NCBI RefSeq assembly: GCF_002554795.1
Contig: NZ_PDEQ01000005.1
Location: forward strand, 124,001-188,000
DNA length: 64,000 nt
Direction of reading: 5' to 3'
From: Longibacter salinarum
Lineage (GTDB): Bacteria; Bacteroidota; Rhodothermia; Rhodothermales; Salinibacteraceae
Shown: positions 1 through 64,000 of the stretch, one piece after another
Layout: the number at the start of each line of letters is the position of its first letter
Numbering within the stretch: the first letter of the stretch is position 1
The notes under the pieces: model-generated
Seen by the model: the letters and a program-made list of their open reading frames with translations, nothing else
Told to the model about the DNA's origin: nothing
Databases searched by the model: none
Translations under genes and position numbers: made by a program

Positions 1-110
1 CCGGGGACACCCCGCAACTGGCGCATCCCCGCCTGTCACCCTCAGGTATGCAGCGGCTTCGTCCATGCTGCCGCCTCATTTCTGTCTTTGAGACGTGAGT
101 CCGATCTACC

Positions 111-848
111 ATGAAACAAGAAAAGAACGCTCCATACATTCTCGTTGTCGAAGACGACAGCGAACTCAGCACCTCGCTTATGCTCTTTCTAGAGTCCGAG
201 GGGTATCGCGTCAAACTTGCCGAAGACGGTGAGTCCGGTCGTGAAGAGGCTACGCGCCTCCCCGGCTACGACCTGATCGTTCTCGACGCCAAACTGCCGG
301 ATAAGAGCGGGTTTCAGGTTCTTCGCCAGGCGCGCACCGAAGGCGTGCAGACTCCTGTTCTGATGCTTACGGGACTCGGCGATCACGAGCACAAGATGCG
401 CGGCTTCCACCTTGGAGCCGATGATTACCTGACCAAGCCGTTCGCTACGGAAGAACTGCTGGCACGGATCGAGGCTCTCCTGCGTCGCGAGGCGCAGGCG
501 CATGAGGAAGGCGGCGTGTTCCACGTTGGTGGACTCGATGTTGACCTCAACGAGCATACCGTCACACGGGACGGATCGAGCGTCAGCTTGACCGATCTGG
601 AGCAGTCGCTGCTTGAGTATTTGCTCCGCCGCCGCGGTCGTACCGCCACGCGCGAACAGATTCTTCGCGATGTGTGGGACCTTCCCGCCGAGGTGGAGAC
701 GCGTACCATCGACCGCCATGTCAACGCCCTCCGCGACGTTATGGATGGCACCGACGAAAAGTCGTGGGCGATTCAGAGCGTGTATGGTATTGGCTATAAA
801 CTGGTCGGTGCCGAGCGCTCCAGCGCCAGTCCTGCCGCCACAGCATGA
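111..848 (+). CDS. OmpR/PhoB-family response regulator
   Basis: A two-component response regulator of 245 residues: an N-terminal receiver domain (about residues 9-125) followed by a winged-helix Trans_reg_C DNA-binding domain (about 140-235). The acidic cluster VVEDD, the phospho-acceptor Asp in LIVLDAKLPD, and the conserved Lys in LTKPF are all present, so it should be phosphorylatable. It would act in the cytoplasm as a transcription factor. No histidine kinase lies beside it. It is convergent with a second, clearly related regulator (1019-1729), and both end in the same RTIDRH...VYGIGY wing region. The target genes cannot be told from the sequence. The start at 111 is the first ATG and precedes the receiver domain by the usual distance. 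Confidence 0.93.
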   Translation: MKQEKNAPYILVVEDDSELSTSLMLFLESEGYRVKLAEDGESGREEATRLPGYDLIVLDAKLPDKSGFQVLRQARTEGVQTPVLMLTGLGDHEHKMRGFHLGADDYLTKPFATEELLARIEALLRREAQAHEEGGVFHVGGLDVDLNEHTVTRDGSSVSLTDLEQSLLEYLLRRRGRTATREQILRDVWDLPAEVETRTIDRHVNALRDVMDGTDEKSWAIQSVYGIGYKLVGAERSSASPAATA

Positions 849-895
849 TGCCAACAAACGTCCCGGATCGGTAGCACAACCCCTCAAACGCAGAG

Positions 896-940
896 CGGGC
901 GAACGGAGCCATCACTGGCCGTTCGCCCGTTTCGCTTTTC
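896..940. terminator. Rho-independent terminator between convergent regulators
   Basis: Perfect 11-bp stem CGGGCGAACGG (896-906) / CCGTTCGCCCG (919-929) with a 12-nt loop, followed on the plus strand by a T-rich stretch. It lies downstream of the regulator ending at 848 and within the gap between two convergent genes, so it could serve the plus-strand gene. Confidence 0.7.
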
Positions 941-1018
941 GTCGCGTGGTGGATTTCCGCGTGGTGTAGACGTTAACCTCAGGCACAACGCCTATGGCGA
1001 CGTCTCTGTCTCAGTATG

Positions 1019-1729
1019 CTACTTATCCTCGAAACGATACCCGATGCCGTACACGGTTTCGATGTACGTGGGCGCCGACGGGTCCGGCTCGATCTTCTTT
1101 CGGACCGACGCCATGTGACGGTCGATCGTCCGGGTGATGATGTTTTCGTCGATCCCCCAAACATCCCGGAGCAGCTGCTTCCGCGTCACGGTGCGGCCCT
1201 CGTGCTGGATCAGGTAGCGAAGGATGTCGAACTCGAGAGCGGTGAAGTTAATCTTCTCGTCGCCACGGTAGGCCTCGTGGGTCGTGAAGTTCACCTCTAC
1301 ATCGCCGATCTCGTAGACGTCCATCGGGGCCTCCGACGGCGGCATGGTCCGCTGCAGAATCGCTTTGACCCGAGCCGCGAGTTCTTCGACGTTGAACGGC
1401 TTCGTGATGTAGTCGTCTGCGCCGAGCCCGAATCCCTTCAGCTTTGACTCTTGCTCGCCCCGGGCCGTGATCATGAGAACGGGCGCGCTGAAACCCATTT
1501 CCTGCGACTCACGGAGGACCTCGAAGCCGTCTTTCTTCGGCAACATCACATCCAGGAGGACGACATCGCATTCGTCCATCTCCTCCATTTTGTCGAGGGC
1601 GTCGACGCCATCCTCGGCGGTATCGACATCGTAGCCTTCGAGCTCGAAATACTCCTCCAGACCCATGAGGATGTCGGGGTCATCCTCAACAATGAGCATC
1701 TGGTAATTGCGATCCGTCGTCTTCGGCAT
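1019..1729 (-). CDS. OmpR/PhoB-family response regulator (second copy)
   Basis: Receiver plus winged-helix response regulator, 236 residues from the ATG at 1729. The reading frame stays open 46 codons further upstream, but that stretch does not look like protein and the receiver domain begins right after MPKTTDRNYQ. Phospho-acceptor Asp is in VVLLDVMLPKKDG; the conserved Lys is in YITKPF. The C-terminal DNA-binding domain (RKQLLRDVWG ... TVYGIGYRF) is closely similar to that of the neighbouring convergent regulator, so the two look like diverged paralogues. There is no adjacent sensor kinase, so the partner is unknown. It is divergent from the M42 peptidase gene, with a 312-bp gap between them. 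Confidence 0.92.
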   Translation of the reverse strand: MPKTTDRNYQMLIVEDDPDILMGLEEYFELEGYDVDTAEDGVDALDKMEEMDECDVVLLDVMLPKKDGFEVLRESQEMGFSAPVLMITARGEQESKLKGFGLGADDYITKPFNVEELAARVKAILQRTMPPSEAPMDVYEIGDVEVNFTTHEAYRGDEKINFTALEFDILRYLIQHEGRTVTRKQLLRDVWGIDENIITRTIDRHMASVRKKIEPDPSAPTYIETVYGIGYRFEDK

Positions 1730-2041
1730 AGAAGCGGGCGTATATGTAAAATCAGAAGTGGCGTATAGGTATATGACCGCGCGGCCGCGCCGCCCCGGTG
1801 GCCGCGTCGAGTCATTCGATCTAATATAACAATCTGCGCACAGTAACCAAATGAATGACCCCGCCACTCGCGTCGCTCACGGATTAGTTACGACCGGTAC
1901 GACTCCGACGGCACTCGGCCCCTCACGTATTTCCAGATTCCTCCGTTCGTGCAGAATCAACCCACTCGGTCACGGCATACATGGATCATAGAAATACGAC
2001 CTAGATGTTGACCTCCTCTCGAATAGCGACTGCTGGTGCGC
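1730..2041. other. Intergenic gap between divergent genes
   Basis: About 310 bases between the start of the minus-strand regulator and the plus-strand M42 peptidase. It must hold promoters for both. AT-rich patches are visible near 1740-1775 and 1820-1835, but I cannot place -33/-7 boxes with confidence. No gene, repeat or RNA seen. Confidence 0.4.
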
Positions 2042-3112
2042 ATGACGAACGACGCGAAAACGTTTCTCTTCGACCTTCTCGACACTCCAAGCCCGACGGG
2101 CTTCGAAGCCACCGGCCAGCGCGTCTGGGCCGACTACGTCCGTCGGTTTGCTGATGACGTGCAGAGCGACGCCTACGGTACGGCCTGGGCAACCCTGACG
2201 GGTGCCGACGACGACAGTCCATCGGTCATGTTCGATGGACATGTCGACGAGATCGGCTACATGATCAGCCACATCACGGACGAAGGATTCTTGCACGTCA
2301 ACCGTATCGGCGGCTCCGACCGTGCGATCGCTCGAGGCCAGCGGGTGCGCATCCTCGGTAATGACGGCGCGGTCCTGGGCGTCGTTGGCAACACGGCCAT
2401 TCACCTGCGCGACAAAGACGACAACTCCATTCCGGAGGTGCACGAACTGTTCGTTGACATCGGAGCCTCCAGCGCGGACGAAGTCAAGGAACGGGGTCTG
2501 CGCGTCGGCCATCCAATGGTCATGGACGTGGCTCCCGCCGACCTCACCGACACCCGCATCACCGGCCGTGCCATCGATAACCGCCTCGGCGGATTCATTA
2601 TTGCGCAGGCGCTCGAGCGTCTGGCGGAGAGCCCGCCCGCATGGACCGTGCACGCGGCCAACTCGGTGCAGGAGGAGATCGGCGGCCACGGTGCCCAGAT
2701 GATCACGCACCGCCTGAACCCGGATGCTGCGATCGTCTTTGACGTGACGCACTCGACGGACTCGCCCGGCATCGACGCTGCAAAGCACAGCAATATCAAG
2801 ATCGGCAAGGGCCCGACCGTCACGCACGGCACCTCAAATCACCCGGACCTGGTCGACCGCGTCATCGAGGTGGCCGAAGCGAACGACATTCCGCTGCAAC
2901 ACGAGCCTAGCTCTCGGCGCACGGGAACGGACACCGACTCGATCTTCAAGACGCGGCGCGGCGTGCCGAGCGTTCTGCTGTCCGTTCCGCTTCGGTACAT
3001 GCACTCCACCGTCGAGGTCGTCGACACGGAGGATATCGAGCACTGCATCCAGCTCTACGTGGAGGTCACGCGCTCGCTACAGGCCGATGAGCAGTTCCAC
3101 GTCTCGATTTAG
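2042..3112 (+). CDS. M42-family metallo-aminopeptidase
   Basis: A 356-residue cytosolic M42 aminopeptidase (glutamyl aminopeptidase/FrvX/TET type), which trims peptides using two metal ions. Metal-binding and catalytic motifs are visible: FDGHVDEIGYM (His and Asp ligands near residue 65), the bridging region GRAIDNRLGG, the catalytic glutamates in SVQEEIGGHGA, and the last ligand in the VLLSVPLRYMHSTVE block near the C-terminus. Length fits the family. A GTG two codons upstream (2036) is an alternative start. TET peptidases are common in halophiles; whether this one forms the dodecamer cannot be seen from sequence. A strong terminator follows at 3211. Confidence 0.92.
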   Translation: MTNDAKTFLFDLLDTPSPTGFEATGQRVWADYVRRFADDVQSDAYGTAWATLTGADDDSPSVMFDGHVDEIGYMISHITDEGFLHVNRIGGSDRAIARGQRVRILGNDGAVLGVVGNTAIHLRDKDDNSIPEVHELFVDIGASSADEVKERGLRVGHPMVMDVAPADLTDTRITGRAIDNRLGGFIIAQALERLAESPPAWTVHAANSVQEEIGGHGAQMITHRLNPDAAIVFDVTHSTDSPGIDAAKHSNIKIGKGPTVTHGTSNHPDLVDRVIEVAEANDIPLQHEPSSRRTGTDTDSIFKTRRGVPSVLLSVPLRYMHSTVEVVDTEDIEHCIQLYVEVTRSLQADEQFHVSI

Positions 3113-3210
3113 CACCTGTCCGACCAGGGTGGATAGAGCCCGAGACAGGCGCATTGCATTGATGTAACCTCCCCGACGCCGAATACCGGGCAGACCATTC
3201 AAAAGAAGAA

Positions 3211-3246
3211 ACGCCGCCGTGGCCCAGAGCCCGGCGGCGTTTTTAT
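3211..3246. terminator. Bidirectional-type terminator after the M42 peptidase
   Basis: Stem ACGCCGCCG (3211-3219) / CGGCGGCGT (3232-3240) flanked by an A-rich run on the left and TTTTA on the right. It sits between convergent genes and could terminate transcription in both directions. Confidence 0.85.
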
Positions 3247-3261
3247 ATGCGTCGCTACCTT

Positions 3262-3325
3262 AACACGTCAACACGTTCACACCTCAACACATTCACACTT
3301 CAACACGTCCATACGTTCACACGTC
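3262..3325. repeat. 8-bp degenerate tandem repeat tract
   Basis: Eight consecutive 8-base units of the pattern aacacgtc / aacacgtt / cacacctc / aacacatt and so on, in perfect 8-base register. On the minus strand the tract starts inside the last codons of the DAHP synthase gene, whose TGA stop (3317-3319) is part of a unit. It is one of at least nine similar tracts in this window. Confidence 0.85.
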
Positions 3326-4678
3326 CAAACCACCGTTCCGCGCCTTACGGACGACACTGAATGCCATCTCCAGTGTCTGCTCATAGTTGAGGCGCGGGTC
3401 GACGTGCGACTTGTACGCGCGCTCCAGATCGGCTTCCTGCAGTCCGCGAGCACCGCCGATGCATTCCGTGACGTTCTCTCCCGTGAGCTCGAAGTGGACG
3501 CCGCCCAGCATGGAGTCCTCCGCTTTGTGGATGTCGAAGGCCTGCTCCAGCTCGCCGAGGATATTCGCAAATCGACGGGTTTTGATTCCGCCGTTCGTTT
3601 TCTCGGTATTGCCGTGCATCGGATCGCAGATCCACAGGACCGGATGCCCGGTCGCCTGAACCGCATGTAGCAACGGTGGGAGGCGTTCGCCGATCTCGTC
3701 GGCTCCAAACCGCGTGATCAGGGTGAGGCGGCCCGGCTCCTTCTCCGGGTCCAGGTGGCGCACGAGGGAAACGAGCTTCTCGCGTGTCATGTCGGGGCCG
3801 ACCTTCAGGCCCAGCGGGTTTGCGATGCCGCGCATGTACTCCACGTGCGCGCCGTCGAGCTGATTGGTCCGCTTGCCGATCCAGGGGAAGTGTGTCCCGA
3901 GGTTATACGCGCCCTGGTTGTGCGGAACTGTCCGCGTAAGCGCCTCCTCGTACGGCAGCAGCAGGGCCTCGTGGCTCGTGTAGAAGGTGACACGATCCAT
4001 CGAGTCCGCCCGCCGGCCGGCGACGACATCGAGAAAGCTGAGGGTATCCTCGATCGACTCGACGATGGCGTGATACTCGTCCGCCAGCGGCGAATGCTGC
4101 ATAAAGTCGAGATCCCAGTACTCCGGGTGACGGAGATCCGCGAAGCCCCCTTCGACGAGCGAGCGCACCAGATTCAGGGTCAGACCCGACTTCATGTAGG
4201 CTCGCTTGAGCCGCTGCGGGTCCGGTCTACGCGCCTCTTTCGTAAACGCCGGGTCGTTGATGATATCGCCCCGATAACTCGGAAGGGTGGTACCATCTTG
4301 CGTTTCCGTATCCGATGATCGCGGCTTAGCATACTGACCGGCGAAGCGCCCCACGCGCACCACGCGCTTGTTGAGTCCGTACGTCAGGATCAGGCTCGTC
4401 TGGAGCATGATCTTGAGCCGGCTCGTGATCACATCTGCCGTACAGTCCGCGAATGATTCGGCACAGTCGCCGCCCTGGAGAACGAATCGCTCGCCGTTCG
4501 CCGCACGCGCAAGTTCGGCTTTCAGATTCTCGACCTCCCACGACGTGATGAGCGGGGGAAGCGTCCGGAGGTGACCGAGGACATCCTGCAATTCATCCTC
4601 GTTTTCGTACGTGGGTTGCTGCCGGGCGTCGTGTTCTCGCCAGGACGACGGAGTCCACGACTGAACGGGGGTGGGCAT
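3317..4678 (-). CDS. Class II 3-deoxy-7-phosphoheptulonate (DAHP) synthase
   Basis: Condenses phosphoenolpyruvate and erythrose 4-phosphate in the first step of the shikimate pathway. It is the plant-like class II enzyme: 453 residues beginning MPTPVQSWTPSSWRE, with family motifs FVLQGGDCAESF, RVGRFAGQYAKPRSS, SGLTLNLVRS, TSHEALLLPYEEALTR, HFPWIGKRT, GLKVGPD and WICDPMHGNT. I chose the ATG at 4678 because the W-x-P-S-SWR opening is where the family starts; the frame is open further upstream without conserved sequence. It stands alone, not in an aro operon. Its stop codon lies within an 8-bp repeat tract. Feedback control by aromatic amino acids is typical of class II but not readable here. 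Confidence 0.95.
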   Translation of the reverse strand: MPTPVQSWTPSSWREHDARQQPTYENEDELQDVLGHLRTLPPLITSWEVENLKAELARAANGERFVLQGGDCAESFADCTADVITSRLKIMLQTSLILTYGLNKRVVRVGRFAGQYAKPRSSDTETQDGTTLPSYRGDIINDPAFTKEARRPDPQRLKRAYMKSGLTLNLVRSLVEGGFADLRHPEYWDLDFMQHSPLADEYHAIVESIEDTLSFLDVVAGRRADSMDRVTFYTSHEALLLPYEEALTRTVPHNQGAYNLGTHFPWIGKRTNQLDGAHVEYMRGIANPLGLKVGPDMTREKLVSLVRHLDPEKEPGRLTLITRFGADEIGERLPPLLHAVQATGHPVLWICDPMHGNTEKTNGGIKTRRFANILGELEQAFDIHKAEDSMLGGVHFELTGENVTECIGGARGLQEADLERAYKSHVDPRLNYEQTLEMAFSVVRKARNGGLDV

Positions 4679-4768
4679 GTTGGTTTGCGAAGCGGAAGAC
4701 AGATCGAAAAGAAGAGCCTCGGAGATGCGCGACGGCATTCCGTCACTTACGTGATGGCGGAATACGGC

Positions 4769-4804
4769 AGAGGCGGGTCCCACGTTTCGATGAGACCCGC
4801 CTCT
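4769..4804. terminator. Long hairpin between lipoprotein gene and DAHP synthase
   Basis: Perfect 11-bp stem AGAGGCGGGTC (4769-4779) / GACCCGCCTCT (4794-4804) with a 14-nt loop. It lies 38 bases past the end of the minus-strand lipoprotein gene and about 90 bases before the DAHP synthase start. No U-tract follows on either strand, so it may be a weak terminator, an mRNA 3' end stabiliser, or a leader structure for the DAHP synthase mRNA. Confidence 0.45.
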
Positions 4805-4842
4805 ATACCGAGTACGTCGCGTAAAACGAACGCTTTTGAGGA

Positions 4843-5697
4843 TTACTTAAACAAGACGGACACTTCCTCCTGCGTCTCAATCTTGATTCCCGGCAGATCA
4901 GAGATCTGCGCTGGATCGTCCGTTTCGCTCTCACTGAACTGAGCGAAGGTCTTCAGAGCGGTGGTATCCCGAACCATCTCACCGAAATTCATATCCATGA
5001 TCGTGACCTCGCCATCCGAAACGTGAGAGGCATTGGTCTCAACGATCTCGCCGTCAATTTTGATGGCCATTTTGAAGGCCGCATCGCGGAGCATCATCTG
5101 CAGCATGCGCATCTCCTGCGGGTCCATCGCCGTCGTGTCCGCGTCGGTATCGGCTGGCATGTCTTCTTCAGCATCGCCCGATTCCTTGTCATCCTGCGGC
5201 ATGCGAATCGTGAGCTTGGCCGGCGCACCGGGGGTGAACTCAATATCCATCTCGTCCATCATGCCGGAGAGATTGTTATCCGGCTTCTTATCCGTCTTTC
5301 CGGACATGATCTTGTTCGGGTCCCGCTGGAACGTGACCTCGCGGATATCAGAGAAGGTGTACACGCTTTCGTACCCCTTTCCATTCATGTCATCGATCAT
5401 CGTGACCGACTTCAGTTCGGCTCCGGGGTAGGCGTTGGATTCACGAACCTCTTCTTCCGAAAACATCGAACCACTGGACGTGGAGGACGAATCCATCTGC
5501 TCCATCGACTCCATCATCGCCGCCATCTGGGCACTTACGACGACGCGTTCTCTAATTTCACCGGAGCCGTCTGGACGAAGTGTCATGGTGCTCTCAAGCT
5601 TCATGCAGCCGGTCGTGACCGCAAAAGCGAGTAGCAGTAGCAGAAGCCGCGCACCGGCCCGCTTCGACCATCCGGAAACGTTGTGACAATGACTCAT
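4843..5697 (-). CDS. Lipoprotein, function unknown
   Basis: A 284-residue predicted lipoprotein. From the ATG at 5697 there is a signal peptide with a Leu-rich core (LLLLLLAFAV) ending in a TTGC lipobox-like site, then a mature part that opens with MKLESTMTLRPDGSGEI. A central acidic, Met-rich segment (about residues 160-210) carries many Asp and Glu residues. The opening resembles a class of bacterial lipoproteins that start with a beta-rich 'xLRPDGSG' domain, but I cannot assign a named family. It would be anchored to the outer or inner membrane. It precedes a SnoaL-like gene's promoter region on the same strand; no functional link is evident. Confidence 0.75.
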   Translation of the reverse strand: MSHCHNVSGWSKRAGARLLLLLLAFAVTTGCMKLESTMTLRPDGSGEIRERVVVSAQMAAMMESMEQMDSSSTSSGSMFSEEEVRESNAYPGAELKSVTMIDDMNGKGYESVYTFSDIREVTFQRDPNKIMSGKTDKKPDNNLSGMMDEMDIEFTPGAPAKLTIRMPQDDKESGDAEEDMPADTDADTTAMDPQEMRMLQMMLRDAAFKMAIKIDGEIVETNASHVSDGEVTIMDMNFGEMVRDTTALKTFAQFSESETDDPAQISDLPGIKIETQEEVSVLFK

Positions 5698-5802
5698 ATC
5701 TTGTCGTTGCAAAAGAAAGGGTAGGAAAAGAAAGGGAGGTGATAGGGCCAATCTCGGCGATCCCTCCGTCGATAGCAACCCTTTCTGCCACGGCAGGAAA
5801 AA

Positions 5803-6252
5803 TCAGGCGTGAGATTCAGGCAGCGAGACGTGCGTCTGCACCAGCTTCCAGTCGCCTCCGCGCTTTTCGAGAACGCCGGTAAACCGGGCGCCCTTCCACA
5901 CCTGCGTCCCAGAGGCCGAGTCGATCTCCGCATCCAGCAAGTGCGAATACCACGCGGTGTCCCCGTTCTCAGATGTGTGAATGGCTAACCGCCGGATCGT
6001 CGCCTCGTACCGCTGCAGGCCGTCGAATTGCTCGATCGTGTCAGCGTGTAGGTGCTCCCACCCACGCCAGATCTCGCCAACATCGGTGCCGATATGCACC
6101 ATATGCGGGTCGTGCGCGGTGATCTCCACCATCTGCTCAAGATCCTGGCGGTTCATCGCATCGAAAAACTTCCGGATCGTCGAACGAACACCACGCACCG
6201 CATCGTCAGGCGCGTTCGTTTCGATCATAGATTCTACGGTCGGAGACGACAT
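5803..6252 (-). CDS. SnoaL-like / nuclear transport factor 2 fold protein
   Basis: A 149-residue protein of the NTF2-like superfamily (SnoaL_3 type). The pattern IRKFFDAMNRQDLEQMVEITAHDPHMVHIGTD is the classical opening helix pair plus first strand of this fold, and the ending GARFTGVLEKRGGDWKLVQTHVS is the usual last two strands. These domains act as small-molecule-binding or association modules and occasionally as enzymes. No catalytic residues can be assigned, and no signal peptide is present. It is transcribed in the same direction as the lipoprotein gene that follows, with a gap of about 105 bases. Confidence 0.8.
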   Translation of the reverse strand: MSSPTVESMIETNAPDDAVRGVRSTIRKFFDAMNRQDLEQMVEITAHDPHMVHIGTDVGEIWRGWEHLHADTIEQFDGLQRYEATIRRLAIHTSENGDTAWYSHLLDAEIDSASGTQVWKGARFTGVLEKRGGDWKLVQTHVSLPESHA

Positions 6253-6328
6253 TGAGAATTAGAATCGATTCGCGTTTGCGTTCGGGTGCTATCGCTCATC
6301 TACATGCTGAACGCCGATCCGTTCGCCG

Positions 6329-7762
6329 TTAGCCAGATCCGACATCATAGCGCCCGTAGCCGTTTTCCTTCGCCTGTTGCACAGCCTGCGTGTACATCTC
6401 CTGTGCCCGGCGGTAGGCCGTACCGTGATCGACGATCGGCGGAGGGTAGTCGGCGGCCTGGGTCGAATAGTCGATAGGCTCGCCCGCGGTCAGCAGATCC
6501 GGCGACACGTCCCGAAGCTCCGGCACCCATGTTCGCACGTACTCAGCTCCTTTGTCGTACTTCTCGACCTGCGTGTACGGGTTGAACATGCGCATCGGGA
6601 TCGAATCCAGCCCCACGGACGCGGACCACTGCCAGTTGCCGTTGTTGACGGCAGGATCGTAGTCGAGAAGGTGCCGGGCGAAGAACCGCTCCCCGCGCCG
6701 CCAGTCGATCAGGAGGTGCTTCGTCAGGAACGACGCCACCGCCATACGTGCCCGGTTGTGCATGTACCCAGTGGTGACCATTTCGCGGATCCCGGCATCC
6801 ACAATTGGCACACCCGTCCGCCCCTCACACCACCGCTCCCAGGCGTTGTCGTCATTGCGCCAGTCGATAAAGCGATCCTTCGGGCGAATGGCCTGACCAA
6901 AGACCGATGGGAAGTGATAGGCAAAGTGCGTGTAGAAATCCCGCCAGAGGAGTTGGCTGTTGAGCTTGTGCCGTGCGCCCCACTCGCGTCGGACGGCATG
7001 GTACATCTCTCGTGGCGAGATCGTCCCGAACTTGAGGGCGGCCGAACACATCGTTGCCTGCCCGTAATCGTCCATCCGGTGGCGCTTCTTTGAGTAGTAG
7101 CGAAATTCGCCCATCCGGCCGATCATGTCGAGCGCCTCCTCGCGGCCACCGCTTACCTTTAGCTCCGGATTGGGCGTCGGCCGGAAGGCATCGATGGATA
7201 CGGTGTCGAGGGAGCCGTCGCGCGTCTCCCAGTGCGGTGCTTCAACAGCCACGGGTGTCGGGATGCTAACCTTCCGCGCCGCTTTTCGGAAATGACTGTA
7301 GACGAAAAACGGATCGCCATCGCGGGTGAGGACGTCCTCCGGCTCGGTGAGCAGAACGTTTGACTCCGCATGAAACGCAACGCCGTGCTCATGCGCTACA
7401 TTTTCTAGTGCGGCATCACGTTGTCGGGCGAACGGCGTGTAGTCGCGGCTGACATAGACGGCGTCGATCGTTCCACTTAGCAACAGACGCTTGAGCACGT
7501 GCTCCGCTTCCCCCTCAAACACGTACAGCCGCCCACCCCGGTCCTCCAGTTCACGCTCAAGGTCAGCGAGTGCGTGGATGAGCACCCGGAAAGCGTTCGG
7601 TGAGAAATAGCTGTTGGCGTCTTCGCTCGTCTGTCGTGGATCGAAAACGAATGCCGGAACGATGCTGCGCGAGGCCATGCACGCGGCCTGTAGCGCTCGG
7701 TTGTCGTGGAGCCGAAGGTCCCGCCGGAAGAGAAAGAGGCTGCGGCGGTAACGAAGAGACAT
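6329..7762 (-). CDS. phr: Deoxyribodipyrimidine photolyase (cryptochrome/photolyase family)
   Basis: Light-dependent repair of cyclobutane pyrimidine dimers. 477 residues from the ATG at 7762: an antenna-binding Rossmann domain opening SLFLFRRDLRLHDNRAL, then the FAD-binding helical domain with the family blocks WRDFYTHFAYHFP, GRTGVPIVDAGIREM, GYMHNRARMAVASFLTKHLL, DWRRGERFF and NNGNWQWSASVG. The last of these includes the Trp/Asn residues conserved in CPD photolyases. Length is normal for the family. The reading frame is open well upstream of 7762, but that portion overlaps the divergent folC region and has no conserved sequence. Photolyase fits a sunlit hypersaline or marine surface habitat. 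Confidence 0.95.
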   Translation of the reverse strand: MSLRYRRSLFLFRRDLRLHDNRALQAACMASRSIVPAFVFDPRQTSEDANSYFSPNAFRVLIHALADLERELEDRGGRLYVFEGEAEHVLKRLLLSGTIDAVYVSRDYTPFARQRDAALENVAHEHGVAFHAESNVLLTEPEDVLTRDGDPFFVYSHFRKAARKVSIPTPVAVEAPHWETRDGSLDTVSIDAFRPTPNPELKVSGGREEALDMIGRMGEFRYYSKKRHRMDDYGQATMCSAALKFGTISPREMYHAVRREWGARHKLNSQLLWRDFYTHFAYHFPSVFGQAIRPKDRFIDWRNDDNAWERWCEGRTGVPIVDAGIREMVTTGYMHNRARMAVASFLTKHLLIDWRRGERFFARHLLDYDPAVNNGNWQWSASVGLDSIPMRMFNPYTQVEKYDKGAEYVRTWVPELRDVSPDLLTAGEPIDYSTQAADYPPPIVDHGTAYRRAQEMYTQAVQQAKENGYGRYDVGSG

Positions 7763-7939
7763 GGCGAAGTTGGAATCAACCGGTGCGACGATGGTCTCTG
7801 CCCTACGGCAGCAAGGCTCGTCCGGTTTATCCAGGACCTGCAATCTTCCCGTCCGATTTCCGCATGAGTGGCGCGAACCGTCACGCGCAGCGTGGGTTTT
7901 CACGACCCATCTTGCCCTCACGAAGCCACCCGTTGTCGC

Positions 7940-9238
7940 ATGTCCAGCGGTATCGACCGACTTCACGCGCTGCCGCGTTTCAGCGGTGAGGCTGACGCCA
8001 GCTTCAAGCCCGGCCTTGAGCGCATGCACGCGCTGCTCGACGCGATGGGCAATCCCGAGGAAGCGTTCCCCAGCATCCATGTTGCGGGAACGAATGGCAA
8101 GGGCTCAACGGCCTCGATGATAGCGGCCATTGCATCCACCTCGGATCGCCGGGTCGGCCTGCACACGTCGCCAGAGCTAACCCACGTCACAGAGCTCATG
8201 CGCGTGAACGGCCGGCCGGCAGCGGAGACATGGCTCGACGAGGCGGTGCATCGCCATTCTCACGTGATCGACCATGTACAGCCCAGTTTCTTTGAGGCGA
8301 CCGTCGCGTTCAGCTTTCTGTATTTCGCAGAACAGGCGGTCGATCTTGCGGTCGTGGAGGTAGGACTCGGTGGGCGACTCGATGCCACCAACGTGCTGGA
8401 CTCGACGGCCAGCGTCATCACGAGTATTGACCTCGAGCACACGAACCTGCTCGGCGACACGCTGTCAGCGATCGCGCGGGAAAAAGCGGGGATCATCAAG
8501 CCAGGGCGGCCCTGTGTCACCGGGGTGACGCAGGACGAGGCGCTAATAACGATCCGCGCCGTCGCCGCAGAGCTGGGCGCGGCGGTCCACGTGCTGGATG
8601 AGGAAGGCACGATCAGGATCCACCACGGCGGCGTGCAGGAATCGCCCATGATCGATCTCCGCACCCCCGACCGTTTGTACGAACGCTTGACGCCGTCCCT
8701 TCCGGGTGCGCACCAGTTTCGAAACGCGTGGCTAGCGGTTCGGGCTCTTGAAGTCGCCGGCATGGACATCAGTCCGAAAGCAGTTCGAGAAGGGCTTGCG
8801 CATCTCGCGGACCGGTCCGGCCTGCGCGGACGGATGGAGGTTCTGTCGCGTCGGCCGCTTGTCATCGCCGATGTCGCCCACAATCCGTCGAGCCTCGCCG
8901 CCACGCTCACAGCCATCGGGCCGTCTGTTGATGGTCAGCTCTACGTCGGGCTCGCCCTCGCCCGAGACAAAGACGCCGGGGCAATCGCACAGCTTCTAAC
9001 TGATCGGGATGCAACCATTATCCCGCTCCAGATCGACGCGTCTCGGCTCCGTTCTGCCGACGCCCTGACGGACGTTCTGCGGCACGCTGGCGCACGCATC
9101 GTGGCACCCCAAACCGTGGAGGGCGCCCGGCGTCAATTCGAGCGGGATGCCCACCATGACGATGCGCTGCTGCTCACGGGATCGCATCACGTCGTACGCG
9201 AAGCCATTGAAGCCGAGGGGGCCATCGCCCCCTCGTGA
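7940..9238 (+). CDS. folC: Folylpolyglutamate synthase / dihydrofolate synthase
   Basis: Adds glutamate to folates (and possibly makes dihydrofolate) in the cytoplasm. 432 residues from the ATG at 7940, where the family opening (GIDRLHALPRFSG...KPGLERMHALLDAMGNPE) begins. Mur-ligase-type ATPase features are visible: P-loop HVAGTNGKGSTA (about residue 47), LHTSPEL, the Mg-binding VEVGLGGRLDATNV block and TSIDLEHTNLLGDT, then IAREKAGIIKPG and the C-terminal ligase domain with DVAHNPSS. It is divergent from the photolyase gene with a gap of about 180 bases. The last codons form a strong GC hairpin overlapping the stop. Confidence 0.93.
   Translation: MSSGIDRLHALPRFSGEADASFKPGLERMHALLDAMGNPEEAFPSIHVAGTNGKGSTASMIAAIASTSDRRVGLHTSPELTHVTELMRVNGRPAAETWLDEAVHRHSHVIDHVQPSFFEATVAFSFLYFAEQAVDLAVVEVGLGGRLDATNVLDSTASVITSIDLEHTNLLGDTLSAIAREKAGIIKPGRPCVTGVTQDEALITIRAVAAELGAAVHVLDEEGTIRIHHGGVQESPMIDLRTPDRLYERLTPSLPGAHQFRNAWLAVRALEVAGMDISPKAVREGLAHLADRSGLRGRMEVLSRRPLVIADVAHNPSSLAATLTAIGPSVDGQLYVGLALARDKDAGAIAQLLTDRDATIIPLQIDASRLRSADALTDVLRHAGARIVAPQTVEGARRQFERDAHHDDALLLTGSHHVVREAIEAEGAIAPS
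9214..9235 (+). other. Hairpin overlapping the folC stop codon
   Basis: Perfect 9-bp stem CGAGGGGGC (9214-9222) / GCCCCCTCG (9227-9235) with a CATC loop, ending one base before the TGA at 9236-9238. No U-tract follows, so it is not a classical terminator. It may protect the mRNA 3' end. Confidence 0.5.
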
Positions 9239-9403
9239 TGCGTCACCTTGCAGTCAGGACGGTCGCGACGCCCCTCCTTCCTCAAGAGCCAGAATTCCAA
9301 AGACACAATTACACTTCTTTTCGAGCGGACGCGATATCTTAACCATGCGTCCCGTATCGCGGCGCCCGTCTCTTTCCATATTTAGACGTTCTTCCGTTCC
9401 CTT

Positions 9404-10627
9404 ATGCTGTTTCCAGACGACGACGCGTCCGCGCCATCCGCTTCGCCGCGCATTCTGCTTTTTACAGGGAAAGGTGGCGTAGGCAAGACCACCTGTGCCG
9501 CGGCCACGGCCCTCCGCGCTGCCCGGGACGGGCACAAGACCCTCATCCTCAGCTCCGACCCTGCGCACAGCCTCGCGGATGCTGTCGATGAACCGCTCGG
9601 GCCCGAGCCGACGGAAATCGTCGAGAACCTCTTCGCCCAAGAGGTCGACCTGTACTACTCGATGAAGAAGTACTGGGGAAACATGCGCGAGCTCATGCTC
9701 ACAGTTTTCCGCTGGCAGGGCGTCGAGCAAGTCGCGGCGGAGGAACTGGCGGCCCTGCCAGGCATGAACGAAGGCTCCGTCCTACTATGGCTCGAACAGG
9801 CTATCCGCGAAGAAGACTTCGACCTTATCATCGTCGATAGCGCGCCGACGGGCGAGACGCTCACGCTCCTCACGCTTCCGCAGGTCACGCAGTGGTGGCT
9901 GTCGAAAGCCTTTCCTTTCCAGAAACTCGCCGTCAAATCGCTGGGATTTGGCGTTCGAAAGACAACCGGTATTCCGCTCGACAAGGGTTACGAAGAGCTG
10001 GAGCGGATTTTTGAAAAGCTCGAGACCGTGCGCGCGGTCCTTTCCGACCACGCAATCACCTCGATTCGCCTGGTTATGAATCCCGAGAAAATGGTCATTG
10101 CAGAGGCGCGCCGGGCGTACACGTATCTTCAGTTGTACGGCTACGGTGTGGATAGCGTCATCGTGAACCGCGTGCTGCCGGAAGATCAGATTCCCGAGAA
10201 CTCGCTCTTTTCTGGATACCTGGCCTCGCAGCGCCAGTACATGCGCGATATCGAAAACAGCTTCGCTCCCTTGCCCATACTCACGGTGCCCCACCTCGGC
10301 GAAGAAGTGTTCGGGCTCGAGCGATTGACGCGCATCGCGAACGGCATGTACGAAGACAACGACCCGGTCGCCGTGCTGCACGACGAACCAACGTACGAGG
10401 TTCAGGAGTCGGGCGCCGGATACAAAATCCGCATTCGGCTGCCGTTCGTCGACGAGCAGGAGGTCGAGGCTCGTCAGTTTGGGGATCAACTCGTGGTTCA
10501 GGTCGCTAATCAACGGCGGAATTACGCTTTGCCCAATTTTTTAAGTTATTATACCGTTCGCGACACGACCTTAGCCGACGGTTGGCTCACGGTCCATTTC
10601 GATGAGGACGACCGCGAAGCCGCGTAG
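9404..10627 (+). CDS. Get3/ArsA-family ATPase with C-terminal alpha-crystallin-like domain
   Basis: A 407-residue SIMIBI-class ATPase. The deviant Walker A LLFTGKGGVGKTT lies near residue 20; switch motifs DPAHSLAD and IIVDSAPTGETLTLL follow, and the nucleotide-base region LVMNPEKMVIAEARRAYTYL is intact. After about residue 325 there is a separate all-beta segment (YKIRIRLPFVDEQEVE ... LVVQVANQRRNYALP) that resembles the ArsA_HSP20/alpha-crystallin-like domain known from Get3d-type proteins of plants and cyanobacteria. The CxxC zinc dimerisation motif of eukaryotic Get3 is not seen. It may handle hydrophobic clients rather than arsenite: no ars genes are nearby. The HMG-CoA reductase gene starts 63 bases downstream, suggesting co-transcription. 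Confidence 0.88.
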   Translation: MLFPDDDASAPSASPRILLFTGKGGVGKTTCAAATALRAARDGHKTLILSSDPAHSLADAVDEPLGPEPTEIVENLFAQEVDLYYSMKKYWGNMRELMLTVFRWQGVEQVAAEELAALPGMNEGSVLLWLEQAIREEDFDLIIVDSAPTGETLTLLTLPQVTQWWLSKAFPFQKLAVKSLGFGVRKTTGIPLDKGYEELERIFEKLETVRAVLSDHAITSIRLVMNPEKMVIAEARRAYTYLQLYGYGVDSVIVNRVLPEDQIPENSLFSGYLASQRQYMRDIENSFAPLPILTVPHLGEEVFGLERLTRIANGMYEDNDPVAVLHDEPTYEVQESGAGYKIRIRLPFVDEQEVEARQFGDQLVVQVANQRRNYALPNFLSYYTVRDTTLADGWLTVHFDEDDREAA

Positions 10628-10690
10628 TGGCGATCGCGCCCTTTCCGTTTCTCGCATACTCTCCTCTTTGCGTCTCAAGCATATCCAACT

Positions 10691-12238
10691 ATGTTCGTCC
10701 CTTCTGTGCTGCTGAAGCAGCTTTACACATTCGGCAGCCTCGAGAATACCGACCGAGGCGTTCAGTTCTCAATCAAAAACCGGCTCAAAGACGCCACGTT
10801 AACAGAACTGATCAGCGTTTCCATTAACGGGGATCCGGTACCCTCCGATCAGCTGGAGCTGTATCTAGGCGATGGCGAAGTGTATACGCCCGAAACCATC
10901 AGCAAGGACAATCCGGTCGATTTTCCTCTGCGCCGGAGCCTTCATGTTCGCACCCGGAGTATTTCGCATCTGGAGATCGGTAAGCACCAGATCGAGATCT
11001 CCTTCCGGGCGAAGCCCTTCGGCAAGCTGAACTTCAAGGTTGAGGATGCCATTACCGAGGAGGAAGACGAGATCATCCGGATTCCGCGCGATGAACAGGA
11101 TGACTACAGTGAGGCGGCCATCGAGCGGCGTCAGAAATGGATCGAGGAACGGACGGGACAGGAACTGAAGCACACGCCGGTCTACTCAATTGACCCGAAG
11201 ACGGCAAGGGGCAACTGCGAACACTTCACTGGGGTGTCGCAGATTCCGCTCGGCATTGCCGGGCCGCTAACCGTGAACGGCGAGCACGCAGGGGGCGACT
11301 ACGTCATCCCACTGGCCACAACCGAAGGAACGCTTGTTGCGTCGTACAACCGCGGCATCAAGGTGTGCAACCTCGCCGGCGGCGTGAAGGCAACGGTGGT
11401 GAACGACGCCATGCAACGCGCGCCCGTGTTCGTCTTCCGAGATGCCCGCGAGGCCCGCGACTTCACCCACTGGGTCAACGACAACATCGACACGATCCGC
11501 GAGGAGGCGGAATCCACGTCGAGCGTCGCGAAACTGATCTACATCGACAACTACCTGTCGAACCGGTTCGCGTACCTCCGTTTCAATTACAAAACGGGCG
11601 ACGCAGCCGGACAGAACATGGTCGGGCGGGCGACCTTCGCCGCGTGCGGGTGGATCATCGACCACTACCCGGAGCCAATCCAGCACTTCTACCTCGAATC
11701 GAACTTTGCGACCGACAAGAAGGCATCGCAGGTCAACGTCATGCGCACACGAGGCAAGCGCGTGACGGCCGAAGCCACGATTCCGCGTAAGGTGCTCGTT
11801 CAACACATGCGTGTCGAACCTGAAAGCTTGCACTACCACTGGAACGTAGCAACCGTCGGGGCCTTCCTCTCCGGTGCAAACAATAACGGCGCCCACTCGC
11901 CCAACGCGATCACGGCGATGTTCATCGCGACCGGGCAGGACGTGGCCAACGTCTCGGAGTCGTCCGCGGCCGTCCTCTACACGGAGATTACGGAAGAAGG
12001 CGACCTGTACATTTCGCTCACGATCCCGTCGCTCATCGTTGCTACGTACGGCGGCGGCACCGGCCTCGCTACGCAGCGCGAGTGCCTGGAGATGATGGAC
12101 TGCTACGGAAAAGGCAAGGTGAATAAGTTCGCAGAGATCGTCGCGAGCGTCGCCCTGGCCGGCGAGTTGAGCCTGGGCTCGGCGATCTCGTCCTCTGACT
12201 GGGTCTCCTCGCACGAAACCTACGGGCGAAACCGGTAG
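10691..12238 (+). CDS. Class I 3-hydroxy-3-methylglutaryl-CoA reductase with N-terminal extension
   Basis: Reduces HMG-CoA to mevalonate, the committed step of the mevalonate route to isoprenoids. 515 residues. The catalytic set is visible: Glu in TTEGTLVAS (about 212), Lys in TDKKAS (about 343), Asp in ATGQDVANVSESSA (about 417), and the late His in SSHETYGRNR (about 508), the arrangement of class I NADPH enzymes. Before the reductase core lies an extra stretch of about 130 residues rich in beta-strand pattern and then acidic residues; it is not a membrane anchor and I do not recognise it. Most Bacteroidota use the MEP pathway, so a mevalonate enzyme here suggests transferred or lineage-specific isoprenoid supply. 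Confidence 0.93.
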   Translation: MFVPSVLLKQLYTFGSLENTDRGVQFSIKNRLKDATLTELISVSINGDPVPSDQLELYLGDGEVYTPETISKDNPVDFPLRRSLHVRTRSISHLEIGKHQIEISFRAKPFGKLNFKVEDAITEEEDEIIRIPRDEQDDYSEAAIERRQKWIEERTGQELKHTPVYSIDPKTARGNCEHFTGVSQIPLGIAGPLTVNGEHAGGDYVIPLATTEGTLVASYNRGIKVCNLAGGVKATVVNDAMQRAPVFVFRDAREARDFTHWVNDNIDTIREEAESTSSVAKLIYIDNYLSNRFAYLRFNYKTGDAAGQNMVGRATFAACGWIIDHYPEPIQHFYLESNFATDKKASQVNVMRTRGKRVTAEATIPRKVLVQHMRVEPESLHYHWNVATVGAFLSGANNNGAHSPNAITAMFIATGQDVANVSESSAAVLYTEITEEGDLYISLTIPSLIVATYGGGTGLATQRECLEMMDCYGKGKVNKFAEIVASVALAGELSLGSAISSSDWVSSHETYGRNR

Positions 12239-12249
12239 GGTATCGTTTG

Positions 12250-12314
12250 AGGTTCAGGGTTCAGGGTTCAAAGTTCAGGGTTCAGAGCTCAGGGTTCAGA
12301 GCTCAAAGCTCAAC
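12250..12314. repeat. 7-bp degenerate tandem repeat tract
   Basis: Nine heptamers in register: ggttca, gggttca, gggttca, aagttca, gggttca, gagctca, gggttca, gagctca, aagctca. The tract begins about ten bases after the HMG-CoA reductase stop codon. It belongs to the dispersed 7/8-bp family seen through the window. Confidence 0.9.
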
Positions 12315-12320
12315 GCGAGG

Positions 12321-12346
12321 AACCGTCGCACGGCCGTGCGACGGTT
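12321..12346. repeat. Perfect 26-bp palindrome (copy 1)
   Basis: Half-site AACCGTCGCACGG followed immediately by its reverse complement, with no loop; GTTTT follows. The central 24 bp recur exactly at 43543-43566. It lies between two heptamer tracts downstream of the HMG-CoA reductase gene and may work as a terminator or a protein-binding site. Confidence 0.9.
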
Positions 12347-12404
12347 GTTTTCGCTCCGGCTTGCCCCTGTACAATAGAACGATTCAGGGAGGCGGTGTGC
12401 GTTT

Positions 12405-12490
12405 AGGGTTCAGCGTTCAAAGTTCAAAGTTCTACGTTCGAACGCCTCAACGCCTCAACGCCTCAACGAACTAACGTACCAACGCATAAC
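12405..12490. repeat. Repeat tract switching from 7-bp to 8-bp units
   Basis: Heptamers agggttc, agcgttc, aaagttc, aaagttc, tacgttc run directly into octamers aacgcctc (three exact copies), aacgaact, aacgtacc, aacgcata. The change of period inside one tract shows that the two unit lengths belong to one class of element. The remaining bases up to the next gene at 12695 show nothing I can name. Confidence 0.88.
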
Positions 12491-12694
12491 GGCGGTGTCG
12501 ACGTGAAGCGGTCGCGAACAATGCATGCGGATAACGACATATGCGCCCAAATGCGGTGTTTTGTCTTGCGTCCACGCGATCGGGTTGATAGATTGCGGTC
12601 TTGTAACGGACCGGACCTGCGCGACCATGTGCTGCGCTCTGTCCGGCTCTGCGCACACGATTGAGTCGCTTGTTGCATCACCTGGTCCCCATCT

Positions 12695-14209
12695 ATGGTC
12701 GCCGCCCTTGAGGTCGTCATCCCCGCGTTGTACGCGATCTCCATTGCAGTTCTCGTTGTTTACGGAGGCAACCTGCTCTGGCTCGCCGTCTTTCATGCAC
12801 GTGACGAGGAGCTCATCGACGGTCCGGTACCGGATCCGGACAACCTGCCCAAACCGGACGATTCCTGGCCTGTCGTCACCGTCCAGCTTCCCCTGTACAA
12901 CGAGGCCACCGTCGCCGAACGCCTGATCGACGCCTGCGCTGCGCTGGATTACCCCCGCCGCAAGCTCGAAATCCAGGTGCTCGACGACTCCACGGACGAC
13001 ACGGTCAAGGTCGTCGAAAAGCGGGTCTCCTACTGGCAGGATCGCGGACTGGACATTGTCCATATTCACCGGACGGACCGGACCGGATATAAGGCCGGAG
13101 CCCTCGAAAACGGGACGCGCCTCGCACGCGGCGACTACCTGGCCGTGTTCGACGCCGACTTTCTCCCGCAGCCTGAGTTTTTGCGGCAGATGATGCCGAA
13201 ATTCTTCGAGGACGACAACCTCGGCATGGTCCAGGCCCGATGGGGCCATATCAACCAGGATCACTCGCTGCTCACGCAGGTCCAGGCGTTTGGGCTCGAC
13301 GCCCACTTCGCTATCGAGCAGCACGTTCGCCAGCGCAGCGGCTGCTTCATGAACTTCAATGGCACCGCCGGAATCTGGAAGCGTCAATGCATCGAGGACG
13401 CCGGCGGATGGGAGCACGACACGCTCACGGAGGATCTCGACCTTAGCTACCGCGCACAGCTTGCGGGTTGGCGATTCGAGTATCTCCCGACCGTCGAAGT
13501 GCCGTCCGAACTACCGGCAGACATGAACGCGCTCCGCACCCAGCAATTCCGCTGGACCAAAGGCGCCGTCGAGACAGCGCTCAAAATGACGGGACGCCTC
13601 TGGCGGTCGTCCGAGCCCATACGGGTTAAGATGGAAGGCACGATGCACCTCACCGCGCACTTCGCCTTCCCCTTCATCCTGCTCGCGGCCTTCACCCACG
13701 CCCCACTCCTCTTGCTCAAGAGCCTCGGATACGGTCCGGGCGAGACGTACTTCGGCGTGATGGGCCTTGGACTCATCGGATTCGCCGGATTCTTTCTCGC
13801 GCAACTTTTCGCCCAGCGGGCGCTCTATCCCGACTGGTCCAGCCGGGCCCGACTCTTTCCCGCCTTTATGGCCGGGTCGATGGGTCTCGCACTGTCGAAT
13901 ACGAAGGCACTCTGGCAGGCTCTCCGCGGGAAGAAAACCGCCTTCGTTCGCACGCCGAAATATGGCGATACGCAAAGCGGCAACTGGTGGACGAGCCGAT
14001 ACGCCATTTCCGAAGTCCCTCGTGTAATCTGGGGCGAAGCCCTTCTTGCACTCTACTGTACCGTCGGCCTGGGCGTGACGATCGTGCTCGGTGAATGGGC
14101 GGCCATCCCGTTTCAAGCCCTCTTCGCCGCCGGGTTCGTCCTCGTGACCGTGTCGAACGTGCAGCAAGTTCGCACCGTCCGACAGGCCGCGCCCGCCCCC
14201 GCAACCTGA
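12695..14209 (+). CDS. Family 2 glycosyltransferase, cellulose-synthase-like, membrane bound
   Basis: A processive-type GT2 enzyme of 504 residues. One N-terminal membrane segment (about 8-30) precedes the catalytic domain, which opens VVTVQLPLYNEATVAERLIDA. The D,D,D,QxxRW set is complete: DDST, the DAD of VFDADFLPQPEF, the TEDLDLSYR acid and QFRWTKG. Several membrane helices follow (about 310-420 and 450-490). It resembles the CaSu-A2 type 'cellulose synthase catalytic subunit-like' enzymes that make beta-linked or glucomannan-like polysaccharides or glycolipids. There is no PilZ domain and no bcs partner gene nearby, so the product is unknown. Confidence 0.9.
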   Translation: MVAALEVVIPALYAISIAVLVVYGGNLLWLAVFHARDEELIDGPVPDPDNLPKPDDSWPVVTVQLPLYNEATVAERLIDACAALDYPRRKLEIQVLDDSTDDTVKVVEKRVSYWQDRGLDIVHIHRTDRTGYKAGALENGTRLARGDYLAVFDADFLPQPEFLRQMMPKFFEDDNLGMVQARWGHINQDHSLLTQVQAFGLDAHFAIEQHVRQRSGCFMNFNGTAGIWKRQCIEDAGGWEHDTLTEDLDLSYRAQLAGWRFEYLPTVEVPSELPADMNALRTQQFRWTKGAVETALKMTGRLWRSSEPIRVKMEGTMHLTAHFAFPFILLAAFTHAPLLLLKSLGYGPGETYFGVMGLGLIGFAGFFLAQLFAQRALYPDWSSRARLFPAFMAGSMGLALSNTKALWQALRGKKTAFVRTPKYGDTQSGNWWTSRYAISEVPRVIWGEALLALYCTVGLGVTIVLGEWAAIPFQALFAAGFVLVTVSNVQQVRTVRQAAPAPAT

Positions 14210-14449
14210 TTCCATTTTAACGGCTGCAAGCGTCCGGTTTTCGGCACGATCCCGGGCCCGTCTCCGTACACCCCGTCCTTTCACTTGTGGCCTTAGCGCG
14301 AGAAGCGTGCAAATTTACGGTTCTCGACATCAATCCGCCGCGAGTCGACTTTTAAATACGGCCGGTTCATCGTACGTTGCTTTGTTCCAGAAGCACATGC
14401 CTTCTGACCCGGCTTCAGTAACCTGCCGCTCGCACTCCGACGACGTCTT

Positions 14450-16105
14450 ATGTCCGTTCCCGATATTCAGCACGCCCTCGAACTCCTGCGCAAGCGGGAT
14501 GTCGACGCCGCGATTTCGTCGCTGAAGCAGAAGGTGGATGAGATCCCCGCCCACCTTACGGCGCACGTGCTTCTGGCCCGGGCCTATGAGGCGAAACGCG
14601 AATGGACGCTCGCCCTGCGCTCGTGGGAGAATGCGCATTTCCTGATGCCGAACAGCCCAATCGTGACGGCCGGCAAGGAACGAGTGCTGGAGAAGATCCG
14701 CGAGGAAGACGATCTGTCAGAGGAAGGTGCATCCGAAGGCGGAGATACGAAAGAGCCCCCTGTCGAAAATCGGGGCGACGCATCCCCGTCCCCCACGCCC
14801 CCGCAACCGGCTCCGCCCGAGCAAACATCGTCAGAGGATGAGGCTCATGAGCCCAACGCGGAACCGGAAGATACCTCTTCGGATTCTGCGGCCTCCGATC
14901 CAATAACGCCACCCCCACCTGCAGACGAAGCCACGGAGGAACGGTCTGAATCCGTACCGGACGGCCAAACGGAAAGCGAGGACGACGACGGATCGTCCCC
15001 TAACCGCATTGCAGCGCAGGCGCAAGCCCTTCTGTCGCAGAATCCGGGCGAGACCTCCGCGTCCGACGAACCGACCGCAACAGATGAGCCGGCCGACAGC
15101 GGCCCACCCTCCGAGCCGAGCGCCCAGGCGAAACAGATGGACGAGGCGCACCCGGCTCCGCCCTCCACACCGGATCCATCCGCGCCTGAGATTCCAGCGT
15201 CACGCACCTCCGATGGCACCGGATACCGCCCCGACACCGCTATTATCGACGCCGCTGCGTCTCTTCTTGCGCAGGAGCCAACCCCGGTGGCTAAAGGTCC
15301 AGAGTCGGAGCCTACCGAGGACTCGAACTTGACCACGGGCGAGAGCAAGACATCTTCCCCGGCCGACACCAACAGCGACGCAGAACCAAGCGATGCTGAC
15401 AGCTTCATCCCCGACTTTGTCGCCCGCCAGACCGGCGGCACGTCGGAGCCCAAGGAGGGATCATCCGAGGACTCGCCGGCACAGCAACCAGCGGTCGACG
15501 GTGCGGACGATCCACGCAGCGATGATGAAGCCGACCGGCCGTCGACCGGTACCGCGCCCACGCCAGAGGCTGACGACACTGCACAGGAGCGCGAGCTTAG
15601 CATCCCGAATCCGGACGACCTGATGCCGTCCGACACCCAGCTTGGCGGGAGCGATGACAACGATGACGAAGACGACGGGCTGTCCGAACTGGAGAAGCTT
15701 CGCCGTTCGGCCGAACAGGAGGCACGATCACGAGGCGCCCGCGGACTCTCGCAACCGGAGATTTCGTCTGCATCCGACGCCCCCGACGAGCAGGACGACA
15801 CGATCGGCGACCTCGACCGGCTGATCCAGGATCTTGAGTCTGCCCGCATCGAGCCGCGCCCGGATCTTGACGATTTGCCCGAGCCTGACCTCGAGGATGA
15901 TGTCGAGGACCTGGTCTCGGAAACGCTTGCGCGCATCTACGCCGCACAGTCGCAATACCGCGAGGCCGCTCGCATCTACGTAAAGCTTGCCTCGCAGGAG
16001 CCAGCAAACGCGAGGGATCACCTCGAGCAGGCGGCCGAGATGCGCAAGCAAGCGGAAAAGAAAGAAGCACAAACAAAAAGCTCCCGCGACGCGTCCGACG
16101 CGTAG
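14450..16105 (+). CDS. TPR protein with a long acidic disordered linker
   Basis: 551 residues in three parts. Residues 1-75 form a TPR pair (ALELLRKRDVDAAISSL ... LARAYEAKREWTLALRSWENAHFLMP). Residues about 80-470 are low-complexity, dominated by Glu, Asp, Ser, Pro, Thr and Ala, and almost certainly disordered. Residues about 480-540 contain a last TPR-like unit (VSETLARIYAAQSQYREAARIYVKLASQEP). There is no signal peptide. Such proteins often tether partners; nothing here says which. It sits just upstream of anmK (24 bases) on the same strand. The acidic linker fits adaptation to high salt, but is long even so. Confidence 0.75.
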   Translation: MSVPDIQHALELLRKRDVDAAISSLKQKVDEIPAHLTAHVLLARAYEAKREWTLALRSWENAHFLMPNSPIVTAGKERVLEKIREEDDLSEEGASEGGDTKEPPVENRGDASPSPTPPQPAPPEQTSSEDEAHEPNAEPEDTSSDSAASDPITPPPPADEATEERSESVPDGQTESEDDDGSSPNRIAAQAQALLSQNPGETSASDEPTATDEPADSGPPSEPSAQAKQMDEAHPAPPSTPDPSAPEIPASRTSDGTGYRPDTAIIDAAASLLAQEPTPVAKGPESEPTEDSNLTTGESKTSSPADTNSDAEPSDADSFIPDFVARQTGGTSEPKEGSSEDSPAQQPAVDGADDPRSDDEADRPSTGTAPTPEADDTAQERELSIPNPDDLMPSDTQLGGSDDNDDEDDGLSELEKLRRSAEQEARSRGARGLSQPEISSASDAPDEQDDTIGDLDRLIQDLESARIEPRPDLDDLPEPDLEDDVEDLVSETLARIYAAQSQYREAARIYVKLASQEPANARDHLEQAAEMRKQAEKKEAQTKSSRDASDA

Positions 16106-16129
16106 ACCCACTCATTCTCCCGCGTCGTC

Positions 16130-17347
16130 ATGCCCCTTCGCTCCCGCTCCACTCGCGTAGTTGCCGGCCTGATGTCGGGGACGTCGCTCGATGGCGTTGA
16201 TGCTGCAATCACGCATCTCGTGGGTAGCGGCCGCTCGCTCTCGGTAGAGGTGCTGGCGTTCGTACATCACCCATACCCGAAGGTGCTTCGGGAGCTCATC
16301 CTTCAGGCATCCGAACCGAAGCGCTCTTCCGTTCGGGACATCGCCCGGCTGAACTCTCGGCTACCAGTAGAGGCCGCTCGTGCCATCAGGATGGCTGTTG
16401 ACGAGGCGAATCTGGATCCAGAAGACCTTGACCTCGTCGGGTCCCACGGTCAGACGATCCAACATCTGCCCGATCCCGCATCCGTCGCCGGTGAGACCGT
16501 CCGGACAACGCTTCAGGCCGACGATCCATCTCTGCTGGCCCAGCGTCTCGGCGTGCCCGTCGTTGGTGACTTCCGGCGGGCGGACATGGCTCTCGGCGGA
16601 CAGGGGGCACCGCTCGCCCCGTATCTCGACGACGTCCTGTTTGCGAGTGAAAACGAAACGCGCCTGCTTCTGAACCTGGGCGGCATCGCAAACCTGACCG
16701 TTCTTCCGGCGGGAGGTGGCCCTCAAGATTTGCGGGCCTTCGACACCGGCCCGGCCAACATGGTCATCGATGCCCTGGCGCAGCGCCTGTTCGACGAGCC
16801 GTACGACCCGAACGGATCGTACGCAGCCGATGGCACCCCGGATGCCGACCTCCTCGCCGACCTGCTCATGGGCGACTACTTTCGCCTGCCTCCGCCCAAA
16901 TCAACCGGCCGCGAAGCATTCGGGACCGGCTACGTGGATACGTTTCTCCAGCACGGGCGCTCGAAGTCGCTGTCCGATGCGGACCTGATGGCCACGGCGA
17001 CCATGCTCACGGCGGCCTCGGTGTACCAGGCCTACGCTCGCTATATCCGGCCATCCCACACCGCAGAGACGGTCTACGTCAGCGGCGGCGGCGTCCATAA
17101 CGATACGCTGATGAGCATGCTTGGCGCCGCATTCGCACCAATTCCCGTGCAGCGTACAAGCGACCTCGAAGGCGGCGTCGACCCGGACGCGAAGGAGGCG
17201 GTTCTCTTTGCCGTCCTCGCCCACGAAACCGCGAACGGCGTCCCGACGGGGCTTCCGAATGTCACCGGAGCACGTCGACCGGCGATTCAAGGGGGAATCT
17301 ACCTTCCGCCGCCCGACACCGGCATGGGATCTGCTGCATCGGTTTGA
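16130..17347 (+). CDS. anmK: Anhydro-N-acetylmuramic acid kinase
   Basis: Phosphorylates and hydrolyses 1,6-anhydro-MurNAc during peptidoglycan recycling, giving MurNAc 6-phosphate. 405 residues with the family's ASKHA-fold signatures: VAGLMSGTSLDGVDAAI at the N-terminus, LVGSHGQTIQHLP, VVGDFRRADMALGGQGAPL, LLLNLGGIANLTVLP, FDTGPANMVIDALAQ and VYVSGGGVHND. The length is slightly above the usual 370-390 residues. The ATG at 16130 follows the TPR gene by 24 bases, so the two may be co-transcribed. thiL follows about 110 bases later. Confidence 0.95.
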   Translation: MPLRSRSTRVVAGLMSGTSLDGVDAAITHLVGSGRSLSVEVLAFVHHPYPKVLRELILQASEPKRSSVRDIARLNSRLPVEAARAIRMAVDEANLDPEDLDLVGSHGQTIQHLPDPASVAGETVRTTLQADDPSLLAQRLGVPVVGDFRRADMALGGQGAPLAPYLDDVLFASENETRLLLNLGGIANLTVLPAGGGPQDLRAFDTGPANMVIDALAQRLFDEPYDPNGSYAADGTPDADLLADLLMGDYFRLPPPKSTGREAFGTGYVDTFLQHGRSKSLSDADLMATATMLTAASVYQAYARYIRPSHTAETVYVSGGGVHNDTLMSMLGAAFAPIPVQRTSDLEGGVDPDAKEAVLFAVLAHETANGVPTGLPNVTGARRPAIQGGIYLPPPDTGMGSAASV

Positions 17348-17458
17348 ACATTGCGACGAGATCCGGCCCGAACTCAAAACACGAGCCGGGCCTCGGGGTA
17401 TGGTCTTGATGGACGTAAATTCGTTTTTACGACACTATCCCGATCCTCTGGCGACTAC

Positions 17459-18577
17459 ATGGACACTCCCTCTGCAAACGGACCTTCCGCTGCCGGCAAC
17501 AGCTCACAGCCGGAGATTCACCCGCAGGAAACGTCGATCTCCGAAATCGGCGAGTTCGGTCTGATCGCCCACCTCCGCGAGACGCTCGGCGAGACGGATG
17601 ACGAATCTATCGTGGCCGGCATCTCGGACGATGCCGCGGTCTATCGCGTGGACGACGACACCGTGCACGTGGTCACCACCGATGCTTTGATTGAGGGCGT
17701 GCACTTCGATCGCACGTTCATGCCGATGGAGCACCTCGGCTTCAAGGCCATGTCGGCGAACGTGAGCGACATCGCGGCGATGAACGCGACACCACGCTAT
17801 GCTACGGTCGTCATTGGCGTCCCGAAGAACGCGTCGGTTGAAGCCATCGGCACGCTGTACCAGGGCATCAAGCAGGCGTGCGATGCATACGGGGTCACCG
17901 TTATCGGCGGAGACACCACGGGATCGCACTCGCTGTCCGTAACAGTCACAGTGATCGGTGAAGCGTCGGAGGAGGACGTGGTCTACCGTCGCGGGGCCCA
18001 GCCCGGCGACAAGATCTGCGTAACGGGCGATATCGGAGCATCGTATGCCGGCCTGAAAGTGCTGCTGCGCCAGCGGGAGCAGTTGCAGCAACAGGGCGAA
18101 GATTTCCAGCCGCAGCTCGACAAGTTCTCGTACGTCATTCGGCGTCACCTCGCGCCTCCGGCACAGGTCCAGGCTGTGCGCGAGTGGCGGGATGCGGGCT
18201 TCCGCCCGTCGTCTCTGATCGACATCTCCGACGGTCTGGCGTCCGAAGTCCATCACCTCTGCGAGGCAAGCGGCACGCGCGCACAGATGTATGAACCGTC
18301 ACTTCCAATTTCTCCGCACACCCGCAATACAGCGACAGACTTCGGCGAGGAAGTCACGATCTACGCCCTCTTCGGTGGCGAAGACTACGAACTCGTGTTC
18401 ACGGCTTCGGAGGAAGAGCTCAAGTCTCTCGATCCGCAGACGTTCAACGTGATCGGAGAAATGGAGGAGCCGGACGAGGACGAACCCCGCGTTCAGCTAC
18501 AGCAGGCCGACGGTGAGAACGTTCGCGTCCGCCCGGGTGGATTCGATCACTTCGGCGATGAACAGCCCGACGGCTGA
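17459..18577 (+). CDS. thiL: Thiamine-monophosphate kinase
   Basis: Makes thiamine diphosphate from thiamine monophosphate and ATP. 372 residues from the ATG at 17459; the frame is open upstream but without conserved sequence. PurM/AIR-synthase-like fold signatures: ISEIGEFGLIAHL, ISDDAAVYRV, TTDALIEGVHFDRTFMP, the Mg-binding MSANVSDIAAMNATP, VIGGDTTGS, CVTGDIGASYAGL, LIDISDGLASEVHHLC and FGGEDYELVFT. No other thi gene is near, and no TPP riboswitch was recognised upstream. Confidence 0.94.
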   Translation: MDTPSANGPSAAGNSSQPEIHPQETSISEIGEFGLIAHLRETLGETDDESIVAGISDDAAVYRVDDDTVHVVTTDALIEGVHFDRTFMPMEHLGFKAMSANVSDIAAMNATPRYATVVIGVPKNASVEAIGTLYQGIKQACDAYGVTVIGGDTTGSHSLSVTVTVIGEASEEDVVYRRGAQPGDKICVTGDIGASYAGLKVLLRQREQLQQQGEDFQPQLDKFSYVIRRHLAPPAQVQAVREWRDAGFRPSSLIDISDGLASEVHHLCEASGTRAQMYEPSLPISPHTRNTATDFGEEVTIYALFGGEDYELVFTASEEELKSLDPQTFNVIGEMEEPDEDEPRVQLQQADGENVRVRPGGFDHFGDEQPDG

Positions 18578-18630
18578 CCCGATCCGTTCGTTCGGGCAGC
18601 GAGCCCCGGACCACCGAAGCGACGTACCTG

Positions 18631-21342
18631 TCAGTCGGCGGCGAAGAGAGCGAGCGTGTCTGCGTACGCCTCCGCGACCGTCGGCTGATTCTGTTTTGTC
18701 TTGACCGCGACGAGCTGTTCGAGGGCCCACCGGGTTTCCTGGTCGCGTCCGTCCACCGAGCGAAGATGCATGTAGCCCTCTTCGAGCAAGGACGCCGCCT
18801 CGGTGTGCTGCCCAATACGGGCGAGACTCGCACCGAGAACGTTCTTGGTCTCGGCGATCAGCCAGTGGTCGGCCGACAGCGACGCGTCACGTAAAGCGAG
18901 CGCATCGCGCGCCAGTCGAACGGCTTCTGGACCGTCTTTATCGAGACGGAGGAGCGTCCGAGCGAGTCCCAGTAGCGGATAAGCCACATGCGGATGGTCT
19001 TCCCCGAAGGCGTCTTTGAATCGTCGAACCGCCGCCCGATAGGTCTCTTCCGCGTCGACAGCGCGGCCCGTCTTCAGGTATACGGCCGCCAGGTTGTTCA
19101 TTCCAATAGCCACTTGCGGATGGGATGGACCGAACATCCGCTCCCGCATCTCAAATGCCTGTTCGGTCAGTTTTCTCTCCTCTTCCTCCCGCCCGAGTCG
19201 ACCCACAACCCCCGAAAGGTTACTCATCGTAGTCGCCACTTCGGGGTGCACGTCGCCGTAGAGACGTCGGCTCATCGAAAGCGCCTCACGCAGAAGTTCT
19301 TCGGCCTCCTCCAGGCGGCCCGCGTCGTCCAGGATGAGGCCGAGACTATTCAGATCCCACACGATCTCAGCGTGTACCGGCCCCAGTGCCTCACGCCGAA
19401 TCTCAAGAGCCTCGCTCACAAAGCGCTCCGCTCGGTCATATCGGCCCTGGCTCCAGTGTAGCATACCAAGGTTGCTGAGGCTGACCGCGACCTCCGGATC
19501 GTCAGGGCCGAGCAGATTCTGTCGTAGTGCGAGTGATTCTTCCAGAAGAGGCCGAGCCTCCGCGTAGTTCGCCTGATCGCCGAGAAGTTCGCCGAGGTTA
19601 TTCAGGCTCGCCGCCACCTGCGGGTGAGATTGGCCGAGATGCTGCTCTCGGATGGAAAGAGCCTCCCGGTAGAGAACCTCGGCCGTATCGAGACGTCCCT
19701 GGGCTTCGAGCGTTTCGGCAAGGTCATTCAGGCTGGTCGCGACATCTGGATGACGGGGACCGAGCAGCGCTCGTCGCTTCTCCAGGGAGCGCCGAAGCAA
19801 CAACTCGCTGCGATCGTACTCGGCCAGCTTGAAGTAGACCCGGCCGATGACGTCAAACATCTCGGCTCGCACGACGGGTTGATCGTCGAGCGACTCGGCC
19901 CGTTCGACACCACGCGACAACAACTCTCTGGCCGTAACCGCCTCTCCCGGCGAAATGCTGGGATCGTTGGCCTCGAACAGATCCATCAGGAAAGACGTGA
20001 CCTGAGCTGATTTCTCCGCTTCCGTCCGGGCATCTGTGAGCGCGTCCTGAACCCGTTTCGACTGAATCGTCACCGTCAGAGCGTACGCGACGATAACAAG
20101 GAGAAAGACGGCGGCCGTGGCGCTCTCCCAGCGGTGACGATGAATGAATCGCCGGGCGCGGTACCCTGCCGAATCGCCGCGTGCGTGCACTGGGCGCTTC
20201 TCACGGTAGCGACGCAGATCGTCTGCAAACTCAGATACAGACGAATATCGTCGATCGGGCTCCTTGAGAAGCGCGGTCATCACGATCGCGTCGAGGTCTC
20301 CGCGCAGCTTCCGCTGCAGGCGATCGGGATCAACGTTCCGGGAGCGAGCAACCTCATCAGCATCATCACCGGTCGAGCTCTTGTCCTGCTCCATGCGCGT
20401 TACAGCCGTACTTGGACGAGACGGCAACTCCTCGCACACCACCCGCTCCATGTCGCTCAGGGAGCGCCCGTTTAGGTCGTATGCTCGCCGCCCTGCGAGC
20501 AGCTCGTACAGGATAAGACCAAGCTGGTAAACGTCGGACGCGGTCGTAATCGCCTCGCCTTGGAGCTGCTCTGGACTGGCATAGGCGAGCGTCATCGGGC
20601 GGGCCCCGGGTCGCGTTGTCGGCGGGTCGTGCGGACCACCCGAAATGGATGGATCCAACCATTTTGCGATGCCGAAGTCCAGAAGTTTTACGCGGCCCTC
20701 ACCGTTGACGAGTATGTTCGACGGCTTCAGGTCGCGATGTACAACGAGCGCGCGATGAGCAGCCTGCACCGCGTCGGCCACGGTGATGAACAGATCGAGC
20801 CGCTCGTCAATCGAAAGCTTGTTGTCGTCGCAGTAGGTTGTGAGCGGCGTCCCGTCGACGTACTCCATCACGAGATATGGCCGTCCGTCGGGCGTCGTCC
20901 CGCCCCCGTGGAGCGTCGCGATGTTCGGATGGTCGAGTGTGGCAAGGATCTGCCGCTCAAACTCGAACCGACGTGCCACGTCGCGTGACACGATGCGGCG
21001 CACCACCTTGATCGCTACGCTGTGATCGAACGCGTTGTCCGCCCGTTCAGCGAGGTGTACCACGCCCATGCCACCGTGTCCGATCTCTCGGATGAGCCGA
21101 TACGGTCCGAGCGTCTCGCCGTCAAGGGACCCGCTAGCGCCACGCTCATCTTCGGATGCAGCAACCAGCGATGTGTCGAGAATTCCGCCCGTTCGCTCAT
21201 GTGCATGGACGAGTCGCTGGACCGTCTGATAGAGCGACTCGTCCTCTCCACACGCGTTCTCGAGCCACGAGTTACGCTCCGACGGGGGATGCTCAAGTGC
21301 CTCGTCGAACAATGCAGCGATCCGTTTCCATCGATCAGACAT
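18631..21342 (-). CDS. Transmembrane Ser/Thr protein kinase with C-terminal TPR array
   Basis: 903 residues from the ATG at 21342. The Hanks-type kinase domain (about 78-380) is complete: glycine loop GHGGMG, VAIK lysine, catalytic HRDLKPSN (about 202), DFG (about 222) and a SPEQ activation-segment end. One membrane helix (about 408-426, AAVFLLVIVAYALTVTI) follows, then about ten NPHR-type TPR units with repeated HPxVA motifs, which should lie outside the cytoplasm. The first 70 residues form the usual small helical region of this family. The gene lies just downstream of an ECF sigma factor on the same strand. Kinase-TPR receptors next to this sigma class are a recurring pair, so the sigma factor is a plausible substrate. 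Confidence 0.93.
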   Translation of the reverse strand: MSDRWKRIAALFDEALEHPPSERNSWLENACGEDESLYQTVQRLVHAHERTGGILDTSLVAASEDERGASGSLDGETLGPYRLIREIGHGGMGVVHLAERADNAFDHSVAIKVVRRIVSRDVARRFEFERQILATLDHPNIATLHGGGTTPDGRPYLVMEYVDGTPLTTYCDDNKLSIDERLDLFITVADAVQAAHRALVVHRDLKPSNILVNGEGRVKLLDFGIAKWLDPSISGGPHDPPTTRPGARPMTLAYASPEQLQGEAITTASDVYQLGLILYELLAGRRAYDLNGRSLSDMERVVCEELPSRPSTAVTRMEQDKSSTGDDADEVARSRNVDPDRLQRKLRGDLDAIVMTALLKEPDRRYSSVSEFADDLRRYREKRPVHARGDSAGYRARRFIHRHRWESATAAVFLLVIVAYALTVTIQSKRVQDALTDARTEAEKSAQVTSFLMDLFEANDPSISPGEAVTARELLSRGVERAESLDDQPVVRAEMFDVIGRVYFKLAEYDRSELLLRRSLEKRRALLGPRHPDVATSLNDLAETLEAQGRLDTAEVLYREALSIREQHLGQSHPQVAASLNNLGELLGDQANYAEARPLLEESLALRQNLLGPDDPEVAVSLSNLGMLHWSQGRYDRAERFVSEALEIRREALGPVHAEIVWDLNSLGLILDDAGRLEEAEELLREALSMSRRLYGDVHPEVATTMSNLSGVVGRLGREEEERKLTEQAFEMRERMFGPSHPQVAIGMNNLAAVYLKTGRAVDAEETYRAAVRRFKDAFGEDHPHVAYPLLGLARTLLRLDKDGPEAVRLARDALALRDASLSADHWLIAETKNVLGASLARIGQHTEAASLLEEGYMHLRSVDGRDQETRWALEQLVAVKTKQNQPTVAEAYADTLALFAAD

Positions 21343-21449
21343 AGCTTTAGATAAGCTAGATAGGCTGTTTGTCGATAGCACAGCACGGCGTCCGCGGAGG
21401 CTAAATCTCCTACGATGACACCGTCACCTCGACCTCGGCGTGGTTGCCG

Positions 21450-22055
21450 TCACTCGTCCGAAGCTCCCGTTTTTGCTCGCCCTTCGGTTTCATAAAGCTC
21501 TCGGTACAACCAGGCGCGCGCTTTGGCCCAGTCGCGCTGAACCGTCCGAGTGGACACGTCAAGAACCGCTGCGATCTCCGGCTCGGTCATTCCACCGAAA
21601 AATCGGTACTCCACGACCTTCTGCAGCCGTTCGTCGACGTTGGCGAGGCGGGTGAGGGCATCGTTCAGCGAAAGCAGGTCGTTCACCGGAACCTCCGTCT
21701 GCAGATGGTGCGACGTCAGAGGCATCCGGACTGGATCGCCACCCCGTTTCGTTGCTTTCCGCTTCCGTGCCTCGTCGATCAGGATCTGGCGCATGGACCG
21801 ACTCGCGATGGCGAAAAAGTGCGCCCGGCCATGCCAGTCCACCTCCATGCGTCCGTCAAGCTTCAAGTATGCCTCGTGCACGAGCTCCGTCGTGGTCATG
21901 ACTCTCCTGTTGCGTCGGAGAAGGTGCTTAGCAAGCGAACGGAGCTCATCGTAGACCATGGGCATCAACCGGTCGAGAGCCTCCTCATCGCCCTCTTGAG
22001 CTGCCGTCAAAACCGCCTCGAAAACGGTGGTGTCGAATGCTTCAGATGTAGACAT
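21450..22055 (-). CDS. ECF-type sigma factor, PF07638 (TIGR02999-like) class
   Basis: A 201-residue extracytoplasmic-function sigma factor that would direct RNA polymerase to a small regulon. Region 2 contains TTTELVHEAYLKLDG and AHFFAIASRSMRQILIDEARKRKATKRGG; region 4 contains a helix-turn-helix GGMTEPEIAAVLDVSTRTVQRDWAKARAWLYREL. In most ECF factors the residues before LVxExFL are acidic (DxED-like) and help bind the polymerase clamp; here they read TTTE (residues 54-57). No anti-sigma factor is adjacent; a Ser/Thr kinase is. That arrangement resembles sigma factors switched on by Thr phosphorylation. The start at 22055 gives the usual length. Confidence 0.92.
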   Translation of the reverse strand: MSTSEAFDTTVFEAVLTAAQEGDEEALDRLMPMVYDELRSLAKHLLRRNRRVMTTTELVHEAYLKLDGRMEVDWHGRAHFFAIASRSMRQILIDEARKRKATKRGGDPVRMPLTSHHLQTEVPVNDLLSLNDALTRLANVDERLQKVVEYRFFGGMTEPEIAAVLDVSTRTVQRDWAKARAWLYRELYETEGRAKTGASDE

Positions 22056-22425
22056 GGCGACCTGCACGTTGTCAAAACAAAGGGATTCGCCCGAAGCGTG
22101 TCGTGATACGAGCGAACCTTACGTAATGGGTGAGTGCAGGGTGAAGGGCAGAATTGGTACGCCGGAACGAGCAATGCACTCGCGATACCGCCGGTCGGAT
22201 GAGCGCGAATCGAACCCCTAATTCGATCCGATAGACAATCAGCCGACGACGCGAGTGGAAAGATAGGCCTGAGATCAACTGTGAAGATACGAATCAGAAA
22301 CGGTCTCGTCAATGTGTTGACGGCTAGGGGAGGTCTCGTCCTCCGGCTGTGACGTGCGAGACCTCCGGCAAATCGCCCTGTCGATCATGCTTCCCTACGA
22401 TCACAAGTATGGCTGGATACGATCT
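22056..22425. other. Intergenic gap upstream of sigma factor and MddA-like gene
   Basis: About 370 bases between divergent genes. Several short frames exist, none with recognisable protein character. I see no repeat tract, hairpin array or RNA. Promoters for both flanking genes should lie here. Confidence 0.35.
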
Positions 22426-23202
22426 ATGAAACGCGCACTCTTCTTCGCCTACGGCATCGTCAGTTATCTCATTTTCCTACTGGTCTTTTCGTACGCCGTC
22501 GCATTTATCGGGGACTTCGCTGTGCCCAAAACCATCAACTCGGGACCAGAGTCCGCCTTCTGGACGGCCATTCTCATTAACACGGGTCTCCTCGGCCTCT
22601 TTGCAGTCCAGCACAGCGGCATGGCCCGATCGCAGTTCAAAGAGTGGTGGACGCGCATCGTGCCCCCTTCCGTCGAGCGGACCACCTACGTGCTCGTCGC
22701 CTCCGGTGTACTCGCGCTCCTAATGTGGCAATGGCGCCCGCTGACGGGCATCGTCTGGGAGGTGGAGGCCGGCTGGGCAGAAACAGCTCTCTGGGCCGGA
22801 TTCGGCCTGGGATGGCTGATCGTCCTCGGCACCACGTTCATCATTAGCCACTGGCATCTCTTCGGCCTGAAGCAGGTGCATTCGCACTACCGAAAGCAGG
22901 AGGCGCCCAAGCCGCAGTTTCAGGTCCGGAGCCTGTACAAATACGTTCGTCATCCTCTCTACCTCGGTTTCTTAATCGCCTTCTGGTCGACGCCGACAAT
23001 GACGGTCGGACACCTTCTCTTTGCGGCAGCCTCGACCGGATACATTCTCGTTGGCGCCACGCTGGAGGAGCGCGACCTCATCGCCCGCTTCGGCGAACGC
23101 TATCGACGCTACCGGGAGCGCGTGCCGATGCTATTACCTGGATTATCCGGGGGGAAATCGACCGCAGCGAAAGAGACGAGCGCACGTCCGCACCACTCAT
23201 AA
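22426..23202 (+). CDS. mddA: Methanethiol S-methyltransferase-like membrane protein (MddA family)
   Basis: A 258-residue polytopic membrane protein of the isoprenylcysteine methyltransferase/NnrU-like superfamily. About six hydrophobic helices are visible. The cytosolic SAM-binding end reads YKYVRHPLYLGFLIAFWSTP and LEERDLIARFGERYRRYRERVPMLLP, the pattern of MddA enzymes that turn methanethiol into dimethyl sulfide. DMS formation fits a marine or saline bacterium; the assignment rests on the C-terminal blocks and needs a family search. The start at 22426 (MKRALFFAYG) gives normal topology; earlier in-frame starts add no conserved sequence. Confidence 0.78.
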   Translation: MKRALFFAYGIVSYLIFLLVFSYAVAFIGDFAVPKTINSGPESAFWTAILINTGLLGLFAVQHSGMARSQFKEWWTRIVPPSVERTTYVLVASGVLALLMWQWRPLTGIVWEVEAGWAETALWAGFGLGWLIVLGTTFIISHWHLFGLKQVHSHYRKQEAPKPQFQVRSLYKYVRHPLYLGFLIAFWSTPTMTVGHLLFAAASTGYILVGATLEERDLIARFGERYRRYRERVPMLLPGLSGGKSTAAKETSARPHHS

Positions 23203-23232
23203 ACCGTCTCATGCCAACCGCACGCAGCCGAC

Positions 23233-23628
23233 ATGTTCGCTGACGAACGCTTCCGGTCTCGCTCTACACGCATCGTCGTCTCCATTCCCGTCCTTGTCCT
23301 GTTGCTCGCCACTACACTGCTATTTATCGGCTGCGACAGCACGGACTATCGGGCGGAACCTGACGAAGACGATATCGCCACCGTCATCATTTCGCCGGAT
23401 AGCGCCAGAATCGGCGTTGGGGATCGCCTCGACTTTTCTGCAGCCGCACTCACCGAATCTGGAGACACCGTTGCCAATATTTCCCTGAACTGGATGACGA
23501 CGGATGCCGATGTCTTTACCGTCGACTCGACCGGGCTCGCAACGGGAGAATCGCCAGGAGCGGCCTTCTGCACCGTCACGACCCAGCGTTTCGTGGGGCG
23601 CGATTCGGCATTCGTGTCGGTATTCTAG
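23233..23628 (+). CDS. Small Ig-like (BIG2-type) lipoprotein
   Basis: 131 residues. A hydrophobic signal segment (about 15-32) ends in a lipobox LFIGC, so the mature protein should be lipid-anchored. The rest is a single bacterial Ig-like domain: VIISPDSARIGVGDRLDFSAA ... ISLNWMTTDADVFTVDSTGLATGESPG. Such domains usually mediate surface contacts or act as scaffolds. It stands between the MddA-like gene (30 bases upstream) and a secreted TPR protein (51 bases downstream), all on the same strand, but the three share no obvious function. Confidence 0.78.
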   Translation: MFADERFRSRSTRIVVSIPVLVLLLATTLLFIGCDSTDYRAEPDEDDIATVIISPDSARIGVGDRLDFSAAALTESGDTVANISLNWMTTDADVFTVDSTGLATGESPGAAFCTVTTQRFVGRDSAFVSVF

Positions 23629-23679
23629 TCCGCTTCCACGCTCACTTCTCCTCTCGCACTCGAACACGCTCCGACTCCC

Positions 23680-25335
23680 ATGAAACGCTCTGCTGCTTTC
23701 GTCCTGCTTCTCGTCCTGGTGGTCGTCGGCTTCCTCGGGTACTCCCGCAGTGCGACCTCACTTGCCGATGATCGCATCGCCCCCCTGCTAGAAGGCATGG
23801 GAGACCATAGCATGACGATCACGACCGATGATTCGATGGCCCAGCGTTACTTCGATCAGGGCCTCGTCCTCGCTTACGGATTCAACCATGCCGAGGCTGC
23901 GCGATCGTTTCGCGAAGCCGCCCGGCGCGACTCCACCTGTGCGATGTGCTACTGGGGCGAAGCGCTCGTTCTCGGTCCCAACATCAACGCTGCTATGCAG
24001 GAAGACCACATTCCAAGCGCGTATGCCGCGCTGCAGCAGGCTCAGAAATATGCGTCGGACGTGACCGAACGTGAGCAAGCCTACATCAAGGCGCTATCTC
24101 ATCGATATGTCGAAAACCCACCGTCCGACCGTAGCTCACTCGACCGCGCCTACGCCAACGCGATGAGAGAGCTCGCCCGTCAATTTCCCGACGACCCCGA
24201 CGCGCAGGTGCTGTTCGGCGAAGCACTGATGGACACGACGCCGTGGGACTACTGGCAGGCGAACGGAAAGGCCAAGCCGGTGACGGACACGATCTTGGCT
24301 ACGTTCGAATCCGTCCTGGAACGACAACCAGAGCATCCCGGGGCCAATCATCTGTACATCCATGCCGTGGAGGCGCAGCATCCAGAGCGGGGCGTCAAGT
24401 CGGCGGAACGCCTGAAGGACCTCGTGCCGGGAGCCGGCCATCTCGTCCACATGCCATCGCACATCTTCATCCGAGTCGGGCGCTACCACGAGGGATCGCT
24501 CGCCAATGAGCGGGCGATTGCGGCCGATGAGTCGTACGTCACGCAGTGCCATGCGCAGGGCCTTTATCCGATCGGGTATATCCCACACAATCATCATTTC
24601 CTCTGGGCGACGGCAACGTTGGAAGGCCGCGCACAGCGAGCCATCGATGCGGCTCAGACGCTAGCTTCACGAATCGACACGTCGCAGATGCGTGCACCAG
24701 GTCTCGGTACCCTTCAGCATTACCGGGTGACGCCGCTCTACGCCCAGGTTCGGTTCGGGCGCTGGTCTGAGATTCTAAACACGGACGCTCCCGCCGATGA
24801 CCTCGTGTATCCAACGGCCGTGTGGCATTATGCTCGGGCGATGGCCCTCATTCGCACCGACGAACTCTCGAAGGCAGAGCAGCACCTGACTAAGCTCAAG
24901 CAGCTCTCATCTCATTCAGACCTTGAAGAGGTGACGATCTGGGACATCAACACGACCGCTGACATCATGCAGGTGGCGTCGCGCATCGTCGCCGGCGAAC
25001 TCGCCGCCGCCCGTGGCAACATGAATGAGGCGATTCGACATCTCCGCGAGGCTGCATCGCTGGAGGACGACCTCAACTACGACGAACCCCCGTCATGGCA
25101 TCACCCGGTCCGGCAGATCCTCGGCGCTGTGCTGCTGCAGGCGGACCGGCCCGCCGAGGCGGAACGCGTCTACCGCGAGGATCTGAAGCGCTTCCCCGAA
25201 AATGGGTGGTCGTTGTTTGGTCTAGAGAAAAGCCTGCGCGCTCAGGGCCGTGACGCCGACGCCAAGGACGTTCATCGTCGATTTGACGAGGCGTGGCAGT
25301 ACGCAGATGTCGAACTCGCGTCCTCGCGAATGTAG
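23680..25335 (+). CDS. Membrane-anchored or secreted TPR protein
   Basis: 551 residues. An N-terminal hydrophobic stretch (AAFVLLLVLVVVGFLGY) serves as a signal anchor or signal peptide. It is followed by a helical-repeat protein: AQRYFDQGLVLAYGFNHAEAARSFREAARRDSTCAMCYWGEAL, HLVHMPSHIFIRVGRYHEGSLANERAI and YRVTPLYAQVRFGRWSEIL. These blocks match a family of bacterial TPR proteins of unknown role in which the 'CAMCYWGEA' and 'HMPSHIF' motifs are constant. No enzymatic domain is seen. It converges with the zincin gene on the opposite strand, 31 bases away. Confidence 0.8.
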   Translation: MKRSAAFVLLLVLVVVGFLGYSRSATSLADDRIAPLLEGMGDHSMTITTDDSMAQRYFDQGLVLAYGFNHAEAARSFREAARRDSTCAMCYWGEALVLGPNINAAMQEDHIPSAYAALQQAQKYASDVTEREQAYIKALSHRYVENPPSDRSSLDRAYANAMRELARQFPDDPDAQVLFGEALMDTTPWDYWQANGKAKPVTDTILATFESVLERQPEHPGANHLYIHAVEAQHPERGVKSAERLKDLVPGAGHLVHMPSHIFIRVGRYHEGSLANERAIAADESYVTQCHAQGLYPIGYIPHNHHFLWATATLEGRAQRAIDAAQTLASRIDTSQMRAPGLGTLQHYRVTPLYAQVRFGRWSEILNTDAPADDLVYPTAVWHYARAMALIRTDELSKAEQHLTKLKQLSSHSDLEEVTIWDINTTADIMQVASRIVAGELAAARGNMNEAIRHLREAASLEDDLNYDEPPSWHHPVRQILGAVLLQADRPAEAERVYREDLKRFPENGWSLFGLEKSLRAQGRDADAKDVHRRFDEAWQYADVELASSRM

Positions 25336-25366
25336 CGCACTCAGGTGGAGCCCGGAGGCCGTTGAA

Positions 25367-27919
25367 TCAGTGCGCGTGCCACCGGCACAGGTCGGGGCGT
25401 CCACTCCAGGCCTCCAAGGCCTCGGATCGGGCGTTCTGACGCGCCCAGGGCGTGTCGCCTGCCCCGATGGGCGACCCCGGCGGCGTCTCCAGACGCGAGA
25501 CGTCGTCGTCCGCCCGTGCGTAGTCGCGGTCGAGGTAGCGGTCGATGACGGACCGAATCCGTGCCCGGTGCGCCTTCTCCCGGTCGTCGCCGCGCACGTC
25601 TCGGGCCTGCTGCCGAACTCGACGGAGATGCTGCTCCAAAGTCGCCTTCACCGAAGGACTCGTGCTCGCGTTCGTCGCCGTCTCGATTAGAACGTCGACC
25701 CAGACGCGTTGTACGGTTCGCTTCAGATCGGCATCCATGTCGTCGCCGTCCGTTTCTCGCCATACTCGACCAGAAACGGTCCGCAAAACCTCCTGGAGCC
25801 CCAACTGGTCGTCGTCCGTGCCCTTCTGCTGCATGAGTCGCTCCGCCCGTTCGGGGTGAATGATCCCAGAGAGAACCATTGATGCTGCGACCTCCGCGGG
25901 GGCGTAGGCATCCAGCGTGAGACCCGTGCGGCCGGGGAAAAGCTCGCGGTTCGACGGATAGCCCGGCGGCCGGGGCGGCAGGACATCGAGCGCGGTCTCG
26001 GGCAGGCGCAGTGCTTCGGGCGAAAGCGTCGCCAGAAGCGCACCCAAAGCGTCCATCTGCCGCCCGGATGGCACAGGTGTTGGCAAGGTCGCATTGTCAT
26101 CACCCCGGACGGCGTAGGTGTACGTTACGCCGCCGATGAGCTTCGTCGTCGCCTGCACCTGATAGCGGTGCCGCAGGTACAGAGGAACGAGCACCTCCTC
26201 GAGCACAGCCAGCGGCTGTCCCTTCCGAATCGTTTCGCCGCCGAACCGCTGCATCGCAACGCGCCGAACGTCCATCTCACGCTCCAGCGACGCAATCATA
26301 TTGCTTCCGTTGTCCCAGAGGTTGGCGTATGGGTGCGCGGCTCCGGCCGGGCGAGCATCTGCATCGGTGATGTACCGCAGACCGGCATCCTGTCGCGCCT
26401 GAATCGCTGCCTCAAGAAACTCCGCCTCCGACTGCCCCTCCCCCGGACGTCCGTAGCCATAGCGGATGGCGTGAATGTCCCATTCGCCGATACCGACATC
26501 GTAGGCGTTCGCGAGAGAGATGGAGTCGCCCTGCACGGCTGCGAGGGGGGCCGGGTAGTCCATGACCGACGCACGCTCGTTTGTCGACGCTGCAAAGTTA
26601 TGGCGCAGGCCGATCGTGTGGCCAATCTCATGCGCAGAGAGCTGTCGAATCCGAGCCAGCGACATATCCAGCATCGGGTCATTCTCGTCAAATCCGTTCG
26701 CGTTCGGTCCGACGTAGGGAGCAAGAAGACCTTCCGCCAGCAGGTAATCCTGTCGGACACGAAGCGATCCGAGCGTAACGTGGCCTTTCAGAATCTCGCC
26801 GGTACGCGGATCCCAGACCGACGCCCCGTAGCTCCAGCCACGCGTCCGCCGGTGCACCCACTGGATCACGTTGTAGCGAACGTCCATCGGATCGGCCTCG
26901 TCCGGCAGCATTTCGACGCGAAAGGCATCGCGAAACCCGGCTTCTTCGAACGCCTCATTCCACCAGCGAGCGCCATCGAGCAAAGCGGAGCGCACCGGCT
27001 CGGGTGTCCCGCGATCGAGATAGTACACGATGGGCTCTTCCGGCTCGCACATCCCCTCGGCGTCCGGATCGGAAGCGCAAACGAGGCGGTGTCGTGCGAT
27101 GAGTCGCTGCGGGATCTCCTCCCCGATCGGCACGGCGTAATCGCGATACGTCTGCGCGTAAAAACCGGCGCGGGGGTCGGAGCGACGCGGCGAATAGGCT
27201 TCGCGATCTGTCAGTGCGACGAGCGAGTGGCGAATGCGGAGAGTCACCGCATACGGGTCTGCAGCCGTTCCACGAACGTAGCCGCCCGGCTGCTCGTCGG
27301 TGGTGAAAGTCAGCCGAGCCTCGAGTTCCGTGTTCTGCGGAAACGACTTTGTCGACGGCAGATACGGCGCGCTGCGGCTTTTGTCGAGGGTGTATGTTCC
27401 CTGATCGGCCCGTTTCAGTGTTCGAACAATGCCATGGACGTCGCGCAGGATGAAATCAGTCGCATCCACGAGCACACGGCCGTCATCGTCCTCCGCGGCC
27501 ACCTCGAAGCCGTAGACCACCGACGACGCAAATGCCTCCTCCACGGCCTCCTGCTCGGCCGGATTATCGGAGGGCGCCCGGTAATTCAGATTCGGCTGAA
27601 CGAGCATAACCTTCGGTCCGACCCGCTCGAACCTCACCACACGCTCGCCGCTAAGTTGCCCGCGATCCAGACCCACCGGATTGGATCCGAGTCCGGCCGC
27701 GAGGTACGAAACGTAGAGCAAATCCTCATCGAAGCGCGAGATCTCGAGCCACACCTTTCCCCTGCGAGCATCCCAGTAGATCGGCACAAACCCATCGCGC
27801 TGCTCCATTCCGTCTGTCGCTTCGGCGATCGTAGGGAGCGGATCCGGCTCCTCAGAAAGCTGGGCAAAGGACGATGGTACAACGAGGAGCAGAACGAGCG
27901 ACAATAACAGCGTACGCAT
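25367..27919 (-). CDS. Secreted zinc-dependent metalloprotease (DUF5117/DUF4953-type zincin)
   Basis: 850 residues with a clear signal peptide (MRTLLLSLVLLLVVPSSFAQ). The catalytic zincin motif HEIGHTIGLRHN lies at about 430-441, with a Met-turn VMDYPAP some 17 residues on, giving a metzincin-like site. The N-terminal part (about 40-280) is the beta-rich DUF5117/5118 region typical of these Bacteroidota proteins, and the C-terminal 300 residues are helical. It should be periplasmic or surface-exposed and degrade peptides. It is the next gene downstream of the lasso-peptide cluster on the same strand, 85 bases away. Its signal peptide makes a role in cytosolic leader removal unlikely, but its position is worth noting. 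Confidence 0.88.
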   Translation of the reverse strand: MRTLLLSLVLLLVVPSSFAQLSEEPDPLPTIAEATDGMEQRDGFVPIYWDARRGKVWLEISRFDEDLLYVSYLAAGLGSNPVGLDRGQLSGERVVRFERVGPKVMLVQPNLNYRAPSDNPAEQEAVEEAFASSVVYGFEVAAEDDDGRVLVDATDFILRDVHGIVRTLKRADQGTYTLDKSRSAPYLPSTKSFPQNTELEARLTFTTDEQPGGYVRGTAADPYAVTLRIRHSLVALTDREAYSPRRSDPRAGFYAQTYRDYAVPIGEEIPQRLIARHRLVCASDPDAEGMCEPEEPIVYYLDRGTPEPVRSALLDGARWWNEAFEEAGFRDAFRVEMLPDEADPMDVRYNVIQWVHRRTRGWSYGASVWDPRTGEILKGHVTLGSLRVRQDYLLAEGLLAPYVGPNANGFDENDPMLDMSLARIRQLSAHEIGHTIGLRHNFAASTNERASVMDYPAPLAAVQGDSISLANAYDVGIGEWDIHAIRYGYGRPGEGQSEAEFLEAAIQARQDAGLRYITDADARPAGAAHPYANLWDNGSNMIASLEREMDVRRVAMQRFGGETIRKGQPLAVLEEVLVPLYLRHRYQVQATTKLIGGVTYTYAVRGDDNATLPTPVPSGRQMDALGALLATLSPEALRLPETALDVLPPRPPGYPSNRELFPGRTGLTLDAYAPAEVAASMVLSGIIHPERAERLMQQKGTDDDQLGLQEVLRTVSGRVWRETDGDDMDADLKRTVQRVWVDVLIETATNASTSPSVKATLEQHLRRVRQQARDVRGDDREKAHRARIRSVIDRYLDRDYARADDDVSRLETPPGSPIGAGDTPWARQNARSEALEAWSGRPDLCRWHAH

Positions 27920-28004
27920 GAGGAAATGAGGCAGCGGGCGGGGCAGAATCCGGACGAAAACGCGCTTCAGTATACGTAAACCGCCACACGAATGGAACCG
28001 CTAT

Positions 28005-28982
28005 TTACGCTGCCTTCTGTGCCAGTAGACGGACCTGCTGCTCAATTGCATCCACGACTTCTGACACCCGATCGAGTCCGTCGGGATAGATGCACGCGTA
28101 CGCCGGCACCGTTCGAACGAGCGTAGCTAGCGCCTCCTGCCGTTGCGCGGACAGTCCGAGAGCATGGATCGACTGAGGCAGAAACGAATGCCGAATGCAC
28201 TCCATGATGGCTTCTGTGGGGGAAAGACGACGGAAGGCCACGTCCTGTGCGTCCGGACCTCGCTCCGGTATAAGCAATGCACGTAGCGGGACGGGATCGG
28301 ACTGAAACGTGCCAAATCCATCGACCCCGACGGGCACCCGCCGCTTGTCAAGATGAGGCACGACGCGCGGGAGGTCTGCCTCTCCAACCCAGCGCTGTAC
28401 CTGATCCGACCAGAGGCGCATCTGCGGATAGCCCGGCTGCGCCACCGGTCCGCTGGCACTCGTCGTGACAGCCAGAATGTCGTCCGTGAGCAACGGGTGC
28501 CCCCGCTCCATCATGGCGGCCGCCAGCGTGCTCTTCCCGGACTGACTTGTCGCAAGCATGCCAATGCCCGCCCCGTCCACGCTGACGCTCGCTGCATGCA
28601 GGGCCAACACCCCGCGCCGCTCCAGCCAGATCGCGAGCACGGGACCGAACAGCCAGACCTCGAGCGCGTCCGTCAGGTGCGGCTTCTTGAGATGACACGC
28701 GATCGTCTCCCGCCCGATGTAAATATCGGCCGCGCTGGCAAACCGAAGCACGGCGATGTCCGCGATGTCATCGTTCAGAAAAATCGCATCCGCCAGTCCG
28801 TCTTCGCCCTGTGACTCGATGTGTACTGGGCGTGCTCCGTCCCAGAAGTCGGGACGTGGAGACTCATCGACGACGCGGATACGAACGTCTGGAGCCCCAC
28901 TGGCTCGTGAAAGCGAGAACCGAAACGGATACGTCGATTCCAGCGTGATGCCATACGCCCGATAGATGGATGGAGAGGTCAC
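28005..28982 (-). CDS. HPr-kinase-like protein, predicted lasso-peptide kinase
   Basis: 325 residues, GTG start whose last two bases overlap the TGA of the preceding gene, so translation is coupled. The C-terminal half has the HPrK P-loop fold: LHAASV, Walker A GMLATSQSGKST (about 141-152) and the acidic LLTDDIL (about 164-170). The N-terminal half is the variable region seen in HPrK homologues of RiPP clusters rather than the HPrK_N domain of carbon regulation. Homologues in paeninodin-type lasso clusters phosphorylate the side chain of the C-terminal Ser of the precursor; the precursor 1.3 kb upstream ends in Ser. No HPr gene is near. Role inferred from family plus context. Confidence 0.82.
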   Translation of the reverse strand: MTSPSIYRAYGITLESTYPFRFSLSRASGAPDVRIRVVDESPRPDFWDGARPVHIESQGEDGLADAIFLNDDIADIAVLRFASAADIYIGRETIACHLKKPHLTDALEVWLFGPVLAIWLERRGVLALHAASVSVDGAGIGMLATSQSGKSTLAAAMMERGHPLLTDDILAVTTSASGPVAQPGYPQMRLWSDQVQRWVGEADLPRVVPHLDKRRVPVGVDGFGTFQSDPVPLRALLIPERGPDAQDVAFRRLSPTEAIMECIRHSFLPQSIHALGLSAQRQEALATLVRTVPAYACIYPDGLDRVSEVVDAIEQQVRLLAQKAA

Positions 28983-30193
28983 GAAACCGAAGCGTGATCG
29001 AAAGGGGCGGACGAAGACGAATGCTGCAAGACGTCGAACCGGACCAGTTCACCGATGAATTGTCGGGTATCGTCACGGAGCGACGCGGGAGACACGCTCG
29101 GAAACGAATCGGCAAGCCGTTCAATGGCCTCGTCGATGGACGACGCCTCCCAGAGCGCCTGCCAGAACATTGCGGAGCTGCCCGACATCGACATACACAC
29201 GCCCGACCGCGTGCTTGCAATGATCCACTTGGAATCGACCTCTGCGACGAACGTATGGGGACCGAGTGCACAGCCGGCGGTGGTTTCGGGCTGACGAAAG
29301 ACCGGCGGACGTGTTTCTGGGTTGGTGGCGTGACGGTTCTTGAGGCATGATGACGGCGAAACGACCGGCAGGCCACGCATGACCCGACCAAGCTCCTCGT
29401 CCCACACGCCGACATCGGGCTCGCTCCAGGCAAATGCCACGTGCTCGGGAACCCCCGTCCAGTACCGCTCCACCGGCCGGTTCTCCCAGCGATTTCGATA
29501 CGTACCAGCGTGATCACCCCAGCGCTCATCGGTGAAATCCTGCACGTCGCGCGCTCGGATGCACGCCCGCATCGCTGAATCCGTTTCTACCGCATCACAC
29601 AGAGCAGGCGTCGCATAAAGTGCGGCCACAACGAGATCGCGTCGGGACGCATTGTTCGTCACGAAGCGGTTTCGCTGTGCTCGAATCCGTGCACCGGTGA
29701 TGACACAATCGTCCACGATGACAAGCGGGTGTCCGTCGCTCGTTGCTTCCACGTCCCGCAGATCGATGATTTGATTGGGTCGCAGACCCAGCGCGTAGCT
29801 CAGCATGCCAAGCACGATCATTCCACCGCGCGGCAATCCGGCAAATCGCGCCTGCTCTAGGTCGGCACCGAGTCGATTCGACAGGTTCGCTGCCAGCACC
29901 TCGCAGTCTGTCTCCGCCTGCTGGTAGTCAACGTACCGAAGGTCGCGGACAGTCGACGGAACCTGGCGGACGAGCGCCTCCAGCCGGGATGCATCGGTAT
30001 CGTTCAGAAATCCGAGCATCGCGACCCGGCGGTCCGGCCTGGGTCGCACAACACACGCCATCGGAGGAAACGAAGACCACGCCGGACTTGTGACCATTCC
30101 TTCAGCCACGCGCATGACCCGTTCCGGGTCTGCGCCAGCAGCCTCTATCGGTATCTCAGTAACCACGCAGCGGGGCCGAAGGGGAGAAGACAT
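28979..30193 (-). CDS. Phosphoribosyltransferase-like / PqqD-RRE-like fusion in a lasso-peptide cluster
   Basis: 404 residues with two recognisable halves. Residues about 85-200 look like a type I phosphoribosyltransferase: FAGLPRGGMIVLGMLSYALGL (PRGG at 121-124) and the PRPP loop VIVDDCVITGARI (158-170), including the paired Asp residues. Residues about 300-392 look like a PqqD/RiPP-recognition element: a short beta start (FVAEVDSKWIIASTRSG) and then helices (MFWQALWEASSIDEAIERLADSF). In lasso systems the RRE binds the precursor leader and is usually a stand-alone B1 or fused to the B2 peptidase. Fusion to a PRTase-like domain is new to me and suggests PRPP-dependent modification of the peptide. 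It could also be a degenerate, purely structural PRTase fold. Confidence 0.75.
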   Translation of the reverse strand: MSSPLRPRCVVTEIPIEAAGADPERVMRVAEGMVTSPAWSSFPPMACVVRPRPDRRVAMLGFLNDTDASRLEALVRQVPSTVRDLRYVDYQQAETDCEVLAANLSNRLGADLEQARFAGLPRGGMIVLGMLSYALGLRPNQIIDLRDVEATSDGHPLVIVDDCVITGARIRAQRNRFVTNNASRRDLVVAALYATPALCDAVETDSAMRACIRARDVQDFTDERWGDHAGTYRNRWENRPVERYWTGVPEHVAFAWSEPDVGVWDEELGRVMRGLPVVSPSSCLKNRHATNPETRPPVFRQPETTAGCALGPHTFVAEVDSKWIIASTRSGVCMSMSGSSAMFWQALWEASSIDEAIERLADSFPSVSPASLRDDTRQFIGELVRFDVLQHSSSSAPFDHASVS

Positions 30194-30232
30194 ACGGTCC
30201 GGTCTTCAGGGAAACAGCGACACATGAGAGAA

Positions 30233-30274
30233 CAGGCGTGCGACGCACCTCTTTCGGTCTACGCCCCACGCCTG
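30233..30274 (-). other. Stem-loop between precursor gene and PRTase-RRE gene
   Basis: Perfect 8-bp stem CAGGCGTG (30233-30240) / CACGCCTG (30267-30274) with a 26-nt loop, in the 107-base gap between the precursor stop (30301) and the next start (30193). No U-tract follows. Such stem-loops after RiPP precursor genes often stabilise the precursor mRNA or reduce read-through; that role is inferred. Confidence 0.4.
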
Positions 30275-30300
30275 CCCAAGAATCTCCTGAGGGGTCCCGA

Positions 30301-30465
30301 CTAACTCTGGTTCCCCCAGCAGTTTGCGTTCATACTTGATCCGCGTAGGTCATCTCCATACACCTGACAGTCACTACCGGGATTGGTGCGTCCCGCGGCT
30401 GTCAGGTCGGCCACCGTTCCATGCACTTTTAGGCGTGGCGACTCATATTTTTTGGAGTCTTTCAT
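30301..30465 (-). CDS. Lasso peptide precursor (54 residues)
   Basis: A short gene, ATG at 30465, stop TAG at 30303-30301. Its ATG overlaps the TGA of the cyclase gene (ATGA), so it is translationally coupled. Residues 7-22 read YESPRLKVHGTVADLT, an exact fit to the lasso leader pattern Y-xx-P-x-L-xxx-G-xxxxx-T that RRE domains bind. Using the conserved Thr at position -2, the core starts at Ala24 with AGRTNPGSD, so Asp32 is core residue 9 and can close a 9-residue Ala1-Asp9 macrolactam. The core is 31 residues, has Cys at core positions 10 and 26 (a possible disulfide), and ends GNQS. A C-terminal Ser suits the HPrK-like kinase in the cluster. An 8-membered ring from Gly25 is the alternative. 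Confidence 0.9.
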   Translation of the reverse strand: MKDSKKYESPRLKVHGTVADLTAAGRTNPGSDCQVYGDDLRGSSMNANCWGNQS

Positions 30466-32402
30466 AACGTCGTTGTGTGTCTATGAGAAAAACTTGGCCG
30501 GGACTTGTCATCTGAAGCGTGAGCACAGTGTTGCCGCAGCCATCGCTCAAGTACCAGCGTATACCAGAACCGGTGATCGTTTTGCCGACCCTCCCGGAAC
30601 TCATCGTAATACGCACGCAGACGATGGACATCGATAAAGCCCAGGTCGCGTAGCCTTGGACCCTTTAATAACGCGGCGACATGTTCTTTCTCCGTCATCC
30701 TTAGCGCACGGAGAAACAGTGCTTCCGGATATATCTTCTGCGCTCGCACACCGGGCATCATCTCCTCAAAGGCCGCTCGAGCAACAGATTTATTCTCCCC
30801 ACCACGGCAGATTACCGACGGTGGAACGGCCATAACCCATTCGAACAGCCGTCGGTCGCTCCACGGATCGGCCGACGCAAGTCCCTCACGGACTGCATCA
30901 AAGTTATTGCGTGTCCCGCCTCGCATGTGCCCCCCGAGCGTAGCCAGTTCGTACCGCTCGCGGCGAACACCGCTCAGTCCGATCGGAATGTGCGAGGACG
31001 AACCAGACGGCGCCGGGTAGTGACGCAGAGCATCGGTCGCCCAGGGCGGACAATCGACTCGCGGTACGGGCGAATCTTCCGGTGAACGCAAGCCGCTCGC
31101 TCGAAGCCAACGACCGACTCTGACACGTAGTGGCCCGATGACTTGCTCACGCACGACATCACGCAACGGCCGATTCTCCCGCTCCGCATGCTGGAGAAGC
31201 TCGCTCACCAGACGGTACCATTGTCCCGACCCCAACAGGCCGAGATAGTCGAATAGCCGGCCGCCCACCATCAGATCGCCATGATGCCCGCTCATCAGCG
31301 TGCAGCACGAGTCACGCGCCGCCAGCTCGTATCCCCTGAGTAGAAGGTGATGAAACCCGGAGACGTACGGCTCCTCCAGGTTGGGCTCCGGGTCGCGACG
31401 GACGAGCGGTACGGAATCAACGTCAATGAGCGTCGACGAAAATCCGTACCGGCAAACGATTTCGTCGCTGACGAACCGCTCATCACACACGGGCAGCGTC
31501 GGGAAGTCGAACGAATACGTTCGGAGTGGCGCGACCGAAACGCCTTGCTCATCAAGCCAACCGGCCGTCACGGCGATAGCGGTTGAATCTACACCGCCAC
31601 TCAGCAGCAGGCCGACCGGGTCGGGCGTTTGCAATCGACAGCGAACCGCCTCGGCAAACAGTTCGCGGAAATGCTCGACGTACTCCTCGTCCCGCCGATA
31701 GCGAATTCTTTGGCCGGGGTCAATGTCCCAGACCCGGCGCACGGCCGACGATCCCGGCGATGCAATGAGAGCATGCGCCGGAGGCACGGCGTGGATGCCC
31801 TCAATGAACGTGTGCGAGGGATGCTCGAAGTCGCCAGCCAGATATGCGGCAATAGCAGGCTCGTGCAGGTCGCTCGACACGCCGGGGACCGCCGTGATCG
31901 CCCCAACCTCGGATGCTAGCAGGAGTCGATCGCCGTCCTGCCGGTAGTACAGGCCGCGCATGGCCATCGGGTCGCGGGCCGCAAAGAGCCGGCGTCGGGC
32001 TGGATCCCAGACCGCGAAGGCAAAGTCGCCAATCAGGTGCTCGAGGCAAGCCGTGCCCCATCGTCGAAATGCCGCGGCGATCAGGTCCGTGTCCGATGCG
32101 TCGGGACGCAGATCATTAGCCAGTATATGCTCCAGATCCTCACGGTTGTCGATTCTCGCATCGGCCACGACGATCAGGCCCCCACGCCGCGACGCATCAC
32201 CGTGCTTTCTAATCCTGCGCTCTTTCGTCGCGTGATCCGCGTGCGTGACGTGCAGGTCGAATTGCACGAGAGCTGCGTCCGCGTCCATCGAAGCCTGCAC
32301 GCCATCCGGTCCTCGGTGCGCGAGCGCTGAGACCATTGCCTGTGCCGCGTCCGGCGCCCCGGGGCGACGATCGAAGTGAATGCAGGCACAGAGGCCTCCC
32401 AT
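30462..32402 (-). CDS. Lasso peptide cyclase (asparagine-synthetase-like, C protein)
   Basis: 646 residues with both parts of glutamine-dependent asparagine synthetase: an N-terminal glutaminase-like domain (about 1-210, with HRGPDG and IGDFAFAVWD) and a C-terminal ATP-pyrophosphatase domain whose PPi loop LLLSGGVDST is at about 266-274. The protein begins MGGLCAC, so the nucleophilic Cys2 of active glutaminases is replaced by Gly and ammonia cannot be made. That loss is common in lasso cyclases, which use the synthetase domain to adenylate an Asp/Glu side chain and join it to the core's N-terminus. The lasso precursor gene starts in overlap with its stop. Without that context it would be called a degenerate AsnB. 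Confidence 0.88.
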   Translation of the reverse strand: MGGLCACIHFDRRPGAPDAAQAMVSALAHRGPDGVQASMDADAALVQFDLHVTHADHATKERRIRKHGDASRRGGLIVVADARIDNREDLEHILANDLRPDASDTDLIAAAFRRWGTACLEHLIGDFAFAVWDPARRRLFAARDPMAMRGLYYRQDGDRLLLASEVGAITAVPGVSSDLHEPAIAAYLAGDFEHPSHTFIEGIHAVPPAHALIASPGSSAVRRVWDIDPGQRIRYRRDEEYVEHFRELFAEAVRCRLQTPDPVGLLLSGGVDSTAIAVTAGWLDEQGVSVAPLRTYSFDFPTLPVCDERFVSDEIVCRYGFSSTLIDVDSVPLVRRDPEPNLEEPYVSGFHHLLLRGYELAARDSCCTLMSGHHGDLMVGGRLFDYLGLLGSGQWYRLVSELLQHAERENRPLRDVVREQVIGPLRVRVGRWLRASGLRSPEDSPVPRVDCPPWATDALRHYPAPSGSSSHIPIGLSGVRRERYELATLGGHMRGGTRNNFDAVREGLASADPWSDRRLFEWVMAVPPSVICRGGENKSVARAAFEEMMPGVRAQKIYPEALFLRALRMTEKEHVAALLKGPRLRDLGFIDVHRLRAYYDEFREGRQNDHRFWYTLVLERWLRQHCAHASDDKSRPSFSHRHTTTL

Positions 32403-34561
<2,159 letters not shown>

Positions 34562-34581
34562 GCGGAGTGACCTCTAAAACA

Positions 34582-34612
34582 CTTCGCAATTCGAACTTCG
34601 AAATTCGAAATG
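34582..34612. repeat. Short 7-bp repeat tract between atpD and atpC
   Basis: Four heptamers in register (cgcaatt, cgaactt, cgaaatt, cgaaatg) ending a few bases before the atpC start. It is the only tract of the family lying inside an operon gap, so it would be transcribed and sit at the atpC translation start region. Confidence 0.75.
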
Positions 34613-34616
34613 ATCT

Positions 34617-35060
34617 ATGCCTGACGATCTTTACGTAGACATCGTGACGCCCGATGACCGGGTCTTTCGGGGCCAGGCGAGTGGTGTCCGCGCTCCCGGC
34701 GTCGAAGGCTCCTTTGAGGTGCTCCGCGACCACGCCCCGATGATCGCGGCATTCGGTGTCGGAACGCTCTCGGTGCAAACGAAGGACGCTCACCGGTTCG
34801 CCGATGTGCACGACGACCGCGTGGTCTTTGCGACCAGTGGCGGCTTCCTCGAAGTCATCGACAACAAGGTGACGGTGCTCGCGGAAACGGTTGAGCCTGC
34901 ATCTGAAATCGACGTCGAGCGCGCGCAATCCGCTGAGGAACGCGCTGCCCGACGCCTGAAAGAAGGTGGTCTGGAAGGCTCCGAGCGCGAAGAAGCCGAG
35001 GCCGCCCTGGAGCGCGCCCGCAACCGCGTACGAGTATCCATGGGTCAGGTCGGTAAGTAA
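34617..35060 (+). CDS. atpC: F1Fo ATP synthase subunit epsilon
   Basis: 147 residues. The N-terminal beta-sandwich domain (LYVDIVTPDDRVFRGQASGVRAPGVEGSFEVLRDHAPMIAAFGVGTL) is typical of epsilon, which couples the gamma stalk to the c-ring and inhibits ATP hydrolysis. The C-terminal part (about 95-147) is the helical hairpin, rich in Glu, Arg and Ala. Directly after atpD on the same strand, followed by a strong terminator at 35090, so atpDC forms a two-gene unit. Confidence 0.94.
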   Translation: MPDDLYVDIVTPDDRVFRGQASGVRAPGVEGSFEVLRDHAPMIAAFGVGTLSVQTKDAHRFADVHDDRVVFATSGGFLEVIDNKVTVLAETVEPASEIDVERAQSAEERAARRLKEGGLEGSEREEAEAALERARNRVRVSMGQVGK

Positions 35061-35089
35061 TTGACCTCGACCACAGCAGCATTCGAAAA

Positions 35090-35124
35090 ACGCCCCGACG
35101 GCTCACGCCCCGGGGCGTTTTCTT
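35090..35124 (+). terminator. Rho-independent terminator after atpC
   Basis: Stem ACGCCCCG (35090-35097) / CGGGGCGT (35111-35118) preceded by A-run and followed by TTTTCTTTT, 30 bases after the atpC stop. Confidence 0.9.
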
Positions 35125-35386
35125 TTGCCCCTGCCCTACGGGTCGGACAACGGTAGATACCGTTTTCCTGACATACCAATCGAGAAAATGCGCAACCCGT
35201 AGCTACCCGATTCCTGCGAACGGAATACGCTGAAACCGGTTAACGGAGCATAGCAGTTCGTTCTACTTTTTTGTATCCGGCATGAACGCCTTTGCTCATC
35301 CGTGGACAAGGGCTGGCGGGCGCGGTCGCTGTAGGCATGTCGGTATTCACACGTATAACCTCCCACCTACAGCCACTAGGATCGCG

Positions 35387-36094
35387 ATGAAAACAGACAC
35401 CGAATGGGGATACGTTGGCGAGGAAGGTCCCACCCACTGGGCCGACCTGTCGAATGAGTTCTGCGCATGCGGAGGAGATCGGCAGTCTCCGATCGATCTA
35501 CCCGTTCATGCGGCGGCGGAAGAGACCCTCGCCCTCTCCATCGACTACACCAAAGCTGATGGTACACTGAGTTATTCGAGTTACGGCGTCAAGATGCAGC
35601 TGAAGGGGGGCACGCTCACGCTGGACGGGACGACGTACGAACTTGTCCAATTCCACTTCCACACGCCCAGCGAGCATCAAATCGGGGGGCGCAGCTTCCC
35701 CGGCGAGATGCACCTCGTCCACGTGAGCGAAAGCGGTCATCTAGTTGTTATCGGCATTTTTCTCGAGAATGGGAAGACCAACTCCACCCTTGCTCCCATC
35801 TGGTCAACCTTTCCCGAGGTCGAGACGGCCCCGCCCATACCGTTCGATCCCTCGGACCTGCTGCCACCCAGCCGGACGGGCTATGTATACGAAGGCTCGC
35901 TGACCACGCCACCCTGCACCGAGGACGTGACGTGGCTGGTGCTAAGTGAGCCGCTATATCTCTCCGACGTTCAGATCGAGAAACTGGCGGCCGTCCACGC
36001 GGAGATCAACGTGCACAACAGTCGGCCCGTCCAGCCGGTCAATGATCGACACGTACGGTTCGTGTCGCTACATCCAGCGCCCCGACTTGCGTAA
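35387..36094 (+). CDS. Alpha-class carbonic anhydrase without a signal peptide
   Basis: Interconverts CO2 and bicarbonate. 235 residues from the ATG at 35387 (MKTDTEWGYVGEEGP). Zinc ligands are visible: two His in QFHFHTPSEH (90 and 92) and His109 in EMHLVH; also QSPIDL and EGSLTTPPCTEDVTWLVL. The paired Cys positions (26/28 and 177) match the disulfide of secreted alpha-CAs, yet no hydrophobic signal precedes the domain, and the in-frame extension to 35282 is not signal-like either. So it may be cytosolic, exported by another route, or its true start is missed. A beta-class enzyme that does carry a signal peptide lies 0.5 kb downstream. Confidence 0.93.
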   Translation: MKTDTEWGYVGEEGPTHWADLSNEFCACGGDRQSPIDLPVHAAAEETLALSIDYTKADGTLSYSSYGVKMQLKGGTLTLDGTTYELVQFHFHTPSEHQIGGRSFPGEMHLVHVSESGHLVVIGIFLENGKTNSTLAPIWSTFPEVETAPPIPFDPSDLLPPSRTGYVYEGSLTTPPCTEDVTWLVLSEPLYLSDVQIEKLAAVHAEINVHNSRPVQPVNDRHVRFVSLHPAPRLA

Positions 36095-36570
36095 TCAGCG
36101 GTTTACTTGTTCCTGTGGACGCAAGCGTAGAGGCTATTGCGCGTAGGTCATGGTTATCACATTTGTCACAACAGGTGCCCCTCGATTGCCGGAACCAATC
36201 GAGTGAAAGAAAGGTCTGTGTCTATGCTGAACAGACCATCCATCTTGCGATGCACGGGTGGTCGACGCCCCCGTACAATGAAGATGAATACATTCACTCA
36301 ACTGAATTGTAGTCCTCGTGTCAGGGCAGGATACAGGTTCCTCATTACGAGGATGGGTACGACGTAGCATCTGAACATGTCGCTCCGGGTCTGAGCCAGA
36401 ATCGCTCCAGGTTTATGTTCGCGCCGTAGAGGCCGAACCTCGATGATTCTGGCTCGGGGCCGGACCCGAGCGGGCCAACCACACCGCGTCAATGGTCCCA
36501 CGCGTTCGGAATCCCCATACCCGGCACCCTGCCGGAATCACCCATCCCATACGATTGATCAGTCGATACA
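36095..36570. other. Gap between the two carbonic anhydrase genes
   Basis: About 475 bases with short frames but no convincing gene. It contains a long imperfect inverted repeat (36381-36472, listed separately) and a smaller CCTCGT/ACGAGG dyad near 36313-36353. The promoter of the beta-CA gene probably lies in the last 80 bases. Confidence 0.4.
36381..36472. repeat. Long imperfect inverted repeat
   Basis: The core is a perfect 11-bp dyad GAGCCAGAATC (36393-36403) / GATTCTGGCTC (36445-36455) with 41 bases between. Outer arms also match imperfectly: CGCTCCGGGTC on the left against GACCCGAGCG on the right. No transposase or flanking duplication was found; it could be a small mobile-element relic or an RNA structure. 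Confidence 0.5.
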
Positions 36571-37317
36571 ATGAGGCGAATTCTGTTTCTCTTTTCCCTC
36601 CTCCTCGTTATCCAGACCGGCGTCGCCGTTGCTCAGGAAAAACCCGACGTGTCCGATCGGGATCTGACGCAGGCGCTCACGAAGGAAATGCAGGCGGCAC
36701 TAACCCCGATGGATGTCATCCAGCTACTGAAGGATGGCAACCAGCGGTTTATAAATGACGAAGCCCTTGAGCGCAACTTCCTGGAGCAGGTTGCGCAAAC
36801 GGCCGAGGGCCAATACCCGATGGCCGCTGTTCTCGGCTGCATCGATAGCCGCGTCCCCCACGAGATCATCTTCGACAAAGGCGTCGGCGACATCTTCTCC
36901 GCTCGCGTCGCAGGAAACTTTATCAATACGGACATCCTCGGTAGCCTTGAGTTTGCGGCCGCCGTTGCTGGCTCCAAAGTGATCGTCGTCCTCGGCCACT
37001 CCGAGTGCGGAGCCGTCAAAGGGGCCTGTGATCAGGTGGAACTCGGCAACCTGACGAGTACGCTCGCCAACATCGCCCCCGCGATCTACTCCGTCACCGA
37101 TGTCGAGGGAGAACGCAATTCGTCGAATAAGGCGTTCGTCGATGCGGTCGCTCACGAGAACGTGGACATCACCGTGCAAAACATTGTGGATCGCAGCCCG
37201 GTAATCCGTGACCTCGTGGAGAAAGGCGAACTGATCGTTGTCGGCGCTATGCACAACGTCACGTCGGGCGAGGTCACGTTCTTCGAGGACAACATGCTCA
37301 CGGCAGATACGCTCTAA
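36571..37317 (+). CDS. Beta-class carbonic anhydrase with signal peptide
   Basis: 248 residues. An N-terminal signal peptide (MRRILFLFSLLLVIQTGVAVAQ) ends in a plausible Ala-x-Ala-Gln site, so the enzyme should be periplasmic. The beta-CA zinc site is complete: Cys90 and the Asp-Arg dyad in LGCIDSRVP, and His143 and Cys146 in LGHSECGAVKGA. The ARVAGNF motif is present. Most beta-CAs are cytosolic; exported ones are a minority. Together with the signal-less alpha-CA upstream, this gives the reverse of the usual locations for the two classes. Confidence 0.94.
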   Translation: MRRILFLFSLLLVIQTGVAVAQEKPDVSDRDLTQALTKEMQAALTPMDVIQLLKDGNQRFINDEALERNFLEQVAQTAEGQYPMAAVLGCIDSRVPHEIIFDKGVGDIFSARVAGNFINTDILGSLEFAAAVAGSKVIVVLGHSECGAVKGACDQVELGNLTSTLANIAPAIYSVTDVEGERNSSNKAFVDAVAHENVDITVQNIVDRSPVIRDLVEKGELIVVGAMHNVTSGEVTFFEDNMLTADTL

Positions 37318-37491
37318 GAACACAGATCCCCCAATCATCTCGATCTGAACCGATGCCCGAGGCTCCCGCGAGCTCTCGGGCATTGTTTGTTGATTCCGGA
37401 TCTGAGGCGCAGATCTCCGATCTTGCATGGGACCATCGCGACATCCTATGTTTGAGGTGTCTTCCTTCCCTCTGCCTCTGGACCTTCGTGT

Positions 37492-39573
37492 ATGGCTGTT
37501 CTGCTCCGTTCCACAATCTTCAGCTGTCTCCTCCTTACCCTCGTCATCCCACCCAGTACACTCGCCCAGTCGCGACCGTCAGATCATCTTCGGGACGAGT
37601 ACGACCTGCAGAAGGTCGTGAACGCACAGGTGAAGCGCGATGGAGAGGCCGTCATCTCTTTTCTCGACAGCGACGATCCTGCCATCCAGGCGAGGGCAGC
37701 TTTCGCGCTCGCCTCCGTTCAGGACTCGACTGCGATAGCCCCCCTCGTTGACCTTCTCACATCTGACGCCGAAACACAGGTCCGCGCTAACGCCGCGTTC
37801 GCACTCGGGCAGATGCCCGGCACGGTGCCCAGTGGACCTCTCCTGAAAGCCGTTGCGAATGATGAACCAGAGGTTAGATCTCTGGCCCTTGAGGCCCTTG
37901 GAAAAACGGGCGACCGGGCGGCGCTCCGGCAGGTCGCAGAACTCGATGTTGACGCTGAACAAACGAATGCTCTGGCGCTCTCTATTGCCCGCTTTGGACT
38001 TCGGGAGGTGCACGATTCCCTCGCGGTCGACCGACTCATCACCCTCCTCACGGAGTCCGACAGCGCCAGCGTCCGCCGGGACGCCGCGTACTACTTTGGT
38101 CGCATACAGACGACGAAGCCATGGCAGCACCGAGCCAACGATGTTCGGCGTGCTATCACCGAAGCGGATCCGTCCGACGCTGCCGCCATGCATTTGCTTC
38201 TCGGGATCAGTCGCCTCGGGGAGCCGGAAGACGACGCTCTGATCTTCGACTGGCTGCGCATGGCAACGGACTGGCGGACGCGGGTTAATGCGGCGCGGGC
38301 CCTCACACCCCGAACAGAACGGCCGGCCGTCGTGGCAGCGCTCACTCAGAGCCTTAACGACAGCATTCCCCACGTGGCACGAACGGCTGCCACGGTCCTG
38401 TCTGACGCGACGATAGCGCCTTCGCAGTCCGATGCTCTCATCGCCTGGGTAAAAGCGCATCCAGACCGATGGCGCGTCGTCGGGCCCCTTCTTCAAAGCA
38501 TCGCCCGGAGCTCGGATGACCCGGTCGGCCGTCCCTTTGTGCGAGGCATCGTCCGCCGGTATGCCTCTCAGCGGAGCGCCGTCGCCCACGCAGCTGCACT
38601 CCCCGCGCTCGGCTTCCTCAAACCGGACCGTATCGATCAGGCACTGGTAGCGGCCGCCTCCCACGAAGACCCTCGCATTGCAGCGGCAGCGCTAACGGCC
38701 ATCGCCGACCGATGGGAACGACGACATGCTGTTGCCGATCGCCTCAGCCCCGCCCGCGTCTCGCGCTACTTCGACGCGCTGGCCAGCGGCGTCTTTCGCG
38801 GGGATGTTGCAACGATCAATGCCGCCGCCCCGGCCCTCACGGACTCTGCTTTCACGACGCAGGGCGCCAGTGGCATTCTCGTTCGCACCCTCGACCAGCT
38901 CTCCACCCCCGACGACCTCGAGGGAATCACCGCCATTCTTCGCGCTCTCGGCGACGTTCCGACGAGCGACGCTGTCGCCGCAGCTCTACGCGAACAGACT
39001 GGTCACCCGCACCCGGTGATTCGGCAAACAGCCGCATCCGCCCTTGAGAACCACACGGGCGCCCCGGTACCCGTCGACGGCGGAACGGTTGAGACACCTC
39101 CTATCGATTGGAAAGCGGCTGAAGAACTCGGACGACACCCGCGCCTCGTTCTGGAAACGAACCGGGGAGTTGTCGTGATCGAAATGGATGTCGAACAGGC
39201 CCCACAGACCGTTACGACCCTCGCCCAACTCGCGCAAGCAGGCGAATACGAGGGCGTGCCGTTCCACCGCGTTGTCCCCAATTTCGTCGTCCAGGGTGGT
39301 GATGTGGCCCGGGGCGATGGCTGGGGCGGACCGGGCTTTACGATCCGGTCGGAGTTTACACGCATTCCCTATCACCGGGGAACGGCCGGGATCGCAAGCG
39401 CGGGCAAAGACACTGAAGGCAGCCAGTACTTCATCACACACAGCATGCAACCACATCTCGACGGACGTTACACAGCCTTCGGGCGGGTCATAGACGGAAT
39501 GGACGTTGTCGATGCCCTGCTTCCGGACGACCGCGTGATTTCGGCACGCATTCTCCCCGATGACGAGATGTGA
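37492..39573 (+). CDS. HEAT-repeat protein fused to a cyclophilin-type peptidyl-prolyl isomerase
   Basis: 693 residues. A signal peptide (MAVLLRSTIFSCLLLTLVIPPSTLAQ) leads to a HEAT/PBS-type helical repeat region (about 40-520), with units such as DDPAIQARAAFALASVQDSTAIAPLVDLL and ETQVRANAAFALGQMP. The C-terminus (about 545-690) is a cyclophilin domain: RLVLETNRGVVVIEMDVEQAPQTV, VPFHRVVPNFVVQGGD, SEFTRIPYHRGTAGIASAGKDTEGSQYFITHS and LDGRYTAFGRVIDGMDVVD. It would act in the periplasm or at the outer membrane as a folding helper, the HEAT part holding a client or partner. Confidence 0.9.
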   Translation: MAVLLRSTIFSCLLLTLVIPPSTLAQSRPSDHLRDEYDLQKVVNAQVKRDGEAVISFLDSDDPAIQARAAFALASVQDSTAIAPLVDLLTSDAETQVRANAAFALGQMPGTVPSGPLLKAVANDEPEVRSLALEALGKTGDRAALRQVAELDVDAEQTNALALSIARFGLREVHDSLAVDRLITLLTESDSASVRRDAAYYFGRIQTTKPWQHRANDVRRAITEADPSDAAAMHLLLGISRLGEPEDDALIFDWLRMATDWRTRVNAARALTPRTERPAVVAALTQSLNDSIPHVARTAATVLSDATIAPSQSDALIAWVKAHPDRWRVVGPLLQSIARSSDDPVGRPFVRGIVRRYASQRSAVAHAAALPALGFLKPDRIDQALVAAASHEDPRIAAAALTAIADRWERRHAVADRLSPARVSRYFDALASGVFRGDVATINAAAPALTDSAFTTQGASGILVRTLDQLSTPDDLEGITAILRALGDVPTSDAVAAALREQTGHPHPVIRQTAASALENHTGAPVPVDGGTVETPPIDWKAAEELGRHPRLVLETNRGVVVIEMDVEQAPQTVTTLAQLAQAGEYEGVPFHRVVPNFVVQGGDVARGDGWGGPGFTIRSEFTRIPYHRGTAGIASAGKDTEGSQYFITHSMQPHLDGRYTAFGRVIDGMDVVDALLPDDRVISARILPDDEM

Positions 39574-39693
39574 ACGATCCCAGGCCGTATCCTTAGTAGC
39601 CTGGCAACGAACGACCAGATACCGCTCACGGTGGTGTCCCGGTTGCCGATGAACCTTTCTCGCGTCTCGATCCCCTTCGTACGGAGCACCTGA

Positions 39694-40872
39694 ATGCTAA
39701 TCGACGATCTCACCACGCCCGCCGTTCTCGTAGACGCCCAGCGCCTGGACCGAAATATCTCGCGGATGCAGGCCAAAGCATCAGACAATCATGCCTCGCT
39801 CCGTCCGCATATCAAGACACACAAGTCGGTCGACATTGCCCAGCTACAGGTCGACCAGGGCGCACACGGTCTGACGGTGGCGACCATCGACGAAGCGGAA
39901 ACGTTCGTTCACGCCGGATTTAGCGATATCCGCGTCGCGTATCCAGTTATCGGCAACGACAAGTACGAGCGCCTGCTGAACCTGATGGATGACGCTCGAA
40001 TCTCGTTCTGCGTCGACACCCCCGCCGGGGTAAAGCAGGCGTCTTCGTTTTTCGCCGATGCCGGACGAGAGGTCGAGGTGCTGATGGAGGTGGATGTAGG
40101 CCACGGTCGATGCGGTGTGCCGTTCGGCAAACCCGATGAAGCCATACAGTTGGCCAAACAGATTGTGAACGCACCGGGTCTCCAGTTCGCCGGCCTGCTC
40201 ACCCACGCAGGGCAGGGCTATCACGGACCGAGAGACGGGGAAACACCCGAGCACGCGCTACGCCGTGCAAGTCTTCAGGAGCGAGACCGCATTCTGGATG
40301 TCGCTGCCCTCCTGTTTGACGCCGGCGTGTCCGCCATCGACCGGGACACGTTTGAGGTCAGCATTGGCTCGACGCCCACAATCACCTACTTCGAAAACAC
40401 GGAGCGCGACGGACTTACGGTCACGGAAATTCGTCCGGGCAACTACGTTTTCCATGACGCCATCCAGGTCGGACTCGGCGCCTGCCCCCTTGACGACTGC
40501 GCTCTTACCGTTCTGGGGACGATCGTCAGCAAACGCCGCGACGACTCTGGAACAGAACGTGCGTATATCGATGCGGGCAAAAAGGTTGTCACCACCGACA
40601 AGGGGGCACGAACCGATGGCTACGGCATCGCGCTCTACAACGCCACGTACATGCGCGAACACCCGCACGTGGATATCACCGGGTTGAGCGAAGAACACGG
40701 CTGGCTCAGTATTCCGGGAGCCGCCACCTTCGGGGTTGGCGACCGGGTGCGCTTCGTGCCAAATCATGCTTGTGTCACCGTTGCGACCCAGCACGAACTC
40801 GTCGTTGTGGACGACGACGAAGTCATCGACCGGTGGCCGGTCGCACATAAAACGCCGCAAACGGACGCCTAA
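39694..40872 (+). CDS. D-threonine aldolase / D-serine dehydratase-like PLP enzyme
   Basis: 392 residues, fold type III PLP enzyme with an alanine-racemase-like N-terminal barrel. The Schiff-base Lys lies in LRPHIKTHKS; the C-terminal metal-binding pair is in VRFVPNHACVTV (His and Cys), as in D-threonine aldolases and DSD1-type D-serine dehydratases. Other family blocks: TPAVLVDAQRLDRNI, VLMEVDVGHGRCGV, FAGLLTHAGQGY, VSIGSTPT, EIRPGNYVFHD. It would split or dehydrate D-3-hydroxyamino acids in the cytoplasm; which of the two reactions cannot be told. Stands alone. Confidence 0.9.
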   Translation: MLIDDLTTPAVLVDAQRLDRNISRMQAKASDNHASLRPHIKTHKSVDIAQLQVDQGAHGLTVATIDEAETFVHAGFSDIRVAYPVIGNDKYERLLNLMDDARISFCVDTPAGVKQASSFFADAGREVEVLMEVDVGHGRCGVPFGKPDEAIQLAKQIVNAPGLQFAGLLTHAGQGYHGPRDGETPEHALRRASLQERDRILDVAALLFDAGVSAIDRDTFEVSIGSTPTITYFENTERDGLTVTEIRPGNYVFHDAIQVGLGACPLDDCALTVLGTIVSKRRDDSGTERAYIDAGKKVVTTDKGARTDGYGIALYNATYMREHPHVDITGLSEEHGWLSIPGAATFGVGDRVRFVPNHACVTVATQHELVVVDDDEVIDRWPVAHKTPQTDA

Positions 40873-40967
40873 ACCGTTGCTGTGGATATTCCGCGGCATT
40901 CTAAACGAACACTGGCTTGATCCATGGTCGGCGTCTTTTCCCCCGCATGTAGATCAACCAGATCGTC

Positions 40968-41102
40968 TTAGTGTAAGACAAGCACATCCTCACCGCCGAA
41001 CGGCTCGAAATCGTAGCAGTAAGCTGGCCCAAGTATCGCAATCTCCGTTGCGAGATCGATGACCATATCATTCGCCAGCCTCTTCCGCGATGCTTCAGTT
41101 TC
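40968..41102 (-). pseudogene. Possible gene remnant (44 open codons, no start)
   Basis: On the minus strand a stop-bounded frame of 44 codons has protein-like sequence, including NDMVIDLATEIAILGPAYCY and ending GGEDVLVLH. There is no start codon at its head; the sequence just upstream continues protein-like in another frame (MDAATYWNLYRK). This looks like the frameshifted tail of a small gene. I do not recognise the family, and chance remains possible. Confidence 0.25.
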
Positions 41103-41138
41103 CTATACAGATTCCAATAGGTCGCCGCATCCATATCT

Positions 41139-41516
41139 ATGATATCGCTTCGCCACTCGAAAACGTCTCCCGAGATTGTCGTGGAAGCCGAGGGAAGCGT
41201 ATCCGGCGCCGATGTACGACGTGAACTGGCCCCGATGCGCGACCTCCTGGAAGACATCGAGCCCGGCTTCGTTTTGATGACGGTTTATCCCAACCTCGTC
41301 ATGTTGCAACCCGACGCGATCGGCGCGCTGTTCTACTATGTCGCCCGCGTCTTCGATGCGAATCCTGGGCTCTTCATCCTCGTCGATGGCGGACGGTCGC
41401 CCCATCCAGGCCTCCGCTCATTCGTCCAACAGTTGGGCATCAAGGGCCAGGTCGAGTTCGCTGCGACGGTCGAGGAGGCCGAATTGATCATCGAGCGGCG
41501 TGCAAACGAAGCCTGA
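41139..41516 (+). CDS. Small conserved-looking protein, function unknown
   Basis: 125 residues with alternating beta and helix pattern: SPEIVVEAEGSVSGADVRRELAPMRDLLEDI, FVLMTVYPNLVMLQPDAIGALFYYVARVFDANPGLFILVDGG and VEFAATVEEAELIIERR. The layout recalls STAS/SpoIIAA-like domains, which are small phospho-regulated or lipid-binding modules, but I cannot claim membership. No signal peptide. It lies alone between a PLP enzyme and a CCA-adding-type enzyme. Confidence 0.6.
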   Translation: MISLRHSKTSPEIVVEAEGSVSGADVRRELAPMRDLLEDIEPGFVLMTVYPNLVMLQPDAIGALFYYVARVFDANPGLFILVDGGRSPHPGLRSFVQQLGIKGQVEFAATVEEAELIIERRANEA

Positions 41517-41764
41517 CTCCGCCAACGGGTATCGCGCCGCATCTGCACTGACATCCCGGCATCTGCTTACCTCAACCGGGCCCTTCATCCCGCCTCAGTG
41601 AACAGGATTCCCGTGTCTAAATCGGGACGAAGAACGGCCGATCTCGGTCTCGTCCGCACCAGAAAGGCGAACTGGGGACGCGCTGGCCTCGTTACGAATG
41701 GTCGGGGAAGCGGAATTCTTGTGCTTCCTTATCGCCGTTTGTCCGATTGCCGCATCTGTTGCCC

Positions 41765-43417
41765 GTGCCATCCCTCACCGCCGACTCCATTGCTCAGGCC
41801 CTCGACCAACGTTCGTACGCGCCCATCTTGCGGCGCATCGGCAAGGTCGCCCAGAGCGTGTCCATCGAAGCCTACGCCGTCGGCGGACTCGTGCGGGACG
41901 TGCTGCTCGATCGACCCACCACGGACCTCGATTTTGTCACTGTCGGCCCCGACACCGGCATCGAACTCGCCCGAGCGGTCGCCGAAGATCTCGGCGGCTA
42001 CACCGCGCACGTCTACCCCAACTTCGGCACCGCCGCGATCCGTATTCCCGCCGAGCAATGGGCGGATGACGAAACCGACGAGCCACTGGTTCTTGAGTTC
42101 GTCGCGGCGCGAAAGGAAAGCTATCGATCCGACTCGCGGAAGCCGATCGTCGAGGACGGCACCCTCGAAGACGACCAGTACCGCCGCGACTTCACGATCA
42201 ACGCGATGGCGGTCCACCTCACCCCCGATCGTTTTGGCGAAATCATCGATCCCTTCGATGGCCGAACGGACCTGCAGCGGGAAACGATCGACACGCCGCT
42301 CGACCCGGAGGAGACGTTCGAGGACGACCCGCTCCGCATGATCCGCGCCGCCCGGTTCGCGACGCAGCTGGAATTCCGAGTATCCGATCGCGTGTTCGAA
42401 GCGCTGAATACCAAAGCGCACCGCGTCGATATTCTGAGTCAGGAGCGCATCACGACCGAACTGCAGAAGATCATTGCCGCCGACACCCCGTCGATTGGTT
42501 TCAAGATCCTGGAGGCAACGGGCATCCTGAAGCACATCTTCCCCGAGCTTCAGAATTTGAAGGGCGTCGACGAAGTGAATGGACAGCGCCACAAAGACAA
42601 CTTTTACCATACGCTGAAGGTGTTGGACAACGTCGCCGAGCGCACCGCCGACCGCGACGGCGAAGACACGATCTGGCTCCGCTGGGTGGCGATCCTGCAC
42701 GACATCGCTAAGCCCGAGACCAAGCGCTTCGACCCGCAAAACGGCTGGACCTTTCACGGCCACGAGGAGCGGAGCGCCCGAAAGGTACCGAACATTTTTC
42801 GGAAGTTGCGGCTGCCGACCGACGAACGCATGCGCTATGTCGAGAAGCTGGTCCGCCTCCACCACCGCCCGATCGCCCTGGTCGACGACGACGTCACCGA
42901 CTCAGCCGTGCGCCGGCTGCTTTTCGAGGCCGGAGATGATGTCGACGACCTCATGACGTTCGTCCGTAGCGACGTCACGAGCGGGAATCCGCGACGCCGT
43001 CGACGCTACCTCCAGGCGTTCGACGAGGTCGAGGAGAAAATGCAGGAGGTCGAAGAAAAGGACCGTCTGCGCAACTTCGAACCGCCGGTCGACGGCTACG
43101 AAATCATGGAAACGCTCGGCATTGACGAAGGCGTCGCTGTGGGGATTGCTAAGGAATGGATTCGCGAGGCCATTCTCGATGGAGAAATCCCGAACGACCA
43201 CGATCCGGCGTTTCAGTACCTGATGGATATCAAGGATGAGGCACTCCGGCGGGGCGAACTCTTCGAGGCCATGCTCAAACGGATGAGCGGTCCCGAACGC
43301 CGCGCAACCGGCGCCGTCAAGGAGGCGGTGTTCAACGACGAGCTTCCAGAAGACGATAAGGCAGCCATTTCGTATCTCGATACGATTATCGAACAGGAGC
43401 TTGGCGGCGAGGAGTAG
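41765..43417 (+). CDS. cca: CCA tRNA nucleotidyltransferase / poly(A) polymerase family with HD domain
   Basis: About 550 residues. The class II nucleotidyltransferase head is complete: YAVGGLVRDVLLDRPTTDLDFV (GG, then the DxD metal site), RRDFTINAMAVHL, IIDPFDGRTDLQ and DPLRMIRAARFATQL. An HD domain follows (WVAILHDIAKPE, FHGHEERSA). It should add or repair the CCA end of tRNAs; poly(A) polymerase activity is possible. No ATG precedes the conserved region: the start is GTG at 41765 or TTG at 41747. The C-terminal 100 residues, with IAKEWIREAILDGEIPNDHD, are the usual tail of the Bacteroidota enzyme. A strong terminator follows. Confidence 0.93.
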   Translation: MPSLTADSIAQALDQRSYAPILRRIGKVAQSVSIEAYAVGGLVRDVLLDRPTTDLDFVTVGPDTGIELARAVAEDLGGYTAHVYPNFGTAAIRIPAEQWADDETDEPLVLEFVAARKESYRSDSRKPIVEDGTLEDDQYRRDFTINAMAVHLTPDRFGEIIDPFDGRTDLQRETIDTPLDPEETFEDDPLRMIRAARFATQLEFRVSDRVFEALNTKAHRVDILSQERITTELQKIIAADTPSIGFKILEATGILKHIFPELQNLKGVDEVNGQRHKDNFYHTLKVLDNVAERTADRDGEDTIWLRWVAILHDIAKPETKRFDPQNGWTFHGHEERSARKVPNIFRKLRLPTDERMRYVEKLVRLHHRPIALVDDDVTDSAVRRLLFEAGDDVDDLMTFVRSDVTSGNPRRRRRYLQAFDEVEEKMQEVEEKDRLRNFEPPVDGYEIMETLGIDEGVAVGIAKEWIREAILDGEIPNDHDPAFQYLMDIKDEALRRGELFEAMLKRMSGPERRATGAVKEAVFNDELPEDDKAAISYLDTIIEQELGGEE

Positions 43418-43454
43418 CCGAGCAGCACGACGAGCACGCGATTTAGATACCCAG

Positions 43455-43502
43455 TTGGGGTCAGGAGACCGGTCACGCCCGGTACCCTGACCCCAATTTT
43501 TG
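43455..43502 (+). terminator. Rho-independent terminator after cca
   Basis: Perfect 11-bp stem TTGGGGTCAGG (43455-43465) / CCTGACCCCAA (43486-43496) followed by TTTTTG, about 40 bases after the cca stop. Confidence 0.92.
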
Positions 43503-43542
43503 TTTCTTCGCCATCCTCCAGATTTCGGTCGTCAGAGAAACG

Positions 43543-43566
43543 ACCGTCGCACGGCCGTGCGACGGT
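43543..43566. repeat. Perfect 24-bp palindrome (copy 2)
   Basis: Same loop-less palindrome as at 12321-12346 (half-site ACCGTCGCACGG). It lies some 40 bases past a complete terminator, so it does not need to be one itself, which argues for a different role such as a protein-binding or mobile-element site. Confidence 0.88.
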
Positions 43567-43785
43567 TTGTGATCGTGGTATGCCGACACGCTGTGAGATC
43601 CGCCGCGCGTGAGAAAGTCAGATTCACGATGTAGCAAGGCCAGGCCCGTGGGAGGCGGACCGCCGGAACGTCAGGGCAACAGGAGCCCTCAGCCCAAATC
43701 GACCAACCGATTCTGATTCTGCACGCATATTTGCAACGAACCCGGCACAGAATCGCCATATTACCAGTTCTTAACAATACGGTTT

Positions 43786-43797
43786 AACCATATGGTT
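43786..43797. promoter_or_regulatory. Candidate TetR operator
   Basis: A perfect 12-bp palindrome AACCATATGGTT lies 24 bases before the first ATG of the TetR-family gene, with partly symmetrical flanks. TetR repressors usually bind such dyads over their own promoter. Inferred from position and symmetry only. Confidence 0.5.
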
Positions 43798-43820
43798 GAA
43801 GTCGTTCACCCCAATTCATT

Positions 43821-44594
43821 ATGTGTATAGCAGATCCCACTGAACCGGCATCGCCTATGACCGACTCGTCCGACACACCGTCCCACGATTCCCCGGCCTC
43901 TTCGTCCGGCGACGACGCAACGCAGCAGAGTCCGCTCGAAGTGAGCGAATACTCCGACACGGAACAGAAAATCTTCGATGCAGCGCTCGAGGAGTTCGCA
44001 CGTAAGGGCAAAGACGGCGCTCGCATGCAGTCCATTGCCGACGCCGCAGACATCAACAAGGCGATGCTGCACTACTACTTCCGCGGGAAAGACCAGCTCT
44101 ACGCGGATGTTTTTCGGCATACGATGCATCGCTTCATGGCGTCGTTCGGCGCCTCTCTTATCGACGCGCCGACGTTCGCGGAGACGCTCCGAGCCTTCAT
44201 TGAGGGCTACGTTTCCTTCGTTCGCGACAATCAGCTGTGCGTCCGCCTGATTGTAAACGAGAACCTGGCCGGCGGAACGCTGGTCGCGGAGAACGTGCAG
44301 CGAATGAAGACGACCGAAGGCACGCCACCGCAGGTCATGGTGCAACGCATCCGAACAGCCGTTGACGAGGGGGAAATTCGGCCGGTTGACCCCGAACACA
44401 CCATCCTGTCTATCGTCTCGACCTGCATTTTCTTCTTCGCCATGCGCCCGACCGTCGAGGCATTACATGATGATGCGTCCGACTGGGAGTCGTTCGTGAC
44501 GAGCCGAGTCGACCATATTTACAAGCTGATCTACTACGGCCTCGCCCCACGAACCGACAAAACGGCAACCGACAACTCGGCCGACGCCGACTGA
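43821..44594 (+). CDS. TetR/AcrR-family transcriptional regulator
   Basis: 257 residues. After a disordered, Asp/Ser-rich head of about 45 residues comes the TetR helix-turn-helix (KIFDAALEEFARKGKDGARMQSIADAADINKAMLHYYFRGKDQLYADVFRHTM), then a ligand-binding helical domain. An ATG at 43857 (MTDSSDTPS) is an alternative start. It lies directly upstream of an RND efflux set on the same strand, so it probably represses those genes and releases on binding a toxic compound. A palindromic candidate operator sits just upstream. Confidence 0.92.
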   Translation: MCIADPTEPASPMTDSSDTPSHDSPASSSGDDATQQSPLEVSEYSDTEQKIFDAALEEFARKGKDGARMQSIADAADINKAMLHYYFRGKDQLYADVFRHTMHRFMASFGASLIDAPTFAETLRAFIEGYVSFVRDNQLCVRLIVNENLAGGTLVAENVQRMKTTEGTPPQVMVQRIRTAVDEGEIRPVDPEHTILSIVSTCIFFFAMRPTVEALHDDASDWESFVTSRVDHIYKLIYYGLAPRTDKTATDNSADAD

Positions 44595-44639
44595 GCCGAC
44601 CTGACGCTATCTCCGCTCCACCCACTGCTCTTTTCCGGC

Positions 44640-46157
44640 ATGCACGCATCTCGCCGCATCTTCGCCGACGGCCTCCTTCCCCTTGCTGTGGCAGCCCTCT
44701 TCCTCACGGGCTGCTCCATGACGCCCTCGATGCCCACGCCCGAGGCAGAATCGGAGCTCCCGGAGACGTACACCACGGACGAGACGTCTGAGCTCCTCCC
44801 GGCTGCTACGGCGGACACGAATCGCGCCGTGCCGACGGAATGGTGGACGAGCCTCAACGACCCGACGCTCGACGCGCTGGTCGACTCCGCCCTCGTCGGC
44901 AACCTTGACCTCCGAACCGCCCGTGCTCGCCTGGACGAGTTGCAGGCCCGCTTCCGCATCGCTCGCGCCCCGCTCTTTCCGAGTGCAACCGCAAATGCAA
45001 CGGCGAACCGTCAGTCGCAGCCGCTTAACACGGGCCTTGGTGCCATCTTCGGCGGTGGGCAGCAAGGCGGAGGCCAGGAGGTCCAGCGCGTGAGCTACAC
45101 GACGTACAGCGCAACCCTCGGGCTGAGCTACGAACTCGACTTCTGGGGACGTATCCGAAGCCAGCGGAAAGCCGCCCTGAGCCAGTTCTTCGCGAGCGCC
45201 GCGGACCTTCAGAACACGCGCATCGCTGTGGTAAGCCAGACAATTTCGGCGTACACGCAGTACGTCACGCTCCAACGTCAGGAAGAACTCTCAGCCAATG
45301 CCATCGCCCTGCTCGAAGATCGATTGGCCACGACGCAGGATCGCTACAACCGCGGCATTGCCTCCTCCTTCGAGCTGTACTCTGTTCACCAGCGCCTCGA
45401 ACAGGCCCGCGCCGACCAGCCACCGCTTCGCGCTCAACGCTACGACGCACAGACGCGCCTTGCCGTACTCACCGGACGACTCGCCGGCGAAGAGCAAGAG
45501 CTACTTTCCCCGCCATCTCGCGACTCCCTGCAGCTTGACGCCGTCCCGGCCGGTCTCCCATCAGACCTGATCGCGCGGCGACCGGACGTGATGGCGGCAT
45601 CGGCTCGCCTCGAGGCCGCCCGACAGCAAATCGGCGTCGCACGGGCGGAAATGCTCCCACGCCTCTCGCTCACTGCGGAAGGGGGCCTGCAGAGCGCCAG
45701 CCTCGACGACCTCCTCGACATCGACCAACGGTTCAGTTCGCTCATCGCCAACCTGTCAGCTCCACTCTTTCAGGGCGGAGCGCTCTGGGCCCGCGTCGAC
45801 GTCACAAAGGCCCAGTACCGACAGCAACTCGCTGCATACGAAAAGACGCTGTTAACTGCTTTCCAGGAGGTGAAGTCCGCACTCGTAGCCGACCATCAGC
45901 AGCAGATCGCATACGAGCGCGTGCAACAACAGCTGGACGCGGCTCGCGCATCGTTCGAAACGCAGCGAAGCCGCTACGAGCGCGGCATCGGCGACTATCT
46001 CGCCCTGCTCGATGCCGAGCAAAACCTTCTGACCGTCCAGCAGCGAGCCGCCGCAGCCCGGCAGCAACGCATCGCTGCCCGCCTCACGCTCTATCGTGCC
46101 CTCGGCGGCCCATGGACCGAGACCGATCCCCCCGAGGATCCCCGTTTCTTCCAGTAA
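44640..46157 (+). CDS. RND efflux outer-membrane channel lipoprotein (OprM/NodT type)
   Basis: 505 residues. Lipoprotein signal with LFLTGC lipobox. Two OEP repeats follow, with the usual motifs WWTSLNDPTLDALVDSAL, LDLRTARARLDELQARFRIARAPLFPS, VSYTTYSATLGLSYELDFWGRIRSQ, PSDLIARRPDVMAASARLEAARQQIGVARAEMLPRLSLTA and RYERGIGDYLALLDAEQNLL. It would form the TolC-like trimeric duct of the tripartite pump whose other parts follow. Start and length are normal. Confidence 0.95.
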   Translation: MHASRRIFADGLLPLAVAALFLTGCSMTPSMPTPEAESELPETYTTDETSELLPAATADTNRAVPTEWWTSLNDPTLDALVDSALVGNLDLRTARARLDELQARFRIARAPLFPSATANATANRQSQPLNTGLGAIFGGGQQGGGQEVQRVSYTTYSATLGLSYELDFWGRIRSQRKAALSQFFASAADLQNTRIAVVSQTISAYTQYVTLQRQEELSANAIALLEDRLATTQDRYNRGIASSFELYSVHQRLEQARADQPPLRAQRYDAQTRLAVLTGRLAGEEQELLSPPSRDSLQLDAVPAGLPSDLIARRPDVMAASARLEAARQQIGVARAEMLPRLSLTAEGGLQSASLDDLLDIDQRFSSLIANLSAPLFQGGALWARVDVTKAQYRQQLAAYEKTLLTAFQEVKSALVADHQQQIAYERVQQQLDAARASFETQRSRYERGIGDYLALLDAEQNLLTVQQRAAAARQQRIAARLTLYRALGGPWTETDPPEDPRFFQ

Positions 46158-46214
46158 CGCCCTGGCCTTCGTTCTCTCCTCTGATTCTTGCCTTTCCGCA
46201 ACACCCGCGTTCCT

Positions 46215-47447
46215 ATGAAAACCTATCTAGTCGGCGCCGGCATCATCGGTAGCGGGATTCTTCTGGCCGTCCTGCTCGGCGTCTTCGCGCCCGCCCCGAA
46301 GAAGTCTGCTCCGCCGCCAACGGCTCCGCTCGTCAACACCGCCTCCGTGGACGTTCGAACCGGTAGCTTGTACGTCCACGGCACCGGCACCGTCCGACCG
46401 ACCGAGGAGATCACGCTCACAGCCGAAGTGGCGGGACGCATCGTCTCCACGAGCAAGGCGCTCGTTAGCGGGGGCCGCTTCGACGCGGGCGATGTGCTGG
46501 CGCAGATCGATCCGTCCGACTACAGAAATGCCGTTCGGCAGGCGGAGGCACAGGTCACACAGGCCGAGTTTGCCGTGCTCCAGGCGGAAGAGGAAGTCGC
46601 CGTCGCGCGGGAGGAATACGGGCGCATCAAGGAGCGGACGGGCCGCGCCCCGGAGCCGGATAGCACGAACCTCGGGCGTCTGATCTTCCGGGAGCCGCAG
46701 CTCCGCCGCGCGGAGGCAAACCTCGAGAGCGCTCGCGCCACACTCGACGACGCGCGAACCCGGCTCAGCCGCACGCGCATCACCGTACCCTTCGACGGCA
46801 TCGTGCGCTCCCGGCAGGCCACGCGCGGATCGTACGTCGGCCCCGGCACCCCCATCGCCACGGTGTACGCAACCGACGCCGTCGAAATCGTCGTCTCACT
46901 CCCGTCGAGCAAAGCTCAGCTAATTGACGAGCTGTGGTCCGCGAATCAGCAGCTTTCCCCGTCCAAGCTGCCCGCAACGGTCTCCTCCGACTTCGGTGGG
47001 CAGAGCTTCACCTGGGACGGCTACGTCGACCGGGTCGAAGGTGCCGTCGACGCACAGACCCGCACCATCGATGTCGTCGTGCGGGTGCAGAATCCGTATG
47101 ACCCGATGCCGACCGTCGCCTCCCAGCGAAGCGAAGGCCCGGGGACGAAGGGACGGCCGCCCCTATCCATCGGCAAATTTGTGAGCGTCGACATCCAGGC
47201 CCAGCGCGACGCGAACTACGTCGTGATCCCGCGCAATGCACTCCGCTCCCGTGAGGCCGATGCGTCACCTGTCGTCTGGACCGTCGTCGGCGACACCATG
47301 CTCGTCGAACGCGGCGTCCGACCGATCCAGACCGTCGAGAGCACCACCTACCTCGCCGCCGACCCGGCCCTCTCCCCCGGCACCTCCGTCATCACCACCG
47401 ACCTACGCGTCTACGCGGATAGTATGCGGGTGAGGGTTCAGCAGTGA
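46215..47447 (+). CDS. RND efflux periplasmic adaptor (membrane fusion protein)
   Basis: 410 residues from the ATG at 46215. One N-terminal membrane anchor (LVGAGIIGSGILLAVLLGVF), then beta-barrel and lipoyl parts (GTGTVRPTEEITLTAEVAGRIVS, GDVLAQIDPSDYRNAVRQAEAQV), an alpha-helical hairpin (about 105-185), the second lipoyl half (ITVPFDGIVRSRQATRGSYVGPGTPIATVY) and a barrel that closes the chain. It links the inner-membrane pump to the outer-membrane channel. Its TGA stop is the first part of an 8-bp repeat tract. Confidence 0.94.
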   Translation: MKTYLVGAGIIGSGILLAVLLGVFAPAPKKSAPPPTAPLVNTASVDVRTGSLYVHGTGTVRPTEEITLTAEVAGRIVSTSKALVSGGRFDAGDVLAQIDPSDYRNAVRQAEAQVTQAEFAVLQAEEEVAVAREEYGRIKERTGRAPEPDSTNLGRLIFREPQLRRAEANLESARATLDDARTRLSRTRITVPFDGIVRSRQATRGSYVGPGTPIATVYATDAVEIVVSLPSSKAQLIDELWSANQQLSPSKLPATVSSDFGGQSFTWDGYVDRVEGAVDAQTRTIDVVVRVQNPYDPMPTVASQRSEGPGTKGRPPLSIGKFVSVDIQAQRDANYVVIPRNALRSREADASPVVWTVVGDTMLVERGVRPIQTVESTTYLAADPALSPGTSVITTDLRVYADSMRVRVQQ

Positions 47448-47487
47448 CGTTTGAACGTTAAGACGTTGGAACGTGTGAACGTTTAGG
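47447..47487. repeat. 8-bp repeat tract at the adaptor gene's stop codon
   Basis: Five octamers in register (acgtttga, acgttaag, acgttgga, acgtgtga, acgtttag), the first sharing its leading A with the TGA stop codon. It marks the left side of an inserted segment within the efflux operon. Confidence 0.85.
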
Positions 47488-47547
47488 CGTGGTGGCTGGA
47501 GCTAATCCGAGGACTTCGTGCATCCATTGAACATCTGACTTTGAGAA

Positions 47548-47987
47548 ATGGCTACAGTGCATCGTTTTGAGGAACTCGAAGTCTGGAGAACGGCCCGATC
47601 ACTCACAACGACGGTGTACCGGCTAACCCAAACACGGTCGTTTTCTAAGGACTTCGGGCTGAAGGATCAGATTGAGAGAGCCGCTGTCTCGGTGATGAGC
47701 AACATTGCCGAAGGATTCGACGCCGGACGCAGTCCACGTTTATCCAGTTTCTCGGATATGCAAGGCGATCTGCAGCGGAGGTGAAGTCGCAACTATACGT
47801 TGCCCTGGATCTCGAGTATATCTCTCAAGACGAGTTTGAAGTCGCATTCGATCTGGCGGACAAATGCTCGAGACAGCTTTTCCGATTTATCCAATACCTG
47901 GAGTCCCGCCCGAACGAGTCCCGTGTCCGCGAAGATGGTGTCCTGTACGAGATCGACGACGTTCACTTGGCTGACAAAAAGACCTGA
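47548..47987 (+). pseudogene. Frameshifted four-helix-bundle (23S rRNA-intervening-sequence type) protein
   Basis: The first frame reads MATVHRFEELEVWRTARSLT ... VMSNIAEGFDAG, the family's standard opening and 'SNIAEGF' motif, then goes out of frame near 47737 and stops. In the other frame the sequence continues correctly (FIQFLGYARRSAAEVKSQL, then YVALDLEYISQDEF ... CSRQLFRFIQYL) up to 47987. One base missing near 47737-47739 explains the break. Joined, it would be about 145 residues, slightly longer than normal for the family because of the C-terminal end. These proteins occur in rRNA intervening sequences and as free-standing genes of unknown role. A sequencing error is the alternative. 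Confidence 0.85.
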
Positions 47988-48264
47988 ATCAATGGCTACG
48001 AGGGTTCCAATTGAAACCCGACGCTCTCAAACATGAGCCGTAAACGCTTCAGAACCTGTTTGGCGTACAGCCTCTGGCCACCCACGGGTACGAACCTCCC
48101 GACGATCGGTCCTTGCGACGCTAATAGCACGGAGGCTTCGTGGACCTCGCTCATCGAGTCTCGTGCGACCGTACTAGAGGATCACTTCGTTCCTTCCAGA
48201 GACACGGCTTTCGGTCTTTCCTTCGCTCATATCAGCTCACGAACCATCCGCCAAGCAGGTTTTC
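47988..48264. other. Non-coding stretch before the RND pump gene
   Basis: About 280 bases after the broken four-helix gene with no recognisable gene or hairpin. Together with the repeat tract that follows, it separates the pump gene from its adaptor. Confidence 0.35.
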
Positions 48265-48344
48265 AACGCCCTAACGCTTCAACGCCCTAACGCCTCAACG
48301 CGGCCTTACCTGAACGCCCGAACGAGTTACACCTTAACGAGTCT
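48265..48344. repeat. 8-bp repeat tract before the RND pump gene
   Basis: Ten octamers in register: aacgccct, aacgcttc, aacgccct, aacgcctc, aacgcggc, cttacctg, aacgcccg, aacgagtt, acacctta, acgagtct. The unit aacgcctc also occurs three times at 12441-12464. The tract ends about 12 bases before the pump start codon. Confidence 0.87.
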
Positions 48345-48355
48345 GCCGTCCCCCC

Positions 48356-51300
48356 ATGAACCGAGCAATTGAATGGTTTGCGCGTAACGGCGTGGCCGCC
48401 AACCTGTTGATGCTATTCCTCCTGATCGGGGGTGGCGTCGCGGCGGTGACGACCGTCCAGGAAACGTTTCCCGAGTTTAGCCTGGATGCGGTACAGATTC
48501 GCGTGACGTATCCCGGCGGCTCGCCGCAAGAGGTCGAGGAGTCGATCGTGCGCCGCATCGAGGATCGCATCGAGAGCGTCGAGGGCATCGATCGGGTTCT
48601 GGGCACGGCATCGGAGAACGCGGGCATTGTGACAGCGGAGCTCAAGCTGGGCACCGATGTCACGAAGGCGAGGAACGACATCAAGCAGGAGGTCGACCGC
48701 ATCAGCTCGTTCCCGCCTGAAGCCGAGGAGCCGATCGTAACGCAACTCGAGAACCGCCAGCAGGCGCTGCAGATTGCGTTGTACGGAGATGGCGAGGCGC
48801 GCGTCTTGAAGGAGATGGCCGAACAGCTGAAGGACGACCTGATCCAGTATCCGGAGATCTCGTTCATTCAGGTCATTGGCGTTCGGGACTACGAGGTCTC
48901 GATCGAGGTCCCGCGCGATGCGCTCCGGGAGTACGGCCTTACGCTCGGACAGGTATCGGCGCTCGTTCGACAGGGCAGCCTCGACCTTCCCGGCGGAAGC
49001 ATCGAGACGAGCGAGGAAGAGATCACCATCCGGACGAAAGGGCAAAACTACACGAAGCAGGACTTCGAGGACATTATCATCGTCAGCCAGAACGACGGCT
49101 CGCAGGTTCGGCTCGGCGACATTGCCTCGGTGGAGGACGGCTTCGACCAGAACTCGGACCTGATTACCCGCTTCAATTCCGAGAATACGGCGATCCTGAA
49201 CATCTTCCGCACGGGAGACGAGCAGGTGCTCGCTATCGAGGACCTCATCAAGAAGCATCTCGACGAGGAAGTCCGCCCGGCACTTCCGGCGAACTTCGGC
49301 GTCGCAATCTGGCAGAACCAGGCGGAAAACCTCCGGAGCCGACTCAACCTGCTGATCAAGAACGGTCTGCTGGGTCTCTTCCTCGTTATTATTGCGCTGT
49401 CTCTGTTCCTCGCTCCGCGCCTGGCGTTCTGGACGTCGGTCGGTATCTTCCTGTCGTTCATCGGCACGTTCATGGTGATGCAGTACCTGGACGTGTCGAT
49501 CAACCTGCTGTCTCTCTTCGGCTTCATCCTCTCCATCGGAATCGTTGTGGATGACGCTATCGTCGTGGGGGAGAACGTCTTCTCCGAGCAAGAGAGCGGG
49601 CAAAACCCATTGCAGGCGGCGATCAAGGGCACAAAGCGGGTCGGGGTCCCCGTGATTTTTGCGGTGTTGACGACGGTTGCTGCGTTCATGCCGCTTCTCT
49701 TTGTGTCCGGCACGATCGGCAAGTTTCTTGGTGACATCCCAACGATCGTCATTATCGTGCTGCTGCTGTCGCTCGTGGAGGTGCTGCTGATCCTGCCGAA
49801 CCACCTCTCGCACGTGAAGAAAAACGACAAGCCGTCGAACCCGGTCGCGCGGTACATGGACCGGGCCCGCCTGTGGGTGGCCGCCCGCCTGAAGCTGTTC
49901 ATTCGCGGTCCGCTAACGAAAGGGCTCGCGTTCGCAACCCGGCGATACGGACTGACGCTTTCCATCGCGATCGCCATTCTCATCGTTTCCTTCAGTTTCG
50001 TCGCGAATGGCTACATCAAGTTCAACTTTTTCCCGCAGGTGCAGGGCAAGCTCGTCACCGCCCAGCTGGAGATGCCCGCGGGTGTGACGGCGGAGGAAAC
50101 CGCGAGAGTCACACGCGAACTCGAAGAATCGGGGCGATCCGTGCTCCGCGAACTGGAGGAAGAATCCGGACAGCGCCTGGGCGACAATGTCTACGTCACG
50201 GTTGGCCAGCAGCCCCGCGCGAACAGCGGACCCAACAGCGCAGGCTTCAACGCGACGAAAGCCAATATCGCCGAGGTCAGCTTCGAGCTCATCGACCCGG
50301 AGGAGCGCGATGTGACGTCGACGCAGTTTGAGGACCAGTGGCGTGAACGAACCGGAACGCTCGCGGGCGTCCGGTCGCTCGCCTTCACCGCCAACGTCGT
50401 TCAGGTCGGCGAGCCGGTATCCGTGCAGCTCTCTGCGTCCACGTCTGACGAGTTGGATCGGGCCGTCGCCGCTGTTCGAGATTCCCTCCAACGCTACGAA
50501 GGCGTTTTCGACATTCAGTCGGACCAGGAGCAGGGAAAACAAGAGGTGGAGCTTCGCCTCAAACCCGCGGCTCGAACGCTTGGATTGACGCTCAGTGACT
50601 TAGCCCAGCAGGTGCGCGCGGCGTACTTTGGCGTCGAGTCGTACCGTCTGCAGCGCGGCCGCGACGAAGTTCGCGTCTACGTTCGGCTGCCGGACGAGGA
50701 ACGCAACGCCCTCAGCGACCTCGACGAATTCCGGATCCGTGCACCAAACGGGGCCGAGGTCCCGCTGGAAGAAGTCGCGACCGCCTCGCTCGGATTTGGC
50801 CCCTCGCAGATCAACCGTCAAGATGGGCGGCGCGTGATTACCGTCACGGCTGATGTCAACCCGTCTGTGACGACCGGACAGGAGGTGACGAGCAGTCTCA
50901 CGGCCAGCGTGCTGCCGAATCTGCAGGAGTTGCTGCCGGGGATGACGTACCAGTTCGGCGGTCAGCAACGCGAGCAGCGGAAGGCGCAGAGCTCCCTTGC
51001 GATCGGATTTCTCCTCGCGCTGTTCTTCATCTATGCACTCCTTGCGATCCCCTTCCGCTCGTACGCGCAACCGCTCATCATCATGAGCACCATCCCGTTT
51101 GCCTGGATCGGCGCCATCATTGGTCACCTGGTCCTCGGACTGTCGCTCGGCCTCCTTAGCGTCTTCGGCATCGTCGGACTTTCAGGCGTTATTGTGAACG
51201 ACGCGCTCGTGATGCTCGACTTCGCCAACGAGGAGCGTGCAAATGGGCATGACTGGGAAGAGGCACTCATTCGCGCCGGGCAGGCTCGCTTCCGCCCGAT

Positions 51301-51577
51301 CCTCCTCACGTCGGTGACGACCTTCCTCGGCGTCTTCCCCATCATCATCGAGCAGAGCGTCCAGGCGCAGTTTCTCATCCCGATGGCCGTCAGCCTCGGC
51401 CTCGGCATCCTGTTCGGCACGTTCGTGCTAATGTTTATCGTCCCGGCCCTCGCCATGCTGCAGGAAACGATCGCCGCCTTCGTCAGCGAACGGATGCTTG
51501 GACGCGAGCGGTCGCTCGACTCGTTCGGTCCGTACGCCGCGCAGAGCGGTTCGTCGCCGGAGCCGTCGGCAGCATAG
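48356..51577 (+). CDS. RND-family efflux transporter (AcrB/HAE1 type)
   Basis: Inner-membrane proton-driven pump, 1073 residues, twelve membrane helices with two large periplasmic loops. Motifs include WFARNGVAANLLMLFLLIGGG at the N-terminus, FPEFSLDAVQIRVTYPGGSPQEVEESI, GFILSIGIVVDDAIVVGENVF (the proton-relay Asp pair in TM4) and GLSGVIVNDALVMLDFANE in the second half. The closest style is the metal or hydrophobe HAE family of Bacteroidota. It completes the tripartite set with the two genes at 44640 and 46215, though about 900 bases of unrelated sequence separate it from the adaptor. Confidence 0.95.
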   Translation: MNRAIEWFARNGVAANLLMLFLLIGGGVAAVTTVQETFPEFSLDAVQIRVTYPGGSPQEVEESIVRRIEDRIESVEGIDRVLGTASENAGIVTAELKLGTDVTKARNDIKQEVDRISSFPPEAEEPIVTQLENRQQALQIALYGDGEARVLKEMAEQLKDDLIQYPEISFIQVIGVRDYEVSIEVPRDALREYGLTLGQVSALVRQGSLDLPGGSIETSEEEITIRTKGQNYTKQDFEDIIIVSQNDGSQVRLGDIASVEDGFDQNSDLITRFNSENTAILNIFRTGDEQVLAIEDLIKKHLDEEVRPALPANFGVAIWQNQAENLRSRLNLLIKNGLLGLFLVIIALSLFLAPRLAFWTSVGIFLSFIGTFMVMQYLDVSINLLSLFGFILSIGIVVDDAIVVGENVFSEQESGQNPLQAAIKGTKRVGVPVIFAVLTTVAAFMPLLFVSGTIGKFLGDIPTIVIIVLLLSLVEVLLILPNHLSHVKKNDKPSNPVARYMDRARLWVAARLKLFIRGPLTKGLAFATRRYGLTLSIAIAILIVSFSFVANGYIKFNFFPQVQGKLVTAQLEMPAGVTAEETARVTRELEESGRSVLRELEEESGQRLGDNVYVTVGQQPRANSGPNSAGFNATKANIAEVSFELIDPEERDVTSTQFEDQWRERTGTLAGVRSLAFTANVVQVGEPVSVQLSASTSDELDRAVAAVRDSLQRYEGVFDIQSDQEQGKQEVELRLKPAARTLGLTLSDLAQQVRAAYFGVESYRLQRGRDEVRVYVRLPDEERNALSDLDEFRIRAPNGAEVPLEEVATASLGFGPSQINRQDGRRVITVTADVNPSVTTGQEVTSSLTASVLPNLQELLPGMTYQFGGQQREQRKAQSSLAIGFLLALFFIYALLAIPFRSYAQPLIIMSTIPFAWIGAIIGHLVLGLSLGLLSVFGIVGLSGVIVNDALVMLDFANEERANGHDWEEALIRAGQARFRPILLTSVTTFLGVFPIIIEQSVQAQFLIPMAVSLGLGILFGTFVLMFIVPALAMLQETIAAFVSERMLGRERSLDSFGPYAAQSGSSPEPSAA

Positions 51578-51698
51578 TACCTACTTGCACCTATACTGCT
51601 GATAAACGTTAATCAAACTAAATTTCAATAAGTTGACTCGTATGAATCCATTTATTATACTTAATTCCATCGCAACATATAATATATGTATTTCATCC

Positions 51699-53543
51699 AT
51701 GATAGACTGGTTTAAAGTGTTACTGCTTTTCGTTTTGCTAAGTATCGGTTTGGGGTCGATGCGACTTGCTTCTGCACAGTTAGCCGGTGCAAGGTCCATG
51801 AGTACGAGTGACCCGAACCTCAACTCATCGTGGGATTGGACCCAGTGCAGGCGCATCGATATATACGCCACCAGCCGCACCTCGAAATACCAACCTCTTC
51901 TGCCGTTTTGTAACAACGACTCACCTGTATTTGTCGATATCACATCAGGCGACGTCGAACCGTCAGACGGCTGGAGATTGATGTATCGAGATTTCGGCAC
52001 GAGTAGTTCTAGGTCCTCGGAGCCTAGATTCATCCTCTACAATCGCTACACAGGCGAGGTTCGAGTTTTCCTCTTCAACACAAATAGTTCTGGATCGTAT
52101 TCGCGCGCTCTAGCCTCTGTCAAAATCGATAACGCTGGGAGCAGTCAAAATACTATCCCGCCCTATCAACTTCTCGACTTCTACAACACCAAGGAGGTTG
52201 TAGCCCCCATAAACTACGTTAACGAGCGATGGGTTTACTTTACTTTTTTTGCCAAGGACTACATCAAGAATATTGGAGATAGTAAATTTACAGATGCTAT
52301 TTTCGTGTTTGAGGTTTATGGAATACAGGATACCTCCTTCGACTTTAGTGGCGGCATTACGCTTAATGCTGCATATTCCAATGACGGGAACTCAACCAAT
52401 TTCTTCAGTAAAGCAGGAAGCCTGCTTAGTGCCATTGGTGGAGAGCCAACAGCAAACTTCATTCGGCAGTTCAAAAATACAGGTGAAGTCGAACCGCCCG
52501 AAGATCCGAAAAGCACTAGGAACAGGATTATCGAACTCGCCGCTGCCGGTCTTGAAAGCTATGTTCCTGGAATCGGGCAAGTTGCAGGTGCTATTGGGAG
52601 TTTCATTGGCGGAACCTCTAGTTCGCGTCTCACGCAATTAAGTGGAGATATTACACTTAAGGGGACTTCACAGTCGATCCGTAGCAACCTGAATTTCTTC
52701 ACGAATCGTATCCCTGGCGCGCAGCGATCTAACAACCAAGGCGCTCCGCTATTTGACGATCCTCTTGGCGTGTACTCGTTGTCTGGAGAACCAATTAAGC
52801 ATGACTTCTCGACAATTTGTTCATACTACTACTGTACCTTTAACCTTGACATCTATGGACAAAGCGTCAGCTTTGACGTCAACTCTCAGCAGTTAGTTGG
52901 TAGCAGTAGTGCGACAGTGGATGTGTCGTACGCAATCACGAACGAAATCACAGGTTTCGTCAGGGAAGGAGGGGCTTATCCATCAGATGGGTATACATCA
53001 GACCCTACCGACTTCAATATTAGATGTAGCGAAACGTATCAACTCGATGAGTGCAATATCGGGCGCTATAAGAAAGTTGTGCGTGCGACAGTAACCCCAG
53101 ACCCTCTCCCCTCTCCAGATTTCGTTCCAGTTGAGATTTTCAAAACGACACAAATCGCCGCTGGTAATTACCAGGCGTACGACTCTGGCAATACACAAAC
53201 GTACAGCAAAAGCCCATCGGCAGATGATTCTTCAGCCCGAACAAAACAAGTTGAAATCAAACGGAAAGGAAACGCTCCGAAACAGACTATGATTGTAGGA
53301 AATTTTCCGAATCCCACACAGAGTCGTTCAACGATCGAGTTTAAACTCAGCAATGCAGGGCCTGTACGGATTGACGTATTCGACATGATGGGTCGACGCG
53401 TCTACACAGTAACAGACAAATCTTACCCAATAGGAAGCCACCGAGTCTCTGTTGATGTCACTGGCCTGTCTAGCGGCGCATATCTGTATCGACTTCAGAC
53501 CGAACAGACATCTGACAGTGGTCGGCTGACGGTCATTCGCTAA
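51699..53543 (+). CDS. Secreted protein with T9SS-type C-terminal sorting domain
   Basis: 614 residues from the ATG at 51699; an earlier in-frame ATG at 51642 would add a stretch ahead of the signal. The signal peptide is MIDWFKVLLLFVLLSIGLGS...LASAQ. The body has no domain I recognise; it is Ser/Asn/Thr-rich with a possible amphipathic glycine-rich helix pair (IIELAAAGLESYVPGIGQVAGAIGSFIGG) near 290-320 that looks membrane-interacting. The last 85 residues form a type A sorting domain (GNFPNPTQSRSTIEFKL ... VDVTGLSSGAYLYRLQ), used by the type IX secretion system. Base composition is clearly AT-richer than neighbours and codon choice differs, suggesting transfer. Confidence 0.82.
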   Translation: MIDWFKVLLLFVLLSIGLGSMRLASAQLAGARSMSTSDPNLNSSWDWTQCRRIDIYATSRTSKYQPLLPFCNNDSPVFVDITSGDVEPSDGWRLMYRDFGTSSSRSSEPRFILYNRYTGEVRVFLFNTNSSGSYSRALASVKIDNAGSSQNTIPPYQLLDFYNTKEVVAPINYVNERWVYFTFFAKDYIKNIGDSKFTDAIFVFEVYGIQDTSFDFSGGITLNAAYSNDGNSTNFFSKAGSLLSAIGGEPTANFIRQFKNTGEVEPPEDPKSTRNRIIELAAAGLESYVPGIGQVAGAIGSFIGGTSSSRLTQLSGDITLKGTSQSIRSNLNFFTNRIPGAQRSNNQGAPLFDDPLGVYSLSGEPIKHDFSTICSYYYCTFNLDIYGQSVSFDVNSQQLVGSSSATVDVSYAITNEITGFVREGGAYPSDGYTSDPTDFNIRCSETYQLDECNIGRYKKVVRATVTPDPLPSPDFVPVEIFKTTQIAAGNYQAYDSGNTQTYSKSPSADDSSARTKQVEIKRKGNAPKQTMIVGNFPNPTQSRSTIEFKLSNAGPVRIDVFDMMGRRVYTVTDKSYPIGSHRVSVDVTGLSSGAYLYRLQTEQTSDSGRLTVIR

Positions 53544-53585
53544 CCGGCACGTTACACTTGTTGGTCACTCAGTTACTACCCATCG

Positions 53586-53632
53586 GGATCTGTTAGGGCA
53601 GCAGTACGCTATTGCTCCTAACGGATCCTTCT
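53586..53632 (+). terminator. Hairpin after the T9SS cargo gene
   Basis: Arms GGATCTGTTAGG (53586-53597) and CCTAACGGATCC (53617-53628) pair with a single mismatch around a 19-nt loop, 43 bases after the stop. Only a short T-stretch follows, so termination strength is uncertain. Confidence 0.55.
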
Positions 53633-53699
53633 GACGCTTCTATGAGTCAATGTGAAGGTACGCGACTGACACTTACCATCGAAGAACCCCACTTCCAAG

Positions 53700-53990
53700 T
53701 CAGAATGCTAGGTCGCGTGGGCACCTGACTTTTATATTGGGGTGATGTACGTTCTGGCAAAAACTGGGGTTGACCACGGCCACCGGGAAGCCCACCGCTG
53801 CGAGAGCCGCAGCTACCGCATGCTCCAAGCCGCCGGTTGCCTCCAGCACGAGAAGCTGGGCTGTGGATGGCGTCAGTTGGTCGAGCACATCGTCGATGCC
53901 TTCGGGTGTGTACGGGAATCGACCGATCGCCCCGTCCACGGTGACGAGGTCCAGGTAATCCTTGGAGATATCCAGTCCGTAGTATGGCAT
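53700..53990 (-). mobile_element. IS110-family transposase fragment
   Basis: The 96-codon frame starting at 53990 opens YYGLDISKDYLDLVTVDG and contains LVLEATGGLEHAVAAALAAVGFPVAVVNP, the N-terminal DEDD (RuvC-like) catalytic domain of IS110 transposases with the first Asp and the Glu of EATGG. After VVNP the normal continuation (QVRDFARA-like) is lost and unrelated sequence follows to the stop. So about the first 75 residues of a protein that is usually 300-400 remain. The rest of the element, including the Ser-containing C-terminal domain, is absent. Confidence 0.85.
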
Positions 53991-54223
53991 ACCGTATCCG
54001 ACGGTTGATCCAGAGCGAAGCTCCGGATCGGTTCATGAAAGCCCGTCCTGAACGCCCCTCCTTGTCACCTCCGAGCTCCCCGACATCCGGCGCCGCGGGC
54101 TTCATCAACTGTTTGGGCTTCAGTACGGAAGGAGATGCTGCACCCTTGCTCAAAAACGGTCTCAAGGACCCAGGTGTGATCGAGCTACAGCACCGTGTTT
54201 AAGATACAAGGTGTGAAAGTTCG
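53991..54223. other. Non-coding sequence upstream of the IS110 fragment
   Basis: Upstream of the transposase fragment (minus-strand sense) lies non-coding DNA with a near-perfect hairpin at 54007-54029 (GATCC-GAGC arms around a three-base loop). In IS110 elements the non-coding end upstream of the transposase gene encodes the bridge RNA, so part of that RNA may survive here. This is inference; no target or donor loop was verified. Confidence 0.35.
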
Positions 54224-54550
54224 TCACGCACTGTCGAGGGTGAGGTCGGCGATAATTTCTTCAAGTTCCAGCATCGCAGCGGTCCCGTCGATCAGGTTGC
54301 CGAACTCCAGCAGGTCTCGGTGTCGGTAATGCACGGTCACCGGGCCATTGCCGGTTGTCGCGCTCATCTCCCACACGTCCCCCGGATCTGCCTCCGCTTC
54401 TCCGATTGACTGGAAGACGGACTGTACGACGGGCAAATCGTCCTCTGTTAGCAGGAACGGAATGCCGCGAAAGGTGACCTCAATGCGGTCGCAGCAGGCG
54501 CAACGAATGGCCGAACCGTGCGCGGTCGTGAATAACGTGGAATCAGACAT
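54224..54550 (-). CDS. Small protein with CxCC motif, function unknown
   Basis: 108 residues. It opens with STLFTTAHGSAIRCACCDRIEVTFRGIPFLL; the closely spaced Cys residues could bind a metal. The rest is helical and acidic (VQSVFQSIGEAEADPGD, AAMLELEEIIADL). Similar small proteins occur across Bacteroidota as conserved hypotheticals (I think of DUF6686, unverified). No signal peptide. It lies next to the IS110 relic but has normal base composition for the window, so it is probably native. Confidence 0.65.
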   Translation of the reverse strand: MSDSTLFTTAHGSAIRCACCDRIEVTFRGIPFLLTEDDLPVVQSVFQSIGEAEADPGDVWEMSATTGNGPVTVHYRHRDLLEFGNLIDGTAAMLELEEIIADLTLDSA

Positions 54551-55117
54551 GCCTCAAGCGATTGTGAGCAGCCAGACGTATGATTATGGGCTTGTGATGT
54601 TAATTTAGACTGGTTCTAAACAAAATGCAATCGATTAAAATGAGAGGGGAGCCGACAACCGAGTGCGCCCACGACTTCGGGGGCCAGATCAATGCCCAGG
54701 GCCCTCGTCGATTGTAAATGGTACATGGTTGGTTGGATTATCCTCGGTAGGCATCCGGCATAATGCCCAATCCCGAATCTTCAATCCTCAATCCTTAACC
54801 CCCAATCCGTCCAACGCGTCCACGATCAAACGCTTCAACGCACAAACGTATCATCGCCTCACATCGAACCGCCCGTTTCGACTGGCCCGTTCATACCCGT
54901 CGGATCAGGCGGCGATCGTCTTTTTTACTTCCAAATAAGGTTCATGTCATGTTTTGATAACATGGAAGATTGAAATTACATGGAGTCACATGATTTTTCC
55001 TTCTCCTTCCCCTTCACTTCAAGGGATTTGGGCGATTCGACATGTGCGTTACGTGACTGTTGGCTAACTATTACAGCGGAGTAAATAACATCTCACGACG
55101 CCTCAAGAATCCACCTT
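54551..55117. other. Gap before the TonB-dependent receptor
   Basis: About 570 bases without a gene. It holds a long 7/8-bp repeat tract (54766-54865) and, nearer the receptor, a CATGTT/AACATG dyad at 54948-54964 that could be an operator. The AT-rich last 150 bases probably contain the receptor promoter. Confidence 0.45.
54766..54865. repeat. 7-bp tract grading into 8-bp units
   Basis: Heptamers cccaatc, ccgaatc, ttcaatc, ctcaatc, cttaacc, cccaatc, cgtccaa are followed by less regular 8-base units (tcaaacgc, ttcaacgc, acaaacgt, atcatcgc). This is the second tract in the window that changes period from 7 to 8. Confidence 0.8.
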
Positions 55118-58100
55118 ATGAACCTCCGCTACCGATTTCTGGCCTGTCTGGCCATAGCCTGTCTTTGGATGGCACCGTCCGTCCTCGCACAGGGAGTCAC
55201 CTCCGCCTCTCTCAATGGATTGGTCGTCGACGAAACCGGGGAATCCCTGCCCGGCGCGAACGTCGTCGCCGTTCACGAACCTTCCGGCACACAGTACGGC
55301 GTGTCGACCCGCTCTGACGGCCGCTTCGCATTCCCCTCGGTCCGCGTCGGCGGTCCGTACACCGTGACCGTCACTTTTGTCGGCTACGAAAGCGTTCGCA
55401 AAACCGGCTTGCAGCTCCGCCTGGGTCAGGAGCGCTCGCTCGAGTTCACGCTCTCGCCCAAGACCGAAGAGATGGACGAAGTCGTCGTATCCGGCGAGTC
55501 CGACCCGAATGCCGATCGCGCTGGTGCCGCTACGGCGGTAAATCAAGAGCAGATCGATGCGCTGCCAACGATCAGCCGCTCTACGCAGGACTTCACGCGC
55601 CTCACGCCGCAGTCCGACGGACTGAGCTTCGGCGGTCGTAACACGCAGTACAACAACTTCTCCGTCGACGGCTCCATCTTTAACAACCCGTACGGCCTCG
55701 ACTCGCCCGTGCCCGGCGGCCAGACGAATGCGCAGCCCGTCAGCCTGGACGCGGTGGAGCAGGTACAGGTCTCGATCGCCCCATTCGACGTGCGCGAAGG
55801 CGGATTCACCGGTGCCGGCGTGAACACCGTCACCAAGAGCGGGACCAACGAGTTCAAAGGGACCGCCTACTACTTCACGCGCAACGAGAACTTTATCGGC
55901 GACCAGGTTGCCGACACCAAACTCTTCGAGTCCGACCTGTCGTTTGGACAGTACGGCGCGAGCCTCGGCGGACCCATCATCGAAGACAAGCTCTTTTTCT
56001 TCACGAACGTTGAAATCGTGCGTCGTGATGATCCAGGGTCGACGTTCCGAGCAGCCGCTCCCGGCGTGTCCGGTGCCAATGTGTCTCGCGTGGAAGCCAG
56101 CACAATGGACGCGATCCGCGACCGCCTGATCGACGAATTTGGGTACGATCCCGGCACGTACGGTGAAGGTTACAAACTTGCGACCGAGAACGAGAAGTTC
56201 CTCGCGAAACTCGACTACAACATCAGTCCGGGCAACACGGCGAGCCTCCGATTCAATTACCTGAATGCGGCCCGCGACCTGAACGCGAACCCGGTGGCCT
56301 TCTTCCAGAGGGGGCCGAGCACGACCGCTCTCCCGTTCTCCAATTCCGGTTACACGATCAATAATAAGATCTACTCGATCGTCGGGGAGACGAATCTCAC
56401 CATCGGAAACCGATTTGCCAACAAAACCATCGTCGGGTTTACCGCCTTCCGAGATAGCCGCGATGCGTTCAGCCCGCGCCCGTTCCCGACCGTGGAGATC
56501 GCGCAAGATGGTCAAAACTATACAACAGCCGGCTTTGAGCCGTTTTCTGTCAACAACCTGCTCGATCAAGATGTCATCCAGTTCACGAACAATCTGAGCA
56601 TCTTTGCCGGCACTCATACGATCACAGCCGGCGTGAACTACGAGCAGTTCATTTTCAATAACTCATTCAACCTGTTTGCCTACGGCAACTTCGCAGCACC
56701 GGCACAGGTGGGCGGCACCCGTTTCCTCTCGATCGATGATTTTTTCGACTACACCGATCCAGCGCTCGCCGGTACACGTCCCTGCCTGGACGACGACGGC
56801 AACCTGATCCAGTATCCCAACGATCCGGCCATCGGCTCGGACGGTTTTGTTGAGAATCGGAACGCGTGCTACCTCGATCTGAATGGCTTCGCCGACCGCG
56901 CGTCTGGTGACTTTGCCCTCGACGAAACCAACGTGGCACAAGCAGCGCTATACGTGCAGGACGAATACCGTCCGACCGAGGACCTGAAGCTCACGGCCGG
57001 CCTGCGCGTCGACCTTCCACTCTACTACATGGACATCCCCACGAACCAGGCGATTGCAGACCTGACCTTCCGTAACGGACAGCGCCTTGATACCGGCGAC
57101 CTGCCGGATGTCGCGCCCCTGCTCTCGCCGCGCCTCGGCGTCAACTGGGACGTGTTCGGTGACCGTAGCACGCAAGTCCGCGGCGGCACCGGTATCTTTA
57201 CGGGACGCCTTCCGTTCGTCTGGATCGGCAATCAGGTCACAAACCAGGGCTTCGATGCCCCGGGCTGCACAGGTGACGGATGCCTCGGCATCGTGAATGG
57301 CCTCGACGAGGACTTCACCTGGCCGCAGGTTTGGAAGACAAACCTCGCGGTCGACCAGCGCCTTCCGGGTGGTGTGATCGCGACGGCTGAGTTTCTCTAC
57401 AGCAACGACATCAACGCCGTCATCGCGAAGAACATCAACTTGCCGAATTCGACGGGCACGTCCACGCTTGACGGCCGCCCCGTCTTCGGCAACGCAACCG
57501 GCGATCCCACGGCGGTCAACTCCCGTGTGCAGGGCGCCTACGTGCTGGACAACAGCGACGAGGGCTACGAAGTCACCTTCACCGGTGAACTCAAGAAGTC
57601 GTTCGACTTCGGTCTCGACGCGCAGGCTTCCTACACGTACACGAAGGCGAAAAACAAACTGACGTCGACAGAGATCGCCCAGGTGCTCTTTCAGGGCAAC
57701 CCGATCGCCGGCGACCCTAACAACCCCGGGCTCGGCTTCTCCGAGTTCGGCCTGAAGCACCGCTTCGTGGCCGCGGCGAATTATCGCTTCGACTACGACT
57801 TCGGTGGCTCGGGCGTCGCGACGACGATCGGCATGTTCGCCGAGATCGCCAAGGGCGACCGCTTCAGCTACATCTACGGCGGCGACTTCAACGGCGACGG
57901 TGTCGGCAACAACGACCTGCTCTACATCCCGGAGAACCCGGCGAGCGAAATGACGTTCGCGCCGACCTCTTCGATGACGCCCTCCGAGCAGGCCGCAGCC
58001 TTCGACGCGTACATCGCCCAGGACGACTACCTGAGCGAAAACCGCGGCTCAATCGCGGAGCGTAACGGCGCGCTGAGCCCGTGGTACTTCAGCATGGATC

Positions 58101-58369
58101 TTCGCGTCGCACAGGAGTTTCGCCTGAATGTTGGCGACACACCCAACCGCGTCCGCGTCTCCCTGGATATCCTCAACGTCCCGAACCTGCTGAACTCGGA
58201 CTGGGGCGTGCGAGAGACCGTGCAGAGCAATGCACCCGTCAGCGTCGTCGACAACGATGCCAACGGCCCGGTCTTCCAGTACGTCGGGACGAACAAAACC
58301 TTCCAGCCGAATCCGATCCTGGATTCGCGCTGGCGCATGCAGCTGGGCGTCCGCTACATCTTTAACTAG
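55118..58369 (+). CDS. TonB-dependent receptor, Oar-like, with N-terminal CarboxypepD_reg domain
   Basis: 1083 residues. Signal peptide MNLRYRFLACLAIACLWMAPSVLAQ; a carboxypeptidase-regulatory-like beta domain (about 30-115: LNGLVVDETGESLPGANVVA ... TVTFVGYESVRKTGLQL); then a plug (DEVVVSGES; ALPTISRSTQDFTRLTPQ) and a 22-strand outer-membrane barrel with the usual aromatic end (MQLGVRYIFN). The Oar type differs from siderophore receptors and is linked in other bacteria to export or uptake of peptides and proteins. The substrate is unknown; no SusD-like partner is adjacent. A terminator follows at 58415. Confidence 0.92.
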   Translation: MNLRYRFLACLAIACLWMAPSVLAQGVTSASLNGLVVDETGESLPGANVVAVHEPSGTQYGVSTRSDGRFAFPSVRVGGPYTVTVTFVGYESVRKTGLQLRLGQERSLEFTLSPKTEEMDEVVVSGESDPNADRAGAATAVNQEQIDALPTISRSTQDFTRLTPQSDGLSFGGRNTQYNNFSVDGSIFNNPYGLDSPVPGGQTNAQPVSLDAVEQVQVSIAPFDVREGGFTGAGVNTVTKSGTNEFKGTAYYFTRNENFIGDQVADTKLFESDLSFGQYGASLGGPIIEDKLFFFTNVEIVRRDDPGSTFRAAAPGVSGANVSRVEASTMDAIRDRLIDEFGYDPGTYGEGYKLATENEKFLAKLDYNISPGNTASLRFNYLNAARDLNANPVAFFQRGPSTTALPFSNSGYTINNKIYSIVGETNLTIGNRFANKTIVGFTAFRDSRDAFSPRPFPTVEIAQDGQNYTTAGFEPFSVNNLLDQDVIQFTNNLSIFAGTHTITAGVNYEQFIFNNSFNLFAYGNFAAPAQVGGTRFLSIDDFFDYTDPALAGTRPCLDDDGNLIQYPNDPAIGSDGFVENRNACYLDLNGFADRASGDFALDETNVAQAALYVQDEYRPTEDLKLTAGLRVDLPLYYMDIPTNQAIADLTFRNGQRLDTGDLPDVAPLLSPRLGVNWDVFGDRSTQVRGGTGIFTGRLPFVWIGNQVTNQGFDAPGCTGDGCLGIVNGLDEDFTWPQVWKTNLAVDQRLPGGVIATAEFLYSNDINAVIAKNINLPNSTGTSTLDGRPVFGNATGDPTAVNSRVQGAYVLDNSDEGYEVTFTGELKKSFDFGLDAQASYTYTKAKNKLTSTEIAQVLFQGNPIAGDPNNPGLGFSEFGLKHRFVAAANYRFDYDFGGSGVATTIGMFAEIAKGDRFSYIYGGDFNGDGVGNNDLLYIPENPASEMTFAPTSSMTPSEQAAAFDAYIAQDDYLSENRGSIAERNGALSPWYFSMDLRVAQEFRLNVGDTPNRVRVSLDILNVPNLLNSDWGVRETVQSNAPVSVVDNDANGPVFQYVGTNKTFQPNPILDSRWRMQLGVRYIFN

Positions 58370-58414
58370 CGGTCCCTGAGAACCACCCGTCGGCCACGAG
58401 GCCGATGCAATAAC

Positions 58415-58452
58415 AAACGGCCCGGCGCTGGCAACAGCGACCGGGCCGTTTC
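58415..58452 (+). terminator. Rho-independent terminator after the TonB receptor
   Basis: Perfect 11-bp stem AAACGGCCCGG (58415-58425) / CCGGGCCGTTT (58441-58451) with a 15-nt loop, 46 bases after the receptor stop. Only a short T-run follows. Confidence 0.85.
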
Positions 58453-58454
58453 TA

Positions 58455-58496
58455 GGTTGAAGGGTGAAGGTCGAAATGCGAAGTGATGCGTCGTGA
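58455..58496. repeat. 7-bp repeat tract after the TonB receptor terminator
   Basis: Heptamers ggttgaa, gggttgaa-like gggtgaa, ggtcgaa, atgcgaa, gtgatgc, gtcgtga in register, directly abutting the terminator. Another member of the dispersed family. Confidence 0.75.
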
Positions 58497-58562
58497 GTGG
58501 TGTGCGGTGGATTGCATTCTATTCCGAGGGAATAATCCAAACCCCAGTCAACAAGTCCACGT

Positions 58563-58605
58563 CACAATCGCCAATCCTGAATCCGTAATCCCGAATCGAA
58601 CGAAC
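58563..58605. repeat. 7-bp repeat tract before the biotin carboxylase stop
   Basis: Heptamers cacaatc, gccaatc, ctgaatc, cgtaatc, ccgaatc in register, ending about 20 bases past the end of the minus-strand biotin carboxylase gene. Its unit (n-n-n-aatc) matches the tract at 54766. Confidence 0.82.
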
Positions 58606-58624
58606 CAACACAAAAACACCGTCT

Positions 58625-60151
58625 TTACAGTTCTCTACGATTTCGCCACGGGCTGCGCGCAGGCGCACCGTCCCCGGTCGCAGCAGCCACTTCCGTCGGC
58701 TTGTCGTCGCTCACGGCCTCATACAGCGTCGCAGCGAGGGCGGCCAGGTCATCCTTCGAATCGGCGTCGACCGACAGCGCGTCCGGCGTAAAGTGCTGGT
58801 CAACGAAGTGGGTTGAGAACTGCCCACTTCGGAAGGCGTCGTGCTCCATCGCAAATCGACAGAACGGGATCGTCGTCTGAACGCCAGCGACCTCGTACTC
58901 GTCGAGCGCACGCACCATCCGGCGGATGGCCGATTCCCGGTCTTTGCCCCAGGATGTGAGCTTCGAGATCATCGGGTCGTAGTGAATCAGGACGTCCCCG
59001 CCTTCCTCAACCCCCGAATCGACGCGCACACCGAAGCCGGACGGAGCGGCGTGGCGATGCAGCGGTCCGGGGTCCGGCAGAAAGTTGGATGCCGGATCCT
59101 CCGCATACACACGACACTCAACGGAGTGGCCGTGGATCGACAGATCGTCCTGCTGGATGTCCAGTTCGCGCCCTTCTGCGACGCGAATCTGCTGTTCGAC
59201 GAGATCGATACCCGTGATCCATTCCGTCACCGGGTGCTCCACCTGTAGACGCGTGTTCATCTCCATGAAGTAAAAGTTCGCGTCCGCGTCTACGAGAAAC
59301 TCGACGGTGCCGGCATTTCGATACCCGCAGGACTTCGCAGCGGCGACGGCGGCTCCTCCCATCTCCTCGCGCAATTCCTCCGACAGAATCGACGACGGCG
59401 CTTCCTCGATCACCTTTTGATGACGACGCTGGATCGAGCACTCGCGCTCGAAGAGGTGGATGGTGTTGCCGTGCGCATCCGCCAGAATCTGAAACTCGAT
59501 GTGACGCGGCTGCTGAATATACTTCTCGATGAACACACGGCCGTCGCCAAACGCTGAGGTGGCCTCGCTCTGTGCCATTTCCATCGAGCGCTTGAACCCT
59601 TCCGCCTCCTCCACGACGCGCATGCCTTTCCCACCGCCGCCCGCCGCAGCTTTGATCAGCACCGGATACCCAATCTCTTCCGCCACTCGTGCACCCTCCT
59701 CCGCATCGGTCACCGCATCTGTGGTGCCTGGCGCCATCGGCACGCCCGCGTCTTCCATGAGTTGACGCGCCGCCGTCTTATCTCCCATGGCCCGGATGGC
59801 CTGTGGCCCCGGCCCGATGAAAATAACGCCCGCCTCCTCACAGGCTTCTGCGAAGTCGGCGTTCTCCGACAGAAAGCCGTAACCGGGATGGATGGCATCT
59901 GCGTCGCTGCGCTGCGCGACCTCCAGGATTTTGCTCTGGACCAGATACGACTGGTTCGCCGCGGCGGGCCCGATGTTGTAGGCTTCGTCCGCCATCCGCA
60001 CGTGGGGCGACGGGCGATCCGGATCAGAGTATACGGCAACCGTCTCAATGCCAAGCTCACGACACGTGCGCATGACACGGACGGCAATCTCGCCGCGATT
60101 TGCGACGAGGACCTTGCGAATCTTGCGGGCTTCAACCGGCGAATCAGTCAT
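58625..60151 (-). CDS. accC: Biotin carboxylase (acetyl-/propionyl-CoA carboxylase type)
   Basis: ATP-dependent carboxylation of biotin on its carrier protein. 508 residues from the ATG at 60151. The family opening [23 protein letters not shown] is followed by [20 protein letters not shown], the ATP-grasp glycine loop [27 protein letters not shown], the catalytic [19 protein letters not shown] and [24 protein letters not shown]. No biotinyl domain is fused, so a separate carrier is needed; none is in the window. The length exceeds classical AccC (about 450), matching acyl-CoA carboxylase subunits of Bacteroidota. It is divergent from the DnaJ-type gene. Confidence 0.94.
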
Positions 60152-60372
60152 TTCGTCTCGAACTGCGCAGTGGCATGGATTGTGTTCAAGTAATGGTGAC
60201 GGGCTTGTATCCCGGAAAGCAGGCCAAGATCGACGATTCGTCTGCAGAATCGGCGGATTTCTGTCGTCGTCTGCTGCATCATTCGTCAGACTGGCAGCCA
60301 ATCTGGCAGTCTGCACGTTCCAGCCACGCTGGAAAACCTGTTTCTTCGCTCATCAAGGCGTGTCGCACAGAT

Positions 60373-61314
60373 ATGCCTCAGACTAAAGACTACTACGACA
60401 TACTGGGCGTCAGCGAGGACGCAAGCCAGTCGGAGATCAAGAAAGCATATCGCTCCCTCGCACGCAAGCATCATCCGGATCGCAACCCGGATGACGCCGC
60501 CGCCGAGGAACGTTTCAAGGAAATTCAGGAAGCGTACTCGGTGCTCTCAGACGAGGAGAAACGCCAGCAGTACGATCAGCGCCGGAAGTTCGGTGGCTTC
60601 GGTGGCAATGGCTTCGGCGCGGGACGTGGCGGAGCGGACGTTCGCTTCGAGCAAGGCGACTTCGAGGATATCTTCGGTGGGCGCGGTGGACCTGGCGGCC
60701 GTGGCGGCGGCTTCGGAGATATCTTTGAGAGCTTCTTCGGAGGGGGCGGCCGATCTCAGGCCCGAGCCCGCGACCCGTTTCAGCAGCAACGTCGGCAGCA
60801 GGCGTCACGAGGACACGACGTTGAAACGACGCTTCGCCTCTCGTTCCGTGAGGCCCTGCAAGGAGGCAAGCGGCAGGTCAAACTGCCGACGGGCGAGACC
60901 ATCCGTCTAAAGGTGCCGCAGGGTGTGAAGGACGGCTACAAGGTGCGTCTGCGCGGCCGTGGCCAACAAGGGCCCGGCGGGCAGGGCGACCTGTACGTGA
61001 CGTTCCGCGTTGGCGATCACCCGCGGTTCCACCGCAAAGGCGACGACATCCACCTGACGGAGTCTGTACCCGCGTTCGATGCTATGCTCGGCACCACGCG
61101 TCAAATCCCTACTCCCTATGGGCAGAAGATCAAGGTGACCATCCCACCGGGCTCGCAACCGGGAGAAAAACTTCGTCTCAAGGGACAAGGCGTCAAGACC
61201 GACAGTGGGCAGGGAGACCTGTACGTCGAGATCGACATCCGCATTCCGGAAGACCTGACCGACAAACAGAAAGAGGCATTGCGTGCAGCTGCCAAGGATG
61301 CGGGCGTACTCTAG
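60373..61314 (+). CDS. CbpA-like DnaJ co-chaperone (type B, no zinc finger)
   Basis: 313 residues from the ATG at 60373. J domain (about 5-70) with [35 protein letters not shown] including HPD (34-36), then a Gly/Phe-rich linker (about 75-140), and the DnaJ_C substrate-binding beta domains ([27 protein letters not shown] ... [22 protein letters not shown]). There is no CxxCxGxG zinc finger, so it belongs with CbpA/DnaJ type B. It would deliver clients to DnaK in the cytoplasm. The upstream in-frame extension (from 60100) overlaps the divergent gene and is not part of the protein. Confidence 0.93.
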
Positions 61315-61944
61315 CGGTGCGCCGTTCGCTCAAACGAAGGCCGTCCGGACTCATCCGGGCGGCTTCTTTTTGTGCCATTGAAATGGAGCAGAAACCCAGA
61401 GATTCGCTTTTCCAATTGAGTACCACCCTCGCACAGAGCTTGCTGGACCATTTTACCCGGTTCATCACCACACCGCACGACCGGATTGCATGACCCGTTA
61501 CTTTCCCTTCCTCGCAGCGCAATCGATTGTTACTGCCTGTAGTTCATCTAAACTCGCAACGGGTCGTGGGCTTTTTTCGCAAACTTGGACACCTTCTAGT
61601 CAATCACTTGCATTCACCTTAGCTGCCCCTCATATTTGAGCGGCGTATGCGTCGTACCGCGGACATGTTTACGCGTGTCGGGATCCGCATTCGACGCCTC
61701 CTCTCTCTTTCGTGTGCTCATTTGTGTCGGGCACGAACGACGGTCGTCCGGGGCTTCCGCCCTCGCATCATGGGCACTCTGGCCACGGACTGCGAAGCCG
61801 CACGTCATCGTTCTCTATTCGGATTGTCTTGCCCGTCTGCACCTGTTCTTTTCTTTCGCCTTCTCGCGCATCCATCGCGCTGGGATAGGCCATGATCTTC
61901 TTTTGATCGCTTCTTCCCCGCTACGACACGGCATCTTCTCCACC
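61315..61944. other. Gap between the DnaJ-type gene and the AP2-domain gene
   Basis: About 630 bases. Apart from the terminator at 61337 I see nothing I can name. The frame of the AP2 gene stays open upstream to 61636 but that stretch is Cys/Ser/Leu-rich and not protein-like. The AP2 gene promoter probably lies in the last 300 bases, perhaps near the T-run at 61571. Confidence 0.4.
61337..61371 (+). terminator. Rho-independent terminator after the DnaJ-type gene
   Basis: Near-perfect stem AAGGCCGTCCGGA / TCCGGGCGGCTT with a very short loop, followed by CTTTTTG, about 25 bases past the stop. Confidence 0.85.
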
Positions 61945-62541
61945 ATGACTGATAAACCCAAGAACGTTTTTCGTATTGACATTGAGCCTACGGACGAGCA
62001 TCCGGATAGGCATCCGACGCACGGCTGGCAGGTTCGCATCAAACGCCAGAAAAAACAGCACACGAAGTACTTTTCGGACAAACGATTCGGGGGACGCGAG
62101 GAGGCACTCTCGAAGGCAGTGGCATACCGGGATGAGTTGCTCGAAACGTTGCCGGATCCAATGGACCCCGTTCGCCGCTCGGCCGAAGCCCGCTCAAAGA
62201 CCGGCGTGATTGGTCTCAACTTTTGCTGGAAGGATGACGGCAGCGGGACGCCGAAGCCGTACGTTCAGCTGAGCTGGCTGGAAGGCGACGGCACGCGACG
62301 CAGCGCGGCCTACTCCGTCCGCAAGTGGAACCTTCGTCGAGCCGTCTGGAAGGCATGCGTCCGGCTTCACAAGGCGCGCGAGGAGCACAACAACGAGGTC
62401 GACGAGGTCAACGACATGTTCCAGACCGCGTACCCGAACATCAAAGAGCAGTATGACCTTGGCCCCGACGGCAACGGGGTCTCTGAGGAGGAAATGGAGA
62501 AGTCGACAGCCGAACCGGAGGTGGCTTCAATGGATGCGTGA
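61945..62541 (+). CDS. AP2-domain DNA-binding protein
   Basis: 198 residues from the ATG at 61945. Two copies of an AP2/ERF-like DNA-binding fold appear in tandem: GWQVRIKRQKKQHTKYFSDKRFGGREEALSKAVAYRDEL (about 28-67) and a second with GVIGLNFCWKDDGSG, YVQLSWLEGDGTRRSAAY and VWKACVRLHKAREE (about 92-155). The tail is acidic. Bacterial AP2 domains usually occur in phage or homing-endonuclease proteins; here no nuclease domain is seen, so a stand-alone DNA binder is likely. The stop codon lies inside the first unit of a 21-bp hairpin repeat array, which raises the possibility that the protein binds those repeats. Confidence 0.8.
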   Translation: MTDKPKNVFRIDIEPTDEHPDRHPTHGWQVRIKRQKKQHTKYFSDKRFGGREEALSKAVAYRDELLETLPDPMDPVRRSAEARSKTGVIGLNFCWKDDGSGTPKPYVQLSWLEGDGTRRSAAYSVRKWNLRRAVWKACVRLHKAREEHNNEVDEVNDMFQTAYPNIKEQYDLGPDGNGVSEEEMEKSTAEPEVASMDA

Positions 62542-62663
62542 ATATACATCTTCGATGGATGAATATACATCTTTGATGTATGAGTGTGCCTCTGCGAGGC
62601 ATGAGTGTGCCTCAGTGAGGCATGAGTGTGCCTCAGTGAGGCATGACTGTGCATCCTTGATAA
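62538..62663. repeat. Six-unit array of 21-bp hairpin repeats
   Basis: Six contiguous units of exactly 21 bases: 62538-62558, 62559-62579, 62580-62600, 62601-62621, 62622-62642, 62643-62663. Units 4 and 5 are identical. Most units carry an internal dyad with a three-base spacer: TACATC-ttt-GATGTA (unit 2), TGCCTC-tgc-GAGGCA (unit 3), TGCCTC-agt-GAGGCA (units 4 and 5); unit 1 has one mismatch and unit 6 is decayed. The arms differ between units yet stay complementary. The array overlaps the last two codons of the AP2 gene and precedes a terminator. Confidence 0.93.
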
Positions 62664-62685
62664 GTCCACGTTGTACGTAGCATGC

Positions 62686-62722
62686 ACCGCGCACGTCCTA
62701 CTGGGATGTGCGCGGTTTTTTG
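62686..62722 (+). terminator. Rho-independent terminator downstream of the 21-bp array
   Basis: Stem ACCGCGCACGTCC / GGGATGTGCGCGGT (one mismatch) with a short loop, followed by TTTTTTG. It would end the AP2-gene transcript, so the hairpin array would form its 3' untranslated region. Confidence 0.9.
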
Positions 62723-62799
62723 TGGGATCATGTGCTACGTCGTATGTTGACGGCCGCCTCGGTACACCGCTCGATTTTTCTTCCCCTCTCCGTCGCGCT

Positions 62800-63597
62800 A
62801 TGTCTTCGCTGGTATCGGATCTTCGTAATGCGCGTTCGGGCACCGTTCTCGTGCAGTGGATGCGGGGACTTTCACTGCCCTTCCGATCCGTCGCTCTGCT
62901 CTGGCGACATCGATCGCTCTGGAACTGGGCTGCGGCGCCGGCAATCATCGGTATCCTCCTTTTTACCGGCGTGGCCGTGGCCGCCGTCGCCTACTCCGAC
63001 GACCTGCTCGCCCTGTGGTGGACTCAGCCGACCTCCGAAGGGCTCTGGGGCGGCATCCTTCTCCTCGGATGGATCATCCTCTATGTGATCTTGATGCTGC
63101 TTGGTGTAGCCGGTGCCTACCTGACGGCCCTCCTCCTCGGCGGCATCGTCGCCAGTCCGTTCAACGATGCCCTCTCCATCCGCGCCGAAGACATCCTCAC
63201 CGGCGATTCGCCTTCTCCCGATGAGGTCTCGATGTGGACCGGTCTCGGACGCTCCCTCGTGAGCACGACGGCTGTGACGGTCGTCTACGTCCTGTGTGCG
63301 GTCCCGGTGCTGGCCCTCAACATCATTCCATGGATCGGCCCGCCCGTCGCAGCGGTCCTGCACGCCGGACTTGCGGCGTTCTTTCTCGGCCTCGAGTACG
63401 CCGATGTCGCCCTGGCCCGCTACGGACTCCGGTGGAAAGAAAAACTCGATCTGCTCAATCGCCACCGTCCGCTGGCGCTGGGCTTTGGCCTGAGCACGAG
63501 CCTGCTGTTCTGGATCCCGCTTCTGAACCTGGTGGTGATGCCTGTCGCCGTCGTTGGAGGGACCGCCCTGGGCCTCGCGCTGCATGAACCGAAATAA
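62800..63597 (+). CDS. EI24-domain (CysZ-like) membrane protein
   Basis: 265 residues with about five hydrophobic helices. Family features: RGLSLPFRSVALLWRHRSLWNWAAAPAIIGILLF at the N-terminus, LLLGGIVASPFNDALSIRAEDIL, and PWIGPPVAAVLHAGLAAFFLGLEYADVALARYGLRWKEKLDLLNRHRPLALGFGLSTSLLFWIPLLNLVVMPVAVVGGT, typical of the EI24/CysZ group. CysZ is a sulfate permease in enterobacteria; in other phyla the substrate is unknown, and there is no cys gene nearby. The ATG at 62800 begins just before the conserved part. Confidence 0.85.
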   Translation: MSSLVSDLRNARSGTVLVQWMRGLSLPFRSVALLWRHRSLWNWAAAPAIIGILLFTGVAVAAVAYSDDLLALWWTQPTSEGLWGGILLLGWIILYVILMLLGVAGAYLTALLLGGIVASPFNDALSIRAEDILTGDSPSPDEVSMWTGLGRSLVSTTAVTVVYVLCAVPVLALNIIPWIGPPVAAVLHAGLAAFFLGLEYADVALARYGLRWKEKLDLLNRHRPLALGFGLSTSLLFWIPLLNLVVMPVAVVGGTALGLALHEPK

Positions 63598-63803
63598 GGA
63601 CGGGGCACTAGGATAAAGACGGCCTCAGATCGTCCGGCCCTCTACATTCCCGATCGCTCCTGAAGAAACCGGGCGGTGTAGTCATTTAGCGCGTGCGGAT
63701 CCGCGTCAAAATGACGTGGTTTCGCCTGTGCGACTTCGGTGTCCCTGCGGGTCATCACAGTGATACAACGACTCGCGTTCAAATTGACCTCCTCCCTCGT
63801 GCC

Positions 63804-64000
63804 GTGCCTGACTCCAACCACGACACATACCTCGAGCAACGCGGCTTCAAACCGGAATGCAGCCTGCGTATCTTCGACCGGTCCGAGCGACGCGACCTGA
63901 AGCGGTACGGCCACTGGTTGCAGGCACTCGCCGATGGCACCATTCAGCCGGAATCGGAGGACCAGGAGCAGTTCGTCGACCTCGTCCATAACGACGAACG
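63804..64000 (+). CDS. DUF413/MaoP-like small protein, 5' part only
   Basis: A GTG-started frame runs off the window end after 65 codons. It contains DTYLEQRGFKPECSLRIFDR and LKRYGHWLQALADGTIQPES, then DQEQFVDLV, close to the DUF413 pattern 'L-x-RYG-xWL-xAL-xxG-I-xP-x-(T)-x-xQ-xxFV'. In gammaproteobacteria that family includes MaoP, involved in chromosome macrodomain organisation; the role here is unknown. No ATG is available; GTG at 63804 is the best start, and the protein-coding bias favours this strand over the overlapping minus frame. Confidence 0.65.
   Translation, partial: MPDSNHDTYLEQRGFKPECSLRIFDRSERRDLKRYGHWLQALADGTIQPESEDQEQFVDLVHNDE

Follow-up and report, generated by a model that had tools for sequence, protein, structure and literature searches.

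A phosphoribosyltransferase fused to a lasso-type leader-binding domain: a candidate tailoring module in a lasso peptide operon of Longibacter salinarum

What does a phosphoribosyltransferase (PRTase) do when its gene stands among lasso peptide genes and its chain carries a leader-binding domain (RRE) of its own? The gene that raises this question lies at 28979..30193 on the reverse strand of the window, that is, the whole 64-kb stretch of Longibacter salinarum DNA that was analysed. It encodes a PRTase-RRE fusion protein of 404 aa with an ATG start and no internal stop, and is present in a single copy in the 4.4-Mb genome (99.8% complete). We propose that the protein performs leader-guided, PRPP-dependent tailoring of the precursor peptide and works with a kinase, no particular acceptor being specified; we put the probability of this reading at about 0.57.

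The gene order in the operon is cyclase C, precursor A, PRTase-RRE, kinase. The product of the first gene (30462..32402, reverse strand, 646 aa) was recognised with NCBIfam and Pfam as an asparagine synthetase-like macrolactam synthetase, that is, the lasso cyclase C. Its best family is lass_lactam_cya (NF033535, E 7.7e-97, below the 525-bit cut-off of the model), and its Pfam domains are Asn_synthase and GATase_7. The start codon of the precursor gene (30301..30465, reverse strand) overlaps the cyclase stop codon (ATGA). The 54-aa precursor A, recognised from its sequence and leader motif, reads MKDSKKYESPRLKVHGTVADLTA followed, after the predicted cleavage site, by AGRTNPGSDCQVYGDDLRGSSMNANCWGNQS. 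It has the features of a lasso precursor: the leader motif YxxPxLxxxGxxxxLT with Thr at position −2, and YESPRLKVHGTVADLTA followed by a core that begins AGRTNPGSD and has Asp at position 9. The ring is predicted to join Ala1 and Asp9. The core is long (31 aa) and contains two Cys; a disulfide may form in the lasso tail. The last gene (28005..28982, reverse strand) encodes an HprK-like tailoring kinase of 325 aa; 4 bases are shared between its start and the stop of the PRTase-RRE gene. It was assigned by Pfam Hpr_kinase_C (E 4.9e-6) and NCBIfam HprK_rel_A (E 1.7e-10), scoring below the cut-off of the former and the equivalog cut-off of the latter. The kinase keeps the P-loop and LLTDD, and GK[ST] and DD are found in all kinases of the family loci that cover these positions.

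The fusion protein consists of a PRTase domain (residues 84–290; 29324..29944, reverse strand), with the hood motif FAWSEPD at residues 254–260, and a PqqD-like RRE of the lasso B1 type (residues about 301–395; 29009..29293, reverse strand), which was assigned by profile comparison with the PDB, VIA-align and a local RRE HMM. Pfam identifies PqqD at residues 323–385 above the cut-off (E 1.6e-7), and PqqD also passes the cut-off in all eight relatives having the RRE domain among the nine scanned. The best Pfam match for the PRTase part, PRTase-CE (PF24390), covers residues 115–197 yet stays under its 27-bit cut-off (24.7 bits, E 2.5e-5). For the nine relatives PRTase-CE or Pribosyltran scores are low or absent; PRTase-CE scores at all in five of the ten proteins and is below the curated cut-off in every member scanned. 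Hence no curated model reaches its threshold on the PRTase part of this family. The NCBIfam scan of the fusion protein likewise gave no model at its cut-off.

An AlphaFold2 model of the window protein was built with eight relatives (mean pLDDT 71). The Chloroflexota relative L013 yielded a better model with the same two domains (mean pLDDT 84). In VIA-align comparisons residues 82–286 of the window model matched type I PRTases, the best being HGXPRT 5bqp (Z 12.5, rmsd 3.2, 128 aligned positions), while residues 306–398 matched TbiB1 5v1u (Z 12.4, rmsd 2.0 over 86 residues) and TfuB1 6jx3 (Z 12.1). The Z-scores of the L013 model were 11.4 for HGXPRT and 11.2 for TbiB1. With both models the closest folds to the PRTase domain are 6-oxopurine PRTases. 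The hood, the part that determines the acceptor, has the lowest certainty within the window model (pLDDT 38–51). A sequence search of the PRTase part alone against the PDB gave nothing meaningful, and the fold was recognised from structure and from profile comparison with Gpt. The sequence-only reading of this DNA had suggested a PRTase-like N-terminal part and a leader-recognition-like C-terminal part, each to be checked by structure prediction; both suggestions held, the former as a type I PRTase fold with the PRPP site kept and the latter as a lasso B1-type RRE fold.

The loops on which that reading relied, PRGG (residues 121–124) and the PRPP loop VIVDDCVITGARI (residues 158–170), are present in the open reading frame, and the family shows no variation at their key residues. 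P121, R122, G123 and G124, as well as D161, D162, G167 and R169, are kept in every relative that covers them, in several phyla, and all relatives covering the PRPP loop share the pattern DDxx[LIF][ST]GxR. Alignment of the family profile with E. coli Gpt by hhalign (E 3.3e-4, probability 38%) places the two loops on the PPi loop (SRGG) and the PRPP loop (DDLVDTGGT) of Gpt. The domain thus has the fold, the PPi loop and the 13-residue PRPP motif of a type I PRTase. With the 6-oxopurine PRTases (E. coli Gpt/XPRT, S. solfataricus HGXPRT) it shares the core fold, the PPi loop RGG and the PRPP loop DDxxxTG, but it differs from them in a longer hood, an extra N-terminal region, the fused RRE and the replacement of Asp92 and Lys115, which we take to be the general base of XPRT and the residue contacting the purine at O6, respectively. 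Ile165 stands at the Asp92 position (L/I/F in the family) and the Lys115 position is variable (T/H/P), so that both hallmarks of 6-oxopurine PRTases, the catalytic Asp in DDxxDTG and the purine-binding Lys, are missing. The loss of these key residues lowered the standing of the protein as a candidate purine salvage enzyme. In the hood, a new motif, F-x-W-[NSG]-E-P-[DE]-x3-W, is near-invariant in the family. On the simplest reading of the active site, PRPP binding would have been kept and the acceptor changed.

Two other readings of the PRTase domain have to be weighed here. It might act on a free base or another small molecule, e.g. making a nucleotide for the NTase or the ABC exporter of the pathway, with the RRE serving only as an anchor. 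The similarity to 6-oxopurine PRTases and the NTase genes of some clusters (L017, L053 and L054) would agree with such a role; we regard it as quite improbable, given that the base-recognition residues differ from those of XPRT, that the equivalent positions vary in the family, and that no NTase is found in the stretch examined at L004, L013, L015 and L052. PRTase folds are also sometimes regulators or non-catalytic binders, as in PyrR and PurR, and PyrR structures are among the VIA-align matches to the domain. In combination with the loss of the purine-specific Asp and Lys of XPRT, this leaves some room for a PyrR/PurR-like sensor of PRPP or nucleotides, or a scaffold, linking lasso maturation or the kinase to the nucleotide state. 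We hold this to be doubtful: the residues for PRPP and Mg (PRGG, DD, [ST]G) show no exchanges in several phyla and W-x-E-P-[DE] of the hood is nearly invariant, a pattern that suits catalysis, and the fused RRE speaks for a peptide as the substrate.

The RRE itself resembles those of lasso pathways. A ten-member sequence profile searched against the PDB matched TbiB1 with E 5e-13 and PqqD of PQQ synthesis only with E 0.2; therefore the domain is assigned to the lasso B1 type. The local RRE HMM, the training set of which included the window sequence, scores the fused RRE at E 3e-34. The sequence-only reading needs the correction that this domain is not the B1 of the pathway: a full-profile search found at least one further RRE outside the fusion in eight of nine PRTase genomes, as a rule no more than about 5 kb away on the contig of the fusion; most of these genomes have a standalone B1, usually in the same cluster, and the genome of the window has its own on another contig. 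With a separate B1 present, ordinary lasso formation does not need the fused RRE. A tree of 25 RREs placed the 14 fused ones together, as opposed to the 11 standalone ones, with 89/90 support and 87% of bootstraps, slightly below the usual threshold; the domain is short, and none of 500 shuffles gave a value as low. The identity of the fused RRE with the B1 of the pathway was rejected on both grounds; the domain is an additional RRE, and its grouping fits a separate task and a single event of fusion with the PRTase. It shares the RRE fold with TbiB1 and TfuB1/FusB1 (Z about 12), and the neighbouring precursor has the same kind of leader motif; whereas lasso B1 proteins are standalone and serve B2 and C, the window RRE is a PRTase-fused extra copy falling in a group of its own. 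By analogy with B1, the fused RRE presumably binds the YxxPxL leader of the precursor.

The same fusion was found at 14 loci in several phyla. The searches comprised a single-sequence search of 394 genomes of the window's phylum, followed by PRTase-domain profile searches of about 1,450 genomes from five phyla; the latter yielded five further loci, two from the L011 phylum, one from the L014 phylum and two from the window's family. One close relative from this family, in genome G195, is 38% identical to the window protein. Nine relatives come from GTDB genomes: two from Gemmatimonadetes, two from Chloroflexota, one each from Nitrospirae and Holophagales, and three from short contigs labelled Methanospirillaceae, Rhodobacteraceae and unclassified bacterium, labels that may be binning errors. 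The family is rare and widely scattered, with a dozen or so loci among roughly 1,800 genomes; no relative was found in the plasmid and viral collections. This rarity is what might be expected of a chance fusion or an annotation artefact with no biological meaning. Such an origin is hardly credible, being refuted by relatives that share domain order and gene order across distant phyla at 28–43% identity with intact motifs. In one further genome of the window's family a decayed remnant of the PRTase gene retains only the hood motif (L055, 8299-8505, reverse strand), suggesting a recent loss.

Wherever the contig reaches, the fusion gene adjoins a lasso precursor, cyclase, B2, B1 or kinase gene, and a frequent order is B1-B2-C-A-[PRTase-RRE]-K; at L011 and L051 a cyclase follows the kinase. 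The earlier reading called for a search of other genomes for the domain pair, which would tell whether it occurs away from RiPP genes: none of the 14 loci does so, and a PRTase of this type away from RiPP genes was not found in the sampled phyla under a loose first filter. The picture of a PRTase in a lasso cluster thus stands, but it lacked the HprK-like kinase, the pairing with which is strict and usually translationally coupled. At each of the 13 loci where the contig extends far enough, the kinase gene follows immediately; in most cases its start codon overlaps the stop codon of the PRTase gene or is no more than about 35 bases away.

This pairing can be interpreted in another way, namely that the fusion serves the kinase, its RRE presenting the leader to the HprK-like enzyme and its PRTase domain supplying or adjusting a phosphate donor or cofactor, so that it leaves the peptide itself unmodified. 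The invariable position of the kinase gene would agree with this, as would the finding that no RRE match was seen within the kinases of the family loci. We nevertheless consider it unlikely, as kinases such as PadeK, ThcoK and PsmK work with no such partner (PMC9266682), and a second locus in the same genome (L020) has a cyclase, a kinase and a precursor without the PRTase.

HprK-like tailoring kinases are known from paeninodin-like clusters (PadeK, ThcoK), and in pseudomycoidin biosynthesis the terminal Ser is phosphorylated by PsmK and subsequently, by way of PsmN, receives one or two hexoses (PMC9266682, a review). These clusters share with the present system the cyclase C, split B1/B2, a Y/WxxP-type leader and the HprK-like kinase, and in pseudomycoidin, comparably to the PRTase-RRE and kinase pair, a second enzyme adds a sugar after the kinase. 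In contrast to them, the window operon has a PRTase-RRE between precursor and kinase; PsmN is an annotated nucleotidyltransferase that adds hexose and is not described as RRE-fused. No precedent for a lasso or RiPP cluster with a PRTase was found in the open-access literature or in the searched family libraries. Open-access searches on PRTase-CE and conflict-system PRTases returned unrelated papers only, and two reviews covering lasso modifications do not mention ribosylation. As far as its genes can tell, the window operon is most likely a lasso cluster with a new tailoring module, one undescribed in the open literature searched.

We favour leader-guided tailoring by the fusion protein because one chain combines a PRTase of the type I fold with an RRE of the lasso B1 type, because PRGG and DDxx[LIF][ST]GxR are kept across several phyla, because the fusion adjoins lasso genes with the kinase next to it, because the fused RREs group apart from standalone B1s, because a separate B1 leaves the fused RRE free of a part in ordinary lasso formation, and because a kinase combined with a sugar-adding enzyme has a lasso precedent in PsmK/PsmN. 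Such tailoring might proceed as follows. The C-terminal RRE would grip the YxxPxL leader and hold the peptide at the PRTase domain, which, judging from its conserved loops, would bind Mg-PRPP and move the 5-phosphoribosyl group to the core peptide. In the likeliest order the HprK-like kinase would act first, phosphorylating a hydroxyl residue in the manner of PadeK and PsmK, whereupon the PRTase would glycosylate that phosphate or a nearby side chain. Removal of the leader by B2/B1 and ring closure by C would take place as in other lasso pathways, here with B1 and B2 supplied from another contig.

Known cellular PRPP acceptors are bases, ammonia, quinolinate, prenyl phosphates and a few sugars. 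Decaprenyl-phosphate phosphoribosyltransferase moves phosphoribose onto a phosphate group, and O-phosphoribosylation occurs in aminoglycosides such as butirosin; we know of no PRPP-dependent modification of a ribosomal peptide, and the open-access literature yielded none. A more specific relay can be suggested only tentatively: the kinase would phosphorylate the precursor and the RRE-guided PRTase add 5-phosphoribose from PRPP onto this phosphate or a neighbouring residue, giving a ribosyl-phosphate-decorated (lasso) peptide, with linear RiPPs as further possible substrates, and making the protein the first PRPP-dependent peptide tailoring enzyme. If true, the lasso and RiPP toolbox would gain new chemistry from a PRTase fold equipped with a leader-binding module of its own, part of the role of the widespread HprK-like kinases would be explained, and the modular RRE might make the activity portable to other peptides bearing the leader.

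The cores themselves counsel caution in naming the acceptor. The window's core ends in Ser, the known HprK target, but most relatives' cores do not, which counts against naming it. Soon after the ring acid, many cores have a Gly-Ser/Thr step; it was dropped as a shared acceptor motif of kinase and PRTase, given that the core of the kinase-only locus L020 has Gly-Thr too.

Neither B2 nor B1 was found in the 64-kb window. The sole Transglut_core3 match (B2) of the genome is on contig C3, together with the standalone B1, in an orphan half-cluster (L005; C3:429000-448900, 6222-10303, forward strand) composed of an ABC exporter, an NTase, B2 and B1, with no cyclase or precursor beside B2/B1. L020, on contig C6 (C6:203000-222000, 8175-11625, forward strand), has the precursor MDNKKSKSYEPPRLSELGRVEDITAAGQNGYCLDDSFQAGTPFDDLTFSVCS. 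The lasso machinery of Longibacter salinarum therefore seems to be split over three loci, and the L005 genes presumably serve the cyclases on contigs C5 and C6 in trans.

One relative bears on how closely the module is tied to lasso formation. Its cluster, L017 (1398-6745, forward strand), has in this order an RRE, a precursor, a PRTase without a fused RRE, a kinase, an NTase and an ABC transporter. A cyclase search of this MAG, which may be incomplete, gave no match, and neither Asp nor Glu is available for ring closure in the short predicted core, NNNQNGTIPK, which has a single hydroxyl residue. If the absence of a cyclase is real, it suggests that a linear peptide can be a substrate of PRTase and kinase and that lasso formation is not required; the tie of the module to lasso formation may therefore not be a strict one. 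The same gene set occurs in clusters for linear polyphosphorylated peptides (LPPs), which have an RRE, an HprK kinase, an NTase, an ABC exporter and a YxxP leader but no cyclase (PMC13381572). LPPs differ in having an SpI-like peptidase, and no PRTase is mentioned for them (PMC13381572), whereas L017 has its unfused PRTase.

Two lasso clusters lie head to tail in another genome of the window's family (L004, 194-11774, forward strand). The first has the order RRE-C-A-K and is followed by an ABC gene, a 2OG-Fe(II) oxygenase (6158-6865), B2, C, A, PRTase-RRE and K.

Follow-up and report, generated by a model that had tools for sequence, protein, structure and literature searches.

A kinase and an RRE-fused phosphoribosyltransferase as a candidate tailoring pair in a predicted lasso peptide cluster of Longibacter salinarum

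A phosphoribosyltransferase fused to a lasso-type RRE domain (PRTase-RRE) and an HprK-like kinase are inherited together across bacterial phyla, and in Longibacter salinarum both are encoded beside a lasso precursor and a cyclase. The pair very probably acts on the precursor. It may do so as a two-enzyme tailoring module before leader removal, a reading held tentatively, in which the kinase would place a phosphate on Thr4 and the PRTase would then add phosphoribose. The cluster lies in the window, the whole 64-kb stretch of DNA that was analysed, and comprises the following features.

30462..32402, minus strand: asparagine-synthase-like cyclase forming the lasso macrolactam (C protein), 646 aa
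30301..30465, minus strand: lasso precursor, 54 aa, leader YxxPxL...G...LT
30304..30396, minus strand: predicted core AGRTNPGSDCQVYGDDLRGSSMNANCWGNQS, 31 aa; in the register set by leader Thr(-2), a ring of 9 residues is predicted to close at Asp9
30385..30387, minus strand: codon for Thr4 of the ring, where modification is proposed
28979..30193, minus strand: fusion of a PRTase with a lasso RRE, 404 aa
29300..29950, minus strand: PRTase domain of type I (6-oxopurine-like), residues ~82-298, carrying the pyrophosphate loop PRGG and the PRPP loop VDDxxxTGxR
29021..29278, minus strand: RRE domain, residues ~306-391
28005..28982, minus strand: HprK-like lasso tailoring kinase, 325 aa
28479..28598, minus strand: kinase catalytic stretch, H129 ... 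ATSQSGKS ... D167-D168

Gene content of the cluster

All four genes are open reading frames, and two of the joints are 4-base overlaps. The ATG of the precursor gene and the stop codon of the cyclase gene share bases (ATGA, 30462-30465), and the GTG start of the kinase overlaps the stop codon of the PRTase-RRE (GTGA, 28979-28982), which confirms the coupling of these two genes in the original prediction. The cyclase is of the asparagine-synthase type (PF00733, 100.5 bits); its best NCBIfam model was NF033535, at 325.4 bits below the cut-off of 525. The precursor consists of the leader MKDSKKYESPRLKVHGTVADLTA followed by the core AGRTNPGSDCQVYGDDLRGSSMNANCWGNQS and, at 22.5 bits, exceeds the cut-off of 19 set for lasso leaders in the NCBIfam model NF033521. 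The leader carries the YxxPxL motif and Thr at -2. Translated in this register, the core (AGRTNPGSDCQ...GNQS) starts with Ala-Gly, has an acidic residue within positions 7-9, namely Asp9, and ends in Ser, just as first described. The RRE expected of a lasso cluster is that of the PRTase-RRE.

The PRTase-RRE and its co-inheritance with the kinase

The PRTase-RRE is the most distinctive part of the cluster; the original prediction had named it without weighing it. Its C-terminal PqqD/RRE domain scored 32 bits against PF05402 (cut-off 23.4) and 24.7 bits against PF24390, below the cut-off of 27. The AlphaFold model (mean pLDDT 84.9) matched TbiB1 (5v1u_B, Z 12.1, rmsd 2.0, 86 aligned) and TfuB1 (6jx3_B, Z 12.1) in this region, and a sequence profile match to TbiB1 was obtained at E 1.3e-11. 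In structure comparison the PRTase domain, which matched 5bqp_B (Z 14.4, rmsd 4.1, 157 aligned), was closest to purine salvage enzymes, and PyrR was among the matches (4p86_A, Z 12.5). Fold, PRPP loop and pyrophosphate loop are those of a type I phosphoribosyltransferase. The PRPP loop V-D-D-x3-[TS]-G-x-R was present in 18 of 18 PRTase-RREs, each time with Arg as its final residue, and the PRGG loop in 17, the remaining one being cut by a contig end. Because both loops are kept, the site looks active. The PRTase also keeps an F-x-W-x-E-P element, which we take to resemble the base-binding region of 6-oxopurine PRTases; this resemblance hints at a base-like acceptor and not a hydroxyl. Fold and loops are shared with the 6-oxopurine (hypoxanthine/xanthine-guanine) phosphoribosyltransferases, whereas the fusion to an RRE, the Arg at the end of the PRPP loop and the neighbouring peptide kinase gene set the window enzyme apart from them.

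PRTase-RREs were found in six bacterial phyla (the organism's own, Deinococcota, Cyanobacteriota, Gemmatimonadota, Chloroflexota and Spirochaetota) and in one MAG labelled Euryarchaeota, by whole-phylum profile searches; as scoring in each genome was confined to a few top candidates, the rates are lower bounds. Two loci are duplicate records (L027 of L010, L031 of L011), and very short or weak matches (L006/L012/L035, L007/L013) were left out. A kinase adjoins the PRTase-RRE at 16 of the 18 loci, clearly at 14 and weakly at L032 and L034; it is absent at L029 and L033. Kinase and PRTase distances were correlated (Mantel r 0.48, p 0.006, 12 loci, L071 left out). Twelve of 13 PRTase-linked kinases fell into one clade in two trees (support 100/100 and 99/100), the second computed without the long-branched L111, which was kept in the counts. 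A plasmid-borne PRTase gene was rejected after a search of 72,556 plasmid records gave no match.

Among the papers listed by a literature search, none relevant placed a PRTase in a lasso cluster or beside an RRE; the PRTase in PMC11705953 is HisZ, used as a taxonomic marker. Rv3806c, according to the accessible part of its description, moves phosphoribose from PRPP onto a phosphate, and its UbiA-like fold is unrelated to the window PRTase.

The PRTase domain could instead be a scaffold or a PRPP/nucleotide sensor, the RRE presenting the leader to the kinase and a ring phosphate being the sole added group. PurR- and PyrR-type regulators are PRTase-domain sensors, which fits the structural match to PyrR, and the PRTase-RREs have Ile/Leu where 6-oxopurine PRTases carry the Asp that serves as general base. 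A plain RRE, BsfB1, strongly stimulates the kinase BsfK in the available portion of PMC10368454. However, the residues of both PRTase loops are kept in very distant homologues, and several PRTase-RRE clusters also encode a separate stand-alone RRE, which would make a domain with scaffold function alone superfluous. A scaffold or sensor is considered rather unlikely, though it is the strongest of the rival readings.

The kinase and the last residue of the precursor

The kinase scored 40.5 bits against TIGR04352 (cut-off 200), 25.9 bits against the HprK model TIGR00679 (cut-off 240) and 26.6 bits against PF07475 (cut-off 33.3). Its model (mean pLDDT 85.7) matched PEPCK (2pc9_B, Z 17.5) and HprK (1kkl_A, Z 15.2), and a separate true HprK (221.4 bits) is encoded on contig C4. 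The sub-cut-off scores and the second protein rule out a true HPr kinase/phosphorylase; the window kinase is a lasso-cluster kinase of HprK/PEPCK fold, far from true HPr kinase, in agreement with the original prediction. Residues H129, K150, D167 and D168 were invariant in an 11-row alignment and form the H-K-D-D motif of paeninodin-type kinases (PadeK/ThcoK), given as catalytic in the accessible part of PMC9266682. In the Walker A loop, described at first as intact, the first Gly is Ala (A-T-S-Q-S-G-K-S), as in most of the kinase clade.

Paeninodin starts with Ala-Gly and has Asp9. By analogy with it, the kinase had been expected to phosphorylate the C-terminal Ser31. The Ser end of the window precursor and the H-K-D-D residues fit this expectation, as do plasmid clusters with related kinases, where four of five readable precursors end in Ser (eight regions taken, six scanned for precursors, five with a readable one). 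The precursors beside the kinase/PRTase pair, recognisable at 10 of the 18 loci (none at L011, L029, L032, L033, L034, L061, L071 and L073), argue against it. Only that of the window ends in Ser, the others ending in G, R, R, R, R, V, W, G and I. Ser makes up 9.2% of core residues, and the chance of at least one Ser-ending precursor among the ten is 0.62. This chance-level count rules out the C-terminal Ser as a conserved site, and its absence from precursors beside the kinase had been set beforehand as the observation that would speak against the idea. Searches for plasmid relatives of the L030 and L024 precursors gave nothing beyond chance matches at E 6-9.

The assignment to the paeninodin class did not hold up either. 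The kinase clade was separate (99/100) from two Bacilli plasmid kinases with Ser-ending precursors (L123 and L124, one precursor annotated as paeninodin family), which represented the paeninodin-type branch as stand-ins for PadeK and ThcoK; plasmid stand-ins were likewise used in place of BsfK. The window leader has YxxP and not WxxP; in paeninodin-like leaders the W hardly varies, according to the accessible part of PMC13381572. Cyclase, short precursor, HprK-like H-K-D-D kinase, RRE and a predicted 9-residue ring are thus shared with the paeninodin cluster and its family; the non-conserved Ser, the kinase clade, the PRTase-RRE fusion, the leader and a B2 leader peptidase outside the cluster are not. 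Phosphorylation of Ser31 is improbable.

BsfK (PMC10368454) and LppK (PMC13381572), relatives that have been studied by experiment, phosphorylate core Ser3, according to the available portions of these papers. A C-terminal site therefore does not follow from the presence of an HprK-like kinase. As here, an HprK-like kinase is found with an RRE in the Bsf and LPP systems, where it acts near the core N terminus, and BsfA does not end in Ser; their descriptions, in the same portions, contain no PRTase. Unlike in these systems, position 3 of the window core is Arg, S/T being found there in one of ten PRTase-linked precursors, and the S/T is at position 4 instead.

Ring position 4 and the proposed modification

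S/T occupies core position 4, within the ring, in nine of ten PRTase-linked precursors and in two of 18 precursors beside PRTase-less kinases (Fisher 7e-5). In the harshest count the figures were 8/10 and 2/15 (p 0.002). The position was chosen after inspection of nine ring sites and the ten precursors are related, so these tests overstate independence. The precursor beside the pair at L009 has Val4, and L025 has Thr4 in one of two possible registers only. For the controls, 38 leader matches were obtained and 20 regions taken. L105, L110, L113, L114, L119 and L122 were dropped for absent kinase match and L103, whose precursor ends in Ser, for having a kinase fragment only; L109 has a kinase and no precursor matching the pattern. 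L019 and L009 each added one control, giving 18 control precursors from 14 loci, of which six (L115, L121) are of unsure register or lasso nature, since they have no Asp/Glu at 7-9. The ring motif xGx[TS]xPGxD could also be kept for structural reasons.

Since the kinase is inherited together with the PRTase, the peptide is probably decorated in the ring and not on its last residue. The computed results establish the gene content, the folds, the joint inheritance of the two enzymes, the conservation of position 4 and the non-conservation of the C-terminal Ser; we infer the substrate, site, order and chemistry of the module as follows. The RRE of the fusion would dock on the YxxPxL leader, and the kinase would target Thr4, the conserved ring residue, rather than the C-terminal Ser. 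The PRTase would then move 5-phosphoribose from PRPP, most likely onto the Thr4 phosphate or hydroxyl. Afterwards, a leader peptidase and RRE from another contig and the local cyclase would make the lasso. Thr4 has an even chance of being the modified residue, and transfer of phosphoribose is a little less probable than that. A kinase followed by a second enzyme is also found in pseudomycoidin, where PsmN adds hexoses to the serine phosphorylated by PsmK (accessible part of PMC9266682); PsmN, however, is a nucleotidyltransferase homologue and not a PRTase, and its site is the C-terminal Ser.

The pair might instead make or salvage a small nucleotide-like molecule for use elsewhere and leave the peptide untouched, as the proximity of the fold to purine salvage enzymes would allow. 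At three pairs (L032, L034 and L061) no cyclase was found nearby, and the link between module and lasso formation is thus not a strict one. Because the PRTase carries an RRE of lasso type, and such domains bind leaders, a role apart from the peptide is very unlikely.

No B2 leader peptidase is encoded in the 64-kb window. The whole genome has a single B2 (PF13471 match), on contig C3, encoded with an RRE, an ABC transporter and a nucleotidyltransferase; B2 must therefore work in trans, and the window cluster, judged from its genes, should make a lasso peptide with B2 supplied in trans only. That the cluster is instead a decaying remnant without product is also very unlikely: the missing B2 and a relative, L010, whose cyclase is split into two parts on either side of a transposase-like ORF, would fit decay, but the four open genes, their two overlaps and the C3 genes do not.

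One B2 peptidase would have to supply at least two distant lasso loci in this genome, so B2-less clusters should not be dismissed. A C-terminal phosphoserine cannot be predicted from an HprK-like kinase in the cluster alone, and the conserved ring residue is a concrete test target. PRTases are best known from nucleotide synthesis; the fusion of one with a leader-binding domain, and its shared inheritance with a peptide kinase in several phyla, point to a modification of the peptide for which the literature search found no precedent. Conceivably, though with less confidence than its parts, these clusters form a cross-phylum lasso subfamily with a new modification, in which a ring Thr/Ser would be phosphorylated by the HprK-like kinase and then phosphoribosylated by the leader-docking PRTase-RRE, yielding a lasso peptide with a nucleotide-like sugar-phosphate.

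Gene content of the cluster

Four genes were found in a run on the minus strand of the window, in the order cyclase, precursor, PRTase-RRE (a phosphoribosyltransferase domain fused to the leader-binding RRE domain) and kinase:

32402..30462, minus: asparagine-synthase-type lasso cyclase (NF033535, 325 bits, below the strict cut-off)
30465..30301, minus: precursor, passing the lasso leader model
30193..28979, minus: PRTase-RRE, a type I PRTase domain plus RRE
28982..28005, minus: kinase, a distant HprK relative

An ATGA overlap joins the cyclase stop to the precursor start, and a GTGA overlap joins the PRTase stop to the kinase start. The core begins with Ala-Gly, carries Asp at position 9 and ends in Ser, as originally predicted, and has two cysteines, at positions 10 and 26. 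The cluster is ordinary as a lasso cluster with a kinase; its unusual feature is the PRTase-RRE/kinase pair. Putative alpha-type and beta-type carbonic anhydrase genes, read from translations, adjoin each other at 35282-37317 of the window.

The kinase scored 40.5 bits against TIGR04352 and 25.9 bits against TIGR00679. Its predicted model (mean pLDDT 85.7) matched the PEP carboxykinase 2pc9_B (Z 17.5, rmsd 5.3, 277 aligned) and, over residues 124-325, the HPr kinase 1kkl_A (Z 15.2, rmsd 2.5, 140 aligned). H129, K150, D167 and D168 were invariant in an 11-row alignment, and H-K-D-D is given as the lasso kinase motif in a review (PMC9266682). The true HprK of the genome (221 bits) is located elsewhere, on contig C4.

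The genome is 99.76% complete and its sole B2 leader peptidase lies on contig C3 (L008, 5222-9315). This B2 must therefore work in trans if the window locus or the second lasso locus, on contig C6, is active. An ABC transporter, a nucleotidyltransferase and a stand-alone RRE, named from translations and search matches, neighbour the B2, and no cyclase or precursor was seen beside it; L008 is possibly a shared maturation locus for two distant lasso loci. In the related locus L009, B2 is directly upstream of the cyclase.

The C-terminal serine

Ten precursors were found beside the PRTase-RRE/kinase pair, each checked against the translated loci. Their last residues were S (window), G, R, R, R, R, V, W, G and I. 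The C-terminal Ser expected to be conserved beside the kinase was thus present in the window precursor only; a phosphorylated peptide is still plausible, while the C-terminal site is unsupported. Ser makes up 9.2% of core residues, so that at least one terminal Ser would be expected with a probability of 0.62, and that of the window precursor looks like chance.

Beside other lasso kinases, 9/18 precursors ended in Ser. Of five precursors that could be read on plasmids, four also had a terminal Ser (those of Paenibacillus, Priestia ('paeninodin family'), Sulfitobacter and Paracoccus), the exception being that of the archaeon Halopiger. In the kinase tree the window kinase did not group with the Bacilli kinase pair, and the terminal-Ser label was scattered (seven changes, equalled in about 100 of 500 shuffles). 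A better candidate than the window for a paeninodin-like C-terminal phosphoserine is the contig C6 locus (L019, 6175-9625). Its kinase belongs to a different clade and is accompanied by a cyclase and by a precursor whose core, AGQNGYCLDDSFQAGTPFDDLTFSVCS, ends in ...SVCS, although L116, the closest relative of L019, has a terminal His.

Further observations were made at other loci with kinases. L115 and L121 (G003 and G010, same family) each hold three precursors, all six ending in -DCS; these may not form ordinary lasso rings, as neither Asp nor Glu occurs at positions 7-9 of their predicted cores. An archaeal lasso cluster on a Halopiger xanaduensis plasmid (L127, 3743-8848) has an HprK-like kinase, nucleotidyltransferase, B2 and RRE, and its precursor ends in Thr. 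In the paeninodin-family cluster on a Priestia aryabhattai plasmid (L124, 4980-5915), the kinase is annotated 'aldolase', apparently a misannotation.

The PRTase-RRE/kinase pair

In the predicted PRTase-RRE model (mean pLDDT 84.9), the type I PRTase domain most resembled 6-oxopurine PRTases (5bqp_B, Z 14.4, rmsd 4.1, 157 aligned). The RRE domain resembled TbiB1 and TfuB1 (Z 12.1, rmsd 2.0), and TbiB1 was also matched by sequence profile (E 1.3e-11). The PRPP loop V-D-D-x3-[TS]-G-x-R was present in 18/18 homologues and the pyrophosphate loop PRGG in 17/18, the exception (L011) being cut by a contig end.

PRTase-RRE was matched in 6/100 close-relative genomes, own genome counted, two of the six being short or weak. 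A species-genome scan gave 12 loci, in Trueperaceae, Nodosilinea, Gemmatimonadetes, Salinibacteraceae/Rhodothermaceae, Chloroflexota, Spirochaetales and a MAG labelled Euryarchaeota, the last on a single 5.4-kb contig. Phylum samples, scored at E <= 1e-30 with the centre genome included, gave 2/394 for the own phylum, and 2/386, 1/400, 4/346 and 1/247 for those of the Nodosilinea genome and the Chloroflexota, Gemmatimonadetes and Spirochaetales MAGs, respectively. From these low counts, PRTase-RRE is rare and scattered across six bacterial phyla.

The kinase and PRTase-RRE are a unit. They adjoin clearly at 14 of 18 loci and weakly at two more, and their distances were correlated (r 0.48, p 0.006, n=12; without L061, 0.55, p 0.0025, n=11). 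A single clade held 12 of the 13 PRTase-linked kinases, all except that of L061, with support of 100/100 in a 29-row and 99/100 in a 33-row tree.

Core position 4 and a proposed modification

Position 4 of the ten pair-linked cores was T, V, S, T, T, T, S, T, T and T. Ser or Thr was thus found in 9/10, compared to 2/18 controls beside lasso kinases without PRTase (Fisher 7e-5), or in 8/10 and 2/15 (p 0.002) once near-copies were taken out and the alternative register was used for L025. The p-values serve only as guides: the precursors compared are related to one another, and position 4 was singled out once nine ring sites had been inspected. A frequent ring reading was xGx[TS]xPGxD, clearest in the window (AGRTNPGSD) and a Spirochaetales precursor (AGGTNPGSD). 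In L010 of G009 (7618-10966), the cyclase is split by a transposase-like ORF, read by eye, and its second piece continues in frame into the precursor with no stop codon.

In the main rival explanation, the PRTase would serve as a sensor or scaffold. The modification proposed here, by analogy, is that Thr4 would be phosphorylated by the kinase and that the RRE-docked PRTase would phosphoribosylate. BsfK is reported to phosphorylate core Ser3, aided by its RRE, in a precursor ending in Asp (PMC10368454), and Ser3 is the reported target of LppK (PMC13381572); kinases of this class can thus phosphorylate the core close to the N terminus. In pseudomycoidin, a hexose is described as added at the phosphorylated Ser by a second enzyme (PMC9266682), and a mycobacterial enzyme of unrelated fold is reported to move phosphoribose from PRPP to phosphate (PMC10994848). 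At L032, L034 and L061, where PRTase-RRE and kinase adjoin, no lasso cyclase was found in the vicinity; the same module is possibly used there for a different class of peptide.

Follow-up and report, generated by a model that had tools for sequence, protein, structure and literature searches.

A predicted lasso peptide precursor of Longibacter salinarum encoded beside an RRE-fused phosphoribosyltransferase and an HPr-kinase-like kinase

The lasso peptide kinases reported so far act on the linear precursor; those of the PadeK type modify a C-terminal serine (PMC10368454, PMC9266682), and BsfK of Bradymonas, aided by B1, phosphorylates a serine of the ring (PMC10368454). In the case of pseudomycoidin, a second enzyme adds a hexose to the phosphorylated peptide (PMC8498205). 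The minus strand of the window analyzed here, i.e., a stretch of 64,000 nucleotides of L. salinarum contig NZ_PDEQ01000005.1, carries four tightly packed genes coding for a cyclase, a 54-aa precursor, a 404-aa fusion of a phosphoribosyltransferase (PRTase) with an RRE domain, and a 325-aa kinase, the start of the kinase gene overlapping the 3' end of the PRTase-RRE gene (Table 1). The leader motif, the cyclase, split B1/B2 proteins and a kinase with a His-Lys-Asp-Asp motif are common to this system and the phosphorylated lasso clusters of paeninodin (PadeK), ThcoK, SyanK and BsfK (PMC10368454, PMC9266682). However, a PRTase-RRE protein, which characterizes the window class, is not described for these systems in the literature searched, the precursors of the window class mostly do not end in serine, and the window cluster is devoid of B1, B2 and an exporter. 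The pathway of the phosphoglycosylated lasso peptide pseudomycoidin (PsmK and PsmN; PMC8498205, PMC9266682) likewise combines a kinase with a second, sugar-adding enzyme. A protein (N) equal to PsmN in size and cluster position is encoded in trans on contig C3, but it is located far from the window precursor, and the window cluster additionally contains the RRE-fused PRTase.

Table 1. Genes of the lasso-type cluster in the window
Feature	Position	Strand	Description	Basis
HPr-kinase-like peptide kinase K	28005..28982	-	325 aa	PF07475 and TIGR04352 below cut-off; conserved motif
PRTase-RRE fusion	28979..30193	-	404 aa; type I PRTase roughly 85-260, PqqD/RRE 323-385	Pfam, AF2, Foldseek, motif
Lasso precursor A	30301..30465	-	54 aa; leader 1-23, core 24-54 (AGRTNPGSDCQVYGDDLRGSSMNANCWGNQS); predicted ring Ala1-Asp9	NF033521; precursors of relatives at the equivalent position
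Lasso cyclase C	30462..32402	-	646 aa, asparagine-synthetase-like	PF00733 and GATase_7; NF033535; tree

The precursor frame runs from ATG to TAG and comprises the leader MKDSKKYESPRLKVHGTVADLTA and the core listed in Table 1. The first-pass annotation had described it as a lasso precursor, and its account agrees with the sequence: the ATG overlaps the TGA stop codon of the cyclase gene (ATGA), residues 7-22 (YESPRLKVHGTVADLT) fit the leader pattern YxxPxLxxxGxxxxxT fully, Thr22 occupies position -2 and Ala24 the first position of a 31-residue core, in which Asp32 is residue 9, cysteines are found at positions 10 and 26, and Ser31 is the last residue. An acidic residue within core positions 7-9, as expected of a lasso peptide, is thus present. 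For the core minus water, the calculated monoisotopic mass is 3241.336 Da, or 3239.320 Da with a disulfide. The leader matched the NCBIfam model NF033521 (lasso_leader_L3) with 22.5 bits, above the cut-off of 19, and when all six frames of the genome were searched with this model, exactly two sites emerged, namely the window precursor and one on contig C6 beside another cyclase. The strict leader motif occurs once in the short ORFs of the window, as compared to 0.017 times per dinucleotide shuffle. The frame directly adjoins a gene for an asparagine-synthetase-like macrolactam cyclase, whose PF00733 match is above the cut-off, with GATase_7 also matched, and whose top NCBIfam match is to NF033535 (lasso cyclase; E 7.7e-97, below the strict cut-off of 525). 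It is short and lacks a clear Shine-Dalgarno site upstream (by eye), as might be expected of a chance ORF with the true precursor located elsewhere, but we regard this explanation as very improbable, given the NF033521 match above the cut-off, the mere two sites in the genome, and especially the conservation of position and ring in relatives. The annotation had named missing conservation beside the same cyclase as the observation that would speak against a precursor; relatives retain the frame, the leader and the Asp9 ring. Together with the genes for an RRE and a kinase that follow in this run, and with the homologous precursors at the equivalent position of related clusters, these data support the lasso reading, and there is hardly any doubt that the 54-residue frame encodes a genuine lasso peptide precursor.

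The 404-aa protein matched PF05402 (PqqD) with 32.0 bits, above the cut-off, and PF24390 (PRTase-CE) with 24.7 bits, slightly below the cut-off of 27; among 12 homologues, PqqD was matched in 11, Pribosyltran in 6 (weakly) and PRTase-CE in 4. Foldseek searches with an AF2 model (11 sequences, mean pLDDT 82.5, pTM 0.72) returned xanthine-guanine PRTases (XGPRT; E 2.7e-5, TMt 0.5-0.6) and leader-bound TbiB1 (TMt 0.78-0.81, rmsd 1.7-2.2), and the profile of the protein matched the lasso RRE sequences of TbiB1 (E 6.9e-12) and TfuB1 (E 3e-7). The C-terminal domain accordingly resembles TbiB1 (PDB 5v1u/5v1v) in sequence and fold and TfuB1 (6jx3) in sequence; these proteins are stand-alone, whereas the RRE of the window is fused behind a PRTase. 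With E. coli XGPRT (1a95/1nul), the PRTase part has the fold, the RGG loop and the DDxxxTG PRPP motif in common, but the window protein possesses an extra N-terminal part in addition to the RRE fusion. Its PRPP motif, VIVDDCVITG, which includes Asp161 and Asp162, conforms to the type I pattern hhhhDDxxxTG; VDDxxxTGxR is present without exception in the 12 homologues, and PRGG is almost invariant among them. An hhalign comparison of the profile with E. coli XGPRT, whose sequence was confirmed against PDB 1a95, aligned both RGG and DDxxxTG (E 4.8e-4, at a probability of only 32%). Judged by sequence and structural model, the protein is an XGPRT-like phosphoribosyltransferase fused to a lasso RRE (PqqD) domain. 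An XGPRT-like base-stacking tryptophan was considered as a clue to a purine acceptor, but only a PW motif is conserved; because the alignment with XGPRT ends before this motif, a purine acceptor is not claimed. To our knowledge, a peptide acceptor would be unprecedented for a class I PRTase.

Scanning of 84,980 species genomes for the PRTase-RRE fusion yielded 12 loci; no match was found among 72,556 plasmids. PRTase-RRE genes located beside a cyclase, a precursor and/or a kinase were found in Rhodothermales, Cyanobacteria, Deinococcota, Gemmatimonadota, Chloroflexota and Spirochaetes, hence in six bacterial phyla according to the labels of the contigs, and on one contig labelled Euryarchaeota. 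The six non-Rhodothermales loci with lasso parts are those of a Trueperaceae MAG, Nodosilinea, and MAGs assigned to Gemmatimonadetes, Chloroflexota, Euryarchaeota and Spirochaetales; the short contig of the Euryarchaeota-labelled MAG, whose label is unverified, contains cyclase and PRTase only, and the 3.8 kb contig of the Spirochaetales MAG contains precursor, PRTase and kinase genes without a cyclase. Wherever a contig with lasso parts has sufficient length for judgement, the kinase gene directly adjoins the PRTase gene. In a cyclase tree, the 11 rows from PRTase clusters group together in a single clade (100/99) as against 18 lasso rows without PRTase (in two cases a pair of rows represents one gene, and some of the rows are incomplete), and the kinases form one clade as well (100/100; 9 rows versus 6 without PRTase); the PRTase-less rows stem from Rhodothermales only, and a wider sample could alter this picture. 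Domain content and clade structure thus place the window precursor, as far as sequence comparison goes, in a little-noticed, multi-phylum group of lasso clusters with an RRE-fused PRTase and an HPr-kinase-like kinase. Searches for lasso peptides combined with phosphoribosyltransferases, for PRTase-CE, for RRE combined with phosphoribosyl, and for split lasso clusters returned nothing relevant in the literature searched, which mostly excluded subscription papers.

Some loci show further arrangements. In a Chloroflexi MAG (L028:8567-10462), an HPr-kinase-like frame (by eye) lies on the strand opposite to the PRTase-RRE gene, overlapping or facing it, and the 18.8 kb contig gave no match to a lasso cyclase; such a pair of kinase and PRTase-RRE may also be at work in another RiPP type. 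A shorter PRTase-RRE of 302 aa in a further Chloroflexi MAG (L030:2365-3273) adjoins a Ser/Thr-kinase-like gene (by eye), likewise on a contig without a matched cyclase. Two tandem lasso cyclases, accompanied by a single precursor as judged by motif search, are encoded in a Gemmatimonadetes MAG (L022:3811-7639).

A separate canonical B1 is present in the PRTase clusters of Nodosilinea, of the Gemmatimonadetes, Chloroflexota and Trueperaceae MAGs, and of relative G012; the fused RRE is therefore an additional one. It is conceivable that all leaders are served by the canonical B1, with the fused RRE idle. Some PRTase-fold proteins, such as PyrR, regulate rather than catalyze, and the Foldseek matches of the model include a PRTase-fold protein with bound ppGpp. 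One might therefore think of a conventional pathway to a phosphorylated lasso peptide, with the fused RRE in the place of B1 and a PRTase domain that only senses PRPP or nucleotides or persists as a structural relic, all the more as known B1 proteins aid both kinase and peptidase (PMC10368454) and the kinase gene adjoins that of PRTase-RRE wherever this could be judged. We consider this improbable, since several PRTase clusters possess a canonical B1 besides the fusion and the PRPP motif is invariant across phyla, which argues against the PRTase being a mere leftover.

The kinase of the window matched PF07475 and TIGR04352, both below the cut-off; its His-Lys-Asp-Asp motif (H129, K150, D167, D168) is kept in all 15 aligned kinases. 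The annotation had allowed for phosphorylation of the peptide, and the terminal Ser31 would be the PadeK-type site. Comparison of eight precursors of the PRTase class, with cores starting AGRTNPGSD (window), AGGTNPGSD (Spirochaetales MAG), VGLTRPGGD (Trueperaceae MAG), TGLTRPGDD (Gemmatimonadetes MAG), TGNSNPDND (relative G009), AGDVGGSGD (G012), GSGSARRTD (Chloroflexota MAG) and VGMTFTTD (Nodosilinea), revealed that only the window precursor ends in serine, the others having Arg, Gly, Val or Trp as the last residue. The C-terminal phosphosite that defines the PadeK subtype is thus not conserved in the class, and phosphorylation of the last residue should therefore not be assumed. Residue 4 of the core, which is Thr or Ser in seven of the eight precursors, is the better-conserved hydroxyl.

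Neither B2 nor an exporter was detected near the window cluster by Pfam and NCBIfam searches and ORF reading, and B1 is likewise absent beside it, so the cluster is not self-sufficient; these parts are encoded elsewhere in the genome (22 contigs, 99.76% complete). The sole B2 of the genome is located at C3:438629 (NF033537, 80.3 bits, cut-off 33), and the only two PqqD domains are those of a canonical B1 at C3:439096 (above the Pfam cut-off) and of the window fusion. The C3 block has the order exporter, nucleotidyltransferase, B2, B1 (D-N-B2-B1) and contains neither cyclase nor precursor; its nucleotidyltransferase, for which there was no NCBIfam match, was named from its position and from homologues in lasso clusters. 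Contig C6 harbors a second cyclase-kinase-precursor set (C-K-A; precursor leader MDNKKSKSYEPPRLSELGRVEDITA, core AGQNGYCLDDSFQAGTPFDDLTFSVCS), again without B1, B2 and exporter. As deduced from contig positions, the lasso loci are separated by at least about 230 kb. The window and C6 precursors have the same TA/AG context at the predicted cut site, as expected if a single peptidase handles both. In relatives, the parts occur together: G017 has the order C-A-K-D-N-B2-B1, D-N-B2-B1 lies beside C-K-A-A-A in G003 and G010, and G012 possesses a double cluster. The window pathway is probably completed in trans by the distant B1/B2/exporter block, and sharing of B1 and B2 between the loci would be the simplest reading of the gene inventory.

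In G012, a member of the same family, the run B2-C-A-PRTase/RRE-K includes a precursor with the leader MTDQKANSDYQSPSVERWGTVLDLTS and a core beginning AGDVGGSGDTFQ; its double lasso cluster also contains a gene (L009:5158-5865) for a 235-aa protein resembling 2-oxoglutarate/Fe oxygenases (by eye). As in the window, the lasso module is located beside atpD in G009 and G013; in the latter, it is divided across contig ends. In G009, the cognate cyclase gene is interrupted by a transposase-like gene, the YxxP part of the precursor leader is degraded, and a B2 match is absent from the genome. The G009 precursor and the 3' end of the split cyclase share one reading frame, with no intervening stop codon (L010:7618-9252, identical to L023:7930-9564); this arrangement is a decaying or fused state. 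Near atpD of G016 (L080:5605-6907), a nucleotidyltransferase homologue occurs in two broken frames, and cyclase, PRTase and kinase are absent; it may be what is left of the same lasso module. At the site corresponding to that of the window cluster, atpD directly adjoins a metalloprotease gene in G012 and G006, and the congener G001 has a different gene and no cluster remnants; the lasso module of the window is thus a variable insert. A plain repeat-bounded insertion was rejected, the sole flanking inverted-repeat pair showing 72% complementarity, which is at chance level (11-base seed, 5.4 kb). The GC content of the cassette (0.617) is the same as that of its surroundings, and there is therefore no compositional sign of recent transfer. 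Elsewhere in the window, two carbonic-anhydrase-like genes, one alpha-like and one beta-like (by eye), lie less than 500 bases apart (35282-36094 and 36571-37317).

The condition of the G009 module, the absence of the cluster from the site in G001, and the lack of B1, B2 and exporter genes beside the window cluster might suggest that the latter is itself a decaying remnant without a product, which has lost these genes, and that the C3 block serves the C6 set only. We deem this unlikely: all four genes of the cluster have uninterrupted reading frames, which overlap or almost overlap, the leader retains every motif position, the His-Lys-Asp-Asp motif of the kinase and the PRPP motif of the PRTase are intact, and the TA/AG context is common to both precursors of the genome.

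We thus favor, with some confidence, a model of RRE-guided phosphorylation and phosphoribosylation, leader removal by a shared B1/B2 pair, and cyclization. The genes with their domains and motifs, the counts across the genome and the clades of the trees were read from the sequence; from these we infer that the fused RRE binds the leader and the PRTase acts on a peptide, which residue is modified, in which order the steps occur, and that B1/B2 are shared. The fused RRE would bind the leader and present the linear core to the catalytic site of the PRTase. Kinase K would phosphorylate a hydroxyl of the core, either Thr4 or, in the window precursor, possibly Ser31, and the PRTase would move a 5-phosphoribosyl group from PRPP onto the peptide, possibly onto the phosphate added by the kinase. 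The B1/B2 pair would then remove the leader, and the neighboring cyclase would close the Ala1-Asp9 ring; B1, B2, nucleotidyltransferase and ABC exporter would be supplied in trans by the C3 block, which would serve the C6 set, too. The acceptor residue and the order of steps are guesses. A phosphate acceptor is chemically reasonable because a membrane PRTase of different fold uses a lipid phosphate as the acceptor of phosphoribosyl (PMC10994848). This reaction, the use of linear precursors by known kinases and the PsmN-type addition of a sugar are the grounds for proposing that kinase and PRTase both modify the leader-bound precursor before B1/B2 and the cyclase act. That an RRE-fused PRTase phosphoribosylates a lasso precursor, a modification absent from the literature searched, in a class spanning several phyla, and that one B1/B2/exporter block matures two precursors, is put forward tentatively, at somewhat less than even likelihood.

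The list of known lasso tailoring chemistries is short, and a PRTase with a predicted leader-binding domain of its own, traveling with the lasso kinase across several phyla, points to a new RiPP tailoring step. With the B1/B2/exporter block separated from the precursors, cluster-based mining can overlook or misjudge split lasso pathways such as this one. The separated block of L. salinarum also provides a natural case in which a single processing set may serve two precursors.
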